A DNA stretch of 64,000 nt. It comes from Rhodospirillaceae bacterium (GTDB lineage Bacteria > Pseudomonadota > Alphaproteobacteria > Rhodospirillales > Rhodospirillaceae). The stretch is from the NCBI GenBank assembly GCA_040219235.1, contig JAVJSV010000012.1, positions 248,001 through 312,000 on the forward strand. The letters are read 5' to 3'. A program made the translations under genes and the position numbers. Shown here piece after piece: positions 1-64,000 of this stretch; positions within the stretch are counted from its first letter, which is position 1, and each line of letters starts with the position of its first letter. The notes under the pieces are model-generated. The model was not told the DNA's origin. It made no database searches and was given only the letters and a program-made list of their open reading frames with translations.

Positions 1-25
1 CGCGCTCGACCCGAAAGACCGTTAA
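1..25 (+). CDS. C-terminal tail of an ABC transporter permease (DppC-like), partial
   Basis: The first bases read in frame 2 as Ala-Leu-Asp-Pro-Lys-Asp-Arg followed by TAA at 23-25. An ALDPxxR ending is typical of DppC/OppC-type permeases, which usually sit directly before the two ATPase genes found here. Only seven codons are visible, so the call rests on that ending and on synteny. The stop lies 5 bases before the ATG of the next gene, which fits one operon. Confidence 0.55.
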
Positions 26-30
26 CGCTT

Positions 31-1005
31 ATGACTTCAGTGTTAGAAATTGACAAACTCACCGTCGCCTTTAGTACGCCGGATGGAACAGTTGAAGCCG
101 TTAACGATGTGACTCTGTCTGTTGAGGCGGGTGAATGTCTTGGTCTGGTTGGCGAGTCTGGCTCCGGAAAAAGCCAAACCTTTATGGCCGCCATGGGATT
201 GTTGGCTGACAACGGCACGACATCAGGTGAAGTGCGGCTTGATGGTATTGATCTTCTGTCAGCCAATGAAAAAAAGCTGAACACCTTGCGCGGCGAACGC
301 ATTGCTATGATCTTTCAGGATCCGATGACGTCGCTGACCCCCCATATGAAAATCGGACGACAATTGTCTGAAGTGCTTATTGAACATCAAGGAGTTGATG
401 CGGCAATGGGACGCGCGCGTGCGCTCGACATGTTGAGCCGTGTGAAAATTCCCGAGGCTGAGCGTCGATTGGATATGTATCCCCATGAACTCTCTGGGGG
501 TTTGCGTCAGCGTGTGATGATCGCTATGGCGTTGATGTGTGAGCCCGAGGTCATCATTGCGGATGAACCGACAACGGCTCTTGATGTGACAGTGCAGGCG
601 CAAATTCTCGACCTTCTGGTTGAGGTTAAAGATAACCTGGGAACGGCGATTGTCTTGATTACGCATGATTTGGGTGTTGTCGCGGGACTGGCTGACCGGG
701 TTGCTGTGATGTACGGTGGACGTATCGTTGAGCAGGGTCAGGTTGCTGAAATTTTTGCATCCCCCATGCATCCGTATACGCAAGGTTTATTGGCGTGCAC
801 GCCGCGCTTGGATGTCGATACGGACGCTTTGATCACCATTCCGGGACAGCCCCCAAATTTACAAAATCTACCCACCGGTTGCAGTTTTCATCCGCGTTGC
901 ATTCATGCGTTTGATCGCTGCACAGCGGAGCGCCCTGTTCTTAAAGGTGTTTCTGAGACGCGGATGAAGGCCTGCTTCCTTGACATGGCGGAGGCCGCCC
1001 AATGA
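31..1005 (+). CDS. Peptide/opine ABC transporter ATP-binding protein (DppD/OppD type)
   Basis: Cytoplasmic ATPase that energises a family-5 (dipeptide/oligopeptide/nickel) importer. The Walker A motif GESGSGKS is at residues 41-48, the signature LSGGLRQR near 153, and Walker B plus D-loop (IIADEPTTALD) near 176. The C-terminal oligopeptide-transporter extension with GCSFHPRC is present. The length of 324 residues is normal for DppD. The gene overlaps the next ATPase by 4 bases (ATGA), indicating translational coupling. The substrate cannot be read from the sequence; the nearby solute-binding protein at 3305-4876 is a plausible partner. Confidence 0.93.
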   Translation: MTSVLEIDKLTVAFSTPDGTVEAVNDVTLSVEAGECLGLVGESGSGKSQTFMAAMGLLADNGTTSGEVRLDGIDLLSANEKKLNTLRGERIAMIFQDPMTSLTPHMKIGRQLSEVLIEHQGVDAAMGRARALDMLSRVKIPEAERRLDMYPHELSGGLRQRVMIAMALMCEPEVIIADEPTTALDVTVQAQILDLLVEVKDNLGTAIVLITHDLGVVAGLADRVAVMYGGRIVEQGQVAEIFASPMHPYTQGLLACTPRLDVDTDALITIPGQPPNLQNLPTGCSFHPRCIHAFDRCTAERPVLKGVSETRMKACFLDMAEAAQ

Positions 1006-1985
1006 GTGATGCGTTTCTGCAGGTTCGTGATCTTAAAGTCCATTTTCCAGTGCGAACGGGTGGTGTTCTCATAGGCCAATATACGCCGCTCAAAGCTGTG
1101 GACGGTGTGAGCTTTGATCTGAATCCGGGTGAAACCTTAGGGGTTGTCGGTGAGTCTGGATGCGGCAAATCCACCCTAGGACGTGCTGTTTTGCAACTCA
1201 TCGGTGCGACGGATGGTGTTGTCTCTTGGCTTGGCACTGATCTCACATCTCTCAGTAAAAAAGAACTGATCGCCGCGCGCGAAAACCTCCAGATCGTCTT
1301 TCAAGACCCGCTGGCCAGCCTCGATCCGCGTATGACCGCTGGTGATATTATCGCAGAACCGTTGCGCAATTACCGCCCCACGCTGACCAAGGCAGACCGT
1401 CGCAAAATGGTTGAGGAGATGATGGAACGGGTTGGCCTCCTGCCGCGCATGATCAACCGCTATCCACATGAATTCTCTGGCGGGCAATGTCAGCGTATCG
1501 GCATAGCGCGCGCAATGATATTACGCCCTAAATTGGTGGTCTGTGATGAGCCTGTGTCGGCGCTGGATGTTTCAATTCAGGCCCAGGTTGTTAACCTGCT
1601 CATGGATCTGCAAAAAGAATTTGGTTTGGCGCTTCTGTTTATCAGTCATGATCTTGCCATTGTCCGTCACATCAGCCATCGGGTAATGGTGCTCTACCTT
1701 GGAAAAGTGATGGAGTTGGCAGACAAGGCCGCACTTTATGCCACGCCGCGTCACCCGTATACGCAAGCTCTTTTGTCTGCTGTGCCAATTCCCGATCCGA
1801 CCAAAGAACGTAACAAAGACCGGATTCTGTTGACAGGCGATTTACCTTCGCCTTTAAGCCCCCCATCCGGTTGTGTCTTTCGCACGCGGTGTTTTAAAGC
1901 TACTGAAAAATGTGCCAAGCAGATTCCTATACTGGAAACAGCCGGTAAGGGGCAGCAGGTCGCCTGTCATCACTGGCAAGACTAA
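1002..1985 (+). CDS. Peptide/opine ABC transporter ATP-binding protein (DppF/OppF type)
   Basis: Second ATPase of the same importer, expected to form a heterodimer with the upstream ATPase. The Walker A motif GESGCGKS is at residues 50-57, the signature FSGGQCQR near 161, and Walker B (LVVCDEPVSALD) near 180. The C-terminal oligo_HPY extension contains GCVFRTRC. The 327-residue length is typical. Its ATG overlaps the stop of the preceding gene. It is the last transporter component on this strand; the following ferredoxin gene starts 24 bases later and may be co-transcribed. Confidence 0.93.
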   Translation: MSDAFLQVRDLKVHFPVRTGGVLIGQYTPLKAVDGVSFDLNPGETLGVVGESGCGKSTLGRAVLQLIGATDGVVSWLGTDLTSLSKKELIAARENLQIVFQDPLASLDPRMTAGDIIAEPLRNYRPTLTKADRRKMVEEMMERVGLLPRMINRYPHEFSGGQCQRIGIARAMILRPKLVVCDEPVSALDVSIQAQVVNLLMDLQKEFGLALLFISHDLAIVRHISHRVMVLYLGKVMELADKAALYATPRHPYTQALLSAVPIPDPTKERNKDRILLTGDLPSPLSPPSGCVFRTRCFKATEKCAKQIPILETAGKGQQVACHHWQD

Positions 1986-2009
1986 ACACCATTCCAAGCT
2001 GAGTATGAT

Positions 2010-2348
2010 ATGTCCGAAATAGACCAGCCCTATTATCGACTGCATGTTTTTTGTTGCACCAATGTGCGGCCGCAGTCACATCTGCGCGGATCATGTGCCC
2101 GTAAGAATTCTGTAGCGTTGCGTGATTATATGAAGACTCAGGCAAAGAAGATGGACATCGGGCGTGTGCGCGTTAATGCGGCCGGGTGTCTCGATCGCTG
2201 CGAGCTTGGGCCAGTGATGATCATCTATCCGGACGGCGTTTGGTATCATTACGAAAACGAAACGGATGTAGATGAAATTTTAAGCAGCCATATTAAAAAC
2301 GGCATCGTGGTCGAGCGTCTAAAACTCAAAGTTGAGGATGGACCATAA
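2010..2348 (+). CDS. Thioredoxin-like [2Fe-2S] ferredoxin
   Basis: A small cytoplasmic protein of 112 residues with the cysteine pattern of the thioredoxin-like 2Fe-2S ferredoxins: CC near residues 14-15, GSC about ten residues on, and the second pair in GCLDRC. The motif GPVMIIYPDGVWY, which follows the last cysteine, is characteristic of this family. These proteins bind a [2Fe-2S] cluster and are thought to pass electrons, but the partner is unknown. It lies 24 bases downstream of the ABC ATPase gene and converges with the NTF2-like operon. Confidence 0.85.
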   Translation: MSEIDQPYYRLHVFCCTNVRPQSHLRGSCARKNSVALRDYMKTQAKKMDIGRVRVNAAGCLDRCELGPVMIIYPDGVWYHYENETDVDEILSSHIKNGIVVERLKLKVEDGP

Positions 2349-2358
2349 GCCGTTTGTT

Positions 2359-2835
2359 TTAACGCGCGCTTTGAAAAAGCTCTTGTGCCCGGCGGGCGTA
2401 GGCTGCGCGGGTCATGGCCATCAGATCAACCGGCCCCTCCATAAGGTGGAAAAACCGCCAGCCTTCTGGTTTCTGTCGCAACAACGCTGTAACGCGTACA
2501 TCTGCTGAAATCGGCTTGCGTGGAATCTCTTTTGGACCAGCGAGTGTTGCAATCCAGCGCATGTCATAGGTCGCCAGCGTAATGTCCGAATCTATTTTTC
2601 GAGCGGTGTGGTTGGCGGACTGGCTTTTGAGCGATTCCATAATCATTCGTGATTTGGACCAATAGGCTTCAATGGCCTCCCATCCTACCAATGGGCTATG
2701 GGCTTCTTCGGGCATTAGTAAAGGCATCGGATCATCTAGGTCCCACAGGCGCTTCTTGCCGTCAAAGTTCATAGTTTCAGAGCAGGCAACATAGCGCTCA
2801 ACGAGATCAACAATCGTGGTCAGTAAGTTTGACAT
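2359..2835 (-). CDS. NTF2-like (SnoaL/nuclear transport factor 2 fold) protein, second copy
   Basis: Protein of about 158 residues with the pattern of a SnoaL-like cone fold: an N-terminal helix, LVGWEAIEAYW, a central beta-sheet and a final RFFHLMEGP strand. The open frame extends further upstream, but that part overlaps the preceding gene. The ATG at 2835 (alternative 2841) overlaps the TGA of the upstream NTF2-like gene as TGATG, so I use it as the start. It is a divergent paralogue of its neighbour (shared WRxFHxxE near the end). It ends the minus-strand operon. No catalytic role can be assigned. Confidence 0.8.
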   Translation of the reverse strand: MSNLLTTIVDLVERYVACSETMNFDGKKRLWDLDDPMPLLMPEEAHSPLVGWEAIEAYWSKSRMIMESLKSQSANHTARKIDSDITLATYDMRWIATLAGPKEIPRKPISADVRVTALLRQKPEGWRFFHLMEGPVDLMAMTRAAYARRAQELFQSAR

Positions 2836-3308
2836 CAACATATGCCCCGCTGTGGAATTGCACCTAGGCCGTCGGCTGCTACGCTTTCGTAATAGGCTTG
2901 CAACTCTAACAAGGGGGCGAGTGGGGCTTCGGCATAATGGAACAGACGCCATTGGTCCTCGCGGTTCCGCCAGATCGCCGTCACTCGGCACGTGCCACCC
3001 ATAGGTCCGCGGTCATCGGCAAACATCCAATTAAGCTCATAAAACGAAAGCCCAATGGCAGGGCTAAGGCTTCGCGCCAGAATTCCTTCAGCGCGATGGA
3101 GCACGGTGCTGAAATGCTCGCACGTGGTTTCTACATACTCCATTACAGCAACGCTGCCGATTAAAGGTGCGTGTCGTTCGGCAGGTAGGTAGCTGGACTG
3201 GGCGTCTTGCTCATCCCATAGCGATAAAATAGTTTCCGTATCTCTATTCGTCCAAGCCTTTATCCAAGCGTTTAAAGCTAACTCTGGAGTTTCGGTCTGA
3301 TGAGTCAC
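2835..3308 (-). CDS. NTF2-like (SnoaL fold) protein, first copy
   Basis: A 157-residue NTF2-like protein beginning with a GTG at 3308 that overlaps the TGA of the upstream solute-binding protein (GTGA). Features include ALNAWIKAWTNRDTETIL at the N-terminus, an 'APLIGSVAVMEYV' segment and a terminal WRLFHYAEAPL, as in ketosteroid-isomerase-like proteins. Both junctions of this gene overlap its neighbours, so all three proteins are probably made from one message. The function is unknown. The fold is used by enzymes on small hydrophobic or polyketide-like substrates but also by pure binding proteins. Confidence 0.82.
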   Translation of the reverse strand: MTHQTETPELALNAWIKAWTNRDTETILSLWDEQDAQSSYLPAERHAPLIGSVAVMEYVETTCEHFSTVLHRAEGILARSLSPAIGLSFYELNWMFADDRGPMGGTCRVTAIWRNREDQWRLFHYAEAPLAPLLELQAYYESVAADGLGAIPQRGIC

Positions 3309-4876
3309 GGAAGTAGATCAATCTCATGATAATTCAGAACAGTGTGGTCTTGCCGGAAATTTATGACCTTAGGTCCAAGCGCCTTAAAGAAGATGATTTC
3401 GTGCATCCATATGGCGGCGGCCTCATCATGGTAGCTAGCCATAATGTCCTCCGTGAGACGTGTACGCTCTTCCAAATCTGACGTTGCAAAGGCTTTCTCG
3501 ATCTTCGCGGTGACCTCTTCATTGCAATACCATGGACTACGATGAATGCAGGAATGCAGTCTTAATGGTCGCAGCGCATCCGTGGTGCGTTCGGCGGAAT
3601 AATTCATGCCGAAGGCCTCACCACGCCATTCCCCTTCCTGGATGCCACGAATTAATTGCTGGACTGGAATTGTGCGTAAGGACATGACAACGCCAACGTT
3701 CAACAAGTCTGCAGAAACTTGTTGATAAGCGGGGGCTAATGATGCCCCGCCACCAATTGTAACTTGGGCTGTAAAAGAAAAGCCGTCGCCATATCCGGCC
3801 TCATCTAACAACGCACGCGCTTTGTCTGGGTCGTAGGGGTAAGCCTGAACATCGGAATTGTATCCAACGCTTGCCGCAGTTGTGGGTTGGCTTGCGGCTT
3901 TGGTAAGTCCGCCAAAGAGGGCATCGATATAGGCGTTTTTATTGACCGCATAGTTGAGTGCTTGGCGCACACGTTTGTCTTGCAAAGGATGATCTTCAGG
4001 AATGCCGGTCAGGATGAACACCACACCCAGCACACTGCTTGATGTGCCAATGTCCCCGCGACCACCGCCCGCTTCAATAGACAAGATGTCATCGCGGCTC
4101 ATCGCGACTGCGATATCTATTCTGTCGGACAGTATGGCCTGCACCCGGGATGACGCATCGGGTAACGCAATAATTTCGAGTTTATCGACCTTTGGCGGAC
4201 GCCAGCCCTCGCGATGGGCGTCTAATGTTGCTTTAGCTTCAGTCCATTCAACCAGTTTAAACGGACCTGTGCCGATGGGGTGCTGAGCAAAACCTTCGCG
4301 CCCCAATTCTTTCCAATGCTCTGGTTCAACAATCAACAGGGCTTCTGTCAAAGCAGGCAGCAAGGGTGAAGCGACTTCAGTGCGAATGATGACAGTGTGA
4401 TCATCAACGGCTTCTGCGCTTTCTATTGCACCAAGATCTCGGGCGATGGGTTCTATGCTGGCAGCCGGACTTGTCAGATAATCCACGGCGAACACCACAG
4501 CATCGGCTGTGAAAGGTTTGCCATTATGGAAGAGAACATCTTTTCTTAAGTTGAATTGCCACGTCAGATCATCAAGTTTTTCCCATGACGTTGCCAACAA
4601 AGGCTCTACGCCACCATCTTCGGTGACAAAGGTCAGGCCTTCGAACATGGCGCGATAGGTGTAGATGGTCGGCACGCCCGTGCCGCGATAGGGGTTGCCT
4701 AGCGCTGGCGGCAGGCCAACGACCGCAAGCCGCAAGGTTTTGGGTCCGGGTTGAGGTGCCAGAACTGTTGTCTGTGACGGGTCTAAGGCAATGGGTGTCT
4801 CTGATGGTTGTAACAACCAGAAACCACCTAGACCGGCCAGAACAATTAAAACGAGGAGTAAAATTTTACGAGTCAC
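3305..4876 (-). CDS. ABC transporter solute-binding protein, family 5 (peptide/nickel/opine type)
   Basis: Extracytoplasmic binding protein of 523 residues. An N-terminal hydrophobic segment (residues 4-22, KILLLVLIVLAGLGGFWLL) is a signal or membrane anchor; no clear lipobox cysteine is present. The body has the family-5 hallmarks: MFEGLTFVTEDGGVEPLLA, LRKDVLFHNGKPFTADAV, HPIGTGPFKLVEW and VRQALNYAVNK. The start is GTG. It converges with the ABC ATPase operon at 1-1985 and may supply its binding protein (inference). It resembles the proteins at 52523-55584, so there was probably a family expansion. Confidence 0.9.
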   Translation of the reverse strand: MTRKILLLVLIVLAGLGGFWLLQPSETPIALDPSQTTVLAPQPGPKTLRLAVVGLPPALGNPYRGTGVPTIYTYRAMFEGLTFVTEDGGVEPLLATSWEKLDDLTWQFNLRKDVLFHNGKPFTADAVVFAVDYLTSPAASIEPIARDLGAIESAEAVDDHTVIIRTEVASPLLPALTEALLIVEPEHWKELGREGFAQHPIGTGPFKLVEWTEAKATLDAHREGWRPPKVDKLEIIALPDASSRVQAILSDRIDIAVAMSRDDILSIEAGGGRGDIGTSSSVLGVVFILTGIPEDHPLQDKRVRQALNYAVNKNAYIDALFGGLTKAASQPTTAASVGYNSDVQAYPYDPDKARALLDEAGYGDGFSFTAQVTIGGGASLAPAYQQVSADLLNVGVVMSLRTIPVQQLIRGIQEGEWRGEAFGMNYSAERTTDALRPLRLHSCIHRSPWYCNEEVTAKIEKAFATSDLEERTRLTEDIMASYHDEAAAIWMHEIIFFKALGPKVINFRQDHTVLNYHEIDLLP

Positions 4877-4971
4877 GGCAAAAATCCCTCAGCAAAGTAA
4901 CGTGGCCCCAAAGTAAAGTACCAACAGACTAACGGGAGTTGGTAGGAAAAGGTCAGCTTTTTTGAATCGGA

Positions 4972-7380
4972 CTAAAGAACCGCGGCCGCGCCCTTTAGCT
5001 CCGCAATAAGGGTTTGGCATGTTGGTAAATGATGGCGCTCTGTTTCAAGAATCGCCAAGAATGCGCGGCCTTTAATGCGATTTAAATTTATATTCTCAGC
5101 GGCTCCTTCAAGGCTTGCAGCATCAGCTACAATATCAATCAGGCGTTCAGCAGCATGCAGGCGTCCCCAAAGATAATCGTTTTCTCGATACGCGCGGCTG
5201 AAGAAGGCTCCAAAGTGATTGAATTGCTGACCTTTTAAACAAGCGGCTGTTCCGCCAGGTCTTAAGGTTTGAGCATCGTCGGGGCTGACACGATCAACAA
5301 GTATCTCATTGAACTCGTCTAAGTCGCGCCAATTGGTGACAGAGAATGTAAGGACATCCCAGGCGGCAAACCCAATATAGGATTCCAGAACTTCACGCCG
5401 GATGGCCTCAGGTAAGGTTTCAGTCAGTGTTCCGAGAACAGTCTCAGCTTGCTTAGCGTGGTCTTCAAAATTCAATGCTTGGGCGAGATCTGCAAGCACA
5501 TCCCCCATAATGGTCAGCGCTTCAGACGTTGGCTCAGAGGCTTCTGTTTCTTCAACGATCATTCTGATGCGGTTTTTTAGTTTCTCGGCGATCTGCATCG
5601 GAATGTTTTTTAGGGCGCTGTTCAGCGGCGTCATGAAGTCCAAAGTGTCATACAAACCGGCTTTTAACGTATCTAAATCGGCTGTGTTAACATTGCCTGA
5701 TTCATCGCCTTCGATTTTTACGTAAAGTTGATTGACCGCGCGTATCGCGAACCGAAGACGCCTTTGTCGAAACCTGGCATCAAAATTCAATAAGAACTCA
5801 ACCCAAATCGGGTTGGTTTGGGCTGTTGTTCCTGTAATCAGTGTTGTGTCGGTTGCCGTGATTCCCTGCACTTCGAACCACTTCACAAGAACGCGATTAA
5901 TTCGTTTAAGGTTTAGGCTCCCGTTACCGTAGCCACTGAGGTTCAGAATCAGGGATATGAGTTCATCAGCGACACTAGCGAGCTTCAGCCTTAAGTAACC
6001 TTCGTAAGCAAAACCGGCTTCTGCCTTTGCTTTAGCATTTGCCGCCAGGCGCAGCCGACCAATAGCTGCGCCATCCAATGGATCCCTGAGTTCCTGACCA
6101 GCCACGGCCGATACGATAGCCCTAATGTGGGGACGTGAGGCATCAACGACGGTTTGAAGACGTTGTATTTCTTTATTGTAGGAATTCACCCAAGCTAAGT
6201 CTTCGTGGATCGGCTCGTTGCGGGGAATGTCTGATAGGGCCCCCCGCAGAGTCCGTAAAAATCCAGGCACGCGACCCCAGTCATGATTGCGTGGGCCGCG
6301 CGGGTGAGGATCAATATACAACAGGCGACGATCTACTTGGCGGTAGGCAGGTCTGCCGGCGATGGCGTTAATCGCCTGAGCAAATGGTTTGTTTACCAGG
6401 ACGCTACCATCGACAAAGGCTGCGTCTGTTGGGTTAACGCCGTGCTTTAAGTATTGGCCGAAGTTTTCATAAAGAAAATCAACGCGCTTTTTCCAAACGA
6501 TTCCTTTTGCCTGTATCAGGCGGTCGCATTCCCCAAGCTGTGCTGGTGGAAAGGCGCCAGGGAAAGAGGATGTTGCACGCGCCGCGAACGCCAAGGCTGG
6601 AATATTGTCAGTATCAAAATCTGTTTGTTCGTGCCCGGGAGGCCATTGGCGGTAATGAAATTTTATGATCTGACGATGCTCACGTTCAATGACTGATGGA
6701 GGGTCGTGTATAGGTGTCTCTTTTGTGAACCCGTAAAAATCTGTCACTGTCACGTATAAGTCTAAGGGTAATCCCTCAGGCAACAAAGAACGTCCCCGCG
6801 CCAAAGACTGCCCCATGGCTGATATGCCGTCGAATAAGACTTCTGTGAGTTTTCCACCATTGAAGGGTGGCTTAAACCAACGGGATCGCAAAAAGATAGA
6901 TAGCTTTTGTCTGAACTCTTTGTCGTTAGCCAAGATCTTACGAAACGACCACATGAACATCCAAACGAACGGGCGAAACAACAGTTTATGCCAGGGCTTT
7001 GCCTGAACTTCCTCGGTCATAAGCTCGGTGACGTCGGTTTGTGTCAGCCAGAAGGATCGAACGGGGTCCATGTCCAGATCGTGTGCGAGGGCCCGCCCCA
7101 AAATAATCCCATTGATGCCGCCAGCAGAGGCCCCAGCGATAATGTCAACCACGACCCGCAAATCCAAATCCGGCTCAAAAGCGGCGAGAAGTTCCGTGTA
7201 GGCGGCTTCGCTGTCACGAACATCCTTACGGTAGGGTGCCGAGTCATCATCGTGGCGTGCGTGACGGTCGCGGGATGCGCGAATCAATTTGTGTATCTCT
7301 TTGGTGACGCCATGCATGTATACGGCTAGAGATACCCCGCCGTAGCAAACCAATGCGAGCCTAAGCTCTTTTTCTTTCAC
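4972..7380 (-). CDS. Patatin-like phospholipase family protein (DUF3376 type)
   Basis: Large 802-residue patatin-like protein with a GTG start. The N-terminus carries LALVCYGGVSLAVYMHG, which contains the glycine-rich oxyanion segment. The nucleophile elbow GASAG is at residues 83-87 (Ser85) and the second dyad residue is in FVDGSVLVNKPF. Patatins are Ser-Asp acyl hydrolases. The long C-terminal part (from about residue 400) is helical and corresponds to the DUF3376 extension seen in bacterial proteins of this size. It has no signal peptide and stands alone between the binding-protein operon and the RND pump genes. Confidence 0.88.
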   Translation of the reverse strand: MKEKELRLALVCYGGVSLAVYMHGVTKEIHKLIRASRDRHARHDDDSAPYRKDVRDSEAAYTELLAAFEPDLDLRVVVDIIAGASAGGINGIILGRALAHDLDMDPVRSFWLTQTDVTELMTEEVQAKPWHKLLFRPFVWMFMWSFRKILANDKEFRQKLSIFLRSRWFKPPFNGGKLTEVLFDGISAMGQSLARGRSLLPEGLPLDLYVTVTDFYGFTKETPIHDPPSVIEREHRQIIKFHYRQWPPGHEQTDFDTDNIPALAFAARATSSFPGAFPPAQLGECDRLIQAKGIVWKKRVDFLYENFGQYLKHGVNPTDAAFVDGSVLVNKPFAQAINAIAGRPAYRQVDRRLLYIDPHPRGPRNHDWGRVPGFLRTLRGALSDIPRNEPIHEDLAWVNSYNKEIQRLQTVVDASRPHIRAIVSAVAGQELRDPLDGAAIGRLRLAANAKAKAEAGFAYEGYLRLKLASVADELISLILNLSGYGNGSLNLKRINRVLVKWFEVQGITATDTTLITGTTAQTNPIWVEFLLNFDARFRQRRLRFAIRAVNQLYVKIEGDESGNVNTADLDTLKAGLYDTLDFMTPLNSALKNIPMQIAEKLKNRIRMIVEETEASEPTSEALTIMGDVLADLAQALNFEDHAKQAETVLGTLTETLPEAIRREVLESYIGFAAWDVLTFSVTNWRDLDEFNEILVDRVSPDDAQTLRPGGTAACLKGQQFNHFGAFFSRAYRENDYLWGRLHAAERLIDIVADAASLEGAAENINLNRIKGRAFLAILETERHHLPTCQTLIAELKGAAAVL

Positions 7381-7454
7381 CGTATTTTTGTTCCCGGTTC
7401 GAAACTAAGACGCGACCGTGCAACGACAACGCACTGTATGCGGAGGCCCGCTGA

Positions 7455-10400
7455 TTATTCTGCAGGTGTTCCGTCACTCACAATATCGTCAGACAGGCGA
7501 CCCCGGCCAGGGTGTTTTCGTTCTAGGTCTTTAAGATCAGCGGCCACCGCGCCAGGGGACCGTGTGTTCTGCGTCATCAATTGGTAGAACACGGGCACAA
7601 CCAAAAGCGTAATGAAGCTTGAGAAGGCAACGCCAGTGAAGATAACGACACCGATCGCTTCCCGTCCTTCAGCTCCCGCACCACTGGCTAGCACCAATGG
7701 CACGGCTCCCATGCATGTGGCCAGTGCTGTCATCACAATCGGTCGCAAGCGTATGGTTGAAGCTTCTACCAGGGCTTCTCTGAATTCGTAGCCTGCGTCG
7801 CGCAGCTGGTTAGCAAACTCGACAATCAGGATACCATTCTTTGCTGCCAAGCCGATCAACACGATGATTCCGATTTGGGAATAAATGTTGAAGCTGATGT
7901 CAAACAACCAGAGTCCCGCGAGAGCCCCCATCATGGCCAAAGGTACGGTCATCATAATAACGAGGGGGTGGATAAAACTTTCAAATTGCGCTGCAAGTAC
8001 TAGAAACACCACCAACAGCGCAAGACCGAAGAATACATACATGGCAGACCCGGATTCCTGATATTCCTGGGCTTGTCCATTCCAGCTAACCCGTGCTGCT
8101 TCTGGTAGTTTTTCCGCAGCCACGTTTTCTAGCCAATCAATAGCCTCTCCCATTGGATACCCTGGGGCTGGGGTTGCCATGACGGTGATAGACCGCAAAC
8201 GGTCGTATCTGTTGCGTGTGCCTGCATCAGTGATTTCATCAATTGTTATAAGATTGGACAGAGGTATCAGTTCGCCTGTTGAGTCAGACCGCACATATAT
8301 GTTTGTCACGTCTGTCGGTGTGCGTCGGTCTTCATCGCGTCCCTGGAGAATGACGTCATACTCTTCGCCCTTATCGACAAAAGTTGTGGCTCGGCGAGAG
8401 CCCAGCATAACAGCCAGTGTTTGACCTACAGAGCCAATGGATACCCCTAAGTCTGCTGCTCTATTTTGATCGATATTGATCCGCATTTGAGGACGGGTTT
8501 CATTGTAATTCGAACGCACGCCAAACAATCTCGGGTTCTCAGCCATGGCTTCAAGCATGATATCCCGCCATACAACTAACTCTTCGTAGGTGCTACCCCC
8601 AAGGACCATACTTAAGTTTGAGCCAAACCGCCCTTGGCCAAAACTTGGCGCAGGGCTTGGAATGATTTGTGCGCCAGGAATATCACTCAGCAGTGGACGT
8701 AATTCGCGTATAATGTCGTGAACACTTTTGTCGCGGTCTTCCCAAGGTTCAAGACGTATGATCACATTGCCCATGTTGGTGGCTTGTCCACTCACACCGG
8801 CGCCCATGGGCATGATCTGCAAAACACGTGCTGCGATTCCTGTCTCAACATATTCTTTTAAGATGCGCTTGGTGACCTCTAGTCCCTGGCGGTCAGTGTA
8901 ATCAAGAGACGCACCTTCGGGTGCGCGGATCATCACATTCACGCTGCCGCGATCTTCCGGTGGAGTGAACTCCTGAGGGATGATAAGAAATATTCCAACA
9001 CCGCCAGCCAAGATGGCCACGAAGGCTGCAATGACAAGATAAGGCCGATCCAGACCCATATTTAAGCTGCGGGCGTAAAACGCTCTCATCCATTCGAAGG
9101 CACGCATTGAACCGCGCGCAACAAGTGTCTCGTCTAACTCGTTTTTTAAGATTTTCGAGCACATCATTGGCGTTAGCGTCAACGCTACGAACATGGAGCA
9201 AGCCACCGCCGCCGCCATCGTGACAGCGAATTCTGTAAACAGCCGTCCAACCACGCCTTCGGTCAGCGTGATTGGCACAAACACGGCAATCAGCACCAGG
9301 GTTGTCGCGACGATAGCAACCCCAACTTGGCGCGCGCCTCGGTATGCCGCCAATAAAGGTGGCTCGCCTCGTTTGATGCGGCGGTGGATGTTCTCCAGCA
9401 TGATAATGGCGTCATCAACCACCAACCCAATGGCTAAGACCAAAGCCAAAAGCGTCAAAATGTTCAGCGAATAGCCCAAAGGCCACAACACGATGAATGT
9501 TGCCATCAGGGATATTGGGACCGTGACGGCTGGAATAATGACAGCGCGGATCGTGCCTAAGAAAAGATAAATCACAGCAATAACTAGGACGGCTGCAATG
9601 CCCATTGCCAGGGCAACTTCACGCAAAGCGGCAGTAATAAAAACGGAAGAATCCTGGTTGATGACGAGGCTCATATCTGAGGGCAACGTTGTTTGAAGGT
9701 TTTTGATTTCTTCTCGCAGAGCATCAGAAACCGTCAGAGTGCTTGCGCCGGGACGCTTAACAATGCCAATCCCAACCGAGTTCTTCCCGTCCGTTCTAAA
9801 GCTTGTCGCGGTATTTTCAGGTCCGATCTCGACCTTTGCAATTTCACTGAGTCGCACCAGGTAATTGTCAGCACCGCGGGCGATCACCAATCGCTCAAAA
9901 TCCTCAGGCGTATTAAAATTTCGCGCTGTCCGGAGATTGAAGTCACGGGTTTCAGATTCGAGCAGGCCAGCCCCTAATTCAACATTCTCACGGCGCAATG
10001 CATTTTCAACATCAACCACAGTGATGCCTCGCGCGGCCATGGCGCGCCGGTCAAACCATATCCGCAAAGATTTTTTACGTTCGCCGCCAATCCAAGCCGT
10101 TGCGACACCTTCAATCGAAGTAAAGCGGTCAATGAGAAAACGGCTGACGTAATCAGACAGTTCTAAACGGTCCATCTGTGGACTGGAGATGTTAAGCCAC
10201 ATAATGGGATCGGCGTCTTGGTCGGCTTTTCGGATCGTTGGCGGGTCGGCATCGTTTGGCAGCGAGCGGCTGGCGCGGCTTAGAACATCACGTATGTCGT
10301 TGGCGGCAGCATCAATGTCGCGGCCTAATTCAAACTCAACAATGATCCAACCCATCGCATCGCGCGCAGACGCGTTGATAGATTTAATACCTTCAACGCC

Positions 10401-10616
10401 ACTAATTTGGTCTTCTAGAACTTGAACGACTTTGGTCTCAACAATGGCGGCTGATGCGCCAGGGTAAGTCACGCTTATAGAGACGACAGGTCGCTCAATA
10501 TCTGGCGTTTCCCGAACCGGCAATTGCAGCATGGCAACGGCACCAAAAACGACCAGCAGTGTGCTGAGCACGGCCGCAAAAACGGGACGTTTGATAGAAA
10601 AATCTGAGAGCACCAT
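7455..10616 (-). CDS. RND-family efflux transporter permease (AcrB/MexF type)
   Basis: Inner-membrane proton-driven drug or solute exporter of about 1053 residues. The start is taken as the ATG at 10616 (MVLSDFSIKRPVFA) with AAGGA upstream, rather than the TTG two codons earlier. The segment SDFSIKRPVFAAVLSTLLVV is the usual first transmembrane helix. TM4 carries the proton-relay pair in GLVVDDAIIMLEN, and a second half begins near residue 530 (DRPYLVIAAFVAIL). The periplasmic adaptor gene lies 74 bases upstream. No outer-membrane channel gene or regulator is present nearby, so a shared TolC-like protein must be encoded elsewhere. Confidence 0.95.
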   Translation of the reverse strand: MVLSDFSIKRPVFAAVLSTLLVVFGAVAMLQLPVRETPDIERPVVSISVTYPGASAAIVETKVVQVLEDQISGVEGIKSINASARDAMGWIIVEFELGRDIDAAANDIRDVLSRASRSLPNDADPPTIRKADQDADPIMWLNISSPQMDRLELSDYVSRFLIDRFTSIEGVATAWIGGERKKSLRIWFDRRAMAARGITVVDVENALRRENVELGAGLLESETRDFNLRTARNFNTPEDFERLVIARGADNYLVRLSEIAKVEIGPENTATSFRTDGKNSVGIGIVKRPGASTLTVSDALREEIKNLQTTLPSDMSLVINQDSSVFITAALREVALAMGIAAVLVIAVIYLFLGTIRAVIIPAVTVPISLMATFIVLWPLGYSLNILTLLALVLAIGLVVDDAIIMLENIHRRIKRGEPPLLAAYRGARQVGVAIVATTLVLIAVFVPITLTEGVVGRLFTEFAVTMAAAVACSMFVALTLTPMMCSKILKNELDETLVARGSMRAFEWMRAFYARSLNMGLDRPYLVIAAFVAILAGGVGIFLIIPQEFTPPEDRGSVNVMIRAPEGASLDYTDRQGLEVTKRILKEYVETGIAARVLQIMPMGAGVSGQATNMGNVIIRLEPWEDRDKSVHDIIRELRPLLSDIPGAQIIPSPAPSFGQGRFGSNLSMVLGGSTYEELVVWRDIMLEAMAENPRLFGVRSNYNETRPQMRINIDQNRAADLGVSIGSVGQTLAVMLGSRRATTFVDKGEEYDVILQGRDEDRRTPTDVTNIYVRSDSTGELIPLSNLITIDEITDAGTRNRYDRLRSITVMATPAPGYPMGEAIDWLENVAAEKLPEAARVSWNGQAQEYQESGSAMYVFFGLALLVVFLVLAAQFESFIHPLVIMMTVPLAMMGALAGLWLFDISFNIYSQIGIIVLIGLAAKNGILIVEFANQLRDAGYEFREALVEASTIRLRPIVMTALATCMGAVPLVLASGAGAEGREAIGVVIFTGVAFSSFITLLVVPVFYQLMTQNTRSPGAVAADLKDLERKHPGRGRLSDDIVSDGTPAE

Positions 10617-10690
10617 GGCCAAAGTGTCCTTGTTTTAGTCAATAAGAACTGCGCTCTTTGAGACCGAGCGTTTGTTTTTTCGCGGATTTT

Positions 10691-11824
10691 TTAACCTTGA
10701 GATGGCTGCTTTGATGCTGAGGGAGGGCCGCCACGCACGTCAGCTTCATTCAGCAGGCGTATTTTATTACCGGTACTCAAATCCGTGTTGCCTTCAGTCA
10801 CGACAAGATCACCTAAAGCCAGACCCTCAAGAATCTCCACGCTTCCGGGGCGGCGGCGTCCAATCGTTACGGGCACGCGCTCAACGGTGTTGTCACCTAT
10901 GACTACAAAAACAAACTGTTGATTGTCAGAAGGTACCAGGGCTTCTTCCGCGATCATGAGGCTCTCTCTGCGATCTTTAATGAGATCCACAACCATCAGC
11001 ATACCAGGCCGCAAGCGCCGGTCTTCGTTTAAGATTTCAGCGCGAATGTTGATCGACCGTGTGGTCGGATTAACCCGCGTGTCGATCGATTTGACCACAC
11101 CCTTAAACACTTCGTTGGTGTAGGCTGCTGTGGTCGCTTCAATGTCCATGCCTTCTTCCAGGGTGGACAAAAAAGTTTCTGGCACTGAAAAATCTAGCTT
11201 CATGACGGACAAGTCATCCAGCGTGGTGATCACCGTTCCAGGCGTAACCAATGCGCCGGCACTGATCCGGCGTGTTCCAAGGCGTCCTGCAAAAGGTGCT
11301 TGGATGGTATAATCAGCCAGTCGAGCTTGGGCGGCTTGCACATTTGCCTGCGCTTTTTTCACAGCCGCTTGTTGTTCGTCAAACCGTGCTTGAGACGTTG
11401 CGTTGGCACGGGCCAAACCCGCAATTCTATCAAATTGCTTGCGTTGCTCTTCCGCGTTGGCTAATTCAACTTGCAACCGCGCTTGCTCTTCATCTTTATC
11501 AAACTGGACCAGAGCAGCCCCAGCCTCGACAGTTTCGCCATCTGTAAAATTGATGCTTTCAATGACGCCTTGCACGCGCGCCGTCACGACAATCGATTCA
11601 TTTGCCTGAAGGGTGCCAATTGCTTCCAAGCGGTCCGCGAAGATTTCTTGCCGGGTTGGCACAGCGAACACGGCTTGCACCGAACCACCAAATCCGCGAC
11701 CGGGTGACCCACCGGCAGATCCACCTGGGCCGTCTGGGGCGACAAAGGTCGAATATCCAAAATACAATGCAACCGCTAAAACAACGGCGATAATCAGCCC
11801 GAAAAAGGGGCGAGATGCGTTCAT
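10691..11824 (-). CDS. RND efflux periplasmic adaptor (membrane fusion protein)
   Basis: Adaptor linking the RND permease to an outer-membrane channel. The ATG at 11824 starts MNASRPFFGLIIAVVLAVAL, a proper N-terminal membrane anchor; the open frame runs 18 codons further but with no better signal. A lipoyl/hairpin region follows: VTARVQGVIESINFTDGETV, a coiled-coil hairpin rich in Ala, Gln and Lys (about residues 110-165), then IQAPFAGRLGTRRISAGALV. The C-terminal barrel ends with GLALGDLVVTEG. It is the first gene of a two-gene operon with the permease. Confidence 0.93.
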   Translation of the reverse strand: MNASRPFFGLIIAVVLAVALYFGYSTFVAPDGPGGSAGGSPGRGFGGSVQAVFAVPTRQEIFADRLEAIGTLQANESIVVTARVQGVIESINFTDGETVEAGAALVQFDKDEEQARLQVELANAEEQRKQFDRIAGLARANATSQARFDEQQAAVKKAQANVQAAQARLADYTIQAPFAGRLGTRRISAGALVTPGTVITTLDDLSVMKLDFSVPETFLSTLEEGMDIEATTAAYTNEVFKGVVKSIDTRVNPTTRSINIRAEILNEDRRLRPGMLMVVDLIKDRRESLMIAEEALVPSDNQQFVFVVIGDNTVERVPVTIGRRRPGSVEILEGLALGDLVVTEGNTDLSTGNKIRLLNEADVRGGPPSASKQPSQG

Positions 11825-12062
11825 GTTTGAATCCCAGCCAACACAAAAGGCACCAAAAAATGAAAAGCGCCCTAACAAATCAATGGTTTATAATTTTTAA
11901 TACAGTGTTTGTTACAGAGATACCACGAAAACGAGGTGACACTTAGTAACAGTCGGGCGCTTCACAGAGTCTTGATATACGCGCAATCTCAGCGAATTGA
12001 GGCTCTTGATCTGGAGCGACTATTATCGAGTTTTGCTTCACATATTTTTGGATAAACTCCCT

Positions 12063-13229
12063 ATGATATCCTCTATGATCTCGCTTTCACGTATGATGAG
12101 AATTTATTATTTGGATCCCATCAGGACTCTGTCTACTCCATTGTTATTACTGATTTATTTTGCGTTTTTTTCTGTTTCTGCGGCGGCCCAACCGACATCG
12201 GAGACGGCCAATCCATTTGGCGTTGGGGGTCCCCAAGCAGAACAGTCTGGAGAATCATCTCAATCGTCATCCACCAGTCCATTTGGGTCTCGGGCGGCAG
12301 CTGAACCGCAAAGAACTCCTCCCGCCTTTGTTATGCCAGCGCCTGTGAGAGCGGTTTTTCGTCAGGTGGCGGATTGGCAGCGGAAAATTAATAGGTATTT
12401 GGGCCGTCAGTTACAGGCTTCCAGTGACCAAGGGGGCTTGAGCGCTGCGCTGACAGTAATTTTGGCGAGTTTCATTTATGGCGTTTTACATGCGGCCGGG
12501 CCGGGGCATGGCAAGTTGGTTGTCGCGTCATACTTCACGGCCAAAAAGGCTCCTCTCAAAACAGGCATATTAATGGGGGGTGTGATTGCCCTCACTCAGG
12601 CGATCGTCGCGATCCTCATGGTTGCGGTGTTGGCGATGGTCATGGGCGGCAGTCAGCTTGAGATCATCGATCAGACGACATTGCTCGAGGTGGTCAGTTA
12701 TGGACTCATTTTAGCGATTGGTCTGTATATGACGTATGGGGCGCTCACCGGCAAAGCGACATGTGGGCATGATCATAACCATGACCATGAAGAACACGGC
12801 CACGCTCATCATAATCATCACGGCCATAGCCATGGACCTGATCCAAACGCTCGGGAAACATGGCTGGCGCGCATAGCTGGCAAGTGGCTGGGGCCACGCG
12901 GTGAGGTCATTGCCATTGGTCTGGTGTCTGGTGTGCGCCCGTGTACTGGTTCGATCTTGGTGCTTCTGTTTGCTGTAGCCAACGGCGTTTTTGTGCTGGG
13001 GATCATCGCCTCTTTTATGATGGCTGCTGGGGTCGCGATTACGATTTCAGCGCTTGGTATTGGGGCGATTGTATTGCGGAACTCTGTGGCAGGTGATGAC
13101 GCCGCGCCAAAGAGCCCGGCGCGCGCGTTTATTGGCAAAACACTCTCTGTCGCAGGGTCGCTTGCGGTCGCGGTTTTAGGGGGTTTGCTGTTGGGCGGCG
13201 CGCTTGAGCGCACCGGCTTTCTTATTTGA
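12063..13229 (+). CDS. NicO/RcnA-family nickel/cobalt exporter
   Basis: Inner-membrane metal transporter of about 388 residues. A hydrophobic signal-like N-terminus ends near SAAAQP. After a Pro/Ser-rich periplasmic stretch the core begins with LHAAGPGHGKLVVASYF, the GHGK family signature. A very histidine-rich cytoplasmic loop at about 12768-12835 (H about every second residue) separates the two helix bundles, and GLVSGVRPCTGSILVLLFAV is the second signature. The open frame starts at a TTG (11997); I choose the ATG at 12063, but 12075, 12093 and 12096 are also possible. Such loops bind Ni/Co. The convergent DUF1007 gene is a usual partner. Confidence 0.88.
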   Translation: MISSMISLSRMMRIYYLDPIRTLSTPLLLLIYFAFFSVSAAAQPTSETANPFGVGGPQAEQSGESSQSSSTSPFGSRAAAEPQRTPPAFVMPAPVRAVFRQVADWQRKINRYLGRQLQASSDQGGLSAALTVILASFIYGVLHAAGPGHGKLVVASYFTAKKAPLKTGILMGGVIALTQAIVAILMVAVLAMVMGGSQLEIIDQTTLLEVVSYGLILAIGLYMTYGALTGKATCGHDHNHDHEEHGHAHHNHHGHSHGPDPNARETWLARIAGKWLGPRGEVIAIGLVSGVRPCTGSILVLLFAVANGVFVLGIIASFMMAAGVAITISALGIGAIVLRNSVAGDDAAPKSPARAFIGKTLSVAGSLAVAVLGGLLLGGALERTGFLI

Positions 13230-13237
13230 AAAGCGCT

Positions 13238-13864
13238 CTAGCTTCCTGAGCAAGATAGCCAGACTTCTTGCGGCACCATGAAGTAAGACTGGCTTTGCAC
13301 TTCATCTCCCTGCCGATATTCCAAAGCGCACCCAAGGCCGTCCGCGCCGGCCAACGTGACCGGTGAGTCTCCATCAAGAATAATGTCTACGTAAATCGTT
13401 GGGTCGTAAAGACTTAACCCTATTGGTGCTGCTATCGGATTGATCGGGTTACTCAAAATCAGATCAAACTCAAAAATGAGTTCGCCAGCATCTGAACTGA
13501 TGACAAAGTTTTCCACTCTGTCGAAGGTTTGCTCTGTCTGGGCTCCGTCTGTGCGCAGATGAGTGAAGTATCCAAAATCTTTTAAACTCGTAAAGACTTG
13601 GTTTTCCATCGCAAGTGTTTCGGCGTCGTCGAAGCTGCCGTCGCTGTTGGTGTCAAAGTCCGCTCCTAAGACCTGACTGAAGAAGGCGTCAAATTGCCAC
13701 CGCATTCCCACCTTAACCAAAGCCTGTTGTTCAAACTCAAACGACGCTTCGCCGGTGACCCACACATGCGGGTGGGCGAGGCTGGGAGATGCTGAAAACA
13801 CGCCCAGACTAATACAAATCCAAAGCCATAAGCGACTGTAACTGTGGTAGAGAATGTATCGCAT
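13238..13864 (-). CDS. DUF1007 family periplasmic protein
   Basis: A 208-residue exported protein: hydrophobic signal up to SLAHPHVWV, where the His-Pro-His-Val-Trp motif follows the predicted cleavage site and is diagnostic for DUF1007. An acidic DTNSDGSFDDAE segment resembles a single EF-hand-like loop. DUF1007 proteins are commonly encoded beside NicO/RcnA transporters and are thought to serve as their periplasmic component. Here the gene converges tail to tail with the transporter gene, only 8 bases apart, so the pair is linked but not in one operon. Confidence 0.87.
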   Translation of the reverse strand: MRYILYHSYSRLWLWICISLGVFSASPSLAHPHVWVTGEASFEFEQQALVKVGMRWQFDAFFSQVLGADFDTNSDGSFDDAETLAMENQVFTSLKDFGYFTHLRTDGAQTEQTFDRVENFVISSDAGELIFEFDLILSNPINPIAAPIGLSLYDPTIYVDIILDGDSPVTLAGADGLGCALEYRQGDEVQSQSYFMVPQEVWLSCSGS

Positions 13865-14025
13865 TTATTCAGTGTACCTAATGGTTTGCAAGGCGTTAAG
13901 CGTCTGTTCATATGACGATAATGTGGCCGAATTCGGTTGCTACCAGCCTGACATCATCATATGTCTAATACCAATATGTTCTATAATGACGCGTCAACTT
14001 TATTTCGAAGTGAAGGGCCATCACA

Positions 14026-15177
14026 ATGACCAATGACCTTAGTCAAGAAATCAATCTCCACCCAACTCAGGATGAGTTGGCCCGCCAGGCTTTTATTGTG
14101 CAGTTCAAACAAAAGGTAAACCTGGACCTTCAGAAAGACATCAAGGCGTATGTCAAAAACAACATTGCGCCCGAACTTCAAAGCGAATTGGGGCAACCCC
14201 TGGAAGATTTGAACCGTGATCATCGCAAAGCCCTCAAAAAACGCATTGCTGACGAGCATCTCTTCCAAACATGGGAAACTTTGACGTGGGTCGGTCAAGA
14301 CATGATGTGGAACTGCGTTGATGAAACTTTGGATCATGATCTGCCACGCATTGAGGCGGCGGCGGCGCAAGTTGTTAATCGTAAAGACAAAGTTGGGTCT
14401 TTGAAATTGAACCCAGACTTAGATTTGCCACCCAACATTGCGAAAGTCGAAATCCACCGTCAACCAGGCGGCTTCTGTCTCGAACGAGAAGGTGTTGACT
14501 ACGATATTATGTCCGGTGCCCGCATGACCGGTGGCGGCATGATTTACGGGGCAGGTAAAGGGCGTTCGGCTGCGTCGGGGTACTCAGCGGCGCACTTTTT
14601 GATTTCTGAAATGGAAAAACAGTTCGGCCCGCAGAAGCCAAAACGCATTCTCGATATCGGCTGTGGCACAGGTTTTAACACTGCTACATTTGCGCGTCAT
14701 TACCCAGACGCAGAAGTTTACGGCATTGATGTTGCTGCTGGCTTGCTGCGGTGGGGTCACGCGCGGTGTGAAAGCGAAGGCGTACCGGTTCATTTTGCTC
14801 AAATGAGCACGGCAGACATGGATTTCGAAGATGAGAGTTTTGATCTCGTTGCTTCAACCATTTGGGGACATGAAACCACACCTCAAATTTTAAAAGACTC
14901 TGTTGCTGAAATCTGGCGCATTCTCAAGCCAGGCGGCATCTCCTTTCATATGGATGTGACCAATCAACCGGGCTATCAGGACCTTGTCGATCAGGTACTA
15001 AACGATTGGCAAATCCGTCACAACGGCGAGCCGTTTTGGATGGGTTGGGCAGATTCTGATCTAAACGCGTTGATGACAGAGGCTGGGTATCCTGCAGAGT
15101 GCCAGTTTACTGGGTATCGTCCGCGAACCCAGGGCGCTGGAGATTGGTTTGTCCACGGCGCACGAAAGCCTGACTAA
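14026..15177 (+). CDS. Class I SAM-dependent methyltransferase with helical N-terminal extension
   Basis: A 383-residue cytoplasmic protein with the Rossmann methyltransferase core at about residues 200-320. Motif I is ILDIGCGTGFNTATFARHYP, motif II VYGIDVAAG, motif IV FDLVASTIWGHE and motif V ILKPGGISFHMDV. The first 120 residues are charged and helical and not recognised. The ATG at 14026 has AGGG upstream. Substrate unknown. The gene is single and is followed by a strong bidirectional terminator hairpin. Confidence 0.85.
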   Translation: MTNDLSQEINLHPTQDELARQAFIVQFKQKVNLDLQKDIKAYVKNNIAPELQSELGQPLEDLNRDHRKALKKRIADEHLFQTWETLTWVGQDMMWNCVDETLDHDLPRIEAAAAQVVNRKDKVGSLKLNPDLDLPPNIAKVEIHRQPGGFCLEREGVDYDIMSGARMTGGGMIYGAGKGRSAASGYSAAHFLISEMEKQFGPQKPKRILDIGCGTGFNTATFARHYPDAEVYGIDVAAGLLRWGHARCESEGVPVHFAQMSTADMDFEDESFDLVASTIWGHETTPQILKDSVAEIWRILKPGGISFHMDVTNQPGYQDLVDQVLNDWQIRHNGEPFWMGWADSDLNALMTEAGYPAECQFTGYRPRTQGAGDWFVHGARKPD

Positions 15178-15202
15178 TACACTTGAGACGCAAAGCGAAA
15201 AA

Positions 15203-15228
15203 AAACCCCGCCACACTGGGCGGGGTTT
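15203..15228. terminator. Bidirectional intrinsic terminator
   Basis: A perfect 10-bp stem AAACCCCGCC / GGCGGGGTTT encloses a 6-base loop (ACACTG). A run of A residues flanks the left side, so the minus-strand transcript of the proline iminopeptidase gene ends in a long U tract; the plus-strand side has a shorter T run. It lies between the convergent methyltransferase and iminopeptidase genes and fits termination of both. Confidence 0.9.
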
Positions 15229-15371
15229 AAGTGAGGTTACTGGAACTTGTCAGCAGTCGTCCCACCCAAAAGGGCGCGACACACAAGAAGGATAGTGTCA
15301 CGCTGCTCGCTCTGGATAACCTGTGCGTTCTGACAGGTTAAGGCGAAATGACCCTGTTAGGTCTGACAGGT

Positions 15372-16352
15372 CTATTTCAGACTGCGAAACTCGTCAGTGG
15401 CGTTAATCAACCCAGATTGGACACCAAGTTCCATTGAAGAATGTCCGGCGTCGGCGATAATCCGATAAGCTGCGCCGTCCCAGGTTTGAGCGAGTTTGTC
15501 TGCGGTGATGATGGGACAGACCATATCATAGCGACCTTGAACGATGATGGCTGGATGTTTGGCAAGGACCTTCATGCCTTCTAGCAGTTGGTTCGGCTCA
15601 AAAAACCCTTGGTTAATCATGTAGTGCGCCTCCAGGCGCGCCATCGATAGTGCGCCTGTATAGTATGGTGCCTTCTGTCTGGGTCTGGCCGGTGATGGAA
15701 TGAGGCGAGAGCAGGCATTTTCATAAGCGCACCATGCTGCTGCGGCTGGGCGGTGTGTTTCCGGATTAGGGTCCGTAAGGCGTGCATAATATGCACTTAA
15801 TAGGTCATGGCGTTCATCAATGGGGATATGGTTGGAAAAAGCACGCCATGCCTCTGGAAAGACACGTCGAATTTCATGCAAAAACCAGTCGACTTCTTCA
15901 TCGGAGAACAAAAAGATTCCGCGGAGAATAAAACCGATGCAGCGATCTGGGTGAGCTTGCCCATAGGCCAAAGCCAGAGTCGAACCCCAGGATCCGCCAA
16001 AGATAACCCAACGTTCAATGCTTAAGTGCTCACGCAAAAGCTCTAAATCTGCAACAAGGTGCGCTGTCGTGTTCTCCCGTACTTCGGCTTCTGGCGTGGA
16101 CCGCCCCGCCCCGCGTTGATCCATGAGAACGATGCGGTAGTGGTTGGGGTCAAAAAAACGCCGAAAGGCGGGGGCAGTACCGGCCCCAGGCCCACCATGC
16201 AGAAAGATGACGGGCACACCGTTCGGGTTTCCACTTTCCTCCCAATATAAGGTGTGTAGTGGCCCCGCCCGAAGGAAACCGGACTTCCGCGCCTCAATTG
16301 CGGGGTAAAGTGTGCGACCATCACTTTTGCTCGGCGTGACTTTAGAGGCCAT
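15372..16352 (-). CDS. pip: Proline iminopeptidase
   Basis: Alpha/beta-hydrolase (family S33) that removes N-terminal proline from peptides. The 326-residue length is standard. Visible motifs are the oxyanion HGGPGAG, DQRGAGRSTP after strand 4, the nucleophile elbow GGSWGS with Ser in the middle, and a C-terminal GHSSMELG carrying the catalytic His. No signal peptide, so cytoplasmic. It is a single gene between two terminable regions. Confidence 0.94.
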   Translation of the reverse strand: MASKVTPSKSDGRTLYPAIEARKSGFLRAGPLHTLYWEESGNPNGVPVIFLHGGPGAGTAPAFRRFFDPNHYRIVLMDQRGAGRSTPEAEVRENTTAHLVADLELLREHLSIERWVIFGGSWGSTLALAYGQAHPDRCIGFILRGIFLFSDEEVDWFLHEIRRVFPEAWRAFSNHIPIDERHDLLSAYYARLTDPNPETHRPAAAAWCAYENACSRLIPSPARPRQKAPYYTGALSMARLEAHYMINQGFFEPNQLLEGMKVLAKHPAIIVQGRYDMVCPIITADKLAQTWDGAAYRIIADAGHSSMELGVQSGLINATDEFRSLK

Positions 16353-16460
16353 GATTTCTGGTGGCGAAATAAAGCGCGCTCCTGTTTTGAAAGGCCAGTT
16401 CTGTTGGTGAAAAGCGTAATAAATACATATTATACGAACAACTAACAGCTCAAGGGTTGC

Positions 16461-16787
16461 TTACCCTACGTCAGCTTCATCAAGGTATGCTTCAATCAGT
16501 TTAAACAACTGCTCTGAATGATCTTCCGGTGAAATCACTAGATTGCAATGTTCACCATATATATTGAGTACATAACCCCGCGCATCACAGACGGTCACAA
16601 GCGATTGAATAAAAGGTGTGATTACCTGGGCGTTTAAATCTTCTGCCGTTTGACATTTCTCCATCGTGGCTTGAAGAGACTTTGCCATATCTTTTTGCGA
16701 TCCATTTTTAGAGCCACGTTTGGATGTATGTTTGGAGCCATGGCGACCGGCATTTGAGCGTGTATCTGTCTTTTTGGGTGCATTCAT
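16461..16787 (-). CDS. Small conserved-looking protein of unknown function with basic Ser/Gly/Lys N-terminus
   Basis: A 108-residue protein with no family I can name. The first 35 residues are basic and low-complexity, with a GSK-x(3)-SK-x-GSK-like repeat. The C-terminal 60 residues look folded (ITPFIQSLVTVCDARGYVL, then a charged helix). A good ribosome site (AAGGAG) lies 9 bases before the ATG, supporting real translation. It may be an RNA- or DNA-associated protein from its basic tail (weak inference). It sits alone upstream of the iminopeptidase gene on the same strand. Confidence 0.6.
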   Translation of the reverse strand: MNAPKKTDTRSNAGRHGSKHTSKRGSKNGSQKDMAKSLQATMEKCQTAEDLNAQVITPFIQSLVTVCDARGYVLNIYGEHCNLVISPEDHSEQLFKLIEAYLDEADVG

Positions 16788-16942
16788 CCTTAGTCTCCTT
16801 ATGCGGCTTTTTAAGCTCTACTATTTTGAGGCTCACTTTAGAGCATATTTTATGGCAACGGACAGGCCCACACAGACTTTGATTTCCTGACCTGCAAGCC
16901 TTATGACCTCAGCCTATTGTTTCGTTTATAAGGTGACTGCAC

Positions 16943-18106
16943 ATGGAACGGTCAAAGCAACAACTGAGCGATTTCTGGAGCGTTGTTCTCGATGTCTGGA
17001 CGACAGGCGTCGTCGGTGTTGATTTTGGCCGCATATTAATTGCACTCGGCATCGTCCTGTTTTTCATGGTGATCCGAGGTTTGTTTACCCGCTTCGTGCT
17101 GGGTGCGCTCCAACGCCTCACCGCCAAAACTGAAACCACGATCGATGATAAAATTTTTGACGCTTTACGGGGGCCAATACGGCTCATTCCTGTAATTCTA
17201 GGCATTTTTATAGCTTTGGATTATCTAGAATTGCCTGAGAAGTACGACAACATCGGCGCTTTAGTTATACGGACTCTTGTTGTTTTTGATATATTTTGGG
17301 GCCTTTACCAAATCACTGGGCCAGTTAGCTCTTCGATCAAACGGCTGGAAACGCTTCTAACGCGTGAGATGGTCGACTGGCTGATCAATTTTCTGCACCT
17401 GGCCGTCGTGTTTATTGGCGTTGCAACTGTGCTTGAAATTTGGGGTATTAAAGTTGGCCCCATTCTCGCCGGTCTTGGGCTCTTTGGCGTCGCCGTTGCC
17501 TTGGGCGCACAAGACCTTTTCAAAAACCTGATCGCCGGAATACTTGTTATTGCCGAAAAGCGCATGCGGGTCGGCGACTGGATTATGGTGGATGGCGTCG
17601 TCGAAGGGACGGTTGAAACGATTGGTTTTCGCTCAACCCACGTTCGCCGTTTCGATAAAGCTTCTGTTTATGTTCCCAATGCAAAGTTGTCTGATAATGC
17701 GGTCACGAATTTCAGTGAGATGACCCACCGTCGGATTAAGTGGATGATCGGTGTTGAGTACGGCACAACCATTGAACAGTTACGCGTTATCCGCGACAAA
17801 ATTGAAGCCTATATTTTTGAAAACCCGGATTTTGCCCCTCCCTCTGAAGTCTCCACCTTTGTTCGGATCGACAGTTTTAATGACTCCTCTATTGATATCC
17901 TGCTGTATTGCTTCACCAAGACGACAAAGTGGGGGGAATGGCTCAAGGTCAAAGAGACTCTTGCGTATAAAATAAAAGATATTGTTGAGTCTGAGGGCTC
18001 CGCTTTCGCTTTCCCAAGCCGGTCGCTTTACGTTGAATCTATACCCTCTGATGCTGCCGAAGTGTTTATGCCGCCATCCACACAATCAGGATTAAAATCA
18101 GAATAA
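16943..18106 (+). CDS. MscS-family mechanosensitive ion channel
   Basis: Inner-membrane channel of 387 residues, protecting against hypo-osmotic shock. Several N-terminal transmembrane segments are followed by the pore helix and beta domain signature: GPILAGLGLFGVAVALGAQD, FKNLIAGILVIAEKRMRVGDWI, GTVETIGFRSTHVRRFDKA and VPNAKLSDNAVTNFSEM. The ATG at 16943 is preceded by AAGGTG. It is larger than E. coli MscS (286 residues), with two extra predicted N-terminal helices. It is a stand-alone gene followed by an MFS transporter gene after 81 bases. Confidence 0.93.
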   Translation: MERSKQQLSDFWSVVLDVWTTGVVGVDFGRILIALGIVLFFMVIRGLFTRFVLGALQRLTAKTETTIDDKIFDALRGPIRLIPVILGIFIALDYLELPEKYDNIGALVIRTLVVFDIFWGLYQITGPVSSSIKRLETLLTREMVDWLINFLHLAVVFIGVATVLEIWGIKVGPILAGLGLFGVAVALGAQDLFKNLIAGILVIAEKRMRVGDWIMVDGVVEGTVETIGFRSTHVRRFDKASVYVPNAKLSDNAVTNFSEMTHRRIKWMIGVEYGTTIEQLRVIRDKIEAYIFENPDFAPPSEVSTFVRIDSFNDSSIDILLYCFTKTTKWGEWLKVKETLAYKIKDIVESEGSAFAFPSRSLYVESIPSDAAEVFMPPSTQSGLKSE

Positions 18107-18187
18107 GATAAGAAGTGTTATTCGATTTTGCTGTTACTATAACGGCATGACCCATATCCGCGCAGCTTAAGTTGTATCGGCGTCCCC

Positions 18188-19366
18188 ATGTCTCCAATGA
18201 TGATTCTATTTCTTATCGTATTTGTCGATTTGATTGGCTTCGGCATTATGGTACCGCTGCTGCCGTTTTATGTTGAACGCGTTGGCGCAGGTGCAGAAGT
18301 CATTACCATCACGCTTGGTCTGTACTCTCTATTCCAATTTATGGCCGCCCCTCTTTGGGGAAGACTGAGCGACCGTTATGGCCGCAAGCCTATCCTCGCC
18401 TGGACCCTCTGCGGTTTTGTTATTTCTTATGTGGTTCTGGGCTTAGCAGAAAGCCTATGGTTGGTGGTTGTGGCACGCATATTTGGCGGGCTTATGGCCG
18501 GAAATATTTCTACGGCGTTTGCCTACGTTTCTGACATTACGACCCCTGAAAACCGGGCCAAAGGCATGGGCCTGCTTGGTGCGGCGTTCGGTTTGGGGTT
18601 TATCTTTGGTCCAGTTATTGGCGGTTTGCTCGCAGGCTCGGAAACATCAACAGCAAATTTTCTATTGCCAGCTTTGGTGGCCGCTTCCTTAACCACAACG
18701 GCGCTGCTAGGCGTGGTTTTTATCTTACCTGAATCTTTGAGTCAGGATGTTCGCGATCAAATTCGCAATAAGCCAAAAACGTCACTCAAAACAAAACTCC
18801 ATACGGCTTTTGGTCGGCGCGCGTTGATACTACTGGTAGTGGTTGGCTTCATCTTAACTATGGCGTGGGCCTTGTTGGAGGTCACTTTGGCCTTGTGGGT
18901 TAACCGTGTTCTGAGTTTCGGTCCGCGAGATATCGGGCTCACGCTCGCTTATGTTGGCGTGGTCGGCGTTATCATCCAGGGTGGCCTTATTGGTCCGCTG
19001 ACAAAAAAGTTTGGCGAACGCTTACTTGTTGCTGGTGCGATCGTATTCTTGTTGAGTGGGTATGTTATCCTCGCTGCTGCCAGCGATATTTATATCCTCG
19101 TTGCTGCGATGACTTTTCTGGCGATTGGCAATGGCTTATCCAACCCCTCCCTGTCCAGTCTTGTGTCTAAAGAAGCCAGCGAAACCGAACGCGGCTCTGT
19201 GCTTGGCGTTTACCAGGGGGCCGCCAGTCTCGCCCGGTTTGTTGGACCGCTTTATGCCGGGGTTGTCTTTGCTCAACTGGGTCCGGCCTATCCATTTGTT
19301 ATTGCAGCAGCCTGTATGGCACCTGCTCTGATATTTGTATTTTTATTACCCCGACATCAAGCTTAA
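18188..19366 (+). CDS. MFS transporter, TetA-like drug exporter family
   Basis: Inner-membrane 12-helix proton antiporter of 392 residues. Motif A between TM2 and TM3 is GRLSDRYGRKPIL; motif C-like glycine-rich sequence in TM5 is GLGFIFGPVIGGLLAG. The N-terminus ILFLIVFVDLIGFGIMVPLLP is the classical TetA/multidrug type start. Substrate not predictable. It precedes the orphan ABC ATPase gene by 106 bases, a gap that contains a repeated palindromic element. Confidence 0.92.
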   Translation: MSPMMILFLIVFVDLIGFGIMVPLLPFYVERVGAGAEVITITLGLYSLFQFMAAPLWGRLSDRYGRKPILAWTLCGFVISYVVLGLAESLWLVVVARIFGGLMAGNISTAFAYVSDITTPENRAKGMGLLGAAFGLGFIFGPVIGGLLAGSETSTANFLLPALVAASLTTTALLGVVFILPESLSQDVRDQIRNKPKTSLKTKLHTAFGRRALILLVVVGFILTMAWALLEVTLALWVNRVLSFGPRDIGLTLAYVGVVGVIIQGGLIGPLTKKFGERLLVAGAIVFLLSGYVILAAASDIYILVAAMTFLAIGNGLSNPSLSSLVSKEASETERGSVLGVYQGAASLARFVGPLYAGVVFAQLGPAYPFVIAAACMAPALIFVFLLPRHQA

Positions 19367-19418
19367 CACTACGGCTAGATCTTGCGATTAAGTCTTGGCG
19401 TTACGTGGGAATAAACTT

Positions 19419-19460
19419 AGGGTGAGGCCCCATATATTTTAGGGTGAGACCCTATATTTA
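19419..19460. promoter_or_regulatory. Tandem 22-bp direct repeat with palindromic core upstream of the ABC ATPase gene
   Basis: Two adjacent copies of a 20-22 base unit start with AGGGTGAG at 19419 and 19441 and end in CATATATTTT or TATATTTA. The second copy contains a perfect 13-base palindrome AGGGTgagACCCT (19441-19453). The element lies just upstream of the Shine-Dalgarno sequence AAGGTGG of the gene at 19473, which fits an operator or a leader RNA element. The regulator is unknown. Confidence 0.55.
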
Positions 19461-19472
19461 AGGTGGCGACTA

Positions 19473-20174
19473 ATGCTGGAAGCGTTCGACTTACAAAAAT
19501 CGTATGGAGATCATCAGGCCCTGAAAGGGTTGAACCTCTCTGTGAAGTCGGGCGACATTTATTGTCTTTTGGGCGCCAACGGTGCCGGCAAAACAACCAC
19601 CATCAATCTTTTTCTTAATTTCATCAGCCCGACCGGTGGTAAAGCCCAGGTCAATGGCATCGATGTTTCTGAAAATCCGATCGAGACCAAAAAGCATCTC
19701 GCGTACATTCCTGAACAAGTCATGCTGTACCCCAACCTTACAGGCTTGGAAAATATTGAGTACTTTGCGCGCCTAGGGGGGCATGAGGATTACAACGATG
19801 ATGATTTACGAGGTTTTTTACTCCGTTGTGGGCTGCAGTCAGAGGCAGCAGACCGGCGTATTTCAACCTATTCAAAGGGGATGCGTCAGAAAGTTGGTGT
19901 TGCCATTGCGCTTGCCAAACAGGCCAAAGCATTGTTGCTAGATGAGCCTACCTCTGGCCTAGATCCAAAAGCATCCAATGAGTTTTCAGAGCTTTTGAAG
20001 CATCTACAAAGCGAAGGTGCCGCCATTCTTATGGCGACCCACGATTTATTCCGCGCCAAAGAAACCGGCACACGGATCGGCATTATGCGCGAGGGAAATT
20101 TGATGCAAGAGTTGAGCACGGGCGAAGTTTCTCATGCTGACGTCGAACGGATTTATCTCGAACATATGCACTAA
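19473..20174 (+). CDS. ABC transporter ATP-binding protein (ABC-2/NosF-like), orphan
   Basis: A 233-residue nucleotide-binding subunit. Walker A is GANGAGKT (residues 34-41), the signature is YSKGMRQKV (a variant of LSGGQ), Walker B is LLLDEPTSGLDP and the switch His is in MATHD. The family usually drives ABC-2 type export or gliding/copper-type systems. No permease gene lies beside it. The next gene, 23 bases on, is a membrane-anchored ferrochelatase-like protein. The ATG at 19473 has a good AAGGTGG site upstream. The lack of a permease is notable. Confidence 0.88.
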   Translation: MLEAFDLQKSYGDHQALKGLNLSVKSGDIYCLLGANGAGKTTTINLFLNFISPTGGKAQVNGIDVSENPIETKKHLAYIPEQVMLYPNLTGLENIEYFARLGGHEDYNDDDLRGFLLRCGLQSEAADRRISTYSKGMRQKVGVAIALAKQAKALLLDEPTSGLDPKASNEFSELLKHLQSEGAAILMATHDLFRAKETGTRIGIMREGNLMQELSTGEVSHADVERIYLEHMH

Positions 20175-20197
20175 AAAACTCCCGTAAGGAGGGCGAT

Positions 20198-21733
20198 ATG
20201 CTCAAGCTGATCAAACGTGTGACCATTGCACTGGTTGTTGTCGGCGTGGGCATCGCGGCTGCTGGTTACGGCACGTTCCGGTATATGAACGGAACGCCAC
20301 CGCAGCTCAAAGAGCCAAACTATTTTCGCATTTACAAAGAACAACTGGCCAGTGAAGAAGCGATGACGCCCGAGGGTGAGGTTGCCATCTTCATGTCAGG
20401 CCTCATCATGCCCGAGAACTTTCGTCTTCCGGATTTTTACAATCTGGCTCTAAAGCCAAGCCAGTATATTCCATGGCCAATTCGCAGTCGAGCAATGGCT
20501 GATCCAGGCGTTATTCTGTTGGACACAGAGCGGTATTATGAATTCGAAGCGTTTGTGCCCACCAATCTTGTTGATGCTTATGGCTCGACCTTAGATGTGG
20601 ATGGCACGCCATGGGTTGAGAGATACCACAACGGAGAGCTGAGATGGGTTGACCCCAGTCCGACCCAGCATCTTGATCACGGGTATTTTATATACGAAGG
20701 CCGTAAGGGCGGTATGCCCGGGCCAGCTCAGAAGCTCATCAACAAGGCGCGGGTCTACTATTATGGTAAGGGTAAAGGTTTTCTGAACGGTAAAGTACCC
20801 CATGAAGCCGGAACGTGGGCGCTGATTGAGGCCACAATGCGCAAGATCAGCGCGAAGTATGGCGATGTGCCCTACCGTTGGGTGACCGCTGAAGATTTTC
20901 ATTTGGCACGAAGCGCGATGTTTGAATTGCTTGACGGTGGTGCTGATACCATCGTCCTAGCCGCACCACGCCCATTATATTCCCATCACGAAGAGTTCAA
21001 CGGGTCTATTAAGCATGCGATGCACTACATTCATGAATGGGAAGACGCCAACGATAAAAAAATCAAAACTATTATCACCGAGAATCTGGCAAATTTTCCG
21101 ATCATTCATGACACTTACGCCAATATGTTGCGCGATCGTCTTGATCAACTGCCTCGCGGTGCAGATGTCAAAATCGTGGCGTCTGTACATGGCATGGCGT
21201 GGGACGTGGTCCCGAATGAAGCTTGGATTGAGTTGGCGCCGAGCTATATCGAGCCCGTCATGGCAAAGCTGAAAGCTGTTTTATCTGAGTATGATTTTGG
21301 TCGCACAGAAGTGGTGCAGTCACAGGATCACTTTGCTGATCCTTATAACAACCCCGAGGGCAAGTACCTTTCCACCAACACGGCGTTCTGGGAGGGTGTT
21401 AACGACAACTATGATTACGTCATTAACTTACCGATCGAATTCTTCGCGGAAAACACAGACACGGTGTTTTCTCATGCCATGTACAACTTTGAAGGTTTTC
21501 CCGGCTATAACATCTACGATCCGGTTGACTACAGTGATTGGTCGGTGCCCTATACGCGGACGTTCGATGTCGACGGGACGCAGATCGTCTACAATGGCTT
21601 GCCGATCGGTAAGTACAACAAGCCCATTGTTGAAGCCTTTTTTCAGGCTTTGGACTCTGTTTTGTCACGCACACAAACAGCCGCGTGGTCGGCAAGTGAT
21701 GCTGCTGCGAACATGAACGAGCGTCTGGATTGA
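20198..21733 (+). CDS. Membrane-anchored protein with ferrochelatase-like domain, function unknown
   Basis: A 511-residue protein with an N-terminal membrane anchor (residues 8-30). A perfect ribosome site (TAAGGAGG) precedes the ATG. Residues about 235-450 follow the class II chelatase order: GADTIVLAAPRPLYSHHEEF (compare 'vvvlPlyPqyS'), then VKIVASVHGMAWD with the His331 that would align with the ferrochelatase metal ligand (SAHSLP), and YVINLPIEFFAENTDTVF (compare 'PigFvSDHiETLye'). In the last motif the usual His and Glu are Asn and Asp. The N-terminal 230 residues are not recognised. The assignment is from motif reading and is tentative. It is probably co-transcribed with the upstream ABC ATPase. 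Confidence 0.6.
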   Translation: MLKLIKRVTIALVVVGVGIAAAGYGTFRYMNGTPPQLKEPNYFRIYKEQLASEEAMTPEGEVAIFMSGLIMPENFRLPDFYNLALKPSQYIPWPIRSRAMADPGVILLDTERYYEFEAFVPTNLVDAYGSTLDVDGTPWVERYHNGELRWVDPSPTQHLDHGYFIYEGRKGGMPGPAQKLINKARVYYYGKGKGFLNGKVPHEAGTWALIEATMRKISAKYGDVPYRWVTAEDFHLARSAMFELLDGGADTIVLAAPRPLYSHHEEFNGSIKHAMHYIHEWEDANDKKIKTIITENLANFPIIHDTYANMLRDRLDQLPRGADVKIVASVHGMAWDVVPNEAWIELAPSYIEPVMAKLKAVLSEYDFGRTEVVQSQDHFADPYNNPEGKYLSTNTAFWEGVNDNYDYVINLPIEFFAENTDTVFSHAMYNFEGFPGYNIYDPVDYSDWSVPYTRTFDVDGTQIVYNGLPIGKYNKPIVEAFFQALDSVLSRTQTAAWSASDAAANMNERLD

Positions 21734-21807
21734 GTGCGACCATTTGCTGCCTTGCTGACCTTCCCTGGCATCGATAAAACAATGAACTTAAGCCGAGGGG
21801 AACTCTC

Positions 21808-23502
21808 ATGCAGCGTCTATTCGTACCAATAGGAGATATGCAGCTTCACGTCAGGCGCGCTGGAAGCGGTCCTCCCGTAATCCTGTTGCACCCGTCTCCG
21901 CAGTCGAGCGTGTTTTCCGTGCCGATGGTAACGCGGTTGGCCAAGAATTTTACAGCCATTGCGGTTGATACCCCTGGATATGGGTTGTCTGACCCCATTC
22001 CTGGCGGCGTGAAAGGTCCGGCGCTGGAAGATTATGTGCAGCCGTTGGTCGCATTGCTTGATTCTCTGGGTATTCAAAAAGCAGCGTTTTATGGCAACGC
22101 CACCGGTGCCGAGATTGCTCATATATTTGCGGCGGCACATCCAGAACGTGTCGCCGTGTGCATGTTAGATACGGCGGGTGATGTCTCCGACGAGCATGTC
22201 GATGTTCTCACCAAAGGCTACTTTCCAGATGTGACTCCCCGTCGAGATGGCGGTCATCTTCTGACCCACTGGGATATGGTGCGTTCGCTCAATCTGTTTG
22301 CCCCTTGGCAGTTTACGACCAAGGCGGCGCGTTTGCCTGTTGATATGCCAGCTCCTGAGAAGATTCAGGAAAAGCTGCTCGACTATTTACGCGCGGGTGA
22401 AAATTACGCTGATGCCTATAGGCCCGCTTTCTATACCGCCAAGCATCATCTCATCAGTCGACTTACGGTTCCGACGACACTCACGCGTTGGGAAGCGAAA
22501 CCAGACCTGACCGAAGTTGATGATCTGATCGCCAAGGGTCTGCCCAACAACTTTACGGTTTTGCACGCTGGGCCGACCATGGACGAACGTCTTGCGGTCA
22601 GTGAGCAATATCTCATCGACAATTATTTACCTTCAGATACGCCAGCGCCGCCACATCCTGTTCAGATAGACGAGACGGCACCTCGCCTCCAGAAAATGTT
22701 TATCTCTATTGAGGGTGGGCAAGTGATGGCACGGGTCTGTATGGCTGGCGAAGGTCGGCCCATTCTCGGTCTACATGACCCTGCTGGGTCTTCAAAGCGC
22801 TTGGCCGACCTGCTGAGCCCTTATCTTGGACATCGTCCTGTCATTGCCGTTGATAATCCAGGTAATGGCGAATCAGACAAATTGATTGATCGTGATGATA
22901 TCACTACTGAAACTTACGCCCAGTCGGCAATCGCAGTGCTTGAGGCTTTGGGGGTTGCAGAGGTTGATGTGATTGGTCGTTACTCGGGCGGTCAAGTTGC
23001 GATTGAAATGGCAGCGCTGCGCCCTGGCTTGGTGAAACACATTGTTCAAGCCGGCGTGCAAATTTTTACGGATGCGGAACGCGAAGATCTCTTGAAAAAT
23101 TATACACCGTCCATCGCGCCTCGGTGGGATGGCGGGCATTTGCTGACGGCCTGGTCAATTGTCCGGGATATGGGCCTCTTTTGGCCCTGGTACAATCGCA
23201 CCAAGGACGGTGTCATTCAGCGCGATGCAAATTTGGATCCCGACTTTCTTGATGGCCGTACACAAGACCTTCTTAAAGTTGGTGATGCTTATCAAAACGC
23301 TTACGCTGCCTCCTTTACTTATTCCATGGCCGAGAAATTGGCAGCCTTGGAGGTGCCTTGTTTGCTGATGGATTGGCCGGGGGCTGCCTCCTATGACCGT
23401 CTTGCGATGGCCAAGCAGGTTGCACCCCAAGTTGTTGTCACAGATATGCCAGAGGACATAACTCAGCTTCTGTCAGTCCTTGACCCATTTTTCGCCAGCT
23501 AG
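21808..23502 (+). CDS. Tandem two-domain alpha/beta-hydrolase-fold protein A
   Basis: A 564-residue protein made of two alpha/beta-hydrolase domains (about 1-280 and 290-564). Each has the oxyanion region (ILLHPSP; GLHDPAGSS), the strand-4 motif (VDTPGYGLSD; VDNPGNGES) and a cap motif PRxDGGHLLTxW followed by a FxPW segment. The nucleophile elbow reads GNATG (96-100) in domain 1 and GRYSG (390-394) in domain 2, so the position normally held by Ser is Ala98 and Tyr392. Domain 2 also ends without an obvious catalytic His. No signal peptide. It sits 11 bases upstream of a paralogue of the same architecture. Confidence 0.85.
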   Translation: MQRLFVPIGDMQLHVRRAGSGPPVILLHPSPQSSVFSVPMVTRLAKNFTAIAVDTPGYGLSDPIPGGVKGPALEDYVQPLVALLDSLGIQKAAFYGNATGAEIAHIFAAAHPERVAVCMLDTAGDVSDEHVDVLTKGYFPDVTPRRDGGHLLTHWDMVRSLNLFAPWQFTTKAARLPVDMPAPEKIQEKLLDYLRAGENYADAYRPAFYTAKHHLISRLTVPTTLTRWEAKPDLTEVDDLIAKGLPNNFTVLHAGPTMDERLAVSEQYLIDNYLPSDTPAPPHPVQIDETAPRLQKMFISIEGGQVMARVCMAGEGRPILGLHDPAGSSKRLADLLSPYLGHRPVIAVDNPGNGESDKLIDRDDITTETYAQSAIAVLEALGVAEVDVIGRYSGGQVAIEMAALRPGLVKHIVQAGVQIFTDAEREDLLKNYTPSIAPRWDGGHLLTAWSIVRDMGLFWPWYNRTKDGVIQRDANLDPDFLDGRTQDLLKVGDAYQNAYAASFTYSMAEKLAALEVPCLLMDWPGAASYDRLAMAKQVAPQVVVTDMPEDITQLLSVLDPFFAS

Positions 23503-23513
23503 GTCATACTCCT

Positions 23514-25193
23514 ATGAATATCACCCGCCGGTTCCTAACCTTGCCCGATGGTAATCAGGTTCACTTTCGCACCGCCGGACGTGGCCCGGCGATGATTTTG
23601 ATGCATCCATCGCCGATTTCATCTGCGGCTTTGATTCCGGCCGTGACGGCTTTTTCTGAGAAATTTACCTGTATCGCCTTAGACACCCCGGGTTATGGCT
23701 TATCAGACGATTTCGTGACCGATAAAACTGACCTGATTGGTTACGCCGATGCCGTGGCGCAGATCTTAGATGCACTCGGTCTTGAATCTGCAGTGATTTA
23801 CGGGGCAGCTACAGGCGCACAAATCGGAACGCAGTTTGCCTGTCGTTATCCCAAACGCACACGGCTTCTCATTCTCGATGGCGCAGGTCATTTTACAGAT
23901 GAAGATCGCGCTCAATTTGCGGATGGATATTTTGTAGACCTCACGCCAAGGCGTGACGGCACGCATCTCTTAGCAGCATGGGATGCCAGCCGTCACCTGT
24001 CCGTGTTCTTCCCATGGATGTCCAACCGTTTGGATCAACGTGTTCAGGCCGACACCCAATCCCCAGAAGCCATTCAGCTCCATGTCGATGATATGCTTCG
24101 GGCCGGCCCGAAGTACAAAGAGGCTTATTGGGAGGCTATGCGGTATGAGGATCATAGTGCGACCGTTAAAGTGAAGGTGCCTACACTGCTTTCATATAAC
24201 GCGGGCAGTATGATGCGTTCACATACGGAAGCGCTCATCAACAAAGGATTGCCCGATAACTTTACGGTTGTCCCTTGTGACCCCAAAACCCGCTACACGG
24301 CGTTACGCACTGCGGCGGCTGATTTTGCAAGTGCACCTCCCTATGCAGATTTTCCTGCACAAACAGATCGCGCTTCAACTATACAAAATATAATGGTCGA
24401 TGTGCCCGGCGGGCAACTGCGCGCACGCGTCTGTCTTGAGGGTGAGGGACTTCCTCTCATGGCCATTCACGATCCGGCGGGCTCAAGTCTTCTCGTTGAA
24501 CCCATGTTAAAACCCTATATCGGTCGTCGGCCTGTGATCGCCTTTGATAACCCGGGAAACGGAGAATCTGAAGCGGCGATCAACCGCATTGATTCCGAAA
24601 ACTATGCAAAGGTCTTGCACGCAGCGCTCGACAGCCTAGGCGTTGATCAGTTGGACGTTATTGGGCGCTATTCGGGTGGCCCAGTGGCGATGGAAATGAG
24701 TTTTCAGAAGTCACAGCGCATTCGTCATATCGTTCAGGCAGGTGTGTCCTTGTATGAAGGCGAGGAGCAAGCACGCCTTATTGAAAACTATACGCCGTCC
24801 GTGGCGCCGCGCTGGGATGGTCGGCACCTCATGACAGCCTGGTCCGTCATGCGCGATCAAAGTCTTTATTGGCCATGGTTTAACCAAACCAAAGAGGGGG
24901 TCATCTGGGAAGACGGTGCCATTGATGTTGCCATGACGGATTTGCGCACCCGCGAGTTGCTCAAATGCGGTGATCGCTATCAGGATGCGTACAACGCGAT
25001 GTGGCGTTATCCCATGCGCGAGAAGCTACCTAAGCTCAATGTACCCTGCTTGCTGTGTCACCCTTCGTGGGAGCCTGTGGGTTATACAACAGCCATGGCT
25101 CAGGCGATTGATCCGCGGTGTCAATCAGCAGAACTGCCACCCGCCATGGCCGATTGGCACACGTCCCTGGACGCCTTTTTCGACGCATCTTAG
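23514..25193 (+). CDS. Tandem two-domain alpha/beta-hydrolase-fold protein B
   Basis: A 559-residue paralogue of the preceding protein with the same double-domain plan. Elbows are GAATG (97-101, Ala99 at the nucleophile position) and GRYSG (384-388, Tyr386). The cap motif PRRDGTHLLAAWD and PRWDGRHLMTAWS recurs in both halves, as does 'NPGNGES' in domain 2. It lies 11 bases after the first copy, so both arose by tandem duplication of an already fused gene. A hydrolase role is not secure given the missing Ser; a binding or non-hydrolytic lyase role is possible. Confidence 0.85.
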   Translation: MNITRRFLTLPDGNQVHFRTAGRGPAMILMHPSPISSAALIPAVTAFSEKFTCIALDTPGYGLSDDFVTDKTDLIGYADAVAQILDALGLESAVIYGAATGAQIGTQFACRYPKRTRLLILDGAGHFTDEDRAQFADGYFVDLTPRRDGTHLLAAWDASRHLSVFFPWMSNRLDQRVQADTQSPEAIQLHVDDMLRAGPKYKEAYWEAMRYEDHSATVKVKVPTLLSYNAGSMMRSHTEALINKGLPDNFTVVPCDPKTRYTALRTAAADFASAPPYADFPAQTDRASTIQNIMVDVPGGQLRARVCLEGEGLPLMAIHDPAGSSLLVEPMLKPYIGRRPVIAFDNPGNGESEAAINRIDSENYAKVLHAALDSLGVDQLDVIGRYSGGPVAMEMSFQKSQRIRHIVQAGVSLYEGEEQARLIENYTPSVAPRWDGRHLMTAWSVMRDQSLYWPWFNQTKEGVIWEDGAIDVAMTDLRTRELLKCGDRYQDAYNAMWRYPMREKLPKLNVPCLLCHPSWEPVGYTTAMAQAIDPRCQSAELPPAMADWHTSLDAFFDAS

Positions 25194-25203
25194 AGGTTGC
25201 GCT

Positions 25204-25232
25204 CTTGACGGTAGCTGTAAGAGACCCAAAAT
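25204..25232 (+). promoter_or_regulatory. Candidate heat-shock sigma (RpoH) promoter for the Hsp20 gene
   Basis: CTTGAC at 25204-25209 is followed after 15 bases by CCCAAAAT at 25225-25232. This matches the RpoH layout of CTTG-type -35 and CCC/AT-rich -10 elements. It lies about 100 bases before the Hsp20 start, a gene usually under RpoH control. The leader downstream has a hairpin (arms 25240-25249 and 25256-25264) and a second short inverted repeat (GTCTC/GAGAC) ending directly before the Shine-Dalgarno at 25317-25322. Confidence 0.5.
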
Positions 25233-25332
25233 AGGACTTACGTCGCGCCAGGATAGGGCGACGTCAACCATTGGTGCCTGTTATGGGCCACAACCAGTCT
25301 CGCTCGCTGAGGAGACAGGAGGAAAAACAGAT

Positions 25333-25800
25333 ATGACACGTATGTCCGTGTTCTCCAGCCCCTTATTGCTGGGTTTTGATCACATCGAGCGGGTGCTTGA
25401 TCGCGTCAACAAATCCTCTGGAGAAGGGTATCCCCCTTACAACATCGAGCAGACTGGCGAGCATGCCCTGCGCATTACGCTGGCCGTTGCAGGCTTTTCT
25501 GACGATGATTTGTCCGTGACGGTTGAAGATAACCAATTGGTTATTCGGGGGCGTGCCTCAGAAGACACCAGCAATCGTATTTTCCTGCATCGTGGTATTG
25601 CGGCCCGCCAGTTCAGCCGCAGTTTTGTTTTGGCGGAAGGTATAGAGATTAAAAATGCAGAGCTTGATAAAGGCCTCCTGCATATCGATATGCAACGCCC
25701 TGTGCCTGAACCAAAGGTGACGGAAATCAAAATCTCGACGTCCACGCCAGCGAAATCGAAACCAAAAACCATCGATGTTGATCCAACATCTGTTGGATAA
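25333..25800 (+). CDS. Hsp20 family small heat-shock protein (IbpA-like)
   Basis: A 155-residue ATP-independent chaperone. The alpha-crystallin domain spans about residues 38-135: YNIEQTGEHALRITLAVAGF, LVIRGRASEDTSNRIFLHRG, FSRSFVLAEGIEIKNAEL and the family-typical GLLHIDMQRPVPE. The open frame extends to 24970, but that part overlaps the hydrolase gene in another frame. The ATG at 25333 has AGGAGG 10 bases upstream, so it is the start. It is followed after 22 bases by the DUF1150 gene, the usual alphaproteobacterial arrangement. Confidence 0.95.
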   Translation: MTRMSVFSSPLLLGFDHIERVLDRVNKSSGEGYPPYNIEQTGEHALRITLAVAGFSDDDLSVTVEDNQLVIRGRASEDTSNRIFLHRGIAARQFSRSFVLAEGIEIKNAELDKGLLHIDMQRPVPEPKVTEIKISTSTPAKSKPKTIDVDPTSVG

Positions 25801-25822
25801 GTGATTTATCAGGAGGCCAACT

Positions 25823-26047
25823 ATGGCAAACATTATGCAAAACAATAGCGTTCTTGCATCCACGCAGATCAATCTCGCTGAACTCGGTCTTGATCAACTT
25901 GCGTATGTCCGATCATCCGTGATCGATAACCAACAGGTCTGGTCCATTCATAACGCCGCGGGTGCACCGGTCGGGGCTGCTCCCACGCGCGAGCAAGCGG
26001 TCGGAGCCATCTTGCAGCATAATCTCACCCCACATTTCGTAAATTAA
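25823..26047 (+). CDS. DUF1150 family protein
   Basis: A 74-residue protein containing the DUF1150 pattern: LAELGLDQLAYVRSSV, then VWSIHNAAGAPVGAAPTREQA. In alphaproteobacteria this small protein is often encoded directly after an Hsp20 gene, as here, and is presumably part of the same heat-shock response. The ribosome site AGGAGG lies just before the ATG. Molecular role unknown. Confidence 0.88.
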   Translation: MANIMQNNSVLASTQINLAELGLDQLAYVRSSVIDNQQVWSIHNAAGAPVGAAPTREQAVGAILQHNLTPHFVN

Positions 26048-26144
26048 CGCAGCGTCAGTAGATCTCTGCTGATCTTTCACTGATATACAGATTTCTGCAT
26101 GATCTGTTATATACGCATCATTGCGCTTTTCGTGCCTGCCCTGG

Positions 26145-26221
26145 GTCCCCGTAGCTCAGCAGGATAGAGCACCAGATTCCTAATCTGGGGGCCGTGAGTT
26201 CGAATCTCGCCGGGGACACCA
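26145..26221 (+). tRNA. tRNA-Arg (anticodon CCT)
   Basis: A full cloverleaf reads by eye: acceptor GTCCCCG/CGGGGAC, D-arm GCTC/GAGC, anticodon stem CCAGA/TCTGG with loop TTCCTAA (anticodon CCT), T-arm GTGAG/CTCGC with TTCGAAT, discriminator A and encoded CCA. It is 77 nt. It decodes AGG. No integrated element is seen on its 3' side. Confidence 0.95.
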
Positions 26222-26341
26222 TATCTTTCGCGATATCGCAGACAGCTTAGAACACTGAAAAATTGTTTATTCATGCTGATAGTTTACCTTCTAAGATAAG
26301 GCTGGATGAGCTTTGTTGGGTGACCTAAGGGGACGAATGAA

Positions 26342-27220
26342 ATGACTTTAGATAACTTATCTGTCATCTCGCGCCGGGAAATACTGGGGGCGTCAGCCGC
26401 ACTGGGTGGTTTTGGTGTGTTTACAATGATGACCAAAAACGTCAGCGCTTCAACGGGAGCGGATACAAAAATTGACCCCGTTACCATGCATCGTAAATTA
26501 CGGTTCCGCACTGACCCAGGTCTTGTTTTTTGGTGGTTGCAGGGTGTGAAATACGGTCAAGTTGGCACAACACTCACGCCGCTTTACACGAACCTTGTTG
26601 GTACAATTCAGCGTATTGTGCCGACCGATGATGGTGGGTTCGATATGACGATGTTGGAAATGGTGATTATTCTAGATGTGGATGGTCACGCGCCTTTAAG
26701 CGAATGGACAAACCCTTATACGGGTGAAGTACTGCCAGTTAATTTTCGTCCAGTCGGACCAACAACCGTACGTTACCGGGCAGATGACTCTCGGGTGACC
26801 CCGAAAGAGCTTGGTGGTGCCAGGCTCGAATCAGAGGCCAGCATCCATCCGCCTGTCATCGTCGGCGACGATGTATTTATGTCGGAAGTCATTCGAGCCC
26901 GTGTGTATCGTCCTGAGCGTGAAGCACCCTTCGAGGTCAATGATATGTCTCATTATCACGGCAGCCTGAGTGAGTTGATCAATCCCGACATTACAATGGC
27001 ATCCGCGACGGTCTCTTTCGCTGAAGTCACAGGCTGGCAAAGCTGGATGAAGATGGGTTCTCAGCCAGGCAACCTGACGTCGCGCACCTTTGGCCGCAAG
27101 GTCTCCAGCTTCGATATGATGCCGGAGAAATGGCGCACTCTATTGGCACAGAAAGCACCTGAGATCGCAGCTGATCCGGTTGCCAGCCTAAACAAACCTG
27201 CTGCTGAGTTTATTCGATAA
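26342..27220 (+). CDS. DUF1838-like exported protein with Tat-type leader
   Basis: A 292-residue protein with a twin-arginine leader (SRREILGASAALGGFG) suggesting export after folding. The body contains features consistent with DUF1838: FWWLQGVKYGQVG, EMVIILDVDGHAPLSEWTNP, YTGEVLPV and a conserved MSHYHGSLSELINP. A Tat signal hints at a cofactor but no cofactor motif is recognised. The gene follows the tRNA by 120 bases and is 116 bases ahead of a small membrane protein gene. Assignment to DUF1838 is by motif memory. Confidence 0.65.
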   Translation: MTLDNLSVISRREILGASAALGGFGVFTMMTKNVSASTGADTKIDPVTMHRKLRFRTDPGLVFWWLQGVKYGQVGTTLTPLYTNLVGTIQRIVPTDDGGFDMTMLEMVIILDVDGHAPLSEWTNPYTGEVLPVNFRPVGPTTVRYRADDSRVTPKELGGARLESEASIHPPVIVGDDVFMSEVIRARVYRPEREAPFEVNDMSHYHGSLSELINPDITMASATVSFAEVTGWQSWMKMGSQPGNLTSRTFGRKVSSFDMMPEKWRTLLAQKAPEIAADPVASLNKPAAEFIR

Positions 27221-27336
27221 TAGGGTCGTTCCAGACTAAGGTGTAATCTAAACCGATCTAAAATTACTGGCCCTTCAAGACTGGTGCACGTGCATCAGCT
27301 TCAATATAAAGTGGGGCTGTCTTTAGGGGGAAATCC

Positions 27337-28038
27337 ATGACCGAATTCGCTTACGACCTCTTTCTTATTCTGCATATCTTGGGCTTTGTTTATTGGCTCG
27401 GCGGCGATGTAGGTGTCTTTTATTCAAGCGGATTCGTCATAAATCCCAAATATTCACCCGAAACACGTTTGATCGCATCGAAGATCATGATGGATCTCGA
27501 TCTCATCCCGAGAATCTGCATGACACTCATGCTAACCATCGGCGGCACGTTGGCCACGATGCAGGGTGTTGATCATTATCCGGGACAGATGCTCGCCCTC
27601 TGGATCCTCGCCCCGATCTGGTTGTTTATGGTGTTGTACATGCACTTTCGTCACGGTAGCCCGCTATCCAAAACTTTGGCGACCGTCGATTTCTGGCTGC
27701 GTCGTGTTCTGATCGTCGGCATTGCGGCTTCTGTAATCTATACGCTCTACAGCGGCCGACTTGATGGCACACCGTGGTTGACGGCAAAGGTGGGTTTGTT
27801 TGGCGTGTTGATTCTGTGTGGCGTCATGATCCGTAAACACTTGCCCGATTATATCGCTGGCATTCAAGCCCTTGCGAAGGGCTCGATTAACGATGAGCAA
27901 AATAATAAAATGGCGGCCAGTCTGAATAAAGCGCGGCCCTGGGTATTGTTTATTTGGTTGATCGTATTTCTTGAAGCCGTGTTGGGTATCGTTAAGCCTG
28001 GCAACGAATTAGCGCTGAAATTTACAGCTTTATTTTAG
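27337..28038 (+). CDS. Polytopic membrane protein, DUF2269/CopD-like
   Basis: A 233-residue membrane protein with five or six predicted helices. The first helix reads LFLILHILGFVYWLGGDVGVF, where the His in the LHILG motif and the Gly-Gly-Asp segment recall CopD/DUF2269-like heme or redox membrane proteins. Further helices include RICMTLMLTIGGTLATM and LIVFLEAVLGIVKPG. No catalytic function can be assigned. It is on the same strand as the DUF1838-like gene and may be co-transcribed. Confidence 0.55.
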   Translation: MTEFAYDLFLILHILGFVYWLGGDVGVFYSSGFVINPKYSPETRLIASKIMMDLDLIPRICMTLMLTIGGTLATMQGVDHYPGQMLALWILAPIWLFMVLYMHFRHGSPLSKTLATVDFWLRRVLIVGIAASVIYTLYSGRLDGTPWLTAKVGLFGVLILCGVMIRKHLPDYIAGIQALAKGSINDEQNNKMAASLNKARPWVLFIWLIVFLEAVLGIVKPGNELALKFTALF

Positions 28039-28403
28039 GATCGACACATCGTAAAGCGTCAGGATCATCACCCGTTTTCCGATGACGCTCCTGCAAACTC
28101 GAGCTGCCCACTCTATGCTATTGTAAAAGCTGTTCCGCTTTTTGCACACGGGTAACCAGTATTGCCGCGCACTCAGGTAAATAATCTTAGCTGGCGACTG
28201 GTGGATTCGTTTACTGTCACGTACTCTTTAAATAGGGCTGGTTCTTTGACCCTCGTGCGAGGACTTTGTGCTCAAGCTAAAATAAAACGGCAACTTATCC
28301 GCAGCCTTTGTTTTAAGTTCACAATCCAATTTAAGCCTCGGCAATCCCCAATATCGAGAGGTCGTTGATTTCAGAAGGCAGCGGGCAAGGAGAATTTAGG
28401 CGA
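28039..28403. other. 365-base intergenic region, no gene supported
   Basis: The only structure seen is an inverted repeat AGCGTCA/TGACGCT (28055-28061 and 28083-28089) just after the membrane-protein gene, possibly a weak terminator as it lacks a T run. The rest is expected to contain the promoter of the amine oxidase-sigma factor operon, but no convincing boxes are seen. A 68-codon open frame here has no ribosome site or recognisable protein. Confidence 0.4.
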
Positions 28404-29882
28404 ATGGTGAAACATCTTAGCAGACGTCGTTTTAACACAGTAGCCGCTGCATCTTCTCTTGCGGTCGCGGCACCCTTTATTCACAGTAAACGTGCGCGCG
28501 CTCAAGACACAGTTGATGTGCTTGTTATAGGGTCCGGCTTATCGGGTTTAAATGCGGCCTGGAACCTGAGTGATGCGGGATTAAACACGCTCGTGCTCGA
28601 GGGTAGCAATCGCATTGGCGGGCGCGTTTGGTCTGCCGAGGAAACCTGGGAGACCAATGCGGGCGACGTCCCTATAGAATTGGGGGCCTCTCAGGTTGGT
28701 CCCTCCTATGCGCGTGTCCGCGATGCCATTGACCGGCTGCAATTGCCCACTGTGAATCAAGATCGCGATTTGCTGTCCTTCTCTTATCATATCGGCGGTC
28801 AGCATGTTTCAGCGTCGGAGTGGCCGGACTCTCCTGTCAACCAAACGGTCGGCGACGAACGTGAAATTCTGCCGGAGCGGTTTGGATCACGTCTATTGTC
28901 CAGATTGAATCCGCTGAAGGAGTTGGATGACTGGCTGAACCCTAAATTTTCCGACTTTGATGTCTCCCTCTATGAACTCTATAAGCGCAACGGCGTGTCA
29001 GAGGCCGGTATTCGTGTTGCCAGCATCGGTGGTGTAAACGACATCCACGGTGTTTCTGCCCTGCGCATGTTGCAGGAAACGACCCGAGGTGCCTTGGAGC
29101 TGGAATTTCTCGGACCTCTCGACGAGAATGGAAACCCCGTCGAGTACTGGCCGAAAAACATTGTTGGCGGCACCATTGCCTTGCCAAACGCTATGGCTGG
29201 CCAATTACGCAATGAGGTGCGGGTCAATCAGCAGGTCACCAGCATTGAGTTGGAAGACGATGGCGTAGAAGTGCGCACGCTTGACGGCAATCGTTACCGG
29301 GCACGATTTGTGATCTCCACCCTGCCGTTCTCGGTGCTCACGTTTGTTCAAATCTGGCCGCAACCGCCCGCGCCACAATCCACGGCAATCCGGCAGCTTA
29401 AATACTCAGAAACAACGCGCGCGTTCTGTCGCATTAAAGAGCCCTTTTGGCAGGAAGACGGCAAGGGCGCTTCGCTTATTTCCGATGGCGGCACGGGCGC
29501 CTTCTGGGCCATTAATAACGGCACCGGTGAGGGCGAACATCGCGGCATGTTTGTGCTTACCAGCCTCATCGGAAGCCAAGTATCGGCCCGTCCTGACGAG
29601 GCCGCAGCACAATACCTCATAGACGAAATGGCACGTATTCGGCCCGCATCACGAGGGCAAATCGAAATCCTCAAATACCACACGTGGGAACGTCAGCCAT
29701 TGCAACGCGGTTGCAGCCCCATGTTTGCACCGGGGCAAGTCACAGCATTTGCGAACGAAATGATTGCCCCCCATGGCCGGTTACATTTTGCCGGAGAGCA
29801 CACACGCCGGCTGGACTACGGCATGGAAGCGGCTATGGAGTCTGGAGAAAGAGCAGCGTTTGAAGTGCTCGACCGTGCATGA
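28404..29882 (+). CDS. Tat-exported flavin monoamine oxidase family protein
   Basis: FAD-dependent amine oxidase of about 492 residues. The ATG at 28404 begins MVKHLSRRRFNTVAAASSLA, a twin-arginine leader; the open frame starts 13 codons earlier at a TTG that is less likely. The dinucleotide-binding motif VIGSGLSGLNAAWNL precedes the acidic VLEGSNRIGGRVWS. The C-terminal FAD clamp is LHFAGEHTRRLDYGMEAAMESGERAAFEVL. A cysteine in RGCSPMFAPGQ sits at the place of the covalent-flavin Cys of eukaryotic MAO. Its stop overlaps the ATG of the sigma factor gene (ATGA). Substrate unknown. Confidence 0.9.
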   Translation: MVKHLSRRRFNTVAAASSLAVAAPFIHSKRARAQDTVDVLVIGSGLSGLNAAWNLSDAGLNTLVLEGSNRIGGRVWSAEETWETNAGDVPIELGASQVGPSYARVRDAIDRLQLPTVNQDRDLLSFSYHIGGQHVSASEWPDSPVNQTVGDEREILPERFGSRLLSRLNPLKELDDWLNPKFSDFDVSLYELYKRNGVSEAGIRVASIGGVNDIHGVSALRMLQETTRGALELEFLGPLDENGNPVEYWPKNIVGGTIALPNAMAGQLRNEVRVNQQVTSIELEDDGVEVRTLDGNRYRARFVISTLPFSVLTFVQIWPQPPAPQSTAIRQLKYSETTRAFCRIKEPFWQEDGKGASLISDGGTGAFWAINNGTGEGEHRGMFVLTSLIGSQVSARPDEAAAQYLIDEMARIRPASRGQIEILKYHTWERQPLQRGCSPMFAPGQVTAFANEMIAPHGRLHFAGEHTRRLDYGMEAAMESGERAAFEVLDRA

Positions 29883-30463
29883 GTAAGAGGAACCCAAATT
29901 CCCGTATTTTCGGTATATTCCAAGCCAATAAAGGTTTGATTGCCAGCGTGTTGCGGCGTTATGCGCTGCAACAAGTTGATATTGCGGATATTACCCAGGA
30001 AACAATACTCCGCGCTCTTGAAGCTGAAAAGCGGACAAAAATCAGAGAGCCTAAAGGCTTCTTGGTTGGCATCGCAAAAAACATTGCGCGCTCCGAACTT
30101 CAGCGCCGCTCAAAAATGATGACCGCCTTGCTAGATGATTTTGATCCTGAAACATACGTGATAGATGAACCGGCCGTGGATGAGGTTGTGGACTCACGTC
30201 AGCGCATGAGGTTTTTTGGTCAAGCTGTCGCTATGCTACCACCCCAATGCCAGAAAGTGTTTGTGTTGAAGCATGTTCACGGAGCATCCCATCAAGAGAT
30301 AGCGGCAAAACTTGATATTGCGATTAGCACGGTTGAGAAGCACGTTGCGCTAGGTCTCAAGCGGTGCAGAGAAGTTATGGTGGAAAAATTGGGTGCTGGC
30401 CATAAAGAGCATTTCCAGGGAAGCAAAGTAGAGGTTCTGAAAAAAAAGCGAACCAATGACTAA
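29879..30463 (+). CDS. ECF sigma factor, FecI-like
   Basis: A 194-residue RNA polymerase sigma-70 family factor. Region 2 includes DIADITQETILRALEAE and FLVGIAKNIARSELQRRS; region 4 includes LPPQCQKVFVLKHVHGASHQEIAAKL with the helix-turn-helix AISTVEKHV. It overlaps the amine oxidase stop (ATGA) and its end overlaps the FecR gene start. By family, it should be held inactive by the FecR anti-sigma protein and released when the TonB-dependent receptor binds ligand. Confidence 0.93.
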   Translation: MSKRNPNSRIFGIFQANKGLIASVLRRYALQQVDIADITQETILRALEAEKRTKIREPKGFLVGIAKNIARSELQRRSKMMTALLDDFDPETYVIDEPAVDEVVDSRQRMRFFGQAVAMLPPQCQKVFVLKHVHGASHQEIAAKLDIAISTVEKHVALGLKRCREVMVEKLGAGHKEHFQGSKVEVLKKKRTND

Positions 30464-31556
30464 TGTTCCAAACCATATAGACGCAGATGGCGAGATCATC
30501 GCAGAGGCCTGTGCGTGGGTCGCTCAATTGGAGTCCGGCAAGTTAACGGGGTCTGATCTAGCGGCGCTCCAAGAGTGGATGGCGCGCAGCCCTGCCCACA
30601 AAAAAGAGATTCGCATTATTGCAGAATTGAACAATCAACTCAGTAGTCTCACGGAGTTGGCCGAACCTATTAGAAGTGCGTCAGCGGCCGCCAGCGCTCT
30701 CCGCAAGAGGAGTTGGGTTCCGGCCTTTGCAAAACCGGGCTTTGTTATGCTCGGTGCCCTTGTGTCGGCTGTGGCGCTTGTCGCGCTGTTCATTTCTACG
30801 GACCTCTTTATCGAGCCAGTGGAAATCTATCGCACATCAGTTGGCCAATATCAGACGATAGAGCTTTCTGATGGAACAGCCGTTAAGCTGAACACTGACA
30901 GTCAAATCGAAGTTGATTATTCTTCAAAAAATAGACGCATACGTTTGATTCACGGCGAGGCGTTCTTCGATGTTGCGAAGAATCCCCTGCGGCCATTCGT
31001 GGTTTATTCTGACCAAGCCAAAGCCGAGGCGCTGGGAACGTCATTTGTTGTTAGGCTGCGTGATTCATTAACAGAAATTGCAGTTATTGAGGGCGTGGTC
31101 GCTTTCTCTAAACTCACAGAAATTTCTTCCGTGACTGAAGATGCCAATCAGGTTGATATAGACGGAAGTGTAGAAGTGACAACGGTCGCGGCCCGACAAG
31201 TGATTATCAATGCGGGCCAGGTGATTACATCCCGTGACATAACGAATGGCTTGTCTTCCGATGTGGCTTTTGAAGTTCCGACATTGACCTCCCGTGAAAT
31301 CCAAAGAAAAATATCGTGGACAGAAGGCCTTTTCGATTTTTCTGAAACAAGGCTTGAAGAGGTCGTGCGAGAAATATCAAGGCACAACAATGTGACTATA
31401 GAGATCGCAGACCCAAGCTTAAAAGATGTAGAGTTTGGCGGCATGTTCAGAACGGGCGATGTTGACTCTTTGCTTGAAGCGCTTGAAGGTTTGAATATTG
31501 ACGTTGTTCGTGATGACCATGGTGTCATCCAACTCCATAAGAATGATAATATCTAA
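30456..31556 (+). CDS. FecR family anti-sigma factor / signal transducer
   Basis: A 366-residue inner-membrane regulator. The N-terminal cytoplasmic DUF4880-type segment (AEACAWVAQLESGKL, LQEWMARSPAHKKEI) is followed by one transmembrane helix (about residues 95-115), the FecR domain (SVGQYQTIELSDGTAVKLNT, GEAFFDVAKNPLRPFVV, ALGTSFVVR), and a C-terminal STN-like segment (LEEVVREISRHNNVTIEI). It passes the receptor signal to the sigma factor. It overlaps the sigma gene by 8 bases and precedes the receptor gene by 87 bases. Confidence 0.94.
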   Translation: MTNVPNHIDADGEIIAEACAWVAQLESGKLTGSDLAALQEWMARSPAHKKEIRIIAELNNQLSSLTELAEPIRSASAAASALRKRSWVPAFAKPGFVMLGALVSAVALVALFISTDLFIEPVEIYRTSVGQYQTIELSDGTAVKLNTDSQIEVDYSSKNRRIRLIHGEAFFDVAKNPLRPFVVYSDQAKAEALGTSFVVRLRDSLTEIAVIEGVVAFSKLTEISSVTEDANQVDIDGSVEVTTVAARQVIINAGQVITSRDITNGLSSDVAFEVPTLTSREIQRKISWTEGLFDFSETRLEEVVREISRHNNVTIEIADPSLKDVEFGGMFRTGDVDSLLEALEGLNIDVVRDDHGVIQLHKNDNI

Positions 31557-31643
31557 CCTGCGAGCTTCCTGCATTTCTGCAAACTCCCGAAGGCCTGCAG
31601 AAGTGTTGCCCTATCGCAACACATCTACCTCGAACTAAAATTT

Positions 31644-34469
31644 ATGCGCATTCAACTAGCGGATTTTTTTGCCCCTGGGCACCTCTTACTAAGGCCGTCG
31701 CGTTTTAAAGCGTCGATGTGTGTGGTCTTGGGTTTAATTGGGATGAGGTCTGCTGTTCGACGCGTGCTAATTTTAACAATTTTGATGACCCTTTCTTTGC
31801 CCGTGTTCGCCGAGCAGCTTACACAAGCACAGAAAGAGGTCACGGTTTCAATCCCGCGTCAGAATGCGGAAGAGGGACTTAAGTTGTTGGCGCGGGCGTT
31901 TAGCAGATCCGTTCTTTTCCAAACCGAAGACGTTGCTGAAGTGCAAACAAACGCGATTGAAGGTGATTTTTCCTTAAATCGCGCCCTTAGCATCATGCTT
32001 GAGGGAACGCAGTTGACCGGCGGCCTGACAGAAAGCGGGGTGATTACAATTTCCCGCGCTTTAAATGTTGAATTGCGCCAACCGGGGGAACCTATGCCTA
32101 AAACTGATTTGCTAAAAAATGAACGGAATCGTCCATCACTAGCCAGCAGATTACTGGCGTCTGCGGCGGCTGTTTTTTCCGCTTTTACGGTTACGCAACC
32201 CTCTGATGCCGCAGCGCAACAGGTGGCGCTGGAAGAAATTATAGTCACAGCGCGTAAAACAGAGGAGCGATTACAAGATACGCCACTGACTGTGACAGCG
32301 TTCACGGGCAGCGATTTGGAAAATGCCGGTATTAGTGATTTGCGTGATCTTCAGAAATTCACGCCGGGGCTAAACTTTTTCTCAAATATTGATCGCGGTT
32401 TTGGTCAAGTTTTGTTTCGCGGCATGAATAACGCTGTCCCGGTCGGTGATACGACACGTGAAATCGGCTCCATGTTTATTGATGGAGTCTACTATGTTGG
32501 TACTCCAAATTTTATCGGTTTTGATGACTTGGAACGCGTCGAGGTAGTTAAGGGGCCTCAGTCAGCATTTTTTGGACGGGCGACATTTGGCGGGGCTATT
32601 AACTTTGTCACGCGGACTCCGGGCGAAGAGCTTCGTGGCAAAGTTCGGGTCAAAGGAGCGGAAGATGATGATTATGAAGTATCTGCTAGTTTAGAAGGTG
32701 CGGTTGTTCCAGGAAAGTTGACGGCCCGTATATCTGGTTCGTTCCGTGACTTCGGTGGTCAGTATAGAAATGCGCTTGATGGGGAAAAACTCGGGGCTGA
32801 GGAAGACACAAATATAAGCGGTACATTATATGCCACTCCGACTGACAATCTAACAATCAAGGCGCGTGCCTTGTACCAGAAAAACGATGACGGTCCGGCT
32901 GCGAGTCAATTGTTGGGTAGACTCCCAAATCACAATTGTGGACCTTTTGGCGGCACTAACCGCGGCGGACCGGCAACACTGCAATGCGGTATCATCAAAT
33001 ATACAGGCGACCGGAACTCGCTGGAGTTGAACAATGTTACGACGGGAGATGCAGCTACTCAATTCGGACAGGACTTTGGTATCGGCAGGGATTTCTTTTT
33101 CTCATCTCTGGCCGTTGATTATGATTTTTCAAACGGTTGGATCGTGTCGTCGCTCTCTGGATACACTGATGAAGATCAACAAACCCTTTTCGATTTTGAA
33201 CGAACTGGTGATGACGTTTATGGGGCTAAAACTCTGAGGCTGCAGGAATCTTACAGTCAAGAATTTCGACTTGCCTCGCCAGTGGAAAATCGGCTACGTG
33301 GACTGGTCGGTTTGTACTATCTTTGGCAGAATAATGAGACTGCCGGGAACTTTTATACTGGGGTAGACAATCCTTTCGGGGCTTTTGGCACCCCTGCGGG
33401 TACTATTTTCCCCTCACTACCTAACGTAAAAACGATTGATAATCGGGCTGTCTTTGGCGCAATTAGCTATGATGTCAGCGACGAAGTTACGGTGTCACTT
33501 GAGGGTCGTTACCAAAGAGATAAAGTGACATCTAAACTCCAGGGTGCACCTGACCTTGCAGCATCGACAAAGAAGTTTCTTCCACGCTTGATTGTCGACT
33601 ACAAGCCGTCTGAAGATATTACCCTGTATGCAAATATCGCGAAGGGTAATAAGCCCACTCAAGTAAACCAGGAAATCGCTGATCAGCCCGAAGCCAAACA
33701 ACAGATTCTTGCCGATCAGTTCCAGGCTTTTGACGTCGCGCCAGAAGAGACCATCTGGAACTACGAGATCGGAGCCAAGACTACGTTTGCTGGCGGGCGT
33801 GGCTTGTTTAACATTGCTGCATACTACGCAGACTGGAAAGACAAACAGTCCGTTAACAGCGTGCAGTTTGATTCAAACGGAAACGGCATTATCGACCAAG
33901 GTGCTACAGGTGATGATCGGGAGCAATTTAATGCTGTCGTGTTGCCTGCCGGGAACGTTAATCTGATGGGCGTTGAAATAGAGACCAGCTATGCCGCGAC
34001 ACAAAACCTAACGGTAGGAGGTACTCTTGCATACAATGACAATAACATTACTGAGTTGGATGAAGACCTTCACTTCCGGTACTTTGGCACACTTGACGCA
34101 AGCGACAAGGAAGAGCCGCGCGTTTCAATTTGGAGCGCGACCGCTAACGCCACATATACTGCAGCACTTACCAATGAGCTAGATTGGTTTGTGAGAGCGG
34201 ATGGTCTTTACAGCAGCTCTAGATGGGCATCGATTCTAAATCTCGGTGAAACAGGCGATGAAGTGAAGTTCAACTTCAAGGCTGGCGTCGAGAATGAAAA
34301 GTACAATGTGACGTTCTTTGTCGATAATGCTTTCAACGACAAAACCCTGTCATCTTTGCGAGCCCAAGGTGATTCAGCGTCTGATCCATTCCTATTCTTG
34401 CTCGCTGCGTATGAGGCTTCATTGCCAAGGCTACGTCAATTTGGCGTAACCGCGTCGATAAACTTCTAA
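31644..34469 (+). CDS. TonB-dependent receptor with N-terminal STN signalling domain
   Basis: Outer-membrane active transporter of up to 941 residues. The likely signal peptide begins at an internal Met (31743, MRSAVRRVLILTILMTLSLPVFA), which suggests the real start may be there. An STN domain (ITISR at its end) spans about residues 65-135. After a linker a second signal-peptide-like hydrophobic stretch (about 170-192, ending DAAAQQ) is followed by the TonB-box region VALEEIIVTARKTEERLQDT, the plug and the barrel ending LRQFGVTASINF. With FecI/FecR it forms a cell-surface signalling system. Ligand unknown; a small amine-containing chelate is possible from the upstream amine oxidase. Confidence 0.93.
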   Translation: MRIQLADFFAPGHLLLRPSRFKASMCVVLGLIGMRSAVRRVLILTILMTLSLPVFAEQLTQAQKEVTVSIPRQNAEEGLKLLARAFSRSVLFQTEDVAEVQTNAIEGDFSLNRALSIMLEGTQLTGGLTESGVITISRALNVELRQPGEPMPKTDLLKNERNRPSLASRLLASAAAVFSAFTVTQPSDAAAQQVALEEIIVTARKTEERLQDTPLTVTAFTGSDLENAGISDLRDLQKFTPGLNFFSNIDRGFGQVLFRGMNNAVPVGDTTREIGSMFIDGVYYVGTPNFIGFDDLERVEVVKGPQSAFFGRATFGGAINFVTRTPGEELRGKVRVKGAEDDDYEVSASLEGAVVPGKLTARISGSFRDFGGQYRNALDGEKLGAEEDTNISGTLYATPTDNLTIKARALYQKNDDGPAASQLLGRLPNHNCGPFGGTNRGGPATLQCGIIKYTGDRNSLELNNVTTGDAATQFGQDFGIGRDFFFSSLAVDYDFSNGWIVSSLSGYTDEDQQTLFDFERTGDDVYGAKTLRLQESYSQEFRLASPVENRLRGLVGLYYLWQNNETAGNFYTGVDNPFGAFGTPAGTIFPSLPNVKTIDNRAVFGAISYDVSDEVTVSLEGRYQRDKVTSKLQGAPDLAASTKKFLPRLIVDYKPSEDITLYANIAKGNKPTQVNQEIADQPEAKQQILADQFQAFDVAPEETIWNYEIGAKTTFAGGRGLFNIAAYYADWKDKQSVNSVQFDSNGNGIIDQGATGDDREQFNAVVLPAGNVNLMGVEIETSYAATQNLTVGGTLAYNDNNITELDEDLHFRYFGTLDASDKEEPRVSIWSATANATYTAALTNELDWFVRADGLYSSSRWASILNLGETGDEVKFNFKAGVENEKYNVTFFVDNAFNDKTLSSLRAQGDSASDPFLFLLAAYEASLPRLRQFGVTASINF

Positions 34470-34481
34470 AACAGTTTGAGC

Positions 34482-34519
34482 CTGGGCCATGCAGTATAAT
34501 CTGGGCCATGCAGTATAAT
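34482..34519. repeat. Two tandem copies of a 19-bp sequence
   Basis: The unit CTGGGCCATGCAGTATAAT occurs at 34482-34500 and again, exactly, at 34501-34519, 12 bases after the receptor stop codon. It is in the 318-base gap 34470-34787, which otherwise holds a terminator and no supported gene. Origin by slippage or a protein-binding site are both possible. Confidence 0.8.
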
Positions 34520-34689
34520 AACTGAAAAACAGTATTATCCGTTTATGATCAAAATAGTTTTCTGTTAGCACGTTAAGTCGCCAACCATAAAAGCCGAATC
34601 CGAGTTCGCCATAGTTCTTAAATCTCTATAGAAGTAATTGTGTCCAATTCTGTAACGGCTGTTCTGCCCAATAAAGAGCGCGGCAAAGT

Positions 34690-34724
34690 AAAAACCCCAC
34701 CATGTCTCTCCTGGTGGGGTTTTT
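34690..34724. terminator. Intrinsic terminator, bidirectional form
   Basis: The 13-bp perfect stem AAAAACCCCACCA / TGGTGGGGTTTTT has a 9-base loop. T runs are present on both sides. It follows the TonB-dependent receptor gene and separates that operon from the downstream monooxygenase. Confidence 0.9.
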
Positions 34725-34787
34725 CCGTATCTCCTATTGAATAGCCCAAGCCTGAACTTCAAGCTGTGCACCAATGCTAACTTAAGG

Positions 34788-35969
34788 ATGAGTGTATTGG
34801 CTCAGAGCTTGAAAATCGGAATTGTCGGCGCGGGCATTGGTGGCATGACAGCGGCTGTTGCACTGCAGCAGCGCGGCTTTGATGTTGTGGTTTACGAACA
34901 GTCACCTGAAATCGGCGAAATTGGTGCGGGTCTCACCGTTGGGCCTACCGCCAGCCGTGTCTTTGCCGGTTTGGGGCTGGAGGATGAGTTGGAACGCTTG
35001 GCTCGTCCGACCCCGCATGTTGGCACTCTTGACCATAAAACTGGGGAAACCCTGTCTTACGAAAAACGCGGGCGGGATAAATTTATCAATCTTTACGGTG
35101 CTGTCTCCCGCCTCATACACCGCGCGGATGTTCACGCCGTGTTGCAGCGTGCTTTCAAGGCAGGCAACGATGCACTGAAGCTGAATCACAAACTCATTCA
35201 GATTGAGCAAGACGATTCACACGTGACTCTTCATTTTGCCAACGGCGCGAGACAACGCCACGATATCGTCATTGCCTGTGACGGCTTAAAATCGACTGTG
35301 CGCGATGCGTTGTTCGAGAACGCGCCCCCTAAGTTTACCGGGTTTGTGGCGTGGCGCGGATTGGTGGATCGCTCACGGGTGCCGGATATCAGCTTGGACC
35401 CTCATTTTGCGGCTTATACAGCGGAAGGCAAAATGTTTGCCCGCTATCCCGTTCGCAACGGCTCGGTGATTAACTATGTTGCCAATGCAAAAAAGGAGGG
35501 CCTCACGTCAGAAAGCTGGAAAACGCAAGTCGATATATCTGTGGTCCTGGAGGAGTTTGAAGGCTGGCATGAAGACGTTCTGAAGATCATCCGGGCAACG
35601 TCTGGTGGGCGCTGTAATCTATGGGCGTTGCACAGTCGCGATCCACTTGAGAGCTGGAGCAGCGGTCGAGTGTGTTTGCTCGGCGATGCGGCCCATCCCA
35701 TGACGCCGTTCTATGGCGTCGGCGCGGCTATGGCCATGGAAGATGCCGCCGTTCTGGCGCGATGCTTTGCAGCAGCGGGCGATGATTGGTCGTCCGCCTT
35801 GCAGCGTTATCAAGATGCCCGCATTGGGCGGGCGAATAAATTCCACAGAGGATCTTTGGAGCGCGGTAAAACCTATATGAGTTCTGATCGCTCTGCGCGT
35901 GGGCAAATGCCAAATGCAGGTGTCGATGAAGATGACATGTTGTATGATGCCATGCGTGTCGCCATCTGA
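34788..35969 (+). CDS. FAD-dependent monooxygenase (salicylate/3-hydroxybenzoate hydroxylase-like)
   Basis: Class A flavoprotein monooxygenase of about 393 residues. The Rossmann motif GIVGAGIGGMTAAVALQQRG is at the N-terminus, the second FAD/NAD(P)H motif is IVIACDGLKSTVRDAL, and the third is GRVCLLGDAAHPMTPFYGVG. The frame opens at a TTG (34737). The ATG at 34788 starts MSVLAQSLKIGIVG, although AAGG is directly adjacent; TTG at 34797 is an alternative. It probably hydroxylates an aromatic acid or similar compound using NAD(P)H, FAD and oxygen. It is a single gene after a terminator. Confidence 0.88.
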   Translation: MSVLAQSLKIGIVGAGIGGMTAAVALQQRGFDVVVYEQSPEIGEIGAGLTVGPTASRVFAGLGLEDELERLARPTPHVGTLDHKTGETLSYEKRGRDKFINLYGAVSRLIHRADVHAVLQRAFKAGNDALKLNHKLIQIEQDDSHVTLHFANGARQRHDIVIACDGLKSTVRDALFENAPPKFTGFVAWRGLVDRSRVPDISLDPHFAAYTAEGKMFARYPVRNGSVINYVANAKKEGLTSESWKTQVDISVVLEEFEGWHEDVLKIIRATSGGRCNLWALHSRDPLESWSSGRVCLLGDAAHPMTPFYGVGAAMAMEDAAVLARCFAAAGDDWSSALQRYQDARIGRANKFHRGSLERGKTYMSSDRSARGQMPNAGVDEDDMLYDAMRVAI

Positions 35970-36038
35970 GACTCTTAGGTTTATGGCGCGATATAGCGAT
36001 ATATACGTAAATCCGACATGACGCACGTGTTTACCCAA

Positions 36039-36095
36039 CGTGATTTTCACGTTTGTCGTACATGATTCTCACGTTTGCCGTACATGATTCTCATG
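36039..36095. repeat. Tandem 22-bp repeat, about 2.6 copies
   Basis: Units start at 36039, 36061 and 36083: a CATGATTCTCACG-like half followed by TTTGCCGTA. Copies 1 and 2 differ at three positions, and copy 3 is partial. The element lies in the 235-base gap between the monooxygenase and the FliN gene. It may be a regulatory array or slippage product. Confidence 0.75.
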
Positions 36096-36204
36096 CCAGT
36101 CACACTATGTTAAGCTTTGCGTCTTAGACAGAGTCTGACGCATCATGAGCGTCAAATGCTGTATGACTATGCGGGGCCAGCGGAAGAGGGACCAAGACAG
36201 TTAA

Positions 36205-36465
36205 ATGTCTGATTTCGATGAAGATTATGCCGTTAATGACGTCGTTGTTGAGATCGTTGTTGTCCTAGGGGCGTCAACTTTGCGGCTCAATCAAATCCTG
36301 CAGCTTGGTCGTGGGGCTGTGGTTGAGCTGGAAAGCGGCCCGAACGATCAGGTCGAAGTCTATGCCAATGATATTCTGATAGCCAAGGGCGAAGTGGTTA
36401 TTACGGGCGGTGATGTGCTTGGCGTTGCCATTACTGAAGTGCTTAAGTCGGTTTATACCAAATAG
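36205..36465 (+). CDS. fliN: Short FliN/SpoA-domain protein (flagellar motor switch FliN-like)
   Basis: An 86-residue protein that is almost entirely the C-terminal SpoA/FliN domain: VEIVVVLGASTLRLNQILQL, then LGRGAVVELE, VEVYANDILIAKGEVV and GVAITEV. FliN forms part of the flagellar C-ring and type III secretion switch. No other flagellar gene is in the window. The N-terminal region is only about 10 residues, as in the shortest FliN forms. It may be a genuine motor component encoded apart or a related SpoA protein of another export apparatus. Confidence 0.82.
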   Translation: MSDFDEDYAVNDVVVEIVVVLGASTLRLNQILQLGRGAVVELESGPNDQVEVYANDILIAKGEVVITGGDVLGVAITEVLKSVYTK

Positions 36466-36648
36466 TCCTTAATAGGCTTCCTGTCTTGATTTCACAGCGC
36501 GCTATATTTCTAAATATTAAGTTTTTCACACATAAAATTTTCCACACATAAAACGACTCAACATGACTTTAATCAAAGCCATGCGGTATGCTTTTGGCCA
36601 AATTGCTAAAAGGGATGAATTTCTCAACCGCAGGAAGGGATACGGACC

Positions 36649-37509
36649 ATGTTTATGAAGTCGATTTATCTCGCGCTGAGTGGCGAAGCGCAGGCGGAGT
36701 CGGTCGCAGATGCGGCTTTTACGTTGGCACAGGCGTTCAAGGCGCACCTCATTGGCAGCGATACAGTCTCAGAAACCGGTCCTTTTCTAGACCAAACGGG
36801 CGTTGGCATGATGGCCACGTATTACGACGAACTCTATCAAACGGCGGAGAAGGTGCAGGCCCATAAACGCACCGCCGCTGCCAATGTTTTCGAAGCGGCC
36901 CGCGAAAAACATGGAATCCCCCTGACGGCGACTCCAACTGCAGAGGCGGCGACATGCTATTGGCACGCCCATGATGGCGACGTCGATGTGGTTGCGCGGC
37001 TCGGGCGTCTCGCAGATGTCATTGTGATCGCCTGCCCGGGTGAACGTAGCTCGTATGCAGACCTCCGCACGCTGGAGCAGGCTGTGTTTGATGCCAAGCG
37101 CCCTGTAATTATGGTGCCGCAAGGAGCCAAAATTGATCCAAAGTCACCTGTGTTGGTGGCCTGGAACGGCAGTGCAGAGGCCGCTCGCGCGTTGATCAAT
37201 GCCGTGCCCCTGATGGTCAAAAGCAGCAAAGTTAGGGTTGTTCAGATCGGTGATCTTGATCCAGGCATGACCGCCCTCACCGAGGCGGATGCGTACTTAA
37301 AACTTCATGGCATTACGGCAACCACAAAGACGATCGAAAAGGGCAAGCAATCTGTTTCTGATATTCTCGCACGTGAAGCGGGTGAGATCGAAGCTGGCTG
37401 CGTGGTTATGGGGGCATATACCCATAACCCATGGCGTGAGATGGTGCTTGGCGGTGTCACACAGCACATGATTAAAAATGCCAGTCTACCGGTTCTGTTT
37501 GCTCACTAG
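36649..37509 (+). CDS. Tandem universal stress protein (UspA family)
   Basis: A 286-residue protein with two Usp folds. The second half (from about residue 160) is the better conserved: PVLVAWNGSAEAARALINAV and GAYTHNPWREMVLGGVTQHM, the latter resembling the ATP-binding GxxG-x9-G(S/T) motif. The N-terminal half (MKSIYLALSGEAQAESVADA) is degenerate. The ATG at 36649 or 36655 both fit, with GGAAGG upstream. Function in stress tolerance is inferred from family. Confidence 0.88.
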   Translation: MFMKSIYLALSGEAQAESVADAAFTLAQAFKAHLIGSDTVSETGPFLDQTGVGMMATYYDELYQTAEKVQAHKRTAAANVFEAAREKHGIPLTATPTAEAATCYWHAHDGDVDVVARLGRLADVIVIACPGERSSYADLRTLEQAVFDAKRPVIMVPQGAKIDPKSPVLVAWNGSAEAARALINAVPLMVKSSKVRVVQIGDLDPGMTALTEADAYLKLHGITATTKTIEKGKQSVSDILAREAGEIEAGCVVMGAYTHNPWREMVLGGVTQHMIKNASLPVLFAH

Positions 37510-37529
37510 GTTTTCATGCCATTAGGCAT

Positions 37530-38729
37530 TCAGGTTTTTGCAGATGCCAAAGTGGCTTCAACCAGAGGCAGGCCGCATGGTCCCGGCCCCAGGCCCTGAT
37601 GCATGAGGTTGTGACCGTAGCCGAAGCCAAGTTTTAGCTCGGGATCGGCAAAGGCGAATGATCCGCCAGCGCCGATGTAACCGAAAGCGCTCTTGCTGGT
37701 ACCCATCGGCGTGACTGGCGGGCAATTCATTTCAAAACCTGTTGAAAAACGCATCTCAATGCCATTCACGGCGCAGATCTCGCGCACACTTTCTGTGCTG
37801 GCCATGTTCAACATTTTTTCGGAGAGCACCTTAAAGCTGTCTAAAGCCCCGCCCCGAGCCAGCGCGCCATAGAGTTTTGCCATGGCCCGGGCGTTGGTAT
37901 GACTTGTCCCCGCTCCGTTTTCAGCCTTGCGCCAGCTCAGGCTGTTATAAGTCTCTGCCGGATCACGTCCCTTCATGCTTTTTGCAAAAACACTATCCGG
38001 ATTTTTTTCAATGATACGGGTAAAAGTGCCCGCATCAATTTGATATACCGTCGCGAGCCGGGATAGATCTTCGTCAGGTATTGCAAAATGCCAGTCCAGT
38101 GAAAATGGTTCCGCTAATTCTTCGCGCAGAAACTGAGCAAGTCTTCGTCCACCGTTCACCTGATAACATAACCCGCCCAGCAGGTAGCCTTGGGTTTGGT
38201 TGAGGTATCCCAATTGCGTTCCGGCCTCCCAATTGGGTGCGGTTTGTTCCAGGGCCGCAATCATCGTCTCCCAGTCATTCGCCGCGCTAGGTTTTAAAGT
38301 CGCGTCCACAAAAGAGACTCCTGCAGTATGATCCAGAAGGTGGCGCACCAAGATTCGCTCTTTGCCATGAGCCCCAAATGCTGGCCAATAGGCAGCAACG
38401 GGGGTGTCGAGACCAAGCCGTCCTTGATCAACAAGGCGTAGCGCTAAAACCGCGCCTATTGTTTTAGAGACGGACCAGCAGCAACACAGCGTGTCTTCTT
38501 GCCAGGTTTTGCCCTGTTCAACATCGGCATAACCACCCCATAAATCCACAACCAGTTCACCGTCAATCATCACAGCACAGGTGGCACCCACATCGCCATC
38601 CGCACCGCGTTGGGTCAGGTTTTGTTCAAAGACATCTGCCACGTGCTGAAACTTGGGATCGCAGCGACCAGATACATCAGGTTTCTGATCGTTCAAAAAT
38701 GGACTGAGTCCTTTGGTTGTCGTCGTCAT
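37530..38729 (-). CDS. Class C beta-lactamase-fold serine hydrolase (EstB-like) with intact SxxK
   Basis: A cytoplasmic-looking hydrolase of 399 residues starting at ATG 38729 (MTTTTKGLSPF); ten more codons are open upstream. The SxxK motif is SVSK (residues 86-89 from this start) in CCCWSVSKTIGAVLAL. The family's Tyr-x-Asn-like motif appears as YLNQTQGYLLGG. A C-terminal GYGHNLMHQG corresponds to the last active-site loop. Members are esterases or D-aminopeptidases. Unlike the two exported relatives at 49928 and 51222, it keeps the Lys. It is divergent to the GST gene across a palindromic repeat. Confidence 0.85.
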   Translation of the reverse strand: MTTTTKGLSPFLNDQKPDVSGRCDPKFQHVADVFEQNLTQRGADGDVGATCAVMIDGELVVDLWGGYADVEQGKTWQEDTLCCCWSVSKTIGAVLALRLVDQGRLGLDTPVAAYWPAFGAHGKERILVRHLLDHTAGVSFVDATLKPSAANDWETMIAALEQTAPNWEAGTQLGYLNQTQGYLLGGLCYQVNGGRRLAQFLREELAEPFSLDWHFAIPDEDLSRLATVYQIDAGTFTRIIEKNPDSVFAKSMKGRDPAETYNSLSWRKAENGAGTSHTNARAMAKLYGALARGGALDSFKVLSEKMLNMASTESVREICAVNGIEMRFSTGFEMNCPPVTPMGTSKSAFGYIGAGGSFAFADPELKLGFGYGHNLMHQGLGPGPCGLPLVEATLASAKT

Positions 38730-38771
38730 AATGCCAGCACCTCGTGTTTCAACTTGCATGGGGATGGGGCG

Positions 38772-38830
38772 AACGGGCTATGTTAGCCTCAATCAATAAC
38801 AACGGGCTACGTTAGCCCTCATCAATAAAC
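38772..38830. promoter_or_regulatory. Tandem palindromic repeat between divergent hydrolase and GST genes
   Basis: Two 29-30-base direct repeats start at 38772 and 38801. Each contains an inverted repeat: GGGCTAtgtTAGCCt (38775-38789) and a perfect GGGCTAcgtTAGCCC (38804-38818), 29 bases apart. They sit in the 115-base divergent intergenic region, a usual place for an operator controlling both genes. The cognate regulator is not known. Confidence 0.65.
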
Positions 38831-38844
38831 AGAGGGGTGCCAAC

Positions 38845-39600
38845 ATGACTATGAAGTTATTTTATTCACCGATTCACGGGTTCATTCACAAAGTGCTGGT
38901 GACGGCCCATGAAGTTGGCGTGTGGGGCCAACTTGAATTTGTGCCGGTTTATCCAATATCTGACGGTTATTCCATTGCCGCCATCAACCCGTTGCACAAA
39001 GTGCCAACCCTGGCCCTGGAAGATGGCACGGTCCTGTATGGCAGTCAGACAGTTGTGGAGTATCTGGATTCTCTTTCGACCACCGGTCACCATCTTTATC
39101 CTGCAGCTGGCCCGGCACGGTGGGATGCGCTGCGCCGCTTGGCACTGGCGGATACGCTGTTTGAAGTCACCGTTGTCATGGCACTTGAGAAATTGGAGAA
39201 GCCCCACCGTGAGGTCGTGTTCAAATGGAACTGGGCTAAGGTCGTGCGGGCAGTGGATCAAATGGAAGAAGACGCGGCCAAGGGCTTTGATAGTTTTGAC
39301 ATTGGCCAAGCGTCTGCTTTGCACGGCTTGTCTTACCTGGATCGTCAAACCACCAAGGGTCTGCGTCCTCCGGTACCCGAAGGCTGGAACTGGCGCGATG
39401 GCCGTCCAGCCCTGACGGCGTGGTGGGATCAGGCTATTCAACGTCCATCGGTTTTGTCTCATTTTAACAAAGAATACGAAGGCGAAGACAGTGCAGAGTA
39501 CTGTCAGACAAAGGTCGCTGAAGTTTTGCGGGCGCAAGGCAAGCCCGCGCCGGATAAGCCTGTGCCGGTGCCTGTCGATTTTGTACCGCCGGAGGACTAA
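38845..39600 (+). CDS. Glutathione S-transferase family protein
   Basis: A 251-residue cytoplasmic GST. The thioredoxin-like N-terminal domain reads MKLFYSPIHGFIHKVLVTA, with the cis-Pro motif NPLHKVPTLALEDG and the gamma-glutamyl binding 'YGSQTVVEYLD'. The C-terminal helical domain follows from about residue 90 and includes RPALTAWWDQAIQRPSV. It may detoxify or open an electrophile in a catabolic route. A good ribosome site (GAGGGG) precedes the ATG. The flavoenzyme gene starts 5 bases after its stop, so they form an operon. Confidence 0.9.
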   Translation: MTMKLFYSPIHGFIHKVLVTAHEVGVWGQLEFVPVYPISDGYSIAAINPLHKVPTLALEDGTVLYGSQTVVEYLDSLSTTGHHLYPAAGPARWDALRRLALADTLFEVTVVMALEKLEKPHREVVFKWNWAKVVRAVDQMEEDAAKGFDSFDIGQASALHGLSYLDRQTTKGLRPPVPEGWNWRDGRPALTAWWDQAIQRPSVLSHFNKEYEGEDSAEYCQTKVAEVLRAQGKPAPDKPVPVPVDFVPPED

Positions 39601-39605
39601 GTGCG

Positions 39606-41558
39606 GTGACGGCGAAGGTTTATCCTCTTTTATCGTCGTCTTTTAAACTTGGCCCGGTTGAGCTTCGTAATCGCGTTGTCATTCCTGGGCACTCCATGGT
39701 CCATGGCGATTCCACGGGCCGCGTCACTGAAAAGTATCGCGCCTACTTGATCGCACGTGCCAAGGGAGGTGCGGCTCTGGTCGGTCTTGAATCCGCCCCG
39801 GTTCATCCGCACTCGAAAACCTGGACCGGACAGGTTGAAGTGTGGCGGGATGACATTACCGGCTCTCTGGCGCAGGCCGCCAATGACATTCACGCGGCGG
39901 GTGCAAAAGCCTCGATCATTCTTTGGCATGGAGGGCGCAATGTGTCCTATCGGCGCGGTGCGCCGGCCATGGCGCCCTCTGTCATTCCGTCCGTCCAGGT
40001 TGGCGAGATACCGCGCGCCATGACAGTTGCGGACATCAAAGATTTGATCCCGTACTACGTGGCAGCAGCCCAAAGATGCATCACAGCTGGCATTGATGTG
40101 CTGGAGTTGCAAACGTCCAGTGATTATTTGCTCGGCTCGTTTTTAAGCCCACAACTCAATCATCGTACGGATGAGTACGGCGACTCTGTAGAAAACCGCT
40201 GCCGCATTGTCCTCGAAGTTTTAGAGGCTATGCGCGCGCTGCTCCCGGCTCATATGGCGTTGGGATTGCGCACGTCGATTTATCATGCGATCCCCGGTGA
40301 ACCAGAGGGCTACACCATCGCGCACTCATTGCCGGCCATGGCGCACATCTCAAAGTCTGGGATGATTGATTATGTCAGCGTGATGAGCGGGTCGAACGCC
40401 AACTTCTCAGAAACCATTGCGCCCATGGCGACACCCTATGCGCACATCGCCGATCAGTCGGCTCAGTTTAAAACGGCGCTCGATGTTCCGGTTATCGTCG
40501 CTGGCCGGATCGTGACGCCCGGCGACGCTGAGCAGGTTCTTGCGCAAGACCAGGCGGATTTGGTTGCCGTCGCGCGGGCGTTCATTGCCGATGCAGATTG
40601 GATGGTGAAGGCCGAGCGTGGCGAGGCCCATCGTATTCGTCCCTGCACAGGCTGTAATCAGATTTGTCTGGGTTTCGCAGGGCGGGGTTTGCCATCGGGG
40701 TGTAATTTCAATGCCGAGGCCGGTCGTGAAGATGAGCTTCTCCCTGTTGCCGCAGCTCAATCCCCAAAACAAATTGCCGTCGTCGGTGGTGGCCCGGCAG
40801 GATTGGAATGCGCCCGGGTTGCGGCAGAGCGCGGACACACGGTGTCCTTATATGAAGCCTCTGCTCATTTAGGGGGTGCGTTGCGGCTTGCCGGCAATTG
40901 TCCACATCGTGATGAATTTCTGTTACCGCTGAAATGGTGGGCCTCCGAACTTGAAACACTTGGCGTTCACGTTCATCTCAATACGCCCGTTGCAGACGCC
41001 GGCGCTCTTACGGCCGATGAAGTTGTGTGGGCAACGGGAGCAGAGTCGGCATCCATGTGGCAGCTCCGGTATCGCCCCAGTTTGCTCAACGGACTCCCCG
41101 GCACACAGACCCTGCCTCATAGTCGTGATGTCTTAATGGGTACGGCATCTGTCCAGGGCTCTGTCCTGGTCATTGACGAAGAGGGTGGCTGGCCCGCCCT
41201 GAATTTTGTCGAAGCGCTGATCGCCATGGATAGGGTGACGTCTATCACCGTGGCGACCAATAGCCCGTTGCTGGGGATGCCGGATTTGTTCACGACCGGC
41301 GAGTTTCCCTTATTTGCCGGTCGCCTCAAGGCGGCTAGTGTGACAGTCCATACGGGCGTTTTTGTCGCTTCGGTCGAGAATCAAACCGCCATAACAACGG
41401 GCGGAGATGTTTTTGGTCCCTTTGATTCTCTGGTTTTATCTCTCGGTGCGCGGGCCCGGGCTGTCCCTGAGGGTGTTTTGGCCATCGGAGATTGCGTTGC
41501 TCCGCGCGGCATTTGGGCGGCTGTGCAAGAAGGAGCACGTCTGGCCCGGGAGTTGTAG
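39606..41558 (+). CDS. Old-Yellow-Enzyme-type oxidoreductase fused to FAD/NAD(P) domain (DMA/TMA dehydrogenase / dienoyl-CoA reductase family)
   Basis: A 650-residue flavoenzyme with a GTG start and GGAGGA upstream. Residues 1-340 form the FMN-binding TIM barrel (VELRNRVVIPGHSMVHGDST, SSDYLLGSFLSPQLNHRTDE, DLVAVARAFIADADWM). A 4Fe-4S cluster is ligated by CTGCNQICLG and a downstream Cys (SGCNF). From residue 390 the pyridine nucleotide-disulfide domain follows: IAVVGGGPAGLECARVAAERG. The family includes trimethylamine dehydrogenase and 2,4-dienoyl-CoA reductase. Substrate unknown; amine or enone use would fit the surrounding genes. Co-transcribed with the GST. Confidence 0.9.
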   Translation: MTAKVYPLLSSSFKLGPVELRNRVVIPGHSMVHGDSTGRVTEKYRAYLIARAKGGAALVGLESAPVHPHSKTWTGQVEVWRDDITGSLAQAANDIHAAGAKASIILWHGGRNVSYRRGAPAMAPSVIPSVQVGEIPRAMTVADIKDLIPYYVAAAQRCITAGIDVLELQTSSDYLLGSFLSPQLNHRTDEYGDSVENRCRIVLEVLEAMRALLPAHMALGLRTSIYHAIPGEPEGYTIAHSLPAMAHISKSGMIDYVSVMSGSNANFSETIAPMATPYAHIADQSAQFKTALDVPVIVAGRIVTPGDAEQVLAQDQADLVAVARAFIADADWMVKAERGEAHRIRPCTGCNQICLGFAGRGLPSGCNFNAEAGREDELLPVAAAQSPKQIAVVGGGPAGLECARVAAERGHTVSLYEASAHLGGALRLAGNCPHRDEFLLPLKWWASELETLGVHVHLNTPVADAGALTADEVVWATGAESASMWQLRYRPSLLNGLPGTQTLPHSRDVLMGTASVQGSVLVIDEEGGWPALNFVEALIAMDRVTSITVATNSPLLGMPDLFTTGEFPLFAGRLKAASVTVHTGVFVASVENQTAITTGGDVFGPFDSLVLSLGARARAVPEGVLAIGDCVAPRGIWAAVQEGARLAREL

Positions 41559-41672
41559 ACTCAGGCGTCATTCTCTCTTTCTGTTCATTGGCGGAACATA
41601 CTGCCGACACCCCTTTCTCTTTGTTCCGTTGCCAGTCATGATCGTGCAATATTTTAATGGGAGTAAACATTC

Positions 41673-42620
41673 ATGTTTCGTTCGATCCTTCTCTTAACGG
41701 CTTTTTCAGCGATTGCCTTGTCTACGTCTGTTCGCGCGGCGGATGTCAGTGTCAGCGCCGGTGCTGTATTCAAAGATTGCGCCGATTGTCCGGAAATGGT
41801 GGTTATTCCCCCCGGTGACTTTGTTATGGGGTACGATGGCGGCATAGATCTGGATAAGCCGGGACTGCAGCGTCGGTACGAAGGGCCTGTGCGCTCTGTC
41901 ACCATTGACTACGCCTTTGCGCTGGGCCGCACGGAAGTCACTCAAGCTCAATATGCAGAATTCGTGAATGCCACCGGTCATGTCTCCGGCACGGAATGCG
42001 CCATTTGGAATGGCGAAGTTTGGCTCCACACTCCTGGCAAAGATTGGCGTGATCCCGGGTATGGCCGCCCCCCGGCCGACAATGAACCTGTTGCCTGTGT
42101 GACCTGGACCGATGTCAAGGCTTATACGGATTGGTTCGCAAAGAAAACCGGGCAACCCTATCGTTTGCCGACAGAAGCAGAGTGGGAGTATGCGGCGCGC
42201 GCTGGCACCACCGGTGAGTACACCTGGGGCGATGATCCCGATGGCGGGTGTGGTATTGCCAATATCTATGACCAGTCCGGTATCGATCCTAATCGGCCGT
42301 ATGAACCAGTGGGTTGCGATGATGGTCATGCCATCGTGGCGCCTGTCGGGTCTCTTCAACCCAATGGGTTTGGTCTCTATGATGTCACCGGCAACGTATG
42401 GGAATGGACCGAGGATTGTTACTTCATGCCGGCCCCCCTTGCGCCGACCGACGGAAGTGCAGTGCAGGCGACCGGAACCTGTGAGAACCGCGCCGTTAAA
42501 GGAGGCAGTTGGTCTTCATCGGTGTATTGGCAGCGCCCGACTTTTCGGGGGCGTGATCCTGAAGATCGCATCAGCCACATTTTCGGCTTCCGCCTCGCCC
42601 GGGATCTGAACGGAGAATAA
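41673..42620 (+). CDS. SUMF1/formylglycine-generating-enzyme-fold exported protein, copy 1 (no catalytic Cys pair)
   Basis: A 315-residue protein with a Sec signal (MFRSILLLTAFSAIALSTSVRA). It has the SUMF1 plan: DCADCPEMVVIPPGDFVMG, ETQYAEF-like FGE helix, YRLPTEAEWEYAARAGTT, WGDDP, NGFGLYDVTGNVWEWTEDCY and a final KGGSWSSSVYWQRPTFRGRD. In true formylglycine-generating enzymes the GGSW loop is followed by two copper-binding cysteines; here those positions are Ser and Trp/Gln. It is therefore a related but probably non-FGE enzyme or binding protein. Its stop is 1 base before the next gene's start. Confidence 0.87.
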   Translation: MFRSILLLTAFSAIALSTSVRAADVSVSAGAVFKDCADCPEMVVIPPGDFVMGYDGGIDLDKPGLQRRYEGPVRSVTIDYAFALGRTEVTQAQYAEFVNATGHVSGTECAIWNGEVWLHTPGKDWRDPGYGRPPADNEPVACVTWTDVKAYTDWFAKKTGQPYRLPTEAEWEYAARAGTTGEYTWGDDPDGGCGIANIYDQSGIDPNRPYEPVGCDDGHAIVAPVGSLQPNGFGLYDVTGNVWEWTEDCYFMPAPLAPTDGSAVQATGTCENRAVKGGSWSSSVYWQRPTFRGRDPEDRISHIFGFRLARDLNGE

Positions 42621-42621
42621 C

Positions 42622-43548
42622 ATGAACTCTCGTGCAGCACAGGCCGCCTTTGGTCTTGGGTGTTTGTTTTTTACGCCTGCCATTGCTGATGATGTGATGG
42701 TCGATTTGGCTCCCGGTAGCATCTTTGCGGATTGTGCGGACTGCCCAGAGATGGTTGTCATTCCACCGGGCAGTTTCACCATGGGCTTCGATGGTGGCGT
42801 CAGTGAGGATCGGTACGAAGGTCCGCCGCATGAGGTGATCATTGGCTACTCTTTTGCCTTGGGGCTGCTCGAAATTTCGGTCGCGCAATTCAGAGAGTTT
42901 GTTGACGACACCGGCCATGTTGCGGGCAAGAACTGCCGGTCTTGGACCGGCACAACGGTTGAGAATATTCCTGGTCGCGATTGGCGTGACCCTGGTTATG
43001 GCCGTCCGCCGTTAGATAATAACCCGGTGTCCTGTGTGTCCTGGCTGGATGCCAAAGCTTATGTCGCTTGGCTGAGCGATAAAACAGGTCACGCGTATCG
43101 GCTGCCAACGGAAGCTGAGTGGGAATATGTTGGCCGCGACCGTACGTCTACGCCCTACGCCTGGGGAGATGACCCGGAAGCCGGGTGTGGGGTTGCAAAC
43201 TATTACGATCAGGCCGCGGCAGGTCAGCGTCCCTGGGAGCCCGTGGCGTGCAATGACGGCCATCCCATCGTGGCCCCCGTTGGCACATTGACACCCAATT
43301 CTTTCGGTCTGTACGACACCATCGGCAATGTCTGGGAATGGGTCGAAGACTGTCACAGTGTTCCCTATGGGCCACAACCGACAGACGGTTCAGCTTACCA
43401 GGTTGAGGGCGCATGCGAAAAACGCGGCGTACGTGGTGGCGCTTGGCACTCTCGGGCGACATGGCAACGCCCGTCTTTCCGTGGGCGTGATCCTGAAGAT
43501 TTTGTCTCCCAGGTATTCGGCATTCGTGTTGCCCGCGACCTAAAATAG
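42622..43548 (+). CDS. SUMF1/formylglycine-generating-enzyme-fold exported protein, copy 2 (no catalytic Cys pair)
   Basis: A 308-residue tandem paralogue of the preceding protein, with a signal peptide (ending near TPAIADD). Shared segments include DCADCPEMVVIPPGSFTMGF, DWRDPGYGRPPLDNNPVSC, YRLPTEAEWEYVGRDRTS and RGGAWHSRATWQRPSFRGRD, so the FGE cysteine pair is again missing. The two genes are adjacent and in one operon. The retained CxxC at the N-terminus may form a disulfide in the periplasm. Confidence 0.87.
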   Translation: MNSRAAQAAFGLGCLFFTPAIADDVMVDLAPGSIFADCADCPEMVVIPPGSFTMGFDGGVSEDRYEGPPHEVIIGYSFALGLLEISVAQFREFVDDTGHVAGKNCRSWTGTTVENIPGRDWRDPGYGRPPLDNNPVSCVSWLDAKAYVAWLSDKTGHAYRLPTEAEWEYVGRDRTSTPYAWGDDPEAGCGVANYYDQAAAGQRPWEPVACNDGHPIVAPVGTLTPNSFGLYDTIGNVWEWVEDCHSVPYGPQPTDGSAYQVEGACEKRGVRGGAWHSRATWQRPSFRGRDPEDFVSQVFGIRVARDLK

Positions 43549-43633
43549 AGCTGCCGTTTAGAACAGCCTGTCAGCTAACAGCCGCGCTGTTTCCAAAGCT
43601 GTGTGATGCGCCGGTGGAAGTAGGGTCTGCCGC

Positions 43634-44470
43634 TTAAGCATCCATGAACTCAGTCATCTGTTTTGCATAAGCCTCAACGTCTTCAGGCTTTGCGGTTAAG
43701 GGATCACCGGTCATGGCTGGCTTCCACTCCGTCACATCCGGGATAAGCGCCAGCGCATCTTCGCCGCGTGCCAAGGTTTTGGCTTTGATCAGCGGTAGTT
43801 TTTCTTCGATGGGATAACTGTAATAAGCTGCGAAGGCTTTATGCGCTGTTGTGGCCATCTTCACTTGTTCGACAAAGGCAATGTGCATCAGATCAGCCGA
43901 CGGCAAGGGCGTGTTACGCATATTTTCGGCTGTGCGTTTAAACCAGGGAAAGTAAGTGTATAGATCGCGCAGCCTGCTCCACAGAAAGTGGACATACACA
44001 CCGCTCTGATCTGGCGTGACGCGCGGCGCATGTTGCGCAGCCATGTCCGTCTGTGCTTGACCGCGCATTATGCGCACTTGTCCAAGCATCAGGCGGCGTA
44101 CCCGGTCTGGCTGGCTGACGGCTAATTCCATCGCCACCCGGCCGCCCAGTGATGATCCATAGATATCGCACTGGTCGATGCTGAGTGTGTCGAGAAAGCG
44201 CGACACTGCATCTGCGTAATAGGCAATATCTGGTGGGGAACTGTCGTCATGAGGCGGCGGTGCGGAGTCGCCCATGCCCATTAAATCAGGTGCAATGACT
44301 GTGCGTGATGCGGCAAGCGCCTCAAGCAATGGCACTTGAATGCGCGCAGAGCCCGGACCAGGATGAAGCACCACTACGGGTACTTTGCCTTCCACGCTCC
44401 GGCGTGAGGTCCAATAATGAACTTGTCCTTCTTCAAGATCGGCAAAGGCTCGCTTTACGTTATTCATCAT
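43634..44470 (-). CDS. Alpha/beta hydrolase fold protein
   Basis: A 278-residue cytoplasmic hydrolase. Oxyanion region VVVLHPGPGSARIQ, strand 4 APDLMGMGDS, elbow GSSLGG with serine in the canonical place, and a cap region with RVTPDQSGVYVHFLWSRLRD and FPWF that resembles the tandem proteins at 21808-25193. A catalytic His near the C-terminus is not obvious. It is divergent from the IclR regulator gene, which may control it. Confidence 0.85.
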   Translation of the reverse strand: MMNNVKRAFADLEEGQVHYWTSRRSVEGKVPVVVLHPGPGSARIQVPLLEALAASRTVIAPDLMGMGDSAPPPHDDSSPPDIAYYADAVSRFLDTLSIDQCDIYGSSLGGRVAMELAVSQPDRVRRLMLGQVRIMRGQAQTDMAAQHAPRVTPDQSGVYVHFLWSRLRDLYTYFPWFKRTAENMRNTPLPSADLMHIAFVEQVKMATTAHKAFAAYYSYPIEEKLPLIKAKTLARGEDALALIPDVTEWKPAMTGDPLTAKPEDVEAYAKQMTEFMDA

Positions 44471-44719
44471 CGTAGTTCCTTCTTTGTGCGACTCGCATGT
44501 ATCAGCGTTTAGCTGCAGATTCCCAGAACAATCAGCGTGCTCGCCTATTAGGGGTGCTCTGCTCGTTCTGCGATCGGTTTCCTCATTCGTTTAGCGAACA
44601 TCACCGCCTTGTATTGTGCTCTCTAGGTGGTCGCGTCATTGTAGGTGGTCACATAGGAACTGCGTGGACGAGCACGCAGGAAGCAAATCAAAAATAACGT
44701 TCTTTGGGGTTAAAAAAAC

Positions 44720-45511
44720 ATGGGTCAGCAATCTTCTGTGCGTGCGCTTGAACGCGGTTTAGACATTATTAGTCTTCTCAACCGTCACAATGGCCTCACG
44801 GTCACCCAGGTCGGACAGCTCACAGAACTGCCACGTCCGACGGCGTTCCGGTTGCTACGCACTCTGGAGTCTCTTGGCTATCTGTTTCGCGACCCACAGG
44901 ATAAAAAATACCGTTTAACATTGCAGGTTCGGACCCTGAGTCATGGCTATGATCAGGAAGAATGGATCCCAAAAGTCTCACGGCCAATCATGGTTGAGTT
45001 GTGCAAGAAAATCCTTTGGCCGCTCGCCCTTAGTACCATTCGTGGCTCAAGTATGTTGGTGCGCGATACCACCGATGAAATCAGTCCTTTCGCGCTCAGA
45101 CGTCATCGTGGTGGCTTCCAAATCCCGTTGCTCAGCACAGCGTCAGGGTCGGCCTATCTTGCTTTTTGTGATTCGCACAAACGAGACGAGCTTATTGAGT
45201 TTGCGCTGGCCGAGGATCCTGATGCGCTGTCACGTGGCGGCACCAATATTGAATTGTATAGGCGGTCGCTTGATGTTATCCGCGGTGATGGCTATTCCTG
45301 CATGCGCGTGGTCGAAGCAAACCACAATGCTCTGGCCGTTCCTGTTCTTGTTGATGATGAAGTGTTCGCAACCGTGTCAGCGCGCTTCTACACCACAGCG
45401 ATGACTCTGCAACAAGCGGTCGAGCGCTATGCAGAGGATATTCGAGTCGCCGCTAAAAAGATGGGTGTGGATATTAGCACCTGGAAGGCGCAGCTTCCTG
45501 ACGCAGTATAA
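44720..45511 (+). CDS. IclR family transcriptional regulator
   Basis: A 263-residue regulator. The winged helix-turn-helix is at residues 8-65 (SVRALERGLDIISLLNRHNG, LTVTQVGQLTELPRPTAFRL, LLRTLESLGYLFRD). The C-terminal GAF-like effector domain has LLSTASGSAYLAF and a terminal EDIRVAAKKMGVDI. IclR proteins usually control catabolic genes in response to a small acid. It is divergent from the alpha/beta hydrolase gene at 43634-44470 and convergent with the MFS gene 2 bases away. Confidence 0.94.
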   Translation: MGQQSSVRALERGLDIISLLNRHNGLTVTQVGQLTELPRPTAFRLLRTLESLGYLFRDPQDKKYRLTLQVRTLSHGYDQEEWIPKVSRPIMVELCKKILWPLALSTIRGSSMLVRDTTDEISPFALRRHRGGFQIPLLSTASGSAYLAFCDSHKRDELIEFALAEDPDALSRGGTNIELYRRSLDVIRGDGYSCMRVVEANHNALAVPVLVDDEVFATVSARFYTTAMTLQQAVERYAEDIRVAAKKMGVDISTWKAQLPDAV

Positions 45512-45513
45512 AG

Positions 45514-46749
45514 TTAAGCCGCTGCAGTTTTTTCAACATCTTGCGGAAACGGAAAGCGATAGGTCAGCGCTAAAAATACCAAAGATAACGCCCCGGCAAG
45601 AATCATGCTGGTTTGTGGGCTGGTCACAGAAGCAATTACGCCCCAAAGCGGGCTTCCAAGCGCATAGCCCATCATCAAAGTCATATTCAGAATGGCAATG
45701 CCGCGTCCACGCACGGTGTTTGGGAGAATCAACTGGGCCGAGATTTGCAGCGCTGACATTACGAAAAACCACGCGGTTCCGGCAATCAACAACAATGGCC
45801 CCATTATCAGTGGGTTTGAGGTCAAGCCCAGCGCCATCAACATACTGGCATGAATAATGATGGCCCCTAGAACAATAGTGTTCCTTGAATACCGTCGCGA
45901 AAGGCCCCCGTAGTTTAAGGCCCCAACAATCGCGCCAAGACCAAAACAGCCAAAGACCAAACCATAGTCTTCAGAATTTGGCACCAGCATGGGCATCATC
46001 GCCAAGATGATTGAGGTGATGGCAAAGAACAGTCCACCGCGCAGTAAGACGGTTCTGAATTGCTCAGACCCCCGCGCAAAGTCGATGCCTGTTTTAATGG
46101 CTTTCAAAAAGCTGCCGCCTGAGGTGTCGGCGGCCTGTGGTTTCCGCCGCCACCACACCAGCACGGCCAGCAAAAAAATGTAGGTTGCCGCGTTCAGTCC
46201 AATGACGGCTGCTCCACCGATGACTGGAAGCAGGACACCTGCCAGTCCTGGTCCGAGTACACGCGCGCCATTGTTTGCAATGCTATACAGGCTCACGGCA
46301 AACGGCACGTTCTGAAGACCCACGAGCTCTGGCACCACAGCAGATTGTGTTGGCTGGTTCAGGGAGAAGCCGATGGCCAGCAGAGCCGAGAGGGCCAGCA
46401 GCATCTTCGGATCTTGACTGCCCATAAGTATCAGAACGGCCAGGGCGGCGGCGGCCACCATCATCCATGTGTTGGCAACAATCAAAAGCCGTCTGCGGTC
46501 GAATGTATCCGCCAAAGTGCCAGCGGCAACAATCAGCAATACGGTCGGCAAGAAATAAGCCGTTTGCACCAGCGATACCAAAAGAGGGTCGCCATTGGTC
46601 CATTCTTTCATCAGCCAGGCTGCCGTGATGGTTTGCATCCAATAACCTAGGTTCGACAGGCAAATACCAAGCCAAACCGCGCGAAACAGGGGCATGCGTA
46701 ACAGCGGCCAGATGCTGGTAACGGCTTCAGAGGAGGTAGTGTTGGTCAA
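45514..46749 (-). CDS. MFS transporter, EntS/MFS_3-like
   Basis: A 411-residue inner-membrane transporter with about 12 helices. N-terminus LRMPLFRAVWLGICLSNLG, TM2-3 motif AGTLADTFDRRRLLIVANT, and TM helices with glycine-rich faces (AIGFSLNQPTQSAVVPELVG) as in the enterobactin-exporter-like family. It is likely an exporter, but the direction and substrate cannot be read. Divergent from the amine oxidase genes, so may belong to the same regulon. Confidence 0.9.
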   Translation of the reverse strand: MTNTTSSEAVTSIWPLLRMPLFRAVWLGICLSNLGYWMQTITAAWLMKEWTNGDPLLVSLVQTAYFLPTVLLIVAAGTLADTFDRRRLLIVANTWMMVAAAALAVLILMGSQDPKMLLALSALLAIGFSLNQPTQSAVVPELVGLQNVPFAVSLYSIANNGARVLGPGLAGVLLPVIGGAAVIGLNAATYIFLLAVLVWWRRKPQAADTSGGSFLKAIKTGIDFARGSEQFRTVLLRGGLFFAITSIILAMMPMLVPNSEDYGLVFGCFGLGAIVGALNYGGLSRRYSRNTIVLGAIIIHASMLMALGLTSNPLIMGPLLLIAGTAWFFVMSALQISAQLILPNTVRGRGIAILNMTLMMGYALGSPLWGVIASVTSPQTSMILAGALSLVFLALTYRFPFPQDVEKTAAA

Positions 46750-46928
46750 AAGTGCGGACCTTACATTTCAAAACTTTGCTTAATGCACCAAATAGCGCCC
46801 CCCTATTTCAACCAACCTGCTTCTGCATATCGATCGCAGGGTGAGCGATTTTCTTATACTCCCTATTGTCAGACCCCCAGACACGAAAGCATGATCAGTT
46901 TGGGGACTAACAAACAATAGAGTGTGCC

Positions 46929-48395
46929 ATGCCAAAACCTGCCTTAAAACCATCCCGTCGCCGCCTCCTGCAAGCGGCGAGCGGTTTGGCTGTTGGATCA
47001 TTGATCTCACCGCGATTGCGCGCGGCAGAAAAAAGTGATGTCATTGTCATCGGCGCGGGCTTCGCGGGTTTGAACACCGCCATCATGCTGGCCGATGAAG
47101 GATTCAGCGTGACGGTTTTAGAAGCCAATTCTCGGGTTGGCGGACGCGCGTTTACGGCGGATCATATCTATGGAAAACCGGAGTTAGGGGCGAATCAGGT
47201 CGGTCCTTACTATGCGCGCGTGCGAGACATGGCCCACCGGCTCAATATCGAATTGGCACCCGGGGCCAATATCAATGCGCCCTTTACCTTTGCCATCGGC
47301 GACACTCTGGTGCGTAAAGAAGACTGGGAAAGCCACAAACTCAATAAAACGGTGGGCGAAGAACGCTCAGTCATGCCCTCTGCTATGCAGGGCTACTATA
47401 TGAAGAAATATAATCCCTTTGAAGGCTTTGATGATTGGCTGGAGCCAGAAGCGGCGCGGTTCGATATTTCATTGGCCGAGTGGTTGATCGAAAAAGGGAT
47501 TTCTCAAGAAGGCATGCGTCTCGTCAACGAAGGTTTGATCGCCCCTGATGCGTGGAACGTTTCTCTGTTGACACTGCTCCAAGAGGATACACGGGCGCGC
47601 CTGATGTCGGGTGAGGGTGGGGCAAGCGATAAGGACAGATTTGAGCTCGCGGCGTTGAGCAGTTCGCATGTTGTCGGCGGCACCTCTCGCCTTCCCGAAG
47701 CGATGGCGCGCGAACTTGGAGACTCTGTGCTGCTCAATAAAATTGTGACCACCATCGATATGTCTGGGCCGGGCGTCGATGTGAGCTGTCTTGATGGCAC
47801 GCGCTATCAGTCAGACTTTGTTGTCTCCGCCATTCCGTTTGGGCCGCTCCGGCGGATCACTATTCTGCCCACACTTATGGGCGAGCAGGCGGCAGCGGTG
47901 CGCCACATGCCCTATGCCAATAACACCCAGGTTCACTTGCGCATCACAGGGGAGCCGTACTGGGAACAAGACGACATGGATGCCTCGCTGTGGACGGATG
48001 GTCCGCTAAACATGGTGCGTCAATCGATCGGCTACGACGGCACGCGGGATCGTTTGACGACCGTATGCGTGGGCAAAAAAGGTGAACGCCTCGATCAGTT
48101 GCCGCCCAAAGAACGTGGTGAGTTTGTGGTTAAAGAAATTGAACGCTTACGTCCATCGACCAAAGGTAAAATTGAAGTCACGGGAGTCCACTCCTGGCCC
48201 CAGTACAATTTTGTGTCTGGGTGTCGTCATTCTTACGGGCCTGGTCAGGTGATCCGGTTTGCCCATGATATGATAAAACCACACGGTCGCATGCACTTTG
48301 CGGGCGAGCACACGCGCCGTATGGAAATTGGAATGGAATCCGCAATGGAGTCTGGTGAACGCGCGGCCTTCGAAATTCTCGAACGCACAGCATAA
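46929..48395 (+). CDS. Tat-exported flavin monoamine oxidase family protein
   Basis: A 488-residue FAD amine oxidase with the twin-arginine leader PSRRRLLQAASGLAVGS. VIGAGFAGLNTAIMLADEG is the Rossmann motif, followed by VLEANSRVGGRAF. The family substrate-pocket segment LGANQVGPYYARVRDMAHRL resembles the other two oxidases in the window. The C-terminal clamp is MHFAGEHTRRMEIGMESAM. Cys432, in SGCRHSYGPG, aligns with the MAO covalent-flavin site. Substrate unknown; exported oxidases release H2O2 and ammonia in the periplasm. It is 38 bases upstream of the next oxidase gene. Confidence 0.9.
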   Translation: MPKPALKPSRRRLLQAASGLAVGSLISPRLRAAEKSDVIVIGAGFAGLNTAIMLADEGFSVTVLEANSRVGGRAFTADHIYGKPELGANQVGPYYARVRDMAHRLNIELAPGANINAPFTFAIGDTLVRKEDWESHKLNKTVGEERSVMPSAMQGYYMKKYNPFEGFDDWLEPEAARFDISLAEWLIEKGISQEGMRLVNEGLIAPDAWNVSLLTLLQEDTRARLMSGEGGASDKDRFELAALSSSHVVGGTSRLPEAMARELGDSVLLNKIVTTIDMSGPGVDVSCLDGTRYQSDFVVSAIPFGPLRRITILPTLMGEQAAAVRHMPYANNTQVHLRITGEPYWEQDDMDASLWTDGPLNMVRQSIGYDGTRDRLTTVCVGKKGERLDQLPPKERGEFVVKEIERLRPSTKGKIEVTGVHSWPQYNFVSGCRHSYGPGQVIRFAHDMIKPHGRMHFAGEHTRRMEIGMESAMESGERAAFEILERTA

Positions 48396-48433
48396 CGAAA
48401 AGCATAACAATACGTTTTTATAGGAACGAACTG

Positions 48434-49909
48434 ATGATACGATCAAAGATTTTTTCTGGTCCATTAAGCCGCCGGAGTTTCACAGCAGCAGCGGCTGGCA
48501 CAGCGTCTGCCGCCCTTCTAGGGCGTCGCGCTCATGCGTTTGAGTCTGCGGACGTGATTGTGATTGGCGCCGGCCTTGCTGGCCTGAACGCGGCGCTCAA
48601 TCTGGAATCGGAAGGCTTGAGCGTGATTGTGCTGGAAGCGGCCGGTTATCTGGGAGGGCGCACCCGCACCTTCGATCTGCCGATTGGCCCAACCAACGCG
48701 GGCGGTCAAACAATCGGGCCATACTATGCCCGTGTGCGTGATCTCGCGACGCGGCTCAAAGTACCGTTGATTCCCAATCCTAGCCGCATCCCGATGGGCA
48801 ACTATGTCAACGAGACATTGGTCGCCTCGGCGGACTGGCCGAATGCCGAAGCCAATAAAACCGTTGGACCAGAGCGCAATGTTCAACCAGGTGCGCTTGA
48901 ATTTTTCTATTTGTCAGGCAAAAACCCGCTGCCCGATGTGGAAAGCTGGACTGAGGCTGAGCAGGCCCAGTTTGATATTCCGTTGGAAAACTTCCTGCGC
49001 AACAACGGCGCGTCAGATGAAGCGCGGCGGCTGATCAATCAAAGCATCAATGTGTTCGATTTATCTTCTGGCTCAGCTCTGGCGTATTTGCGCGACATCA
49101 AGCGTCTGCAATGGGGCATGGGAGATGCAGATGATAGAACACGAACCACCTATGGCGGCGGTACAGACGCTGAGCTTGTGTTTAATGAAATCGCCGGTGG
49201 CACGCAGCGCTTGCCAGAAGCTATGGCTGCGGCCCTCAGCGGTCCTGTTCATCTCAACACAACGGTACGCTCTATCGATATGACGGGCACAGATGTTGAA
49301 GTCAAAACCATTGATGGCGGTCGCTACGTTGGCAAGTATGTTATTTCCGCCGTGCCGTTTACGGCACTTCGCAATGTTGATATTTATCCAAACTTTGTTG
49401 GCATGCAGTTTGACGCTATCCGTTACTCTGCGCATGGCAACACCTTGCGTGTGTTCATGGAGTTCTCCTCACCCTTCTGGGATGACATTGGTGACCCGGG
49501 CCTGTTTACCGATACGGCGATTGAGAGGGTCTTTGCGCGCACCAACGAAGAGGGTGAAATTTTTGGGCTCGACTGCTGGATCAATGGCAATGCGGCCTAC
49601 CGGTTAGATCAGCTACCAGAAGAAGAGGTCGGCAAATTTGTCGTCGATACCCTGGCCCGCATCCGGCCCGCAACAAAAGGTAAGGTCAAGGTGGTCCAGA
49701 TCCATTCCTGGGCCAAACATTCACCGTCGGGGTGTTGCCGCCACGTCTTTAACGCCGGGCAGGTTGGTCTGTGGGCGGGCGTCATGGCGACGCCGCATGA
49801 ACGTTTGCACCTTGCTGGGGAGCAAACCCGCAGCATTGAAAACGGTATGGAAGCCGCTGCCGAATCCGGCGAGCGGGCGGCGTTCGAGATTATGGAACGC
49901 GCCCTTTAA
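48434..49909 (+). CDS. Tat-exported flavin monoamine oxidase family protein, second copy
   Basis: A 491-residue paralogue of the preceding oxidase. The leader has a twin-arginine motif (LSRRSFTAAAAGTASAALLG). VIGAGLAGLNAALNLESEG is the FAD motif, GPYYARVRDLATRL the shared segment, and LHLAGEQTRSIENGMEAAAE the C-terminal clamp. Cys435 (SGCCRHVFNAG) sits at the same distance from the C-terminus (56 residues) as in its neighbour. Divergence between the copies is large enough to suggest different substrates. The hydrolase gene follows after 18 bases. Confidence 0.9.
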   Translation: MIRSKIFSGPLSRRSFTAAAAGTASAALLGRRAHAFESADVIVIGAGLAGLNAALNLESEGLSVIVLEAAGYLGGRTRTFDLPIGPTNAGGQTIGPYYARVRDLATRLKVPLIPNPSRIPMGNYVNETLVASADWPNAEANKTVGPERNVQPGALEFFYLSGKNPLPDVESWTEAEQAQFDIPLENFLRNNGASDEARRLINQSINVFDLSSGSALAYLRDIKRLQWGMGDADDRTRTTYGGGTDAELVFNEIAGGTQRLPEAMAAALSGPVHLNTTVRSIDMTGTDVEVKTIDGGRYVGKYVISAVPFTALRNVDIYPNFVGMQFDAIRYSAHGNTLRVFMEFSSPFWDDIGDPGLFTDTAIERVFARTNEEGEIFGLDCWINGNAAYRLDQLPEEEVGKFVVDTLARIRPATKGKVKVVQIHSWAKHSPSGCCRHVFNAGQVGLWAGVMATPHERLHLAGEQTRSIENGMEAAAESGERAAFEIMERAL

Positions 49910-49927
49910 AGTAACGCCAAGGAGGCA

Positions 49928-51217
49928 TTGATGTCTTTCAAACGGATTTGCGCTGCCACATCGATTCTCGTTGTGATGGCTACAGCTGTGGTGGCGAAAG
50001 GTCCGTTGCCTACAGCCGCCCCTGAAGAGGTTGGCATGACCGCTGCCGGCTTGGATCGCCTGGCTGCTCAAATGCGTGGCCTAGTCGATGAGGGGTTGCG
50101 CGCCGGTGTAGTGTGGGGCGTTGTCAAAGACGGCAAGCTCGTTCAGCTGGAAGCCTACGGTCAGCGAGATATTGACGCTGATTTGCCGATGGAAACAGAC
50201 ACGGTTTTTCGTTTGTATTCGCAATCCCGCGCGGTCACCGCCGCCGCAATCTTAACGCTGGTCGACGAGGGTAAGCTGGGTCTGGACGACCCGGTCGCCA
50301 ACTACCTGCCTGAAATTGGCCGTATGCAGGTGATCTCAGAGCTTCATCGCGACGAGGTTATCAAAACCGTTCCACAAGACCCACCGATGACCGTGCGGCA
50401 CTTGTTTAATTATACCTCCGGTCTCGGCTATGCGCGGGATTGGCCTGCGGGAGTCGGAATGGAACGGCGAGATATTCTCGGTCTTGAAGGTGATTTGGAT
50501 GATATGGTGCAAGAATTCGCTAAATATCCTCTGTTGACTCAGCCGGGCGAGCGTTGGATTTACGGCTTTCATTCCGATCTGCTGGGGGCTGTCGCCGAAG
50601 TGGCCTCCGGACGAAAGTTCAATGATTTTCTCGACCGCCGTTTGCTCAAGCGTCTGGGTATGGACGACACGGGCTTTTGGGTCCGTCGCGGCTCCAATGA
50701 TCGCTTGGCAACGGTGTATAGTCCGGGTGAGTCGGGGGCTTTGACGGTAAGTTCTGGACCTGCGTCAGGGCCGTACACCCAGCCGGGAACAATGTTCTCT
50801 GCCGGTGGCGGGCTTGTCTCAACGGTGCCGGACTACCTGCGTTTCGGTCAGATGATCCTTAATGGTGGCGAATTGGACGGTGAGCGTGTGCTTAAAGCGG
50901 GCACGGTTGCGGTTATGGCTACAAACGCCTTAACACCAGATCAGGGCCGCCTGTCTTTCGGTGACAGTTTCAATCCGTCACATCCATTCACCGGCTATGG
51001 CTGGGGCCTGGCCATTGGGGTGCGTTTGCCAAACACGGCGCATACGGTTCCCGGTTCTCCGGGCGATCTGGTTTGGGGCGGCCTTGCCAACACCACGTAC
51101 TTTTTTGATCCGGTCGAAAACATTGTCGCTGTTGCTATGACCCAATACTTGGGTCCCAATGCAGAAGAGTTAACTTTTCGGCTCAGAGAAGGCGTTTACG
51201 GCGCACTGGCAAAATAG
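49928..51217 (+). CDS. Exported class C beta-lactamase-fold hydrolase with SxxR motif, copy 1
   Basis: A 429-residue protein with a Sec signal (MSFKRICAATSILVVMATAVVA). The family segments are present (AGVVWGVVKDGKLV, FRLYSQSRAVTAAAILTLVD, DPPMTVRHLFNYTSGLGY, PGERWIYGFHSDLLGAVAEV, GYGWGLAIGVRL). The motif around the nucleophile is S97-Q-S-R100: the lysine of SxxK is arginine. The Tyr motif is YGF as in EstB-like esterases. Ribosome site AAGGAGG precedes the ATG. It starts 18 bases after the amine oxidase gene and 4 bases before its paralogue. Confidence 0.88.
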   Translation: MMSFKRICAATSILVVMATAVVAKGPLPTAAPEEVGMTAAGLDRLAAQMRGLVDEGLRAGVVWGVVKDGKLVQLEAYGQRDIDADLPMETDTVFRLYSQSRAVTAAAILTLVDEGKLGLDDPVANYLPEIGRMQVISELHRDEVIKTVPQDPPMTVRHLFNYTSGLGYARDWPAGVGMERRDILGLEGDLDDMVQEFAKYPLLTQPGERWIYGFHSDLLGAVAEVASGRKFNDFLDRRLLKRLGMDDTGFWVRRGSNDRLATVYSPGESGALTVSSGPASGPYTQPGTMFSAGGGLVSTVPDYLRFGQMILNGGELDGERVLKAGTVAVMATNALTPDQGRLSFGDSFNPSHPFTGYGWGLAIGVRLPNTAHTVPGSPGDLVWGGLANTTYFFDPVENIVAVAMTQYLGPNAEELTFRLREGVYGALAK

Positions 51218-51221
51218 GGCC

Positions 51222-52526
51222 ATGCGCTGCACGCTTAAAACCCTCGGGGTGTTATGCGTTGTTTTGGCGACGCTGCCGGTTGTTGCGATGGACGAGTCAC
51301 CCCCGTTGGATGTCGGCCTGTCACCCTATGCCATTGATCACTTAGATGCCGCGATGTCGGCGCTGGTTGAAACGGGACGCCGGTCAGGCATCGTTTGGGC
51401 GGTGGCAAAAAACGGCAAAGTGGTCACCCATAAAGCAGCAGGACTCCGCGATATTGAAGCAGATCTCCCCATGCAGACCGATAGCGTCTTTCGTCTGCAC
51501 TCCATGACCCGCGCGGTTACCGGCGTCGCTGTGATGATGATGTATGAAACGGGTAAGTTTGATCTCGATGACCCGGTTTCTAAATACATCCCGGCGTTTG
51601 CAAACACGCCCGTTCTTAAAAATCGCAAAGGCGATCCCACAGAGACAGAGCCACAAGCCTCACCGCTGACAATTCGGCATCTCCTCACCTACACATCGGG
51701 TCTTGGTTATCCCTTCGATTATGATTCTGTTCTCGACGTGAGTTTTGAGAATGTGTTCCCACGTGGCCAAACCATTGAGCAGGGCGTTAATTATTTGGCC
51801 AGTCGGCCCCTATTGTTTCAACCGGGCGCGCGTTGGTACTACGGGTTTTCCGGCGATGTGCTTGGGCGTCTGGTCGAGATCTGGTCAGGCCAGCCTTACG
51901 ATGCGTTCTTGCGTGAGCAAATTTTTACGCCGCTTGGTCTTAATGATATGGGGTTTCAACTCCCAGACGGCCAGCAGCACCGCCTGGCGAAAGTCTATGC
52001 CCCAGATGACTCTGGCGCTCTACAGGACGCGGCGGCGCGGATGCCACCCATCGATTTCTATAGTGCAGGAGATACCATTTTCTCTGGCGGTGGCGGCTTG
52101 CTTGGCACAGCTATCGATTACCTGCGCTTTTCTCAAATGTTACTGAATGGGGGTGTATTAGAGGGCGTGCGCCTGCTTCAGCCTGAAACTGTTGCCTTAA
52201 TGACCCGCAATCATCTCTCGCCAAAACAAGGTCCACTGAACTGGTACGCCCGAGGTCGTTTCTCCGAAAATGATCCTTGGGCCAAGGCGAATGGCTATGG
52301 CTGGGGTCTTAGCATCGGTGTTCGTTTGAACGACCAGCCGCATACTGTTGTAGGAGGTCGTGGTGAATTCAGATGGGACGGTTTTGCCAACACGACGTTC
52401 TTCATTGATCCTGAAAACCAAATCGTTGCGGTGGCCATGACCCAATATCTCGGTCCGGAAGCGGACGATTTAGAAAATGCCTTGCGCACGTCTCTTTATG
52501 GCAGCGTGCTTCAACAGCCCAACTAG
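51222..52526 (+). CDS. Exported class C beta-lactamase-fold hydrolase with SxxR motif, copy 2
   Basis: A 434-residue tandem paralogue of the preceding hydrolase, Sec signal up to about residue 22. S94-M-T-R97 replaces SxxK. Shared segments include GLRDIEADLPMQTDSVFRLH, LTIRHLLTYTSGLGYPF, RWYYGFSGDVLGRLVEI and NGYGWGLSIGVRLNDQPH. It converges with the solute-binding protein gene with overlapping 3' ends (52523-52526). Activity as an esterase, peptidase or lactamase is not settled. Confidence 0.88.
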   Translation: MRCTLKTLGVLCVVLATLPVVAMDESPPLDVGLSPYAIDHLDAAMSALVETGRRSGIVWAVAKNGKVVTHKAAGLRDIEADLPMQTDSVFRLHSMTRAVTGVAVMMMYETGKFDLDDPVSKYIPAFANTPVLKNRKGDPTETEPQASPLTIRHLLTYTSGLGYPFDYDSVLDVSFENVFPRGQTIEQGVNYLASRPLLFQPGARWYYGFSGDVLGRLVEIWSGQPYDAFLREQIFTPLGLNDMGFQLPDGQQHRLAKVYAPDDSGALQDAAARMPPIDFYSAGDTIFSGGGGLLGTAIDYLRFSQMLLNGGVLEGVRLLQPETVALMTRNHLSPKQGPLNWYARGRFSENDPWAKANGYGWGLSIGVRLNDQPHTVVGGRGEFRWDGFANTTFFIDPENQIVAVAMTQYLGPEADDLENALRTSLYGSVLQQPN

Positions 52527-54034
52527 TTTTGCAAACGCAGTTGATCGACGGCCAGTTGTTTGTGACGAAAGGGCAGCTCACCGAGCCGGTCACTCACCGC
52601 AATCACATCGACGATATAAACCAGAAACAAAGCAGGTGCGAGGTCGTGCATGGTCTTAGACAGGTCTTGAAGTGTCTCATCGCGTTCTTGTTTATCAAAC
52701 ATGCCGTGTGAGGCGGCGATAACCGGCATCACACTCTCGTCGCAGAAAAAAGCGCCCGGTTTATTGCACGAAAATATTTCAATAGCGCGGACAACATCCC
52801 AGTAAGACGCACCGTTCCAGGTGGCGGAAATAGAATCTGCACCGCTCCAGTCGCCGCTGAAATATTTGCGAATCCATTCCTGCCCTTGAACCGCATTGAA
52901 TTCGACGTCAACGCCAACAGCGGCCAGGTCTTGCGCAACCTTCTGGTAGGTTGTTGCGGCCTCCAGCAGGCCGCCGGCCACCAAAACGTCAGCCCGGAAC
53001 GACAAGCCATCGCTATATCCAGCGGCGTTCAGTAAAGCCTTTGCCCGCGCTGGGTCATAGGGATACGGCGCAACGTCCGGGTTGTATCCGGTCATGCCCT
53101 GGTATCCGGGCTGGCCTGCAGGTTCAGTTGTGCCCATCATAATAATGTCGGCGATGGCTTGTTTGTCCACCGCATAGTTTAGGGCCTGACGCACACGTTG
53201 ATCGGTAAAGGGAGACTCTGGATCGGTGTTCGACAAGGCGAGAGACGCGGTCTGTCCCCCGGGCCGGGCGATGATCTTAAAGCCTTGGCTGCGCAGAAGA
53301 TCAATCTCAACCACACCGAAGTTGTAGCCGATGTCGACCTGTTCTGAGAGTAGCGCCTGCACCTGCGTTGGGGCATCTTTAACCAGGCGAATATCAACCG
53401 CATCAATTTCCATCGGGGGCCGCCAGCTCTCCCAGTTGGCTTTTAGCAGCGGGCGCTGGGCTTCTAAACGCCAGTCTTCCACCACGTATGACCCCGTACC
53501 GATTGGCGCCTGACTAAACGCATCCGGGCCAAGTTCTTCGTATAGCCAAGGCTCTGGCATCGGTATGGTGCCGAAGCGGCGTGGCAGCAGCACATCGGGT
53601 TGATGGGTTTCAACTTCTAACGTGAGATCATCAATGGCCCGTGCGGATTTTATGGTCGAGGTTTCAGCCGACAGCACATACCGTCCGGCTTCAGCGCTTT
53701 GCAAATAGGTGATGGTTTTGACAACCGCTTCGGCGGTGAATGCGCGCCCGTTTGAATATTTCACATCTGGGCGCAGCTTTATATTCCAAGTGGTGGATGA
53801 GGTTGGTTCGGCGCTCAGGGCAAGCCCAGGTTCTAAAGTGCCATCTGTGGAGACATAAAACAGCATGTCATGGATCATGGCGTGGGGGTTGATGATGCCC
53901 TGGACCATAGATGAAAACGGGTTCAGCAAAGTTGAAACGTTCCCCGTTGCCGCAGCCCGCAGGGTTTCTGCGTTGGCCGGCAAGCCCAAGAAGCTGGCGC
54001 TTGCCAGGACAAGGAGCATTGTTACTTTTTTCAT
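52523..54034 (-). CDS. ABC transporter solute-binding protein, family 5
   Basis: A 503-residue exported binding protein (signal MKKVTMLLVLASASFLGLPANA). Body: LKLRPDVKYSNGRAFTAEAV-type motif (as IKLRPDVKYSNGRAFTAEAV), APIGTGSYVVEDW, VRQALNYAVDKQAIADIIM and ATWNGASYWDVVRAIEIFSC. It resembles its neighbour at 54031-55584, with which it overlaps by 4 bases (ATGA), and the protein at 3305-4876. No permease or ATPase gene is nearby. Substrate unknown. Confidence 0.92.
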   Translation of the reverse strand: MKKVTMLLVLASASFLGLPANAETLRAAATGNVSTLLNPFSSMVQGIINPHAMIHDMLFYVSTDGTLEPGLALSAEPTSSTTWNIKLRPDVKYSNGRAFTAEAVVKTITYLQSAEAGRYVLSAETSTIKSARAIDDLTLEVETHQPDVLLPRRFGTIPMPEPWLYEELGPDAFSQAPIGTGSYVVEDWRLEAQRPLLKANWESWRPPMEIDAVDIRLVKDAPTQVQALLSEQVDIGYNFGVVEIDLLRSQGFKIIARPGGQTASLALSNTDPESPFTDQRVRQALNYAVDKQAIADIIMMGTTEPAGQPGYQGMTGYNPDVAPYPYDPARAKALLNAAGYSDGLSFRADVLVAGGLLEAATTYQKVAQDLAAVGVDVEFNAVQGQEWIRKYFSGDWSGADSISATWNGASYWDVVRAIEIFSCNKPGAFFCDESVMPVIAASHGMFDKQERDETLQDLSKTMHDLAPALFLVYIVDVIAVSDRLGELPFRHKQLAVDQLRLQN

Positions 54035-55584
54035 GGCTCAACGGTCTCCCGCACACGCATCTGTTCAAACACAAAGCCGCCCCCGCCCATCACCACGTTC
54101 TCCACCCTTGGGTGACGCGAAATGATAAGCGATTGATTGTACAAGAAGATCGACGGTGCCAGATCATGCATCTGCGCCATAATGTTTTTCAATAAACGCT
54201 CACGCTCTGGTGTCTCGAAGGCCCGGTTGCTTTGTTGAATCTGTGGGGTCAGGCTGGGCTCGCAAAAGAACACACCGGGTTTGGCACAGGAAAATGTTTC
54301 AATGCCGCGTATGGTGTCCGCATAGGCACTGGCATTCCAGGTGACTGAAAGCGCGTCTGCACTGCCCCAGTCGCCGGAAAAATATTTCCTGATCCATTCC
54401 TGGCCGATCAACGGTCGTACGTTCATCGTCACACCGACGCGCGCAAGGTCCTGTGCCACTTGAATGTACACCGTGTCGTCTGTGGGTGATCCGCCCCGCA
54501 AAACTTCCGTGTTGAGTGTAAAGCCTGCCGCGTAGCCCGCGTCTTTCAGCAGCCCGCGGGCCCGGTCCGGGTCATAAGGGTAGGGTTTGAGGTCTGGGTT
54601 ATAACCAAAACTTTCTGGGATCGCGCCTTGCCCAACAGGCTGTGTCGTTCCGCCCATAATAATATCGGTGATCACCTCTTTGTTCACGGCGTAGTTGAGG
54701 GCGCGACGCACACGCACATCTTGAAGTGGAGAGTCGGGATTTCCCATATTCGGAAGCCCAATAGATTGAATGATCCCGATGGGTTTTACAGTGTTGATAA
54801 ACCCTTCCGCTGCAATCAAAGCTTGTTCATCCACATTGATGTTGAGGGTGATGTCGACCTGACCAGAGCGCAGCGCTTGCAAGCGCACAACCGCCTCCCG
54901 CAGTGGGGCTCTGATCTCAACCCGGTCAATTTGCTCAGGGGCACGCCAACTGGTTGGGTTGGCCGTGAGAATCGTAAGTCCAGACTGGGTCCCCCAATCT
55001 TCCAATACGTAACTGCCCGAGCCGATGGGGGCTTGGGCAAACGCTGACAGCCCCATCTCGGCGAACGCCTTCGGTGGGACAATCATCGCCAGGCTGAGGC
55101 GCTTCGGCAGAATGGCATCTGGGTAAGAGGTGGTGATTACGATGGTCTCGGCATCTATCACGTCGGCCCGCGCAATAGCGCGGGCCTCTTGCGCGATCAG
55201 ATAGCGTGCGGAGTCAGGTCCGGTCAGAAAATCCAGCGTCGCTTTTACGGCTGCGGCATCAACAGGCTCGCCGTTGGAAAAAAAGGTGTCGGGCCGCAGC
55301 TTAAATTCCCATGTCAGATCAGATGTGGACGTCCAACGCAAAGCCAGAGCGGGCTCGAACTGGCCAGATCCGTCTTGTCGCAACAAAGCATCCAGAATAG
55401 CGGCCCGGCTATGGCTTGATCCTGTCGCAATCGATTCATATGGATTGCCCAAGCCTGGTGGCCGGTCAGAAGCGCCAACCCGCAGTGTTGTGGCCGTGAC
55501 TGAGTCTGATTGGATCAGGCCGAGGACACCGATCATCATCCAGGTTAAATTAAGTTTCAGCAGTCTCTTGCGTCGGGCAGTCAT
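54031..55584 (-). CDS. ABC transporter solute-binding protein, family 5, tandem copy
   Basis: A 517-residue exported protein with a signal segment (MIGVLGLIQSDSVTATT). Family motifs: PPGLGNPYESIATGSSHSRA, LRPDTFFSNGEPVDAAAV, APIGSGSYVLEDWG, VRRALNYAVNKEVITDIIMG and GADA-like VTWNASAYADTIRGIETFSC, matching the downstream copy. The tandem pair arose by duplication. A ribosome site (AAAGGGTGA) precedes the ATG. As the first gene of a two-gene operon it is divergent from another binding-protein gene, with 76 bases between. Confidence 0.92.
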   Translation of the reverse strand: MTARRKRLLKLNLTWMMIGVLGLIQSDSVTATTLRVGASDRPPGLGNPYESIATGSSHSRAAILDALLRQDGSGQFEPALALRWTSTSDLTWEFKLRPDTFFSNGEPVDAAAVKATLDFLTGPDSARYLIAQEARAIARADVIDAETIVITTSYPDAILPKRLSLAMIVPPKAFAEMGLSAFAQAPIGSGSYVLEDWGTQSGLTILTANPTSWRAPEQIDRVEIRAPLREAVVRLQALRSGQVDITLNINVDEQALIAAEGFINTVKPIGIIQSIGLPNMGNPDSPLQDVRVRRALNYAVNKEVITDIIMGGTTQPVGQGAIPESFGYNPDLKPYPYDPDRARGLLKDAGYAAGFTLNTEVLRGGSPTDDTVYIQVAQDLARVGVTMNVRPLIGQEWIRKYFSGDWGSADALSVTWNASAYADTIRGIETFSCAKPGVFFCEPSLTPQIQQSNRAFETPERERLLKNIMAQMHDLAPSIFLYNQSLIISRHPRVENVVMGGGGFVFEQMRVRETVEP

Positions 55585-55699
55585 GAAACTGTCACCCTTT
55601 TTCTAAACAGATAGGCTTGAACTTGAGTGAAATTCTACACCATGTATCTACCGTCCTGTCATGGAAGTGCGCTCCCAAACATGTAGAACGGCCTTTAAG

Positions 55700-57271
55700 A
55701 TGTTGAAACACCTCACGCTTTTTCTTGTTTTCGTTTTTTCACTCAGTGCCGTCGCGCAGGCCGAATCGGTGATTCATCGTGGCAATCGGGGTGAGCCCGA
55801 TACCCTTGACCCCCACAAAACGGCCAATGGTTGGGAAGTCAGCATCACCACAGAGTTGTTTATGGGCCTAACGGCTGCCGGGCCATCCAGTGAGGTGTTG
55901 CCCGGCATTGCGAAGTCCTGGACGGTGTCAGAAGACGGCATGACCTACACCTGGACCCTGCACGAAGGGCTAACCTGGTCCGATGGCGAAGCGCTGACCG
56001 CCGCTGATATCGTTTATTCCTATCAACGTCTATTTGATCCTGCCACGGCGTCCTCTTTTGCGTCGCTGCTCTATGCCATCAGGGGCTCAGAAGCTGTGAA
56101 CACCGGCAAGGCTGAACCTTCAACCCTTGGCGTTCGCGCCGAGGATGATCTCACCGTCATTATGGAACTGGAACACCCGGCCCCCTATCTGCCGCAGATT
56201 CTCATGCATCGTGGCTTGCCGGTGCCGCGCCATGTTGTTGAGAACGTTGGCCCCCGCTGGGCCCGCCCAGAAACGTTTGTCGGCAATGGTGCGTTTACTT
56301 TGGCCGAATGGGTGCCGCAATCTCATGTGCGTCTGGAAAAGAACAACCGGTTTTTTGATGCTGACGCCGTTGCACTCGACGCGCTGTATTTCCATCCCAC
56401 CGAAAACCTGAATGCGGGCTTGACGCAATTCCGTGCCGGTGAACTGGATGTCTTGCCGTCGCTTCCTTCAGATCGCTTGGAGTGGGCGAAAGAGAACGTG
56501 CCAGAGGCGTTGCGCGTCAGCCCTTCGCTCGGTGTCGAGTATCTGGTGTTCAATTTGGATGAGCCACCGTTTGATGATGTGCGCGTGCGCCAAGCACTGT
56601 CGATGACTGTCACCCGATTGGTGCTGGCCAGCAGCTTCCTTAAAGGTGGCGAGAAAGATGCATATTCCATTGTTCATCCCGATGTCATGGGTGAGCAGGG
56701 TTTCTTCCGCCCGCCGGTGTTGCAGGGCAGCGGTGCGGCCCGTCTCAAACGGGCGCAGGCCCTGTTGCGCGAGGCCGGGTATGACTGGGAGAAACCCATC
56801 ACGGTGACACTGCGGTATAATAATCAGGACATCGTCGCCGCGACCATGGATGTGGTGGCCCGGATGTGGAGCCGGTTGTTCATTGAAGTCGAACTGGTCG
56901 GGTCCGATACACCCACGCTGTATTCGGATATGCGCAACGGCAATTTTCAGGTGGCGCGTGCGGCCTGGTACCCGGAAGCGGTGGATCCCTCCAGCTATCT
57001 ATATTTGTTGAAATCAAACTCCGGGCCGATGAACCAATCCGGCTATGCCAATCCCGATTTTGATGCCCTGCTCAATCAGGCGGACCGCACAACTGATCCT
57101 ACTGCGCGGCTGGCGCTTTATCGCCAAGCCGAAGAAATTATTGGCGAAGATCAACCGGTCGCGCCGTTGTTTTACTATGCCTATCGGATGCTGGTGTCGC
57201 CAAAGATTGGCGGCTGGGTCGATTATAATCGCAACATTCATCCTGGCCGGTTCTTGTCGATCCGCGACTAG
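55700..57271 (+). CDS. Oligopeptide-type ABC solute-binding protein (OppA/MppA-like)
   Basis: A 523-residue exported protein; the ATG at 55700 starts MLKHLTLFLVFVFSLSAVAQA, a good Sec signal, while the open frame begins 13 codons earlier. Family-5 OppA traits: NRGEPDTLDPHKTANGWE, YTWTLHEGLTWSDGEALTAADIVYSYQRL (motif split here for length: WTLHEGLTWSDGEALTAADI), VRQALSMTVTRLVLAS and a C-terminal YAYRMLVSPKIGGWV. It belongs to a different subgroup from the two proteins on the other strand. No permease lies beside it. Confidence 0.93.
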   Translation: MLKHLTLFLVFVFSLSAVAQAESVIHRGNRGEPDTLDPHKTANGWEVSITTELFMGLTAAGPSSEVLPGIAKSWTVSEDGMTYTWTLHEGLTWSDGEALTAADIVYSYQRLFDPATASSFASLLYAIRGSEAVNTGKAEPSTLGVRAEDDLTVIMELEHPAPYLPQILMHRGLPVPRHVVENVGPRWARPETFVGNGAFTLAEWVPQSHVRLEKNNRFFDADAVALDALYFHPTENLNAGLTQFRAGELDVLPSLPSDRLEWAKENVPEALRVSPSLGVEYLVFNLDEPPFDDVRVRQALSMTVTRLVLASSFLKGGEKDAYSIVHPDVMGEQGFFRPPVLQGSGAARLKRAQALLREAGYDWEKPITVTLRYNNQDIVAATMDVVARMWSRLFIEVELVGSDTPTLYSDMRNGNFQVARAAWYPEAVDPSSYLYLLKSNSGPMNQSGYANPDFDALLNQADRTTDPTARLALYRQAEEIIGEDQPVAPLFYYAYRMLVSPKIGGWVDYNRNIHPGRFLSIRD

Positions 57272-57274
57272 GGG

Positions 57275-59059
57275 TTATCGCCCGGCGGCATAGCCCTGCA
57301 TGCCGCGTGGGTTTGCGGCGGCACGTAATAGACCGTTGTCTTGCGCGCAGGCCGACAGCCGACCCTCAGACCAGTCTGGCCCAACCACCACCGCATGCCC
57401 GCGTAGGGTGAGCTCGTCGCAGGTGGTGCGGGAGAAATTTCCCTCGACCACCACTCGTCCTGGGTTCGCCAGTCTTGGATAAAACGAATTGGGCCAATGC
57501 TCGCTGTGGAAGTTCGGCGCATCAATGGCTTGTTGCAAGCTCAGGCCGTGGTGAACGTGCCGCAGGAAGAACGTCAAAGACCATTGATCCTGTTGATCTC
57601 CCCCGGGTGTACCAAAGGCCATGTAAGGCTTGCCCTCACGCAACACCAATGACGGTGTCAGCGTGGTGCGTGGGCGCTTGCCGGGAGCCAAGGCATTCGG
57701 TGAGCGTGCATCCAGCCAGAACATTTGTGCGCGGGTGTTGAGGCAAAACCCCAGACCGGGAATTGCCGGTGAGCCTTGCAGCCAGCCGCCGCTGGGGGTC
57801 GCAGACACCATGTTGCCGTGCCGGTCAATGACATCCAGATGGCAGGTATCGCCATGCGTTGCGCCAGTTTTAGCAACGGTCGGTTCCCCGGCGCCAAACT
57901 CGCCTAAATCTTGTGTGCCCGTTGCGGCAATATCACCCTGGCCAATGGGGCCGCCATACCCGTCGATCTTACCCGGTCGCAGCTCATGGGACGCTTCAGT
58001 GCTAATCAGTTGCCGGCGTTTGTCCGCATAGTCTGCACTGAGCAGAATCTCCAAGGGCACGTCCGTAAAGTGCGGATCGCCGTAAAACGCTTCCCGATCA
58101 GCAAAGGCCAGCTTGGCGCATTCCACAACCGTATGCACAAACTCAGGGCCGTCCGGGTCCATAGCGGCAAGGTCAAACCCGCTCAGTAAGGTGAGCTGTT
58201 GCAGAAACACCGGTCCTTGTCCCCAGGCACCAGTTTTGCACACCGTATAGCCGTTGTACGCCAACGTTGCCGGAGCTTCGTAGCTGGCCGACCAGGCGGC
58301 CATATCGTTCCCGGTCAGCAGGCCTTTATGGCGTGCGCCCGAGGTATCCATGGCTTCAGTGGTGTTGCAAAAGGCATCAACAGCGGTCGCAATAAAACCT
58401 TCCCGCCACAGTGCCCGGGCAGAGTCAATTTCTGCTTCGCGTGACAGTCCTTGGCCTGACGCATCTTGTGCAATTCTGGTGTAGGTCTCAGCCAAAACCG
58501 GATTGCGGAATAAAGCACCGGCTTTAGGGGCGTGACCGTTATTCAGGTAAACCGCCGCAGAGGTTGTCCACTCGGTTTTAAACAGCTGCGCTACCCGTCT
58601 AATCACGTCAGCTGTTGTCGGCAGCAGAGGTTGGCCCTGTTCTGCGTAATAAATGGCCGGTTCTAAAATATCAGACAGTGACCAGGTGCCATGATCGCGC
58701 AGCAACAGCATCCAGGCATCAAACGCGCCGGGCACAACCGCCGCCAGCAACCCTGTGCCGGGCACCATGTTGAGCCCCAAGTTATTATAGGTCTCAACGG
58801 TTGCGCGACGCGGCGCGACACCTTGGCCGCACAACACGGTCGCTTCATTTTGTCCGGCCTTGGAAAAGAGTATCGGGACCTCGCCCCCTGGTCCGTTGAG
58901 GTGCGGTTCAACAATTTGCAACGTAAATCCCGCTGCCACCGCCGCATCAAAGGCATTGCCGCCGCGTTCCAACACGCTCATGGCAACGCCGGTCGCAATC
59001 CAATGGGTGGAAGCTGCGACGCCAAAAGTGCCAGTGATGTCAGGACGGGTCGTAAACAT
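57275..59059 (-). CDS. ggt: Gamma-glutamyltransferase family protein
   Basis: An Ntn-hydrolase of about 594 residues with start at ATG 59059 (MFTTRPDITGTFGVAA); 20 more codons are open upstream and overlap the preceding gene. N-terminal GGNAFDAAVAAGFTLQIVEP is typical. The self-processing nucleophile is the threonine in GDTCHLDVID, equivalent to the TTH motif of E. coli Ggt. SATPSGGWLQGS and PAIPGLGFCLNT follow. No signal peptide is evident, so cytoplasmic if this start is right. It ends an operon with the MBL and alpha/beta hydrolase genes. It would cleave or transfer gamma-glutamyl groups or act as an acylase. Confidence 0.92.
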   Translation of the reverse strand: MFTTRPDITGTFGVAASTHWIATGVAMSVLERGGNAFDAAVAAGFTLQIVEPHLNGPGGEVPILFSKAGQNEATVLCGQGVAPRRATVETYNNLGLNMVPGTGLLAAVVPGAFDAWMLLLRDHGTWSLSDILEPAIYYAEQGQPLLPTTADVIRRVAQLFKTEWTTSAAVYLNNGHAPKAGALFRNPVLAETYTRIAQDASGQGLSREAEIDSARALWREGFIATAVDAFCNTTEAMDTSGARHKGLLTGNDMAAWSASYEAPATLAYNGYTVCKTGAWGQGPVFLQQLTLLSGFDLAAMDPDGPEFVHTVVECAKLAFADREAFYGDPHFTDVPLEILLSADYADKRRQLISTEASHELRPGKIDGYGGPIGQGDIAATGTQDLGEFGAGEPTVAKTGATHGDTCHLDVIDRHGNMVSATPSGGWLQGSPAIPGLGFCLNTRAQMFWLDARSPNALAPGKRPRTTLTPSLVLREGKPYMAFGTPGGDQQDQWSLTFFLRHVHHGLSLQQAIDAPNFHSEHWPNSFYPRLANPGRVVVEGNFSRTTCDELTLRGHAVVVGPDWSEGRLSACAQDNGLLRAAANPRGMQGYAAGR

Positions 59060-59094
59060 GTTCACCACTTCGTCTCGGGGTGGCAGTAGGCCGG

Positions 59095-59949
59095 CTACCA
59101 GCCGATGGCATACTGCCAAACCACGCGTTCCACATGCAACTTAAACCAGCGGTCGTAATTGGCCCAAGATTTGTATTGAGGCAACTCGTGGGTTTCGATG
59201 ATCTCAAACACGGGCATGCCGGAATCGACCTTCGCTTTGACCGAGGTTAACAGGTCAGACCAATAGGTCGTTGTGCTGTTTAATACGTCGCGGCCCACCA
59301 CCGCATCCAAATGTCCCCGGGCAATCCGGTCGAAATCCAAGGCTTGAATTTCTTGCAAGGTGCGTAGGGTGTCGCTGGGATAAAAGTCGGGCAGACTGCC
59401 AAAGGGTAGACGGTTATCTGTGAGCAAGTCGACAATGAAAAGCAGGCGCTCGTTGGGGAAGTTGGCCACCACCAGGCAGTCGCCGTGATTGCGGCCAAAG
59501 TAAAGCAACTCGATTTTTGGTCCGCCCAGATCAAGTGTGTAGTTGCCGGGAAAGGTGATTGTGGGTTTCACCACGTCCGGGTCTGGCACATAGTCGAAGG
59601 TGTCCAGGCATTTTTCGTGAGAGATAATCGCCGCGCCTTCATCAGCAAAAATTTGGCCACCCCGAATGTGATCGTAATGTTCGTGACTGTAGATCACGTG
59701 ACTCACCGGCTTTGGCGTAACGCTTGTGATGTGTTCACGCAGAAGGGCTGCCGCTTTCACGCTTATGGGGTCGAACACCACCACGCTGTCCGGCATTTCA
59801 ATCCACAGCGTACGCGTGCCAGCGTAGCGGAAGGAATGAATGTTCTCGGCAATCTCAACGGAGTCAGACCCGGTTGGGATTTGCGCGGTCACGTCCGCCG
59901 CGAACCCGATCACAGCCAACAGACCAATCAGTGTTCTAACCAGTTGCAT
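59095..59949 (-). CDS. Exported MBL-fold metallo-hydrolase
   Basis: A metallo-beta-lactamase-fold enzyme of about 284 residues. The ATG at 59949 begins MQLVRTLIGLLAVIGFAADV, a Sec signal, overlapping the upstream stop by 14 bases. The metal site HEHYDH is in VIYSHEHYDHIRGGQIF; a further His is in GRNHGDCLVV and the last in RGHLDAVVG. Binuclear zinc or iron hydrolase. Substrate unknown. Located between the gamma-glutamyltransferase and a Tat-type hydrolase in one operon. Confidence 0.9.
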   Translation of the reverse strand: MQLVRTLIGLLAVIGFAADVTAQIPTGSDSVEIAENIHSFRYAGTRTLWIEMPDSVVVFDPISVKAAALLREHITSVTPKPVSHVIYSHEHYDHIRGGQIFADEGAAIISHEKCLDTFDYVPDPDVVKPTITFPGNYTLDLGGPKIELLYFGRNHGDCLVVANFPNERLLFIVDLLTDNRLPFGSLPDFYPSDTLRTLQEIQALDFDRIARGHLDAVVGRDVLNSTTTYWSDLLTSVKAKVDSGMPVFEIIETHELPQYKSWANYDRWFKLHVERVVWQYAIGW

Positions 59950-60913
59950 CCAGCACCTTCCGGGTTTCCTCAGCAATAATGGAACTGCCAACCGAGAATA
60001 CCCCATGACTCAATTGCGGCAGGTCAATCAAAGTCGCGCTCGGGACAGCCTTCGCGGCGGCTAGCGTTTCCTCATACAACACACCATGCGGGTTCAGCAG
60101 CGCCATGGGTTGAGTGACCAGTGGAAACCGCTCCGCGCTGGGGTAAGTGAACACAGACTCATAGGCCCACCATTCTGTGTCGCCGCTCCGCATCCGTTCC
60201 TGAAAAATCTTGATCGCTTGCTCAAGGGTCACACCCTCGGCGCGGCGCTTCACGGTGTTGTTCCACATCTCGAACACCCGCGTTCCGTCTTCCGTGTAAG
60301 GCGCGCGGTTTTGCCGGTTGAGCATCTTTTGTTGCTGCGCTTGCGTGTCATAATACGGCACCGCCACCAGGCACAGTTTGCGCACCAAGTCAGGTCGTCC
60401 AATCGCCAGATCAACCGCAATCAGGCAGCCGGTGTGATAGCCCAGCAAATCAACCTTCGCGTAAGTCTTGTCGCCCCCATACTCCAATGCCTCCAGGGCA
60501 TCGGCCATAGCACCGGAATAGCCAGACATTTCTGGTACTTCGGGCGGGCGGTCAGACTCGCCATACCCAGGCGTATCCACCGCTATGGCAATGCGATCCC
60601 GGCCCAGATCGGCGATCAGGTCCCGGTAATACCAGCCGCTCGCCGGACTGGGATGAAAACACATAATGGGGTTTTGTGTTTGCCGCACCGGGTTCAAGGG
60701 CCGGGCGATATGCATATGCAGTTGCCCATAGCGACAGGTCACATAGCGTCGCTCGATAACAACACCCCCCCGGACCTCACGCGCTGTTGCCGCACGCCAG
60801 GGCGCAACGCCACCAAGCACTAAGGCTGTCGCTCCCCCTAAAACCTTACGGCGTGACGTCTGAACCGTGGTCGTCGTCGCGGTCGTCGTCACGGCCGTCA
60901 TCTGTGACGTCAT
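59936..60913 (-). CDS. Tat-exported alpha/beta-hydrolase fold protein with GYHTG elbow
   Basis: A 325-residue protein with ATG at 60913, chosen because the longer frame overlaps the upstream gene. A twin-arginine leader SRRKVLGGATALVLGG follows a Thr-rich N-terminus. CFHPSPASGWYYRDL is the oxyanion region, AVDTPGYGESDRP strand 4, and the elbow reads GYHTG (158-162) with His160 where Ser is usual. A C-terminal His is in LSHGVF. The overall plan is that of the single-domain relatives of the tandem proteins at 21808-25193. It is in an operon with DUF1499 upstream. Confidence 0.87.
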   Translation of the reverse strand: MTSQMTAVTTTATTTTVQTSRRKVLGGATALVLGGVAPWRAATAREVRGGVVIERRYVTCRYGQLHMHIARPLNPVRQTQNPIMCFHPSPASGWYYRDLIADLGRDRIAIAVDTPGYGESDRPPEVPEMSGYSGAMADALEALEYGGDKTYAKVDLLGYHTGCLIAVDLAIGRPDLVRKLCLVAVPYYDTQAQQQKMLNRQNRAPYTEDGTRVFEMWNNTVKRRAEGVTLEQAIKIFQERMRSGDTEWWAYESVFTYPSAERFPLVTQPMALLNPHGVLYEETLAAAKAVPSATLIDLPQLSHGVFSVGSSIIAEETRKVLDATG

Positions 60914-60932
60914 CGCGGCCTTGGTGCGCCGG

Positions 60933-61730
60933 TCAGCCTGAGACTTTCTGTAAATACGCACGCACCCGCTTCGCGTTTGCGCCAATATCACCAAAGCCAA
61001 CACGTGACTTGGAGCGGATATCAAGTTCATAGGCCATAGGCTGCGCTTCAATGCGAATCACAACGTCATCAATAAAGCCGAACCACGCAGTTGTGTCATA
61101 GGCTTCAATGCGCCCCAAAACCGGACTTTCAGACACCAAGGTCCAGCCCATATCCTTCACGCCTTGCAACGCCTTGGCGTAGACCGCTTCGTAATTTGTG
61201 CCGGCAAACTGCACCGGTTGAATGTCTGGGTAATGGTCTTTTTGCTCCGCGACGACATCCACGGTTCGTCCAAACCCTTCGACGACAGGGACATATTCAG
61301 GTGGGTTTCTGGCTTCTGTCGCAATGCGCAGGGGCACAATATCAATGAAAGCGGGTGGATTATCGAAGTCAGTCGTGATCTCGTGGATTGGGGGGAAGTC
61401 ACCATTTTGAACGCTATACGGCACGTAAACGACGATGCCGGCGATGATGAGACCGATCACGCCCGTGATCGATTTTCCCAAAAAGGCTCCTTTGTAAGCC
61501 ATCAAAGCAAGAATAAGACCGATCAGGCACAGCACAGCGCCCGCCGCCAACCCGTACTGGATTGATGCGCGCAGAACACCAAACGCTTGCATCAAACCAA
61601 GCGTACCCGCTTGATACAGCGGTCCAGAGAGGGCGGCAGCCAGCCCTGATAAAATGACGACGATCAGTCCAAGTGTGCAGGCTTTTCCAGAGAATTTTTC
61701 TGAAAAGCTTGCTCCAGATGTGTCAGCCAT
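60933..61730 (-). CDS. DUF1499 domain-containing membrane protein
   Basis: A 265-residue protein with four predicted N-terminal transmembrane helices (about residues 15-120) and a C-terminal DUF1499 domain: NPPEYVPVV, YPDIQPVQFAGTNYEAVY, LVSESPVLGRIEAYDTTAWF, GFIDDVVIRIEA and RVGFGDIGANAKRVRAYL. The family is common in proteobacteria and its function is unknown. It is the first gene of a minus-strand operon with the alpha/beta hydrolase (20 bases apart), MBL enzyme and gamma-glutamyltransferase. Confidence 0.88.
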   Translation of the reverse strand: MADTSGASFSEKFSGKACTLGLIVVILSGLAAALSGPLYQAGTLGLMQAFGVLRASIQYGLAAGAVLCLIGLILALMAYKGAFLGKSITGVIGLIIAGIVVYVPYSVQNGDFPPIHEITTDFDNPPAFIDIVPLRIATEARNPPEYVPVVEGFGRTVDVVAEQKDHYPDIQPVQFAGTNYEAVYAKALQGVKDMGWTLVSESPVLGRIEAYDTTAWFGFIDDVVIRIEAQPMAYELDIRSKSRVGFGDIGANAKRVRAYLQKVSG

Positions 61731-61861
61731 AGTTTTTCCCCTTGAAGGTGAGGCGCGTCGCGCACCCCATCGTTATACTCCGATCATAGCGCTCGCGCGC
61801 CCATGATCCAAGCATTAGGCTATATCATCAGATTATAGGCGAGGCCGTCAGGTTGGAAAGG

Positions 61862-62656
61862 CTACACGCAGTCCGCAATCGCCCGCTTCGCCATAACACT
61901 GATCAGATGTGCGCGATATTCAGCCGTGGCGTGTAAGTCAGAGTTCAAATCGTCTGCGGGCACACTGATATCTGCAATAGCGCCCGGTGTGAATGAGGTG
62001 TTCAGAGCGGCTTCCATCTCGGGTACGCGAAAAACGGTTGGTCCTGCGCCGGTAATGGCTACACGCACACCATCTTTGGTTTTGGCCACAAAGGCCCCGA
62101 CCACGGCATAGCGCGAGGCCGGGTTGGGGAATTTGCGATAAGACGCGACTTCTGGCACCGGGAAGGTGACCTTTGTGACCAATTCGCCGTCTTCCAGCGC
62201 GGTTTCAAACATGCCCGTGAAAAAGTCATCCGCCGAGATTTCGCGTGTGGTGGTGTGCACGGTGGCCCCCAGTCCAACCAACGCGCCCGGGTAATCCGCT
62301 GCAGGATCATTGTTGGCGATGGAGCCGCCGATGGTGCCGCGATTGCGCACCTGCGGATCACCAATCAACGAGGCCAGATAAGCCAGCGCCGGAATAGCGT
62401 TTTTAACGTCGGTTGAGGCCGCCACTTCGGCATGGCAGGTCATTGCGCCAATGCTCACCGTATCGCCGTCAACGAAAATACCACGCAGGTCTTCAATGCC
62501 GCCCAGATCAATCACGTCGGACGGCATGGCCAAGCGTTGCTTCAAGGTTGGGATCAGCGTCATGCCACCGGCCATGAAGGTGCCGTCATCGGCACTGTCG
62601 AAGGCGCTTTTTGCATCTTCCAAAGAGAACGCTTTTTTGTACTCAAAGGCGTACAT
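61862..62656 (-). CDS. coxM: Molybdenum hydroxylase FAD-binding subunit (CoxM/CutM family)
   Basis: A 264-residue FAD protein. The ATG at 62656 overlaps the stop of the CoxS gene (TGATG), so the longer frame start is rejected. FAD motifs: MAGGMTLIPTLKQRL (as FMAGGMTLIPTLKQRLA) and NRGTIGGSIANNDPAADYPG. It transfers electrons from the [2Fe-2S] subunit to an acceptor in carbon monoxide dehydrogenase/xanthine dehydrogenase-like enzymes. The large molybdopterin subunit is not in the window, so the substrate is unknown. Confidence 0.93.
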   Translation of the reverse strand: MYAFEYKKAFSLEDAKSAFDSADDGTFMAGGMTLIPTLKQRLAMPSDVIDLGGIEDLRGIFVDGDTVSIGAMTCHAEVAASTDVKNAIPALAYLASLIGDPQVRNRGTIGGSIANNDPAADYPGALVGLGATVHTTTREISADDFFTGMFETALEDGELVTKVTFPVPEVASYRKFPNPASRYAVVGAFVAKTKDGVRVAITGAGPTVFRVPEMEAALNTSFTPGAIADISVPADDLNSDLHATAEYRAHLISVMAKRAIADCV

Positions 62657-63144
62657 CAGGCACCTCCCTGCGAGGCTTGCATGGCTTTTGCCCCGGCGGC
62701 GATGGCTTTGACAATACCATGATAGCCGGTGCACCGGCACAAGTTGCCTTCCAGTTCTTCCCGAATAGTCTTTTCATCCAGGTCTTCACCCTTGTGGCGC
62801 TCGACCATGGCCAGGGCCGACATAATCATCCCGGGTGTGCAGAAGCCGCATTGCAGGCCGTGATTTTCTCGAAAGGCTTCCTGCATCGGGTGCAGTTCTG
62901 TGGCTGATGGTGCAACACCTTCGATGGTGGTCAAATCTTGACCATCCGCTTGCGCCGCCAACAGGGTGCAGGCTTTGATAGATTTACCATTCATATGAAT
63001 GGTGCAGGCCCCGCACTGGCTGGTGTCACAGCCCACATGAGTGCCGGTGAGCCCGAGTTGGTAACGAAGAAATTCAACAAGCAATGTGCGTGGTTCAACG
63101 TCGCCGCTGTGTTGTTTGCCATTAATCGTAAGCGAAATCTGCAT
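62656..63144 (-). CDS. coxS: Molybdenum hydroxylase [2Fe-2S] small subunit (CoxS/CutS family)
   Basis: A 162-residue iron-sulfur protein starting at ATG 63144 ([14 protein letters not shown]); the frame is open further upstream but no better start exists. Plant-type cluster cysteines: [16 protein letters not shown] with the later Cys in IKAC; the second cluster is in CGFCTPG and CRCTGYHG. Two [2Fe-2S] clusters relay electrons between the Mo centre and FAD. It overlaps coxM and is preceded by a coxG-like gene after 40 bases. Confidence 0.95.
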
Positions 63145-63184
63145 GAATGATGTGCGTCCGTTTATGTGCGGTGAAACTAAATCT

Positions 63185-63859
63185 TTAACCGAGGATAAGC
63201 CATAACGACAGGAAGGCGAAGAGGCCAATAACTGTCGTCAGCCAAATCTCGAAGGTAATCGGTTTGAACGTGTTTAAGGGGTCCGGTTTTTGAGCCGCAT
63301 GAACTGGAGAAACGGCACGCGCTGCATCTGGTGTTGCCGCATCTGGTGTCACGTGGGCTGAAATCGGGGCTGAAATCTTAGCGGCAGCAGGTGCCGGGGC
63401 TGGATCTAGGGCGGCCGCTTTCGCTGCTGCTTCTTCACTCAATTTTGAGAAAAACTGATCGGCCATTTTTTTGGCCGTCGAGTCAATCAAACGGCTGCCA
63501 ATTTGAGCCAGTTTTCCACCCACGTTGGCATTGACCACGTAACTCAGTTGCGTGCCAGTGTCGATTTCCACAAGGCTAACGTGCGCGCCGCCCTTGGCAA
63601 ATCCAGCCGCCCCGCCCTTACCCTGGCCAGAAATCGTATAACCATTGGGGGGATCCATATCCGACAACGTGACCGCGCCGGTAAACTTGGCTTTCACCGG
63701 CCCAACCTTGGCGGACACCGTGGCTTCCAGCTCGGTGTCAGAATGCTTGGTGATGGTTTCGCACCCCGGAATACAGGCTTTCAGGACCTCCACATCATTC
63801 AGGGCGTTCCACACAGCTTCCCGGGGGGCGGCGATGTCATATGAGCCTTTCATATCCAT
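63185..63859 (-). CDS. coxG: CoxG-family carbon monoxide dehydrogenase accessory protein with C-terminal anchor
   Basis: A 224-residue protein. The N-terminal SRPBCC/CoxG domain (about 1-145) includes [27 protein letters not shown] and [23 protein letters not shown] (read as [19 protein letters not shown]). An Ala/Pro-rich linker follows, then a final transmembrane helix ([19 protein letters not shown]), which in CoxG tethers the Mo hydroxylase to the membrane. Ribosome site GGAG precedes the ATG. First gene of the minus-strand coxG-coxS-coxM order here. Confidence 0.92.
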
Positions 63860-64000
63860 GATGTTGATCTCCTGCGTAAAAGGTGTTCAGGGTTTGCCCC
63901 GGTCGCACGAAAAATGCAACCAGATCAGCGCCGATGTTCATTCCGTGTCGGGGATTTCAGTCAACGCGGGCGATTAGGGCGTAGGATTACTGCGCAGGGT
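63860..64000. other. Intergenic end of window
   Basis: 141 bases upstream of coxG contain its ribosome site and probably its promoter. No gene, terminator or RNA feature is seen. The large Mo-subunit gene could lie beyond position 64000 on the minus strand. Confidence 0.3.

Follow-up and report, generated by a model that had tools for sequence, protein, structure and literature searches.

Adjacent double-domain alpha/beta-hydrolase-fold proteins lacking a nucleophile point to an unstudied family that uses the fold for other than ordinary hydrolysis

Among proteins of the alpha/beta-hydrolase fold, the NDRG proteins are not known to be hydrolytic, and CGI-58 has one hydrolase domain. An excerpt of PMC11878206 describes CGI-58 as being without the catalytic Ser and as an acyltransferase and lipase cofactor, and presents other triad-less families of the fold as thought to be non-enzymatic. 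The excerpted text of PMC10548524 reports that the nucleophile is not essential in the cofactor-free dioxygenases HOD and AqdC, a Ser-to-Ala exchange being natural in some organisms, that these enzymes work with a His-Asp dyad, and that tomato MKS1 keeps the His base, the canonical triad being absent. A further group consists of single-domain relatives with a GxHTG elbow (Sphingomonas WP_087573433.1, Variovorax WP_162595584.1 and Antarctobacter WP_094037777.1), which are annotated only as alpha/beta (fold) hydrolase and whose core is homologous to that of the two proteins described here.

Both proteins are encoded on the forward strand of the window, i.e. the whole stretch of 64,000 nucleotides that was analysed: protein A (564 amino acids, 21808..23502) and its paralogue protein B (559 amino acids, 23514..25193) are 45% identical, and their open reading frames are separated by 11 bases. 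The initial annotation regarded each as two hydrolase-fold domains, and this was confirmed: Abhydrolase_1 (PF00561, cut-off 25.8 bits) matches A with 80.5 bits and B with 79.0 bits, in two stretches each, the AlphaFold models (mean pLDDT 93.0 and 91.9) have the order of strand beta-5, elbow and helix in all four halves, and Foldseek matches agree with the fold. A and B share the core fold and the strand and helix order with the PF00561 superfamily and keep its oxyanion-strand His, Asp-x-Pro-Gly and elbow glycines, but differ from it in being two fused copies with no nucleophile, no aligned catalytic His and a cap signature of their own. The fluoroacetate dehalogenase RPA1163 accounts for most of the top Foldseek hits of A (E ~1e-13, target TM ~0.6), with a loose whole-chain superposition (rmsd 6-8). 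RPA1163 is single-domain and uses an Asp nucleophile (Asp110 and His280 in the match titles), whereas none of the four elbows of A and B has the Asp that marks fluoroacetate and haloalkane dehalogenases. The Pfam family Ndr also exceeds its cut-off of 23.3 bits in the core of both proteins (36.9 for A, 25.6 for B), but this match is partial, covering some 80-90 core residues (32-118 in A, 41-121 in B), and scores far lower than Abhydrolase_1, so that neither protein has the best and full-length Ndr match expected of an NDRG member. The likeness to CGI-58, as far as the excerpt of PMC11878206 goes, is one of description (the absent catalytic Ser).

The nucleophile elbows read GNATG (Ala98, 22093..22107) and GRYSG (Tyr392, 22975..22989) in A, and GAATG (Ala99, 23802..23816) and GRYSG (Tyr386, 24663..24677) in B, all on the forward strand. 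The AlphaFold models of both proteins bear out this placement, with the elbow residue following strand beta-5 and preceding the next helix (92-97/99-110 and 386-391/393-404 in the N- and C-half of A; 93-98/100-111 and 380-385/388-398 in B). Alignments that are ungapped around the elbow pair Ala98 of A with the Asp of GHDRG in 4nvr, and Tyr392 with the Ser of GWSLG in 4g5x. All four halves are without an elbow Ser, Cys or Asp, the nucleophile of the serine-hydrolase type. Among orthologues of A and B, Ala occupies the elbow in 34/34 N-halves and Tyr in 30/34 C-halves, a tally that includes the Asp of the L060 C-half; in the sequences compared, Ala in the N-half together with Tyr in the C-half is the trait specific to A and B. 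Of the four A relatives from outside the Rhodospirillaceae that were read to the end, three (L058, L059 and L061; L055 is the exception) have a C-half that is shortened and whose elbow residue is Glu. Ser follows Tyr in 29 of the 30 GRY[SA]G elbows, and a shift of the nucleophile to Ser393 had been named as a possible objection. For A this is disfavoured by position and by variability, since Ser393 is the first residue of the helix that follows the elbow, and the orthologue L029 has Ala in its place (GRYAG); B is less clear, Ser387 next to Tyr386 also lying within the turn by DSSP.

The loss of the serine-hydrolase nucleophile is accompanied by that of the aligned catalytic His: in 163 halves, those of A and B included, no His aligned with the catalytic His of the loop after strand beta-8 and the alignment has a gap at this column. 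Neither A nor B therefore has the His of a serine (or Cys/Asp) hydrolase, nor the His-Asp dyad that serves as general base in cofactor-independent dioxygenases such as HOD/AqdC (dyad as given in the excerpt of PMC10548524). At the aligned beta-7 column no acid was found in any of the 34 N-halves of the A/B group, and the 30 Tyr-bearing C-halves have Glu in 15 and Asp in one; Asp522 of A stands where beta-7 of its C-half ends, four columns ahead of the aligned acid column, and Glu520 of B sits at that column. As judged from these alignments, the catalytic acid does not appear to have been cleanly lost.

The proposal of a double-domain subfamily held up, with 82 distinct double-domain proteins among the relatives (124 before contained open reading frames were removed); the sample consists of relatives with a fetched locus, among the matches listed, and the 82 are to be read as at least that many. 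They gave 163 halves, i.e. 164 minus the L060 C-half, which is shorter than 180 amino acids. Three loci (L044, L060 and L063) are cut short by contig ends, and both pieces of a split A copy (L034) were excluded from the counts. Of the 15 loci from one search, L049-L054, L056, L057 and L062 appear to lie in genomes already searched and six are new (L055, L058-L061 and L063). Homologues with the same domain pairing do not all have Ser at the elbow: it was found in 4/163 halves, which are related and not independent sequences. One paralogue group has Ser (Thr once) in the C-half, and elsewhere among the double-domain groups outside A/B the elbow residue is His, Trp, Gly, Gln or Glu. Single-domain rows have His (GxHTG) in 21/26 and Ser in 5/26, the latter being four sequences picked as canonical outgroup and one in the window; L012, the single relative with Ser, is by definition outside the 21 'non-Ser' ones. 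The 21 GxHTG relatives resemble A and B in the replaced elbow Ser and differ in having one domain, the elbow His and usually a kept acid, and some of them keep both acid and His. Because His prevails in the single-domain rows, Ser was probably lost before the fusion. The view of the initial annotation that this loss came after fusion and duplication, or is peculiar to A and B, is thus not supported, and an independent loss in A and in B is rejected, since Ser is already absent from most single-domain relatives and from other double-domain groups. Trees were computed from 98 of the 189 domains (below 72% identity) and again from 92 domains after removal of six long-branched rows. The double-domain halves form one N group and one C group, so that the fusion looks single and old, and it was followed by seven paralogue groups; A and B form one clade in both the N-half and the C-half tree, in line with the suggested gene duplication.

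A cap signature, GxHLxxxWxxxRx(6)PW, is near-invariant across the double-domain family. On the forward strand it reads GGHLLTHWDMVRSLNLFAPW (22249..22308; His150, Trp155, Arg159 and Trp167) and GGHLLTAWSIVRDMGLFWPW (23131..23190) in the N- and C-half of A, and GTHLLAAWDASRHLSVFFPW (23958..24017) and GRHLMTAWSVMRDQSLYWPW (24819..24878) in those of B, so that both proteins have the two fused, signature-bearing halves that define the family. The motif PRxDGxHLLxxW, previously ascribed to all four halves, is present in three, the C-half of B reading PRxDGxHLMxxW. In a looser form the signature matches five times in the window (A and B account for four of these), compared with a mean of 0.0 in 200 residue shuffles of 143 open reading frames. 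The cap His is present in 156/163 halves of the 82 double-domain proteins (not independent; Tyr in the remaining seven) and in 64/64 A/B halves counted, but in only 13/21 single-domain relatives. After thinning to 80% identity, the remaining 100 halves show 95-100% conservation of Gly148, His150, Trp155, Arg159, Pro166 and Trp167, a level equalled only by the core residues His28, Asp54, Gly59 and Ser61.

The gene order ABC ATPase (19473..20174), p511 (a 511-residue protein with a hydrophobic N-terminus by eye, 20198..21733), A and B is kept in four genera, usually with an MFS transporter upstream (18188..19366) and the small heat-shock protein Hsp20 downstream (25333..25800), all on the forward strand. 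The best scores of the MFS gene are to efflux families, below their cut-offs. A adjoins B in 14/16 B loci; in genome G030 p511, B and Hsp20 are kept and A is missing, and A and B are therefore not strictly obligate partners. No catabolic cluster was seen around A and B themselves. Catabolic-type genes (isopropylmalate-dehydratase-like, CoA-transferase, HMG-CoA-lyase, adenylate-forming and IclR) surround four of the five plasmid-borne relatives read, two of these four being nearly the same region, and the fifth (Antarctobacter) lies outside a catabolic cluster. One further relative, WP_111069321.1 of Azospirillum ramasamyi, belongs to a host that is in culture. Neither p511, whose ferrochelatase match (19.3 bits) is below the 27-bit cut-off and whose profile from six orthologues gave only one chance-level chain (E 0.38), nor DUF1838, which was set aside, served as a guide to function. 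A divergent prolyl aminopeptidase may be an active partner.

That A and B are decaying duplicates without function is highly improbable. Triad residues are lost, and one MAG contig has its A copy in two pieces (L034/L062), but dN/dS, read from two unsaturated pairs only, was 0.051 for A and 0.057 for B in G003/G005; the corresponding values in G006/G004, which are very close to each other, were 0.196 and 0.183. The identity of A between the window and six loci is 78-83%, which is higher than for MFS (68-75%), similar to that of MscS (74-79%) and lower than for the ABC ATPase (87-91%). The changes in A and B are therefore not decay, which the kept gene order also speaks against, and the conservation claimed from the shared Ala and Tyr was upheld.

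Our preferred reading, tentative and a little short of an even chance, is that A and B are fused, triad-free alpha/beta-hydrolase modules with their functional centre in the cap, which bind or convert a small metabolite. The cap would have taken over from the triad as the centre: its His, Trp and Arg would hold a small ligand, probably a carboxylate or aromatic, and this His would be the likely candidate for acid/base action or hydrogen bonding. The pocket would be shaped by the Ala (N-halves) or Tyr (C-halves) at the elbow, and A and B, whose genes are adjacent, would jointly form a four-domain assembly for the binding or conversion of one metabolite with no covalent enzyme intermediate. Fold and elbow placement, the kept Ala and Tyr, the missing nucleophile and aligned His, cap conservation, purifying selection and the adjacency of A and B speak for a centre in the cap, as do the surroundings of the four plasmid-borne relatives; the patchy cap His of the single-domain relatives, the acid that is not cleanly lost, the absence of A in G030 and the position of the Antarctobacter relative and of A/B outside catabolic clusters speak against it, and the cap signature could be a domain interface and the elbow diversity a sign of pockets out of use. 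Almost as probable is a scaffold or sensor role, in which A and B would be pure pseudoenzymes that serve, for instance, p511 and the ABC ATPase as scaffolds, regulators or ligand sensors, with the cap signature joining two halves or two proteins. An intact triad in none of the four halves, neighbours (ABC ATPase, p511, chaperone) that are not obvious catabolic enzymes, the shortened C-halves with elbow Glu and the non-enzymatic families mentioned in the excerpt of PMC11878206 make this a serious possibility, against which stand the polar cap His and Arg, near-invariant in all paralogue groups and in N- and C-halves alike, and the enzyme genes around most plasmid-borne relatives.

Hydrolysis by a displaced nucleophile (Ser393/Ser387), or by water activated by another residue, is unlikely. 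The Ser next to Tyr, its place in the turn of B, the acidic residues that persist near the end of beta-7 in C-halves and the one group with a C-half elbow Ser are compatible with it, but Ser393 of A starts a helix, no Ser is near the N-half elbows (GNATG, GAATG) and no half has the aligned catalytic His. Just as unlikely is non-nucleophilic chemistry of the cofactor-free dioxygenase or decarboxylase kind, in which a His-acid dyad acts and the elbow residue is unimportant: the dispensable nucleophile of the dioxygenases and the MKS1 precedent (both from the excerpt of PMC10548524) and the single-domain GxHTG relatives that keep acid and His lend it some plausibility, but A and B have no His aligned to the post-beta-8 His of the dyad, and therefore only a relocated His could serve. 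Extended to the family, the cap-centred reading suggests an unnamed branch of the fold with stepwise triad loss (elbow Ser replaced by His, next the catalytic His lost and finally the elbow His too), a cap centre, fusion and, within one alphaproteobacterial lineage, growth into at least seven paralogue groups; A and B would be the most changed members of this branch, jointly forming a four-domain nucleophile-free enzyme or sensor; we regard this wider scheme as possible, though less than evenly probable.

The alpha/beta hydrolases count among the commonest of enzymes, and those relatives of A and B that carry an annotation are labelled simply as hydrolases despite the missing usual nucleophile and His. 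The near-invariant cap together with a nucleophile site that varies between groups makes a second, cap-based centre in this fold testable, and the graded series from single-domain GxHTG through fused GxHTG to fused Ala/Tyr proteins would trace a route of an enzyme fold to a non-hydrolytic role. A and B thus point to an unstudied family that uses the hydrolase fold for other than ordinary hydrolysis.

Both reading frames of the window's adjacent double-domain alpha/beta-hydrolase-fold paralogues, A (21808-23502, 564 aa) and B (23514-25193, 559 aa), were borne out on re-reading the sequence, as were the four elbows and residue numbers of the initial annotation: Ala98 (GNATG) and Tyr392 (GRYSG) in the N- and C-halves of A, and Ala99 (GAATG) and Tyr386 (GRYSG) in those of B. 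The top Pfam match of each protein was Abhydrolase_1, in two stretches per protein; none of the NCBIfam matches listed (25 of 33 for A and 25 of 28 for B) reached its cut-off. In PDB alignments, which were ungapped around the elbow, Ala98 of A was placed opposite a nucleophile Asp and Tyr392 opposite a nucleophile Ser. Confident AlphaFold models of A (pLDDT 93.0, pTM 0.91) and B (pLDDT 91.9, pTM 0.89) locate each of these residues after strand beta-5 and before the helix that follows. All 50 Foldseek matches listed per model were of single-domain length (target TM 0.57-0.72), and phmmer with a single-domain GSHTG relative as query gave only ordinary hydrolases among the matches listed (best E 2.8e-10); thus, these searches of solved structures turned up no close relative of the branch. 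In the literature searched, in which few subscription papers were covered, GXHTG, GHHTG, GSHTG, GYHTG and GFHTG were absent as words, and judging by titles and the start of abstracts nothing fitted tandem or nucleophile-less double-domain hydrolases.

The elbow pairs of 82 distinct double-domain proteins comprised GNATG/GRYSG (A), GAATG/GRYSG (B), GE-types/GMWGG, GFHTG/GxWGG, GFHTS/xxGLS-like, GHHTG/AYGGG, GSHTG/GESxG and a few others; a Chloroflexi-labelled relative (L063) carries GSHTG/GSHTG. The proposal that the substitutions are conserved held: Ala was found in 34/34 N-halves and Tyr in 30/34 C-halves of the A/B type, the remaining four (L058 to L061) having Glu or Asp, and Ala and Tyr therefore characterise A and B. 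The elbow site differs between groups of the double-domain family and is mostly constant inside each.

Only 4 of the 163 double-domain halves have an elbow Ser; no His aligns with the catalytic His in any half because the loop is absent from the alignment. Acid-type residues are present in the C-halves (Asp522 of A, Glu520 of B), so the acid cannot be called lost there. All 21 single-domain relatives lacking the elbow Ser carry an elbow His; in 20 the acid column holds Asp or Glu, in 7 the catalytic column holds His, and in 11 a His lies within a few columns. The cap residues Gly148, His150, Trp155, Arg159, Pro166 and Trp167 are 95-100% conserved among 100 thinned halves, on par with the core residues His28, Asp54, Gly59 and Ser61, and are less constant in the 21 single-domain relatives (cap His in 13/21). 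From this pattern we infer that the functional centre may have shifted to the cap. A single-domain relative within the window (43637-44470, minus strand) has the cap signature GVYVHFLWSRLRDLYTYFPW with Tyr replacing His and an elbow Ser (GSSLGG), with neither acid nor His at the aligned columns.

Matches to B at E <= 1e-60 were present in 19/73 genomes and 6/23 genera of the family, and matches to A at E <= 1e-40 in 2/398 genomes of the phylum, one being the window's own, which encodes five double-domain proteins (matches >500 residues) and many single-domain relatives. A scan of public genome contigs returned 15 loci, nine apparently from genomes already searched and six new, the latter from MAGs labelled Gammaproteobacteria (L058, L059), Steroidobacteraceae (L055, L061), uncultured proteobacterium (L060) and Chloroflexi (L063). 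The content of a contig labelled Candidatus Marinimicrobia (L054) matches a contig of G029, a genome placed in the window's own family, and the label may be wrong. Fourteen plasmid records matched A, each at <60% identity. Five of these were read: Azospirillum ramasamyi encodes a double-domain protein, Sphingomonas pJE1 one single-domain and one double-domain protein (the latter cut at the edge), and Sphingobium, Variovorax and Antarctobacter single-domain relatives.

A lies alongside B at 14/16 B loci, the exceptions being a contig end (G459) and the arrangement p511-B-Hsp20 with A absent (G030); p511 is the 511-aa protein encoded upstream of A. The order ABC ATPase-p511-A-B was found in the window and in 12/15 stretches compared, from four genera, with two of the 12 representing the same place in G009 and one G003 copy having broken p511 and A. 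The departing stretches lack p511 (G457), lack A (G030) or are cut by a contig end (L054). MFS upstream and Hsp20 downstream are usual, and neither was found in the G022 stretch. In the G003 MAG, one contig (L034/L062) carries A as two overlapping pieces and another carries it unbroken. B was not seen near the A relatives flanked on both sides (L055, L058, L059, L061); a gene resembling the window's TonB-dependent receptor was present at 4/5 A loci of these MAGs (L060 included), adjoining A in three. p511 itself (20198-21733) is strongly conserved; its N-terminus is hydrophobic as judged by eye, its ferrochelatase match is sub-threshold, and a solved relative was not found. The divergent neighbour at 15372-16460 (minus strand) encodes a prolyl aminopeptidase whose GGSWGS elbow is intact (TIGR01249, 352.7 bits against a cut-off of 259.75), and other genera also have a similar gene on the upstream side of the operon.

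In a first tree, built without the elbow columns, 37/37 N-halves formed one group (support 80) and 34/35 C-halves another (support 97), beside which lay GSHTG single-domain proteins, the Ser-bearing L012 and the L063 C-half. Removing six long-branched rows gave support values of 98/97 for the C group (33) and 95/18 for the N group, which is thus poorly supported on one measure. A and B together form a single clade in both the N-half and C-half parts (support 99), although the tree fixes no branching order for A, B and the Glu-bearing C-halves; the root was set by a few long-branched canonical hydrolases. The simplest order of events would start with replacement of Ser by His in single-domain ancestors, followed by a single fusion joining two halves that already differed, by duplications and finally by the appearance of Ala and Tyr in A and B; L012, which sits in the GSHTG group yet has Ser, implies that either a reversal occurred or the history was less simple. 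Adjoining pairs of single-domain genes whose elbows are GxHTG-like (GHHGG in one member) occurred in 5/15 own-genome stretches read (L134, L135, L137, L147, L148) and suggest how the fusion arose. DUF1838 genes (PF08894) recur near same-genome single-domain GxHTG genes (window 26342-27217; L142, L145, L147, L148), with four of one similarity cluster in L147; Pfam confirmed the domain for the genes run (the window gene, two in L147, one in L142).

dN/dS was 0.051 (A) and 0.057 (B) for the G003/G005 pair and 0.196 (A) and 0.183 (B) for the close pair G006/G004, every comparison with the window itself being saturated at silent sites. The window's genome and pJE1 each have a GFHTS-like double-domain gene that adjoins an MFS gene (L140, L151). 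Other paralogues in the window's genome have mixed surroundings, e.g. aconitase and Hsp90. Four of the five plasmid-borne relatives read have dehydratase-like, CoA-transferase, lyase or transporter genes around them and one does not, which indirectly backs a metabolite-binding role for A and B. The favoured reading is that A and B are a nucleophile-free pair that would hold a small metabolite through the His/Trp/Arg set of the cap, and perhaps also convert it. That the two proteins act as a scaffold or sensor is nearly as likely.
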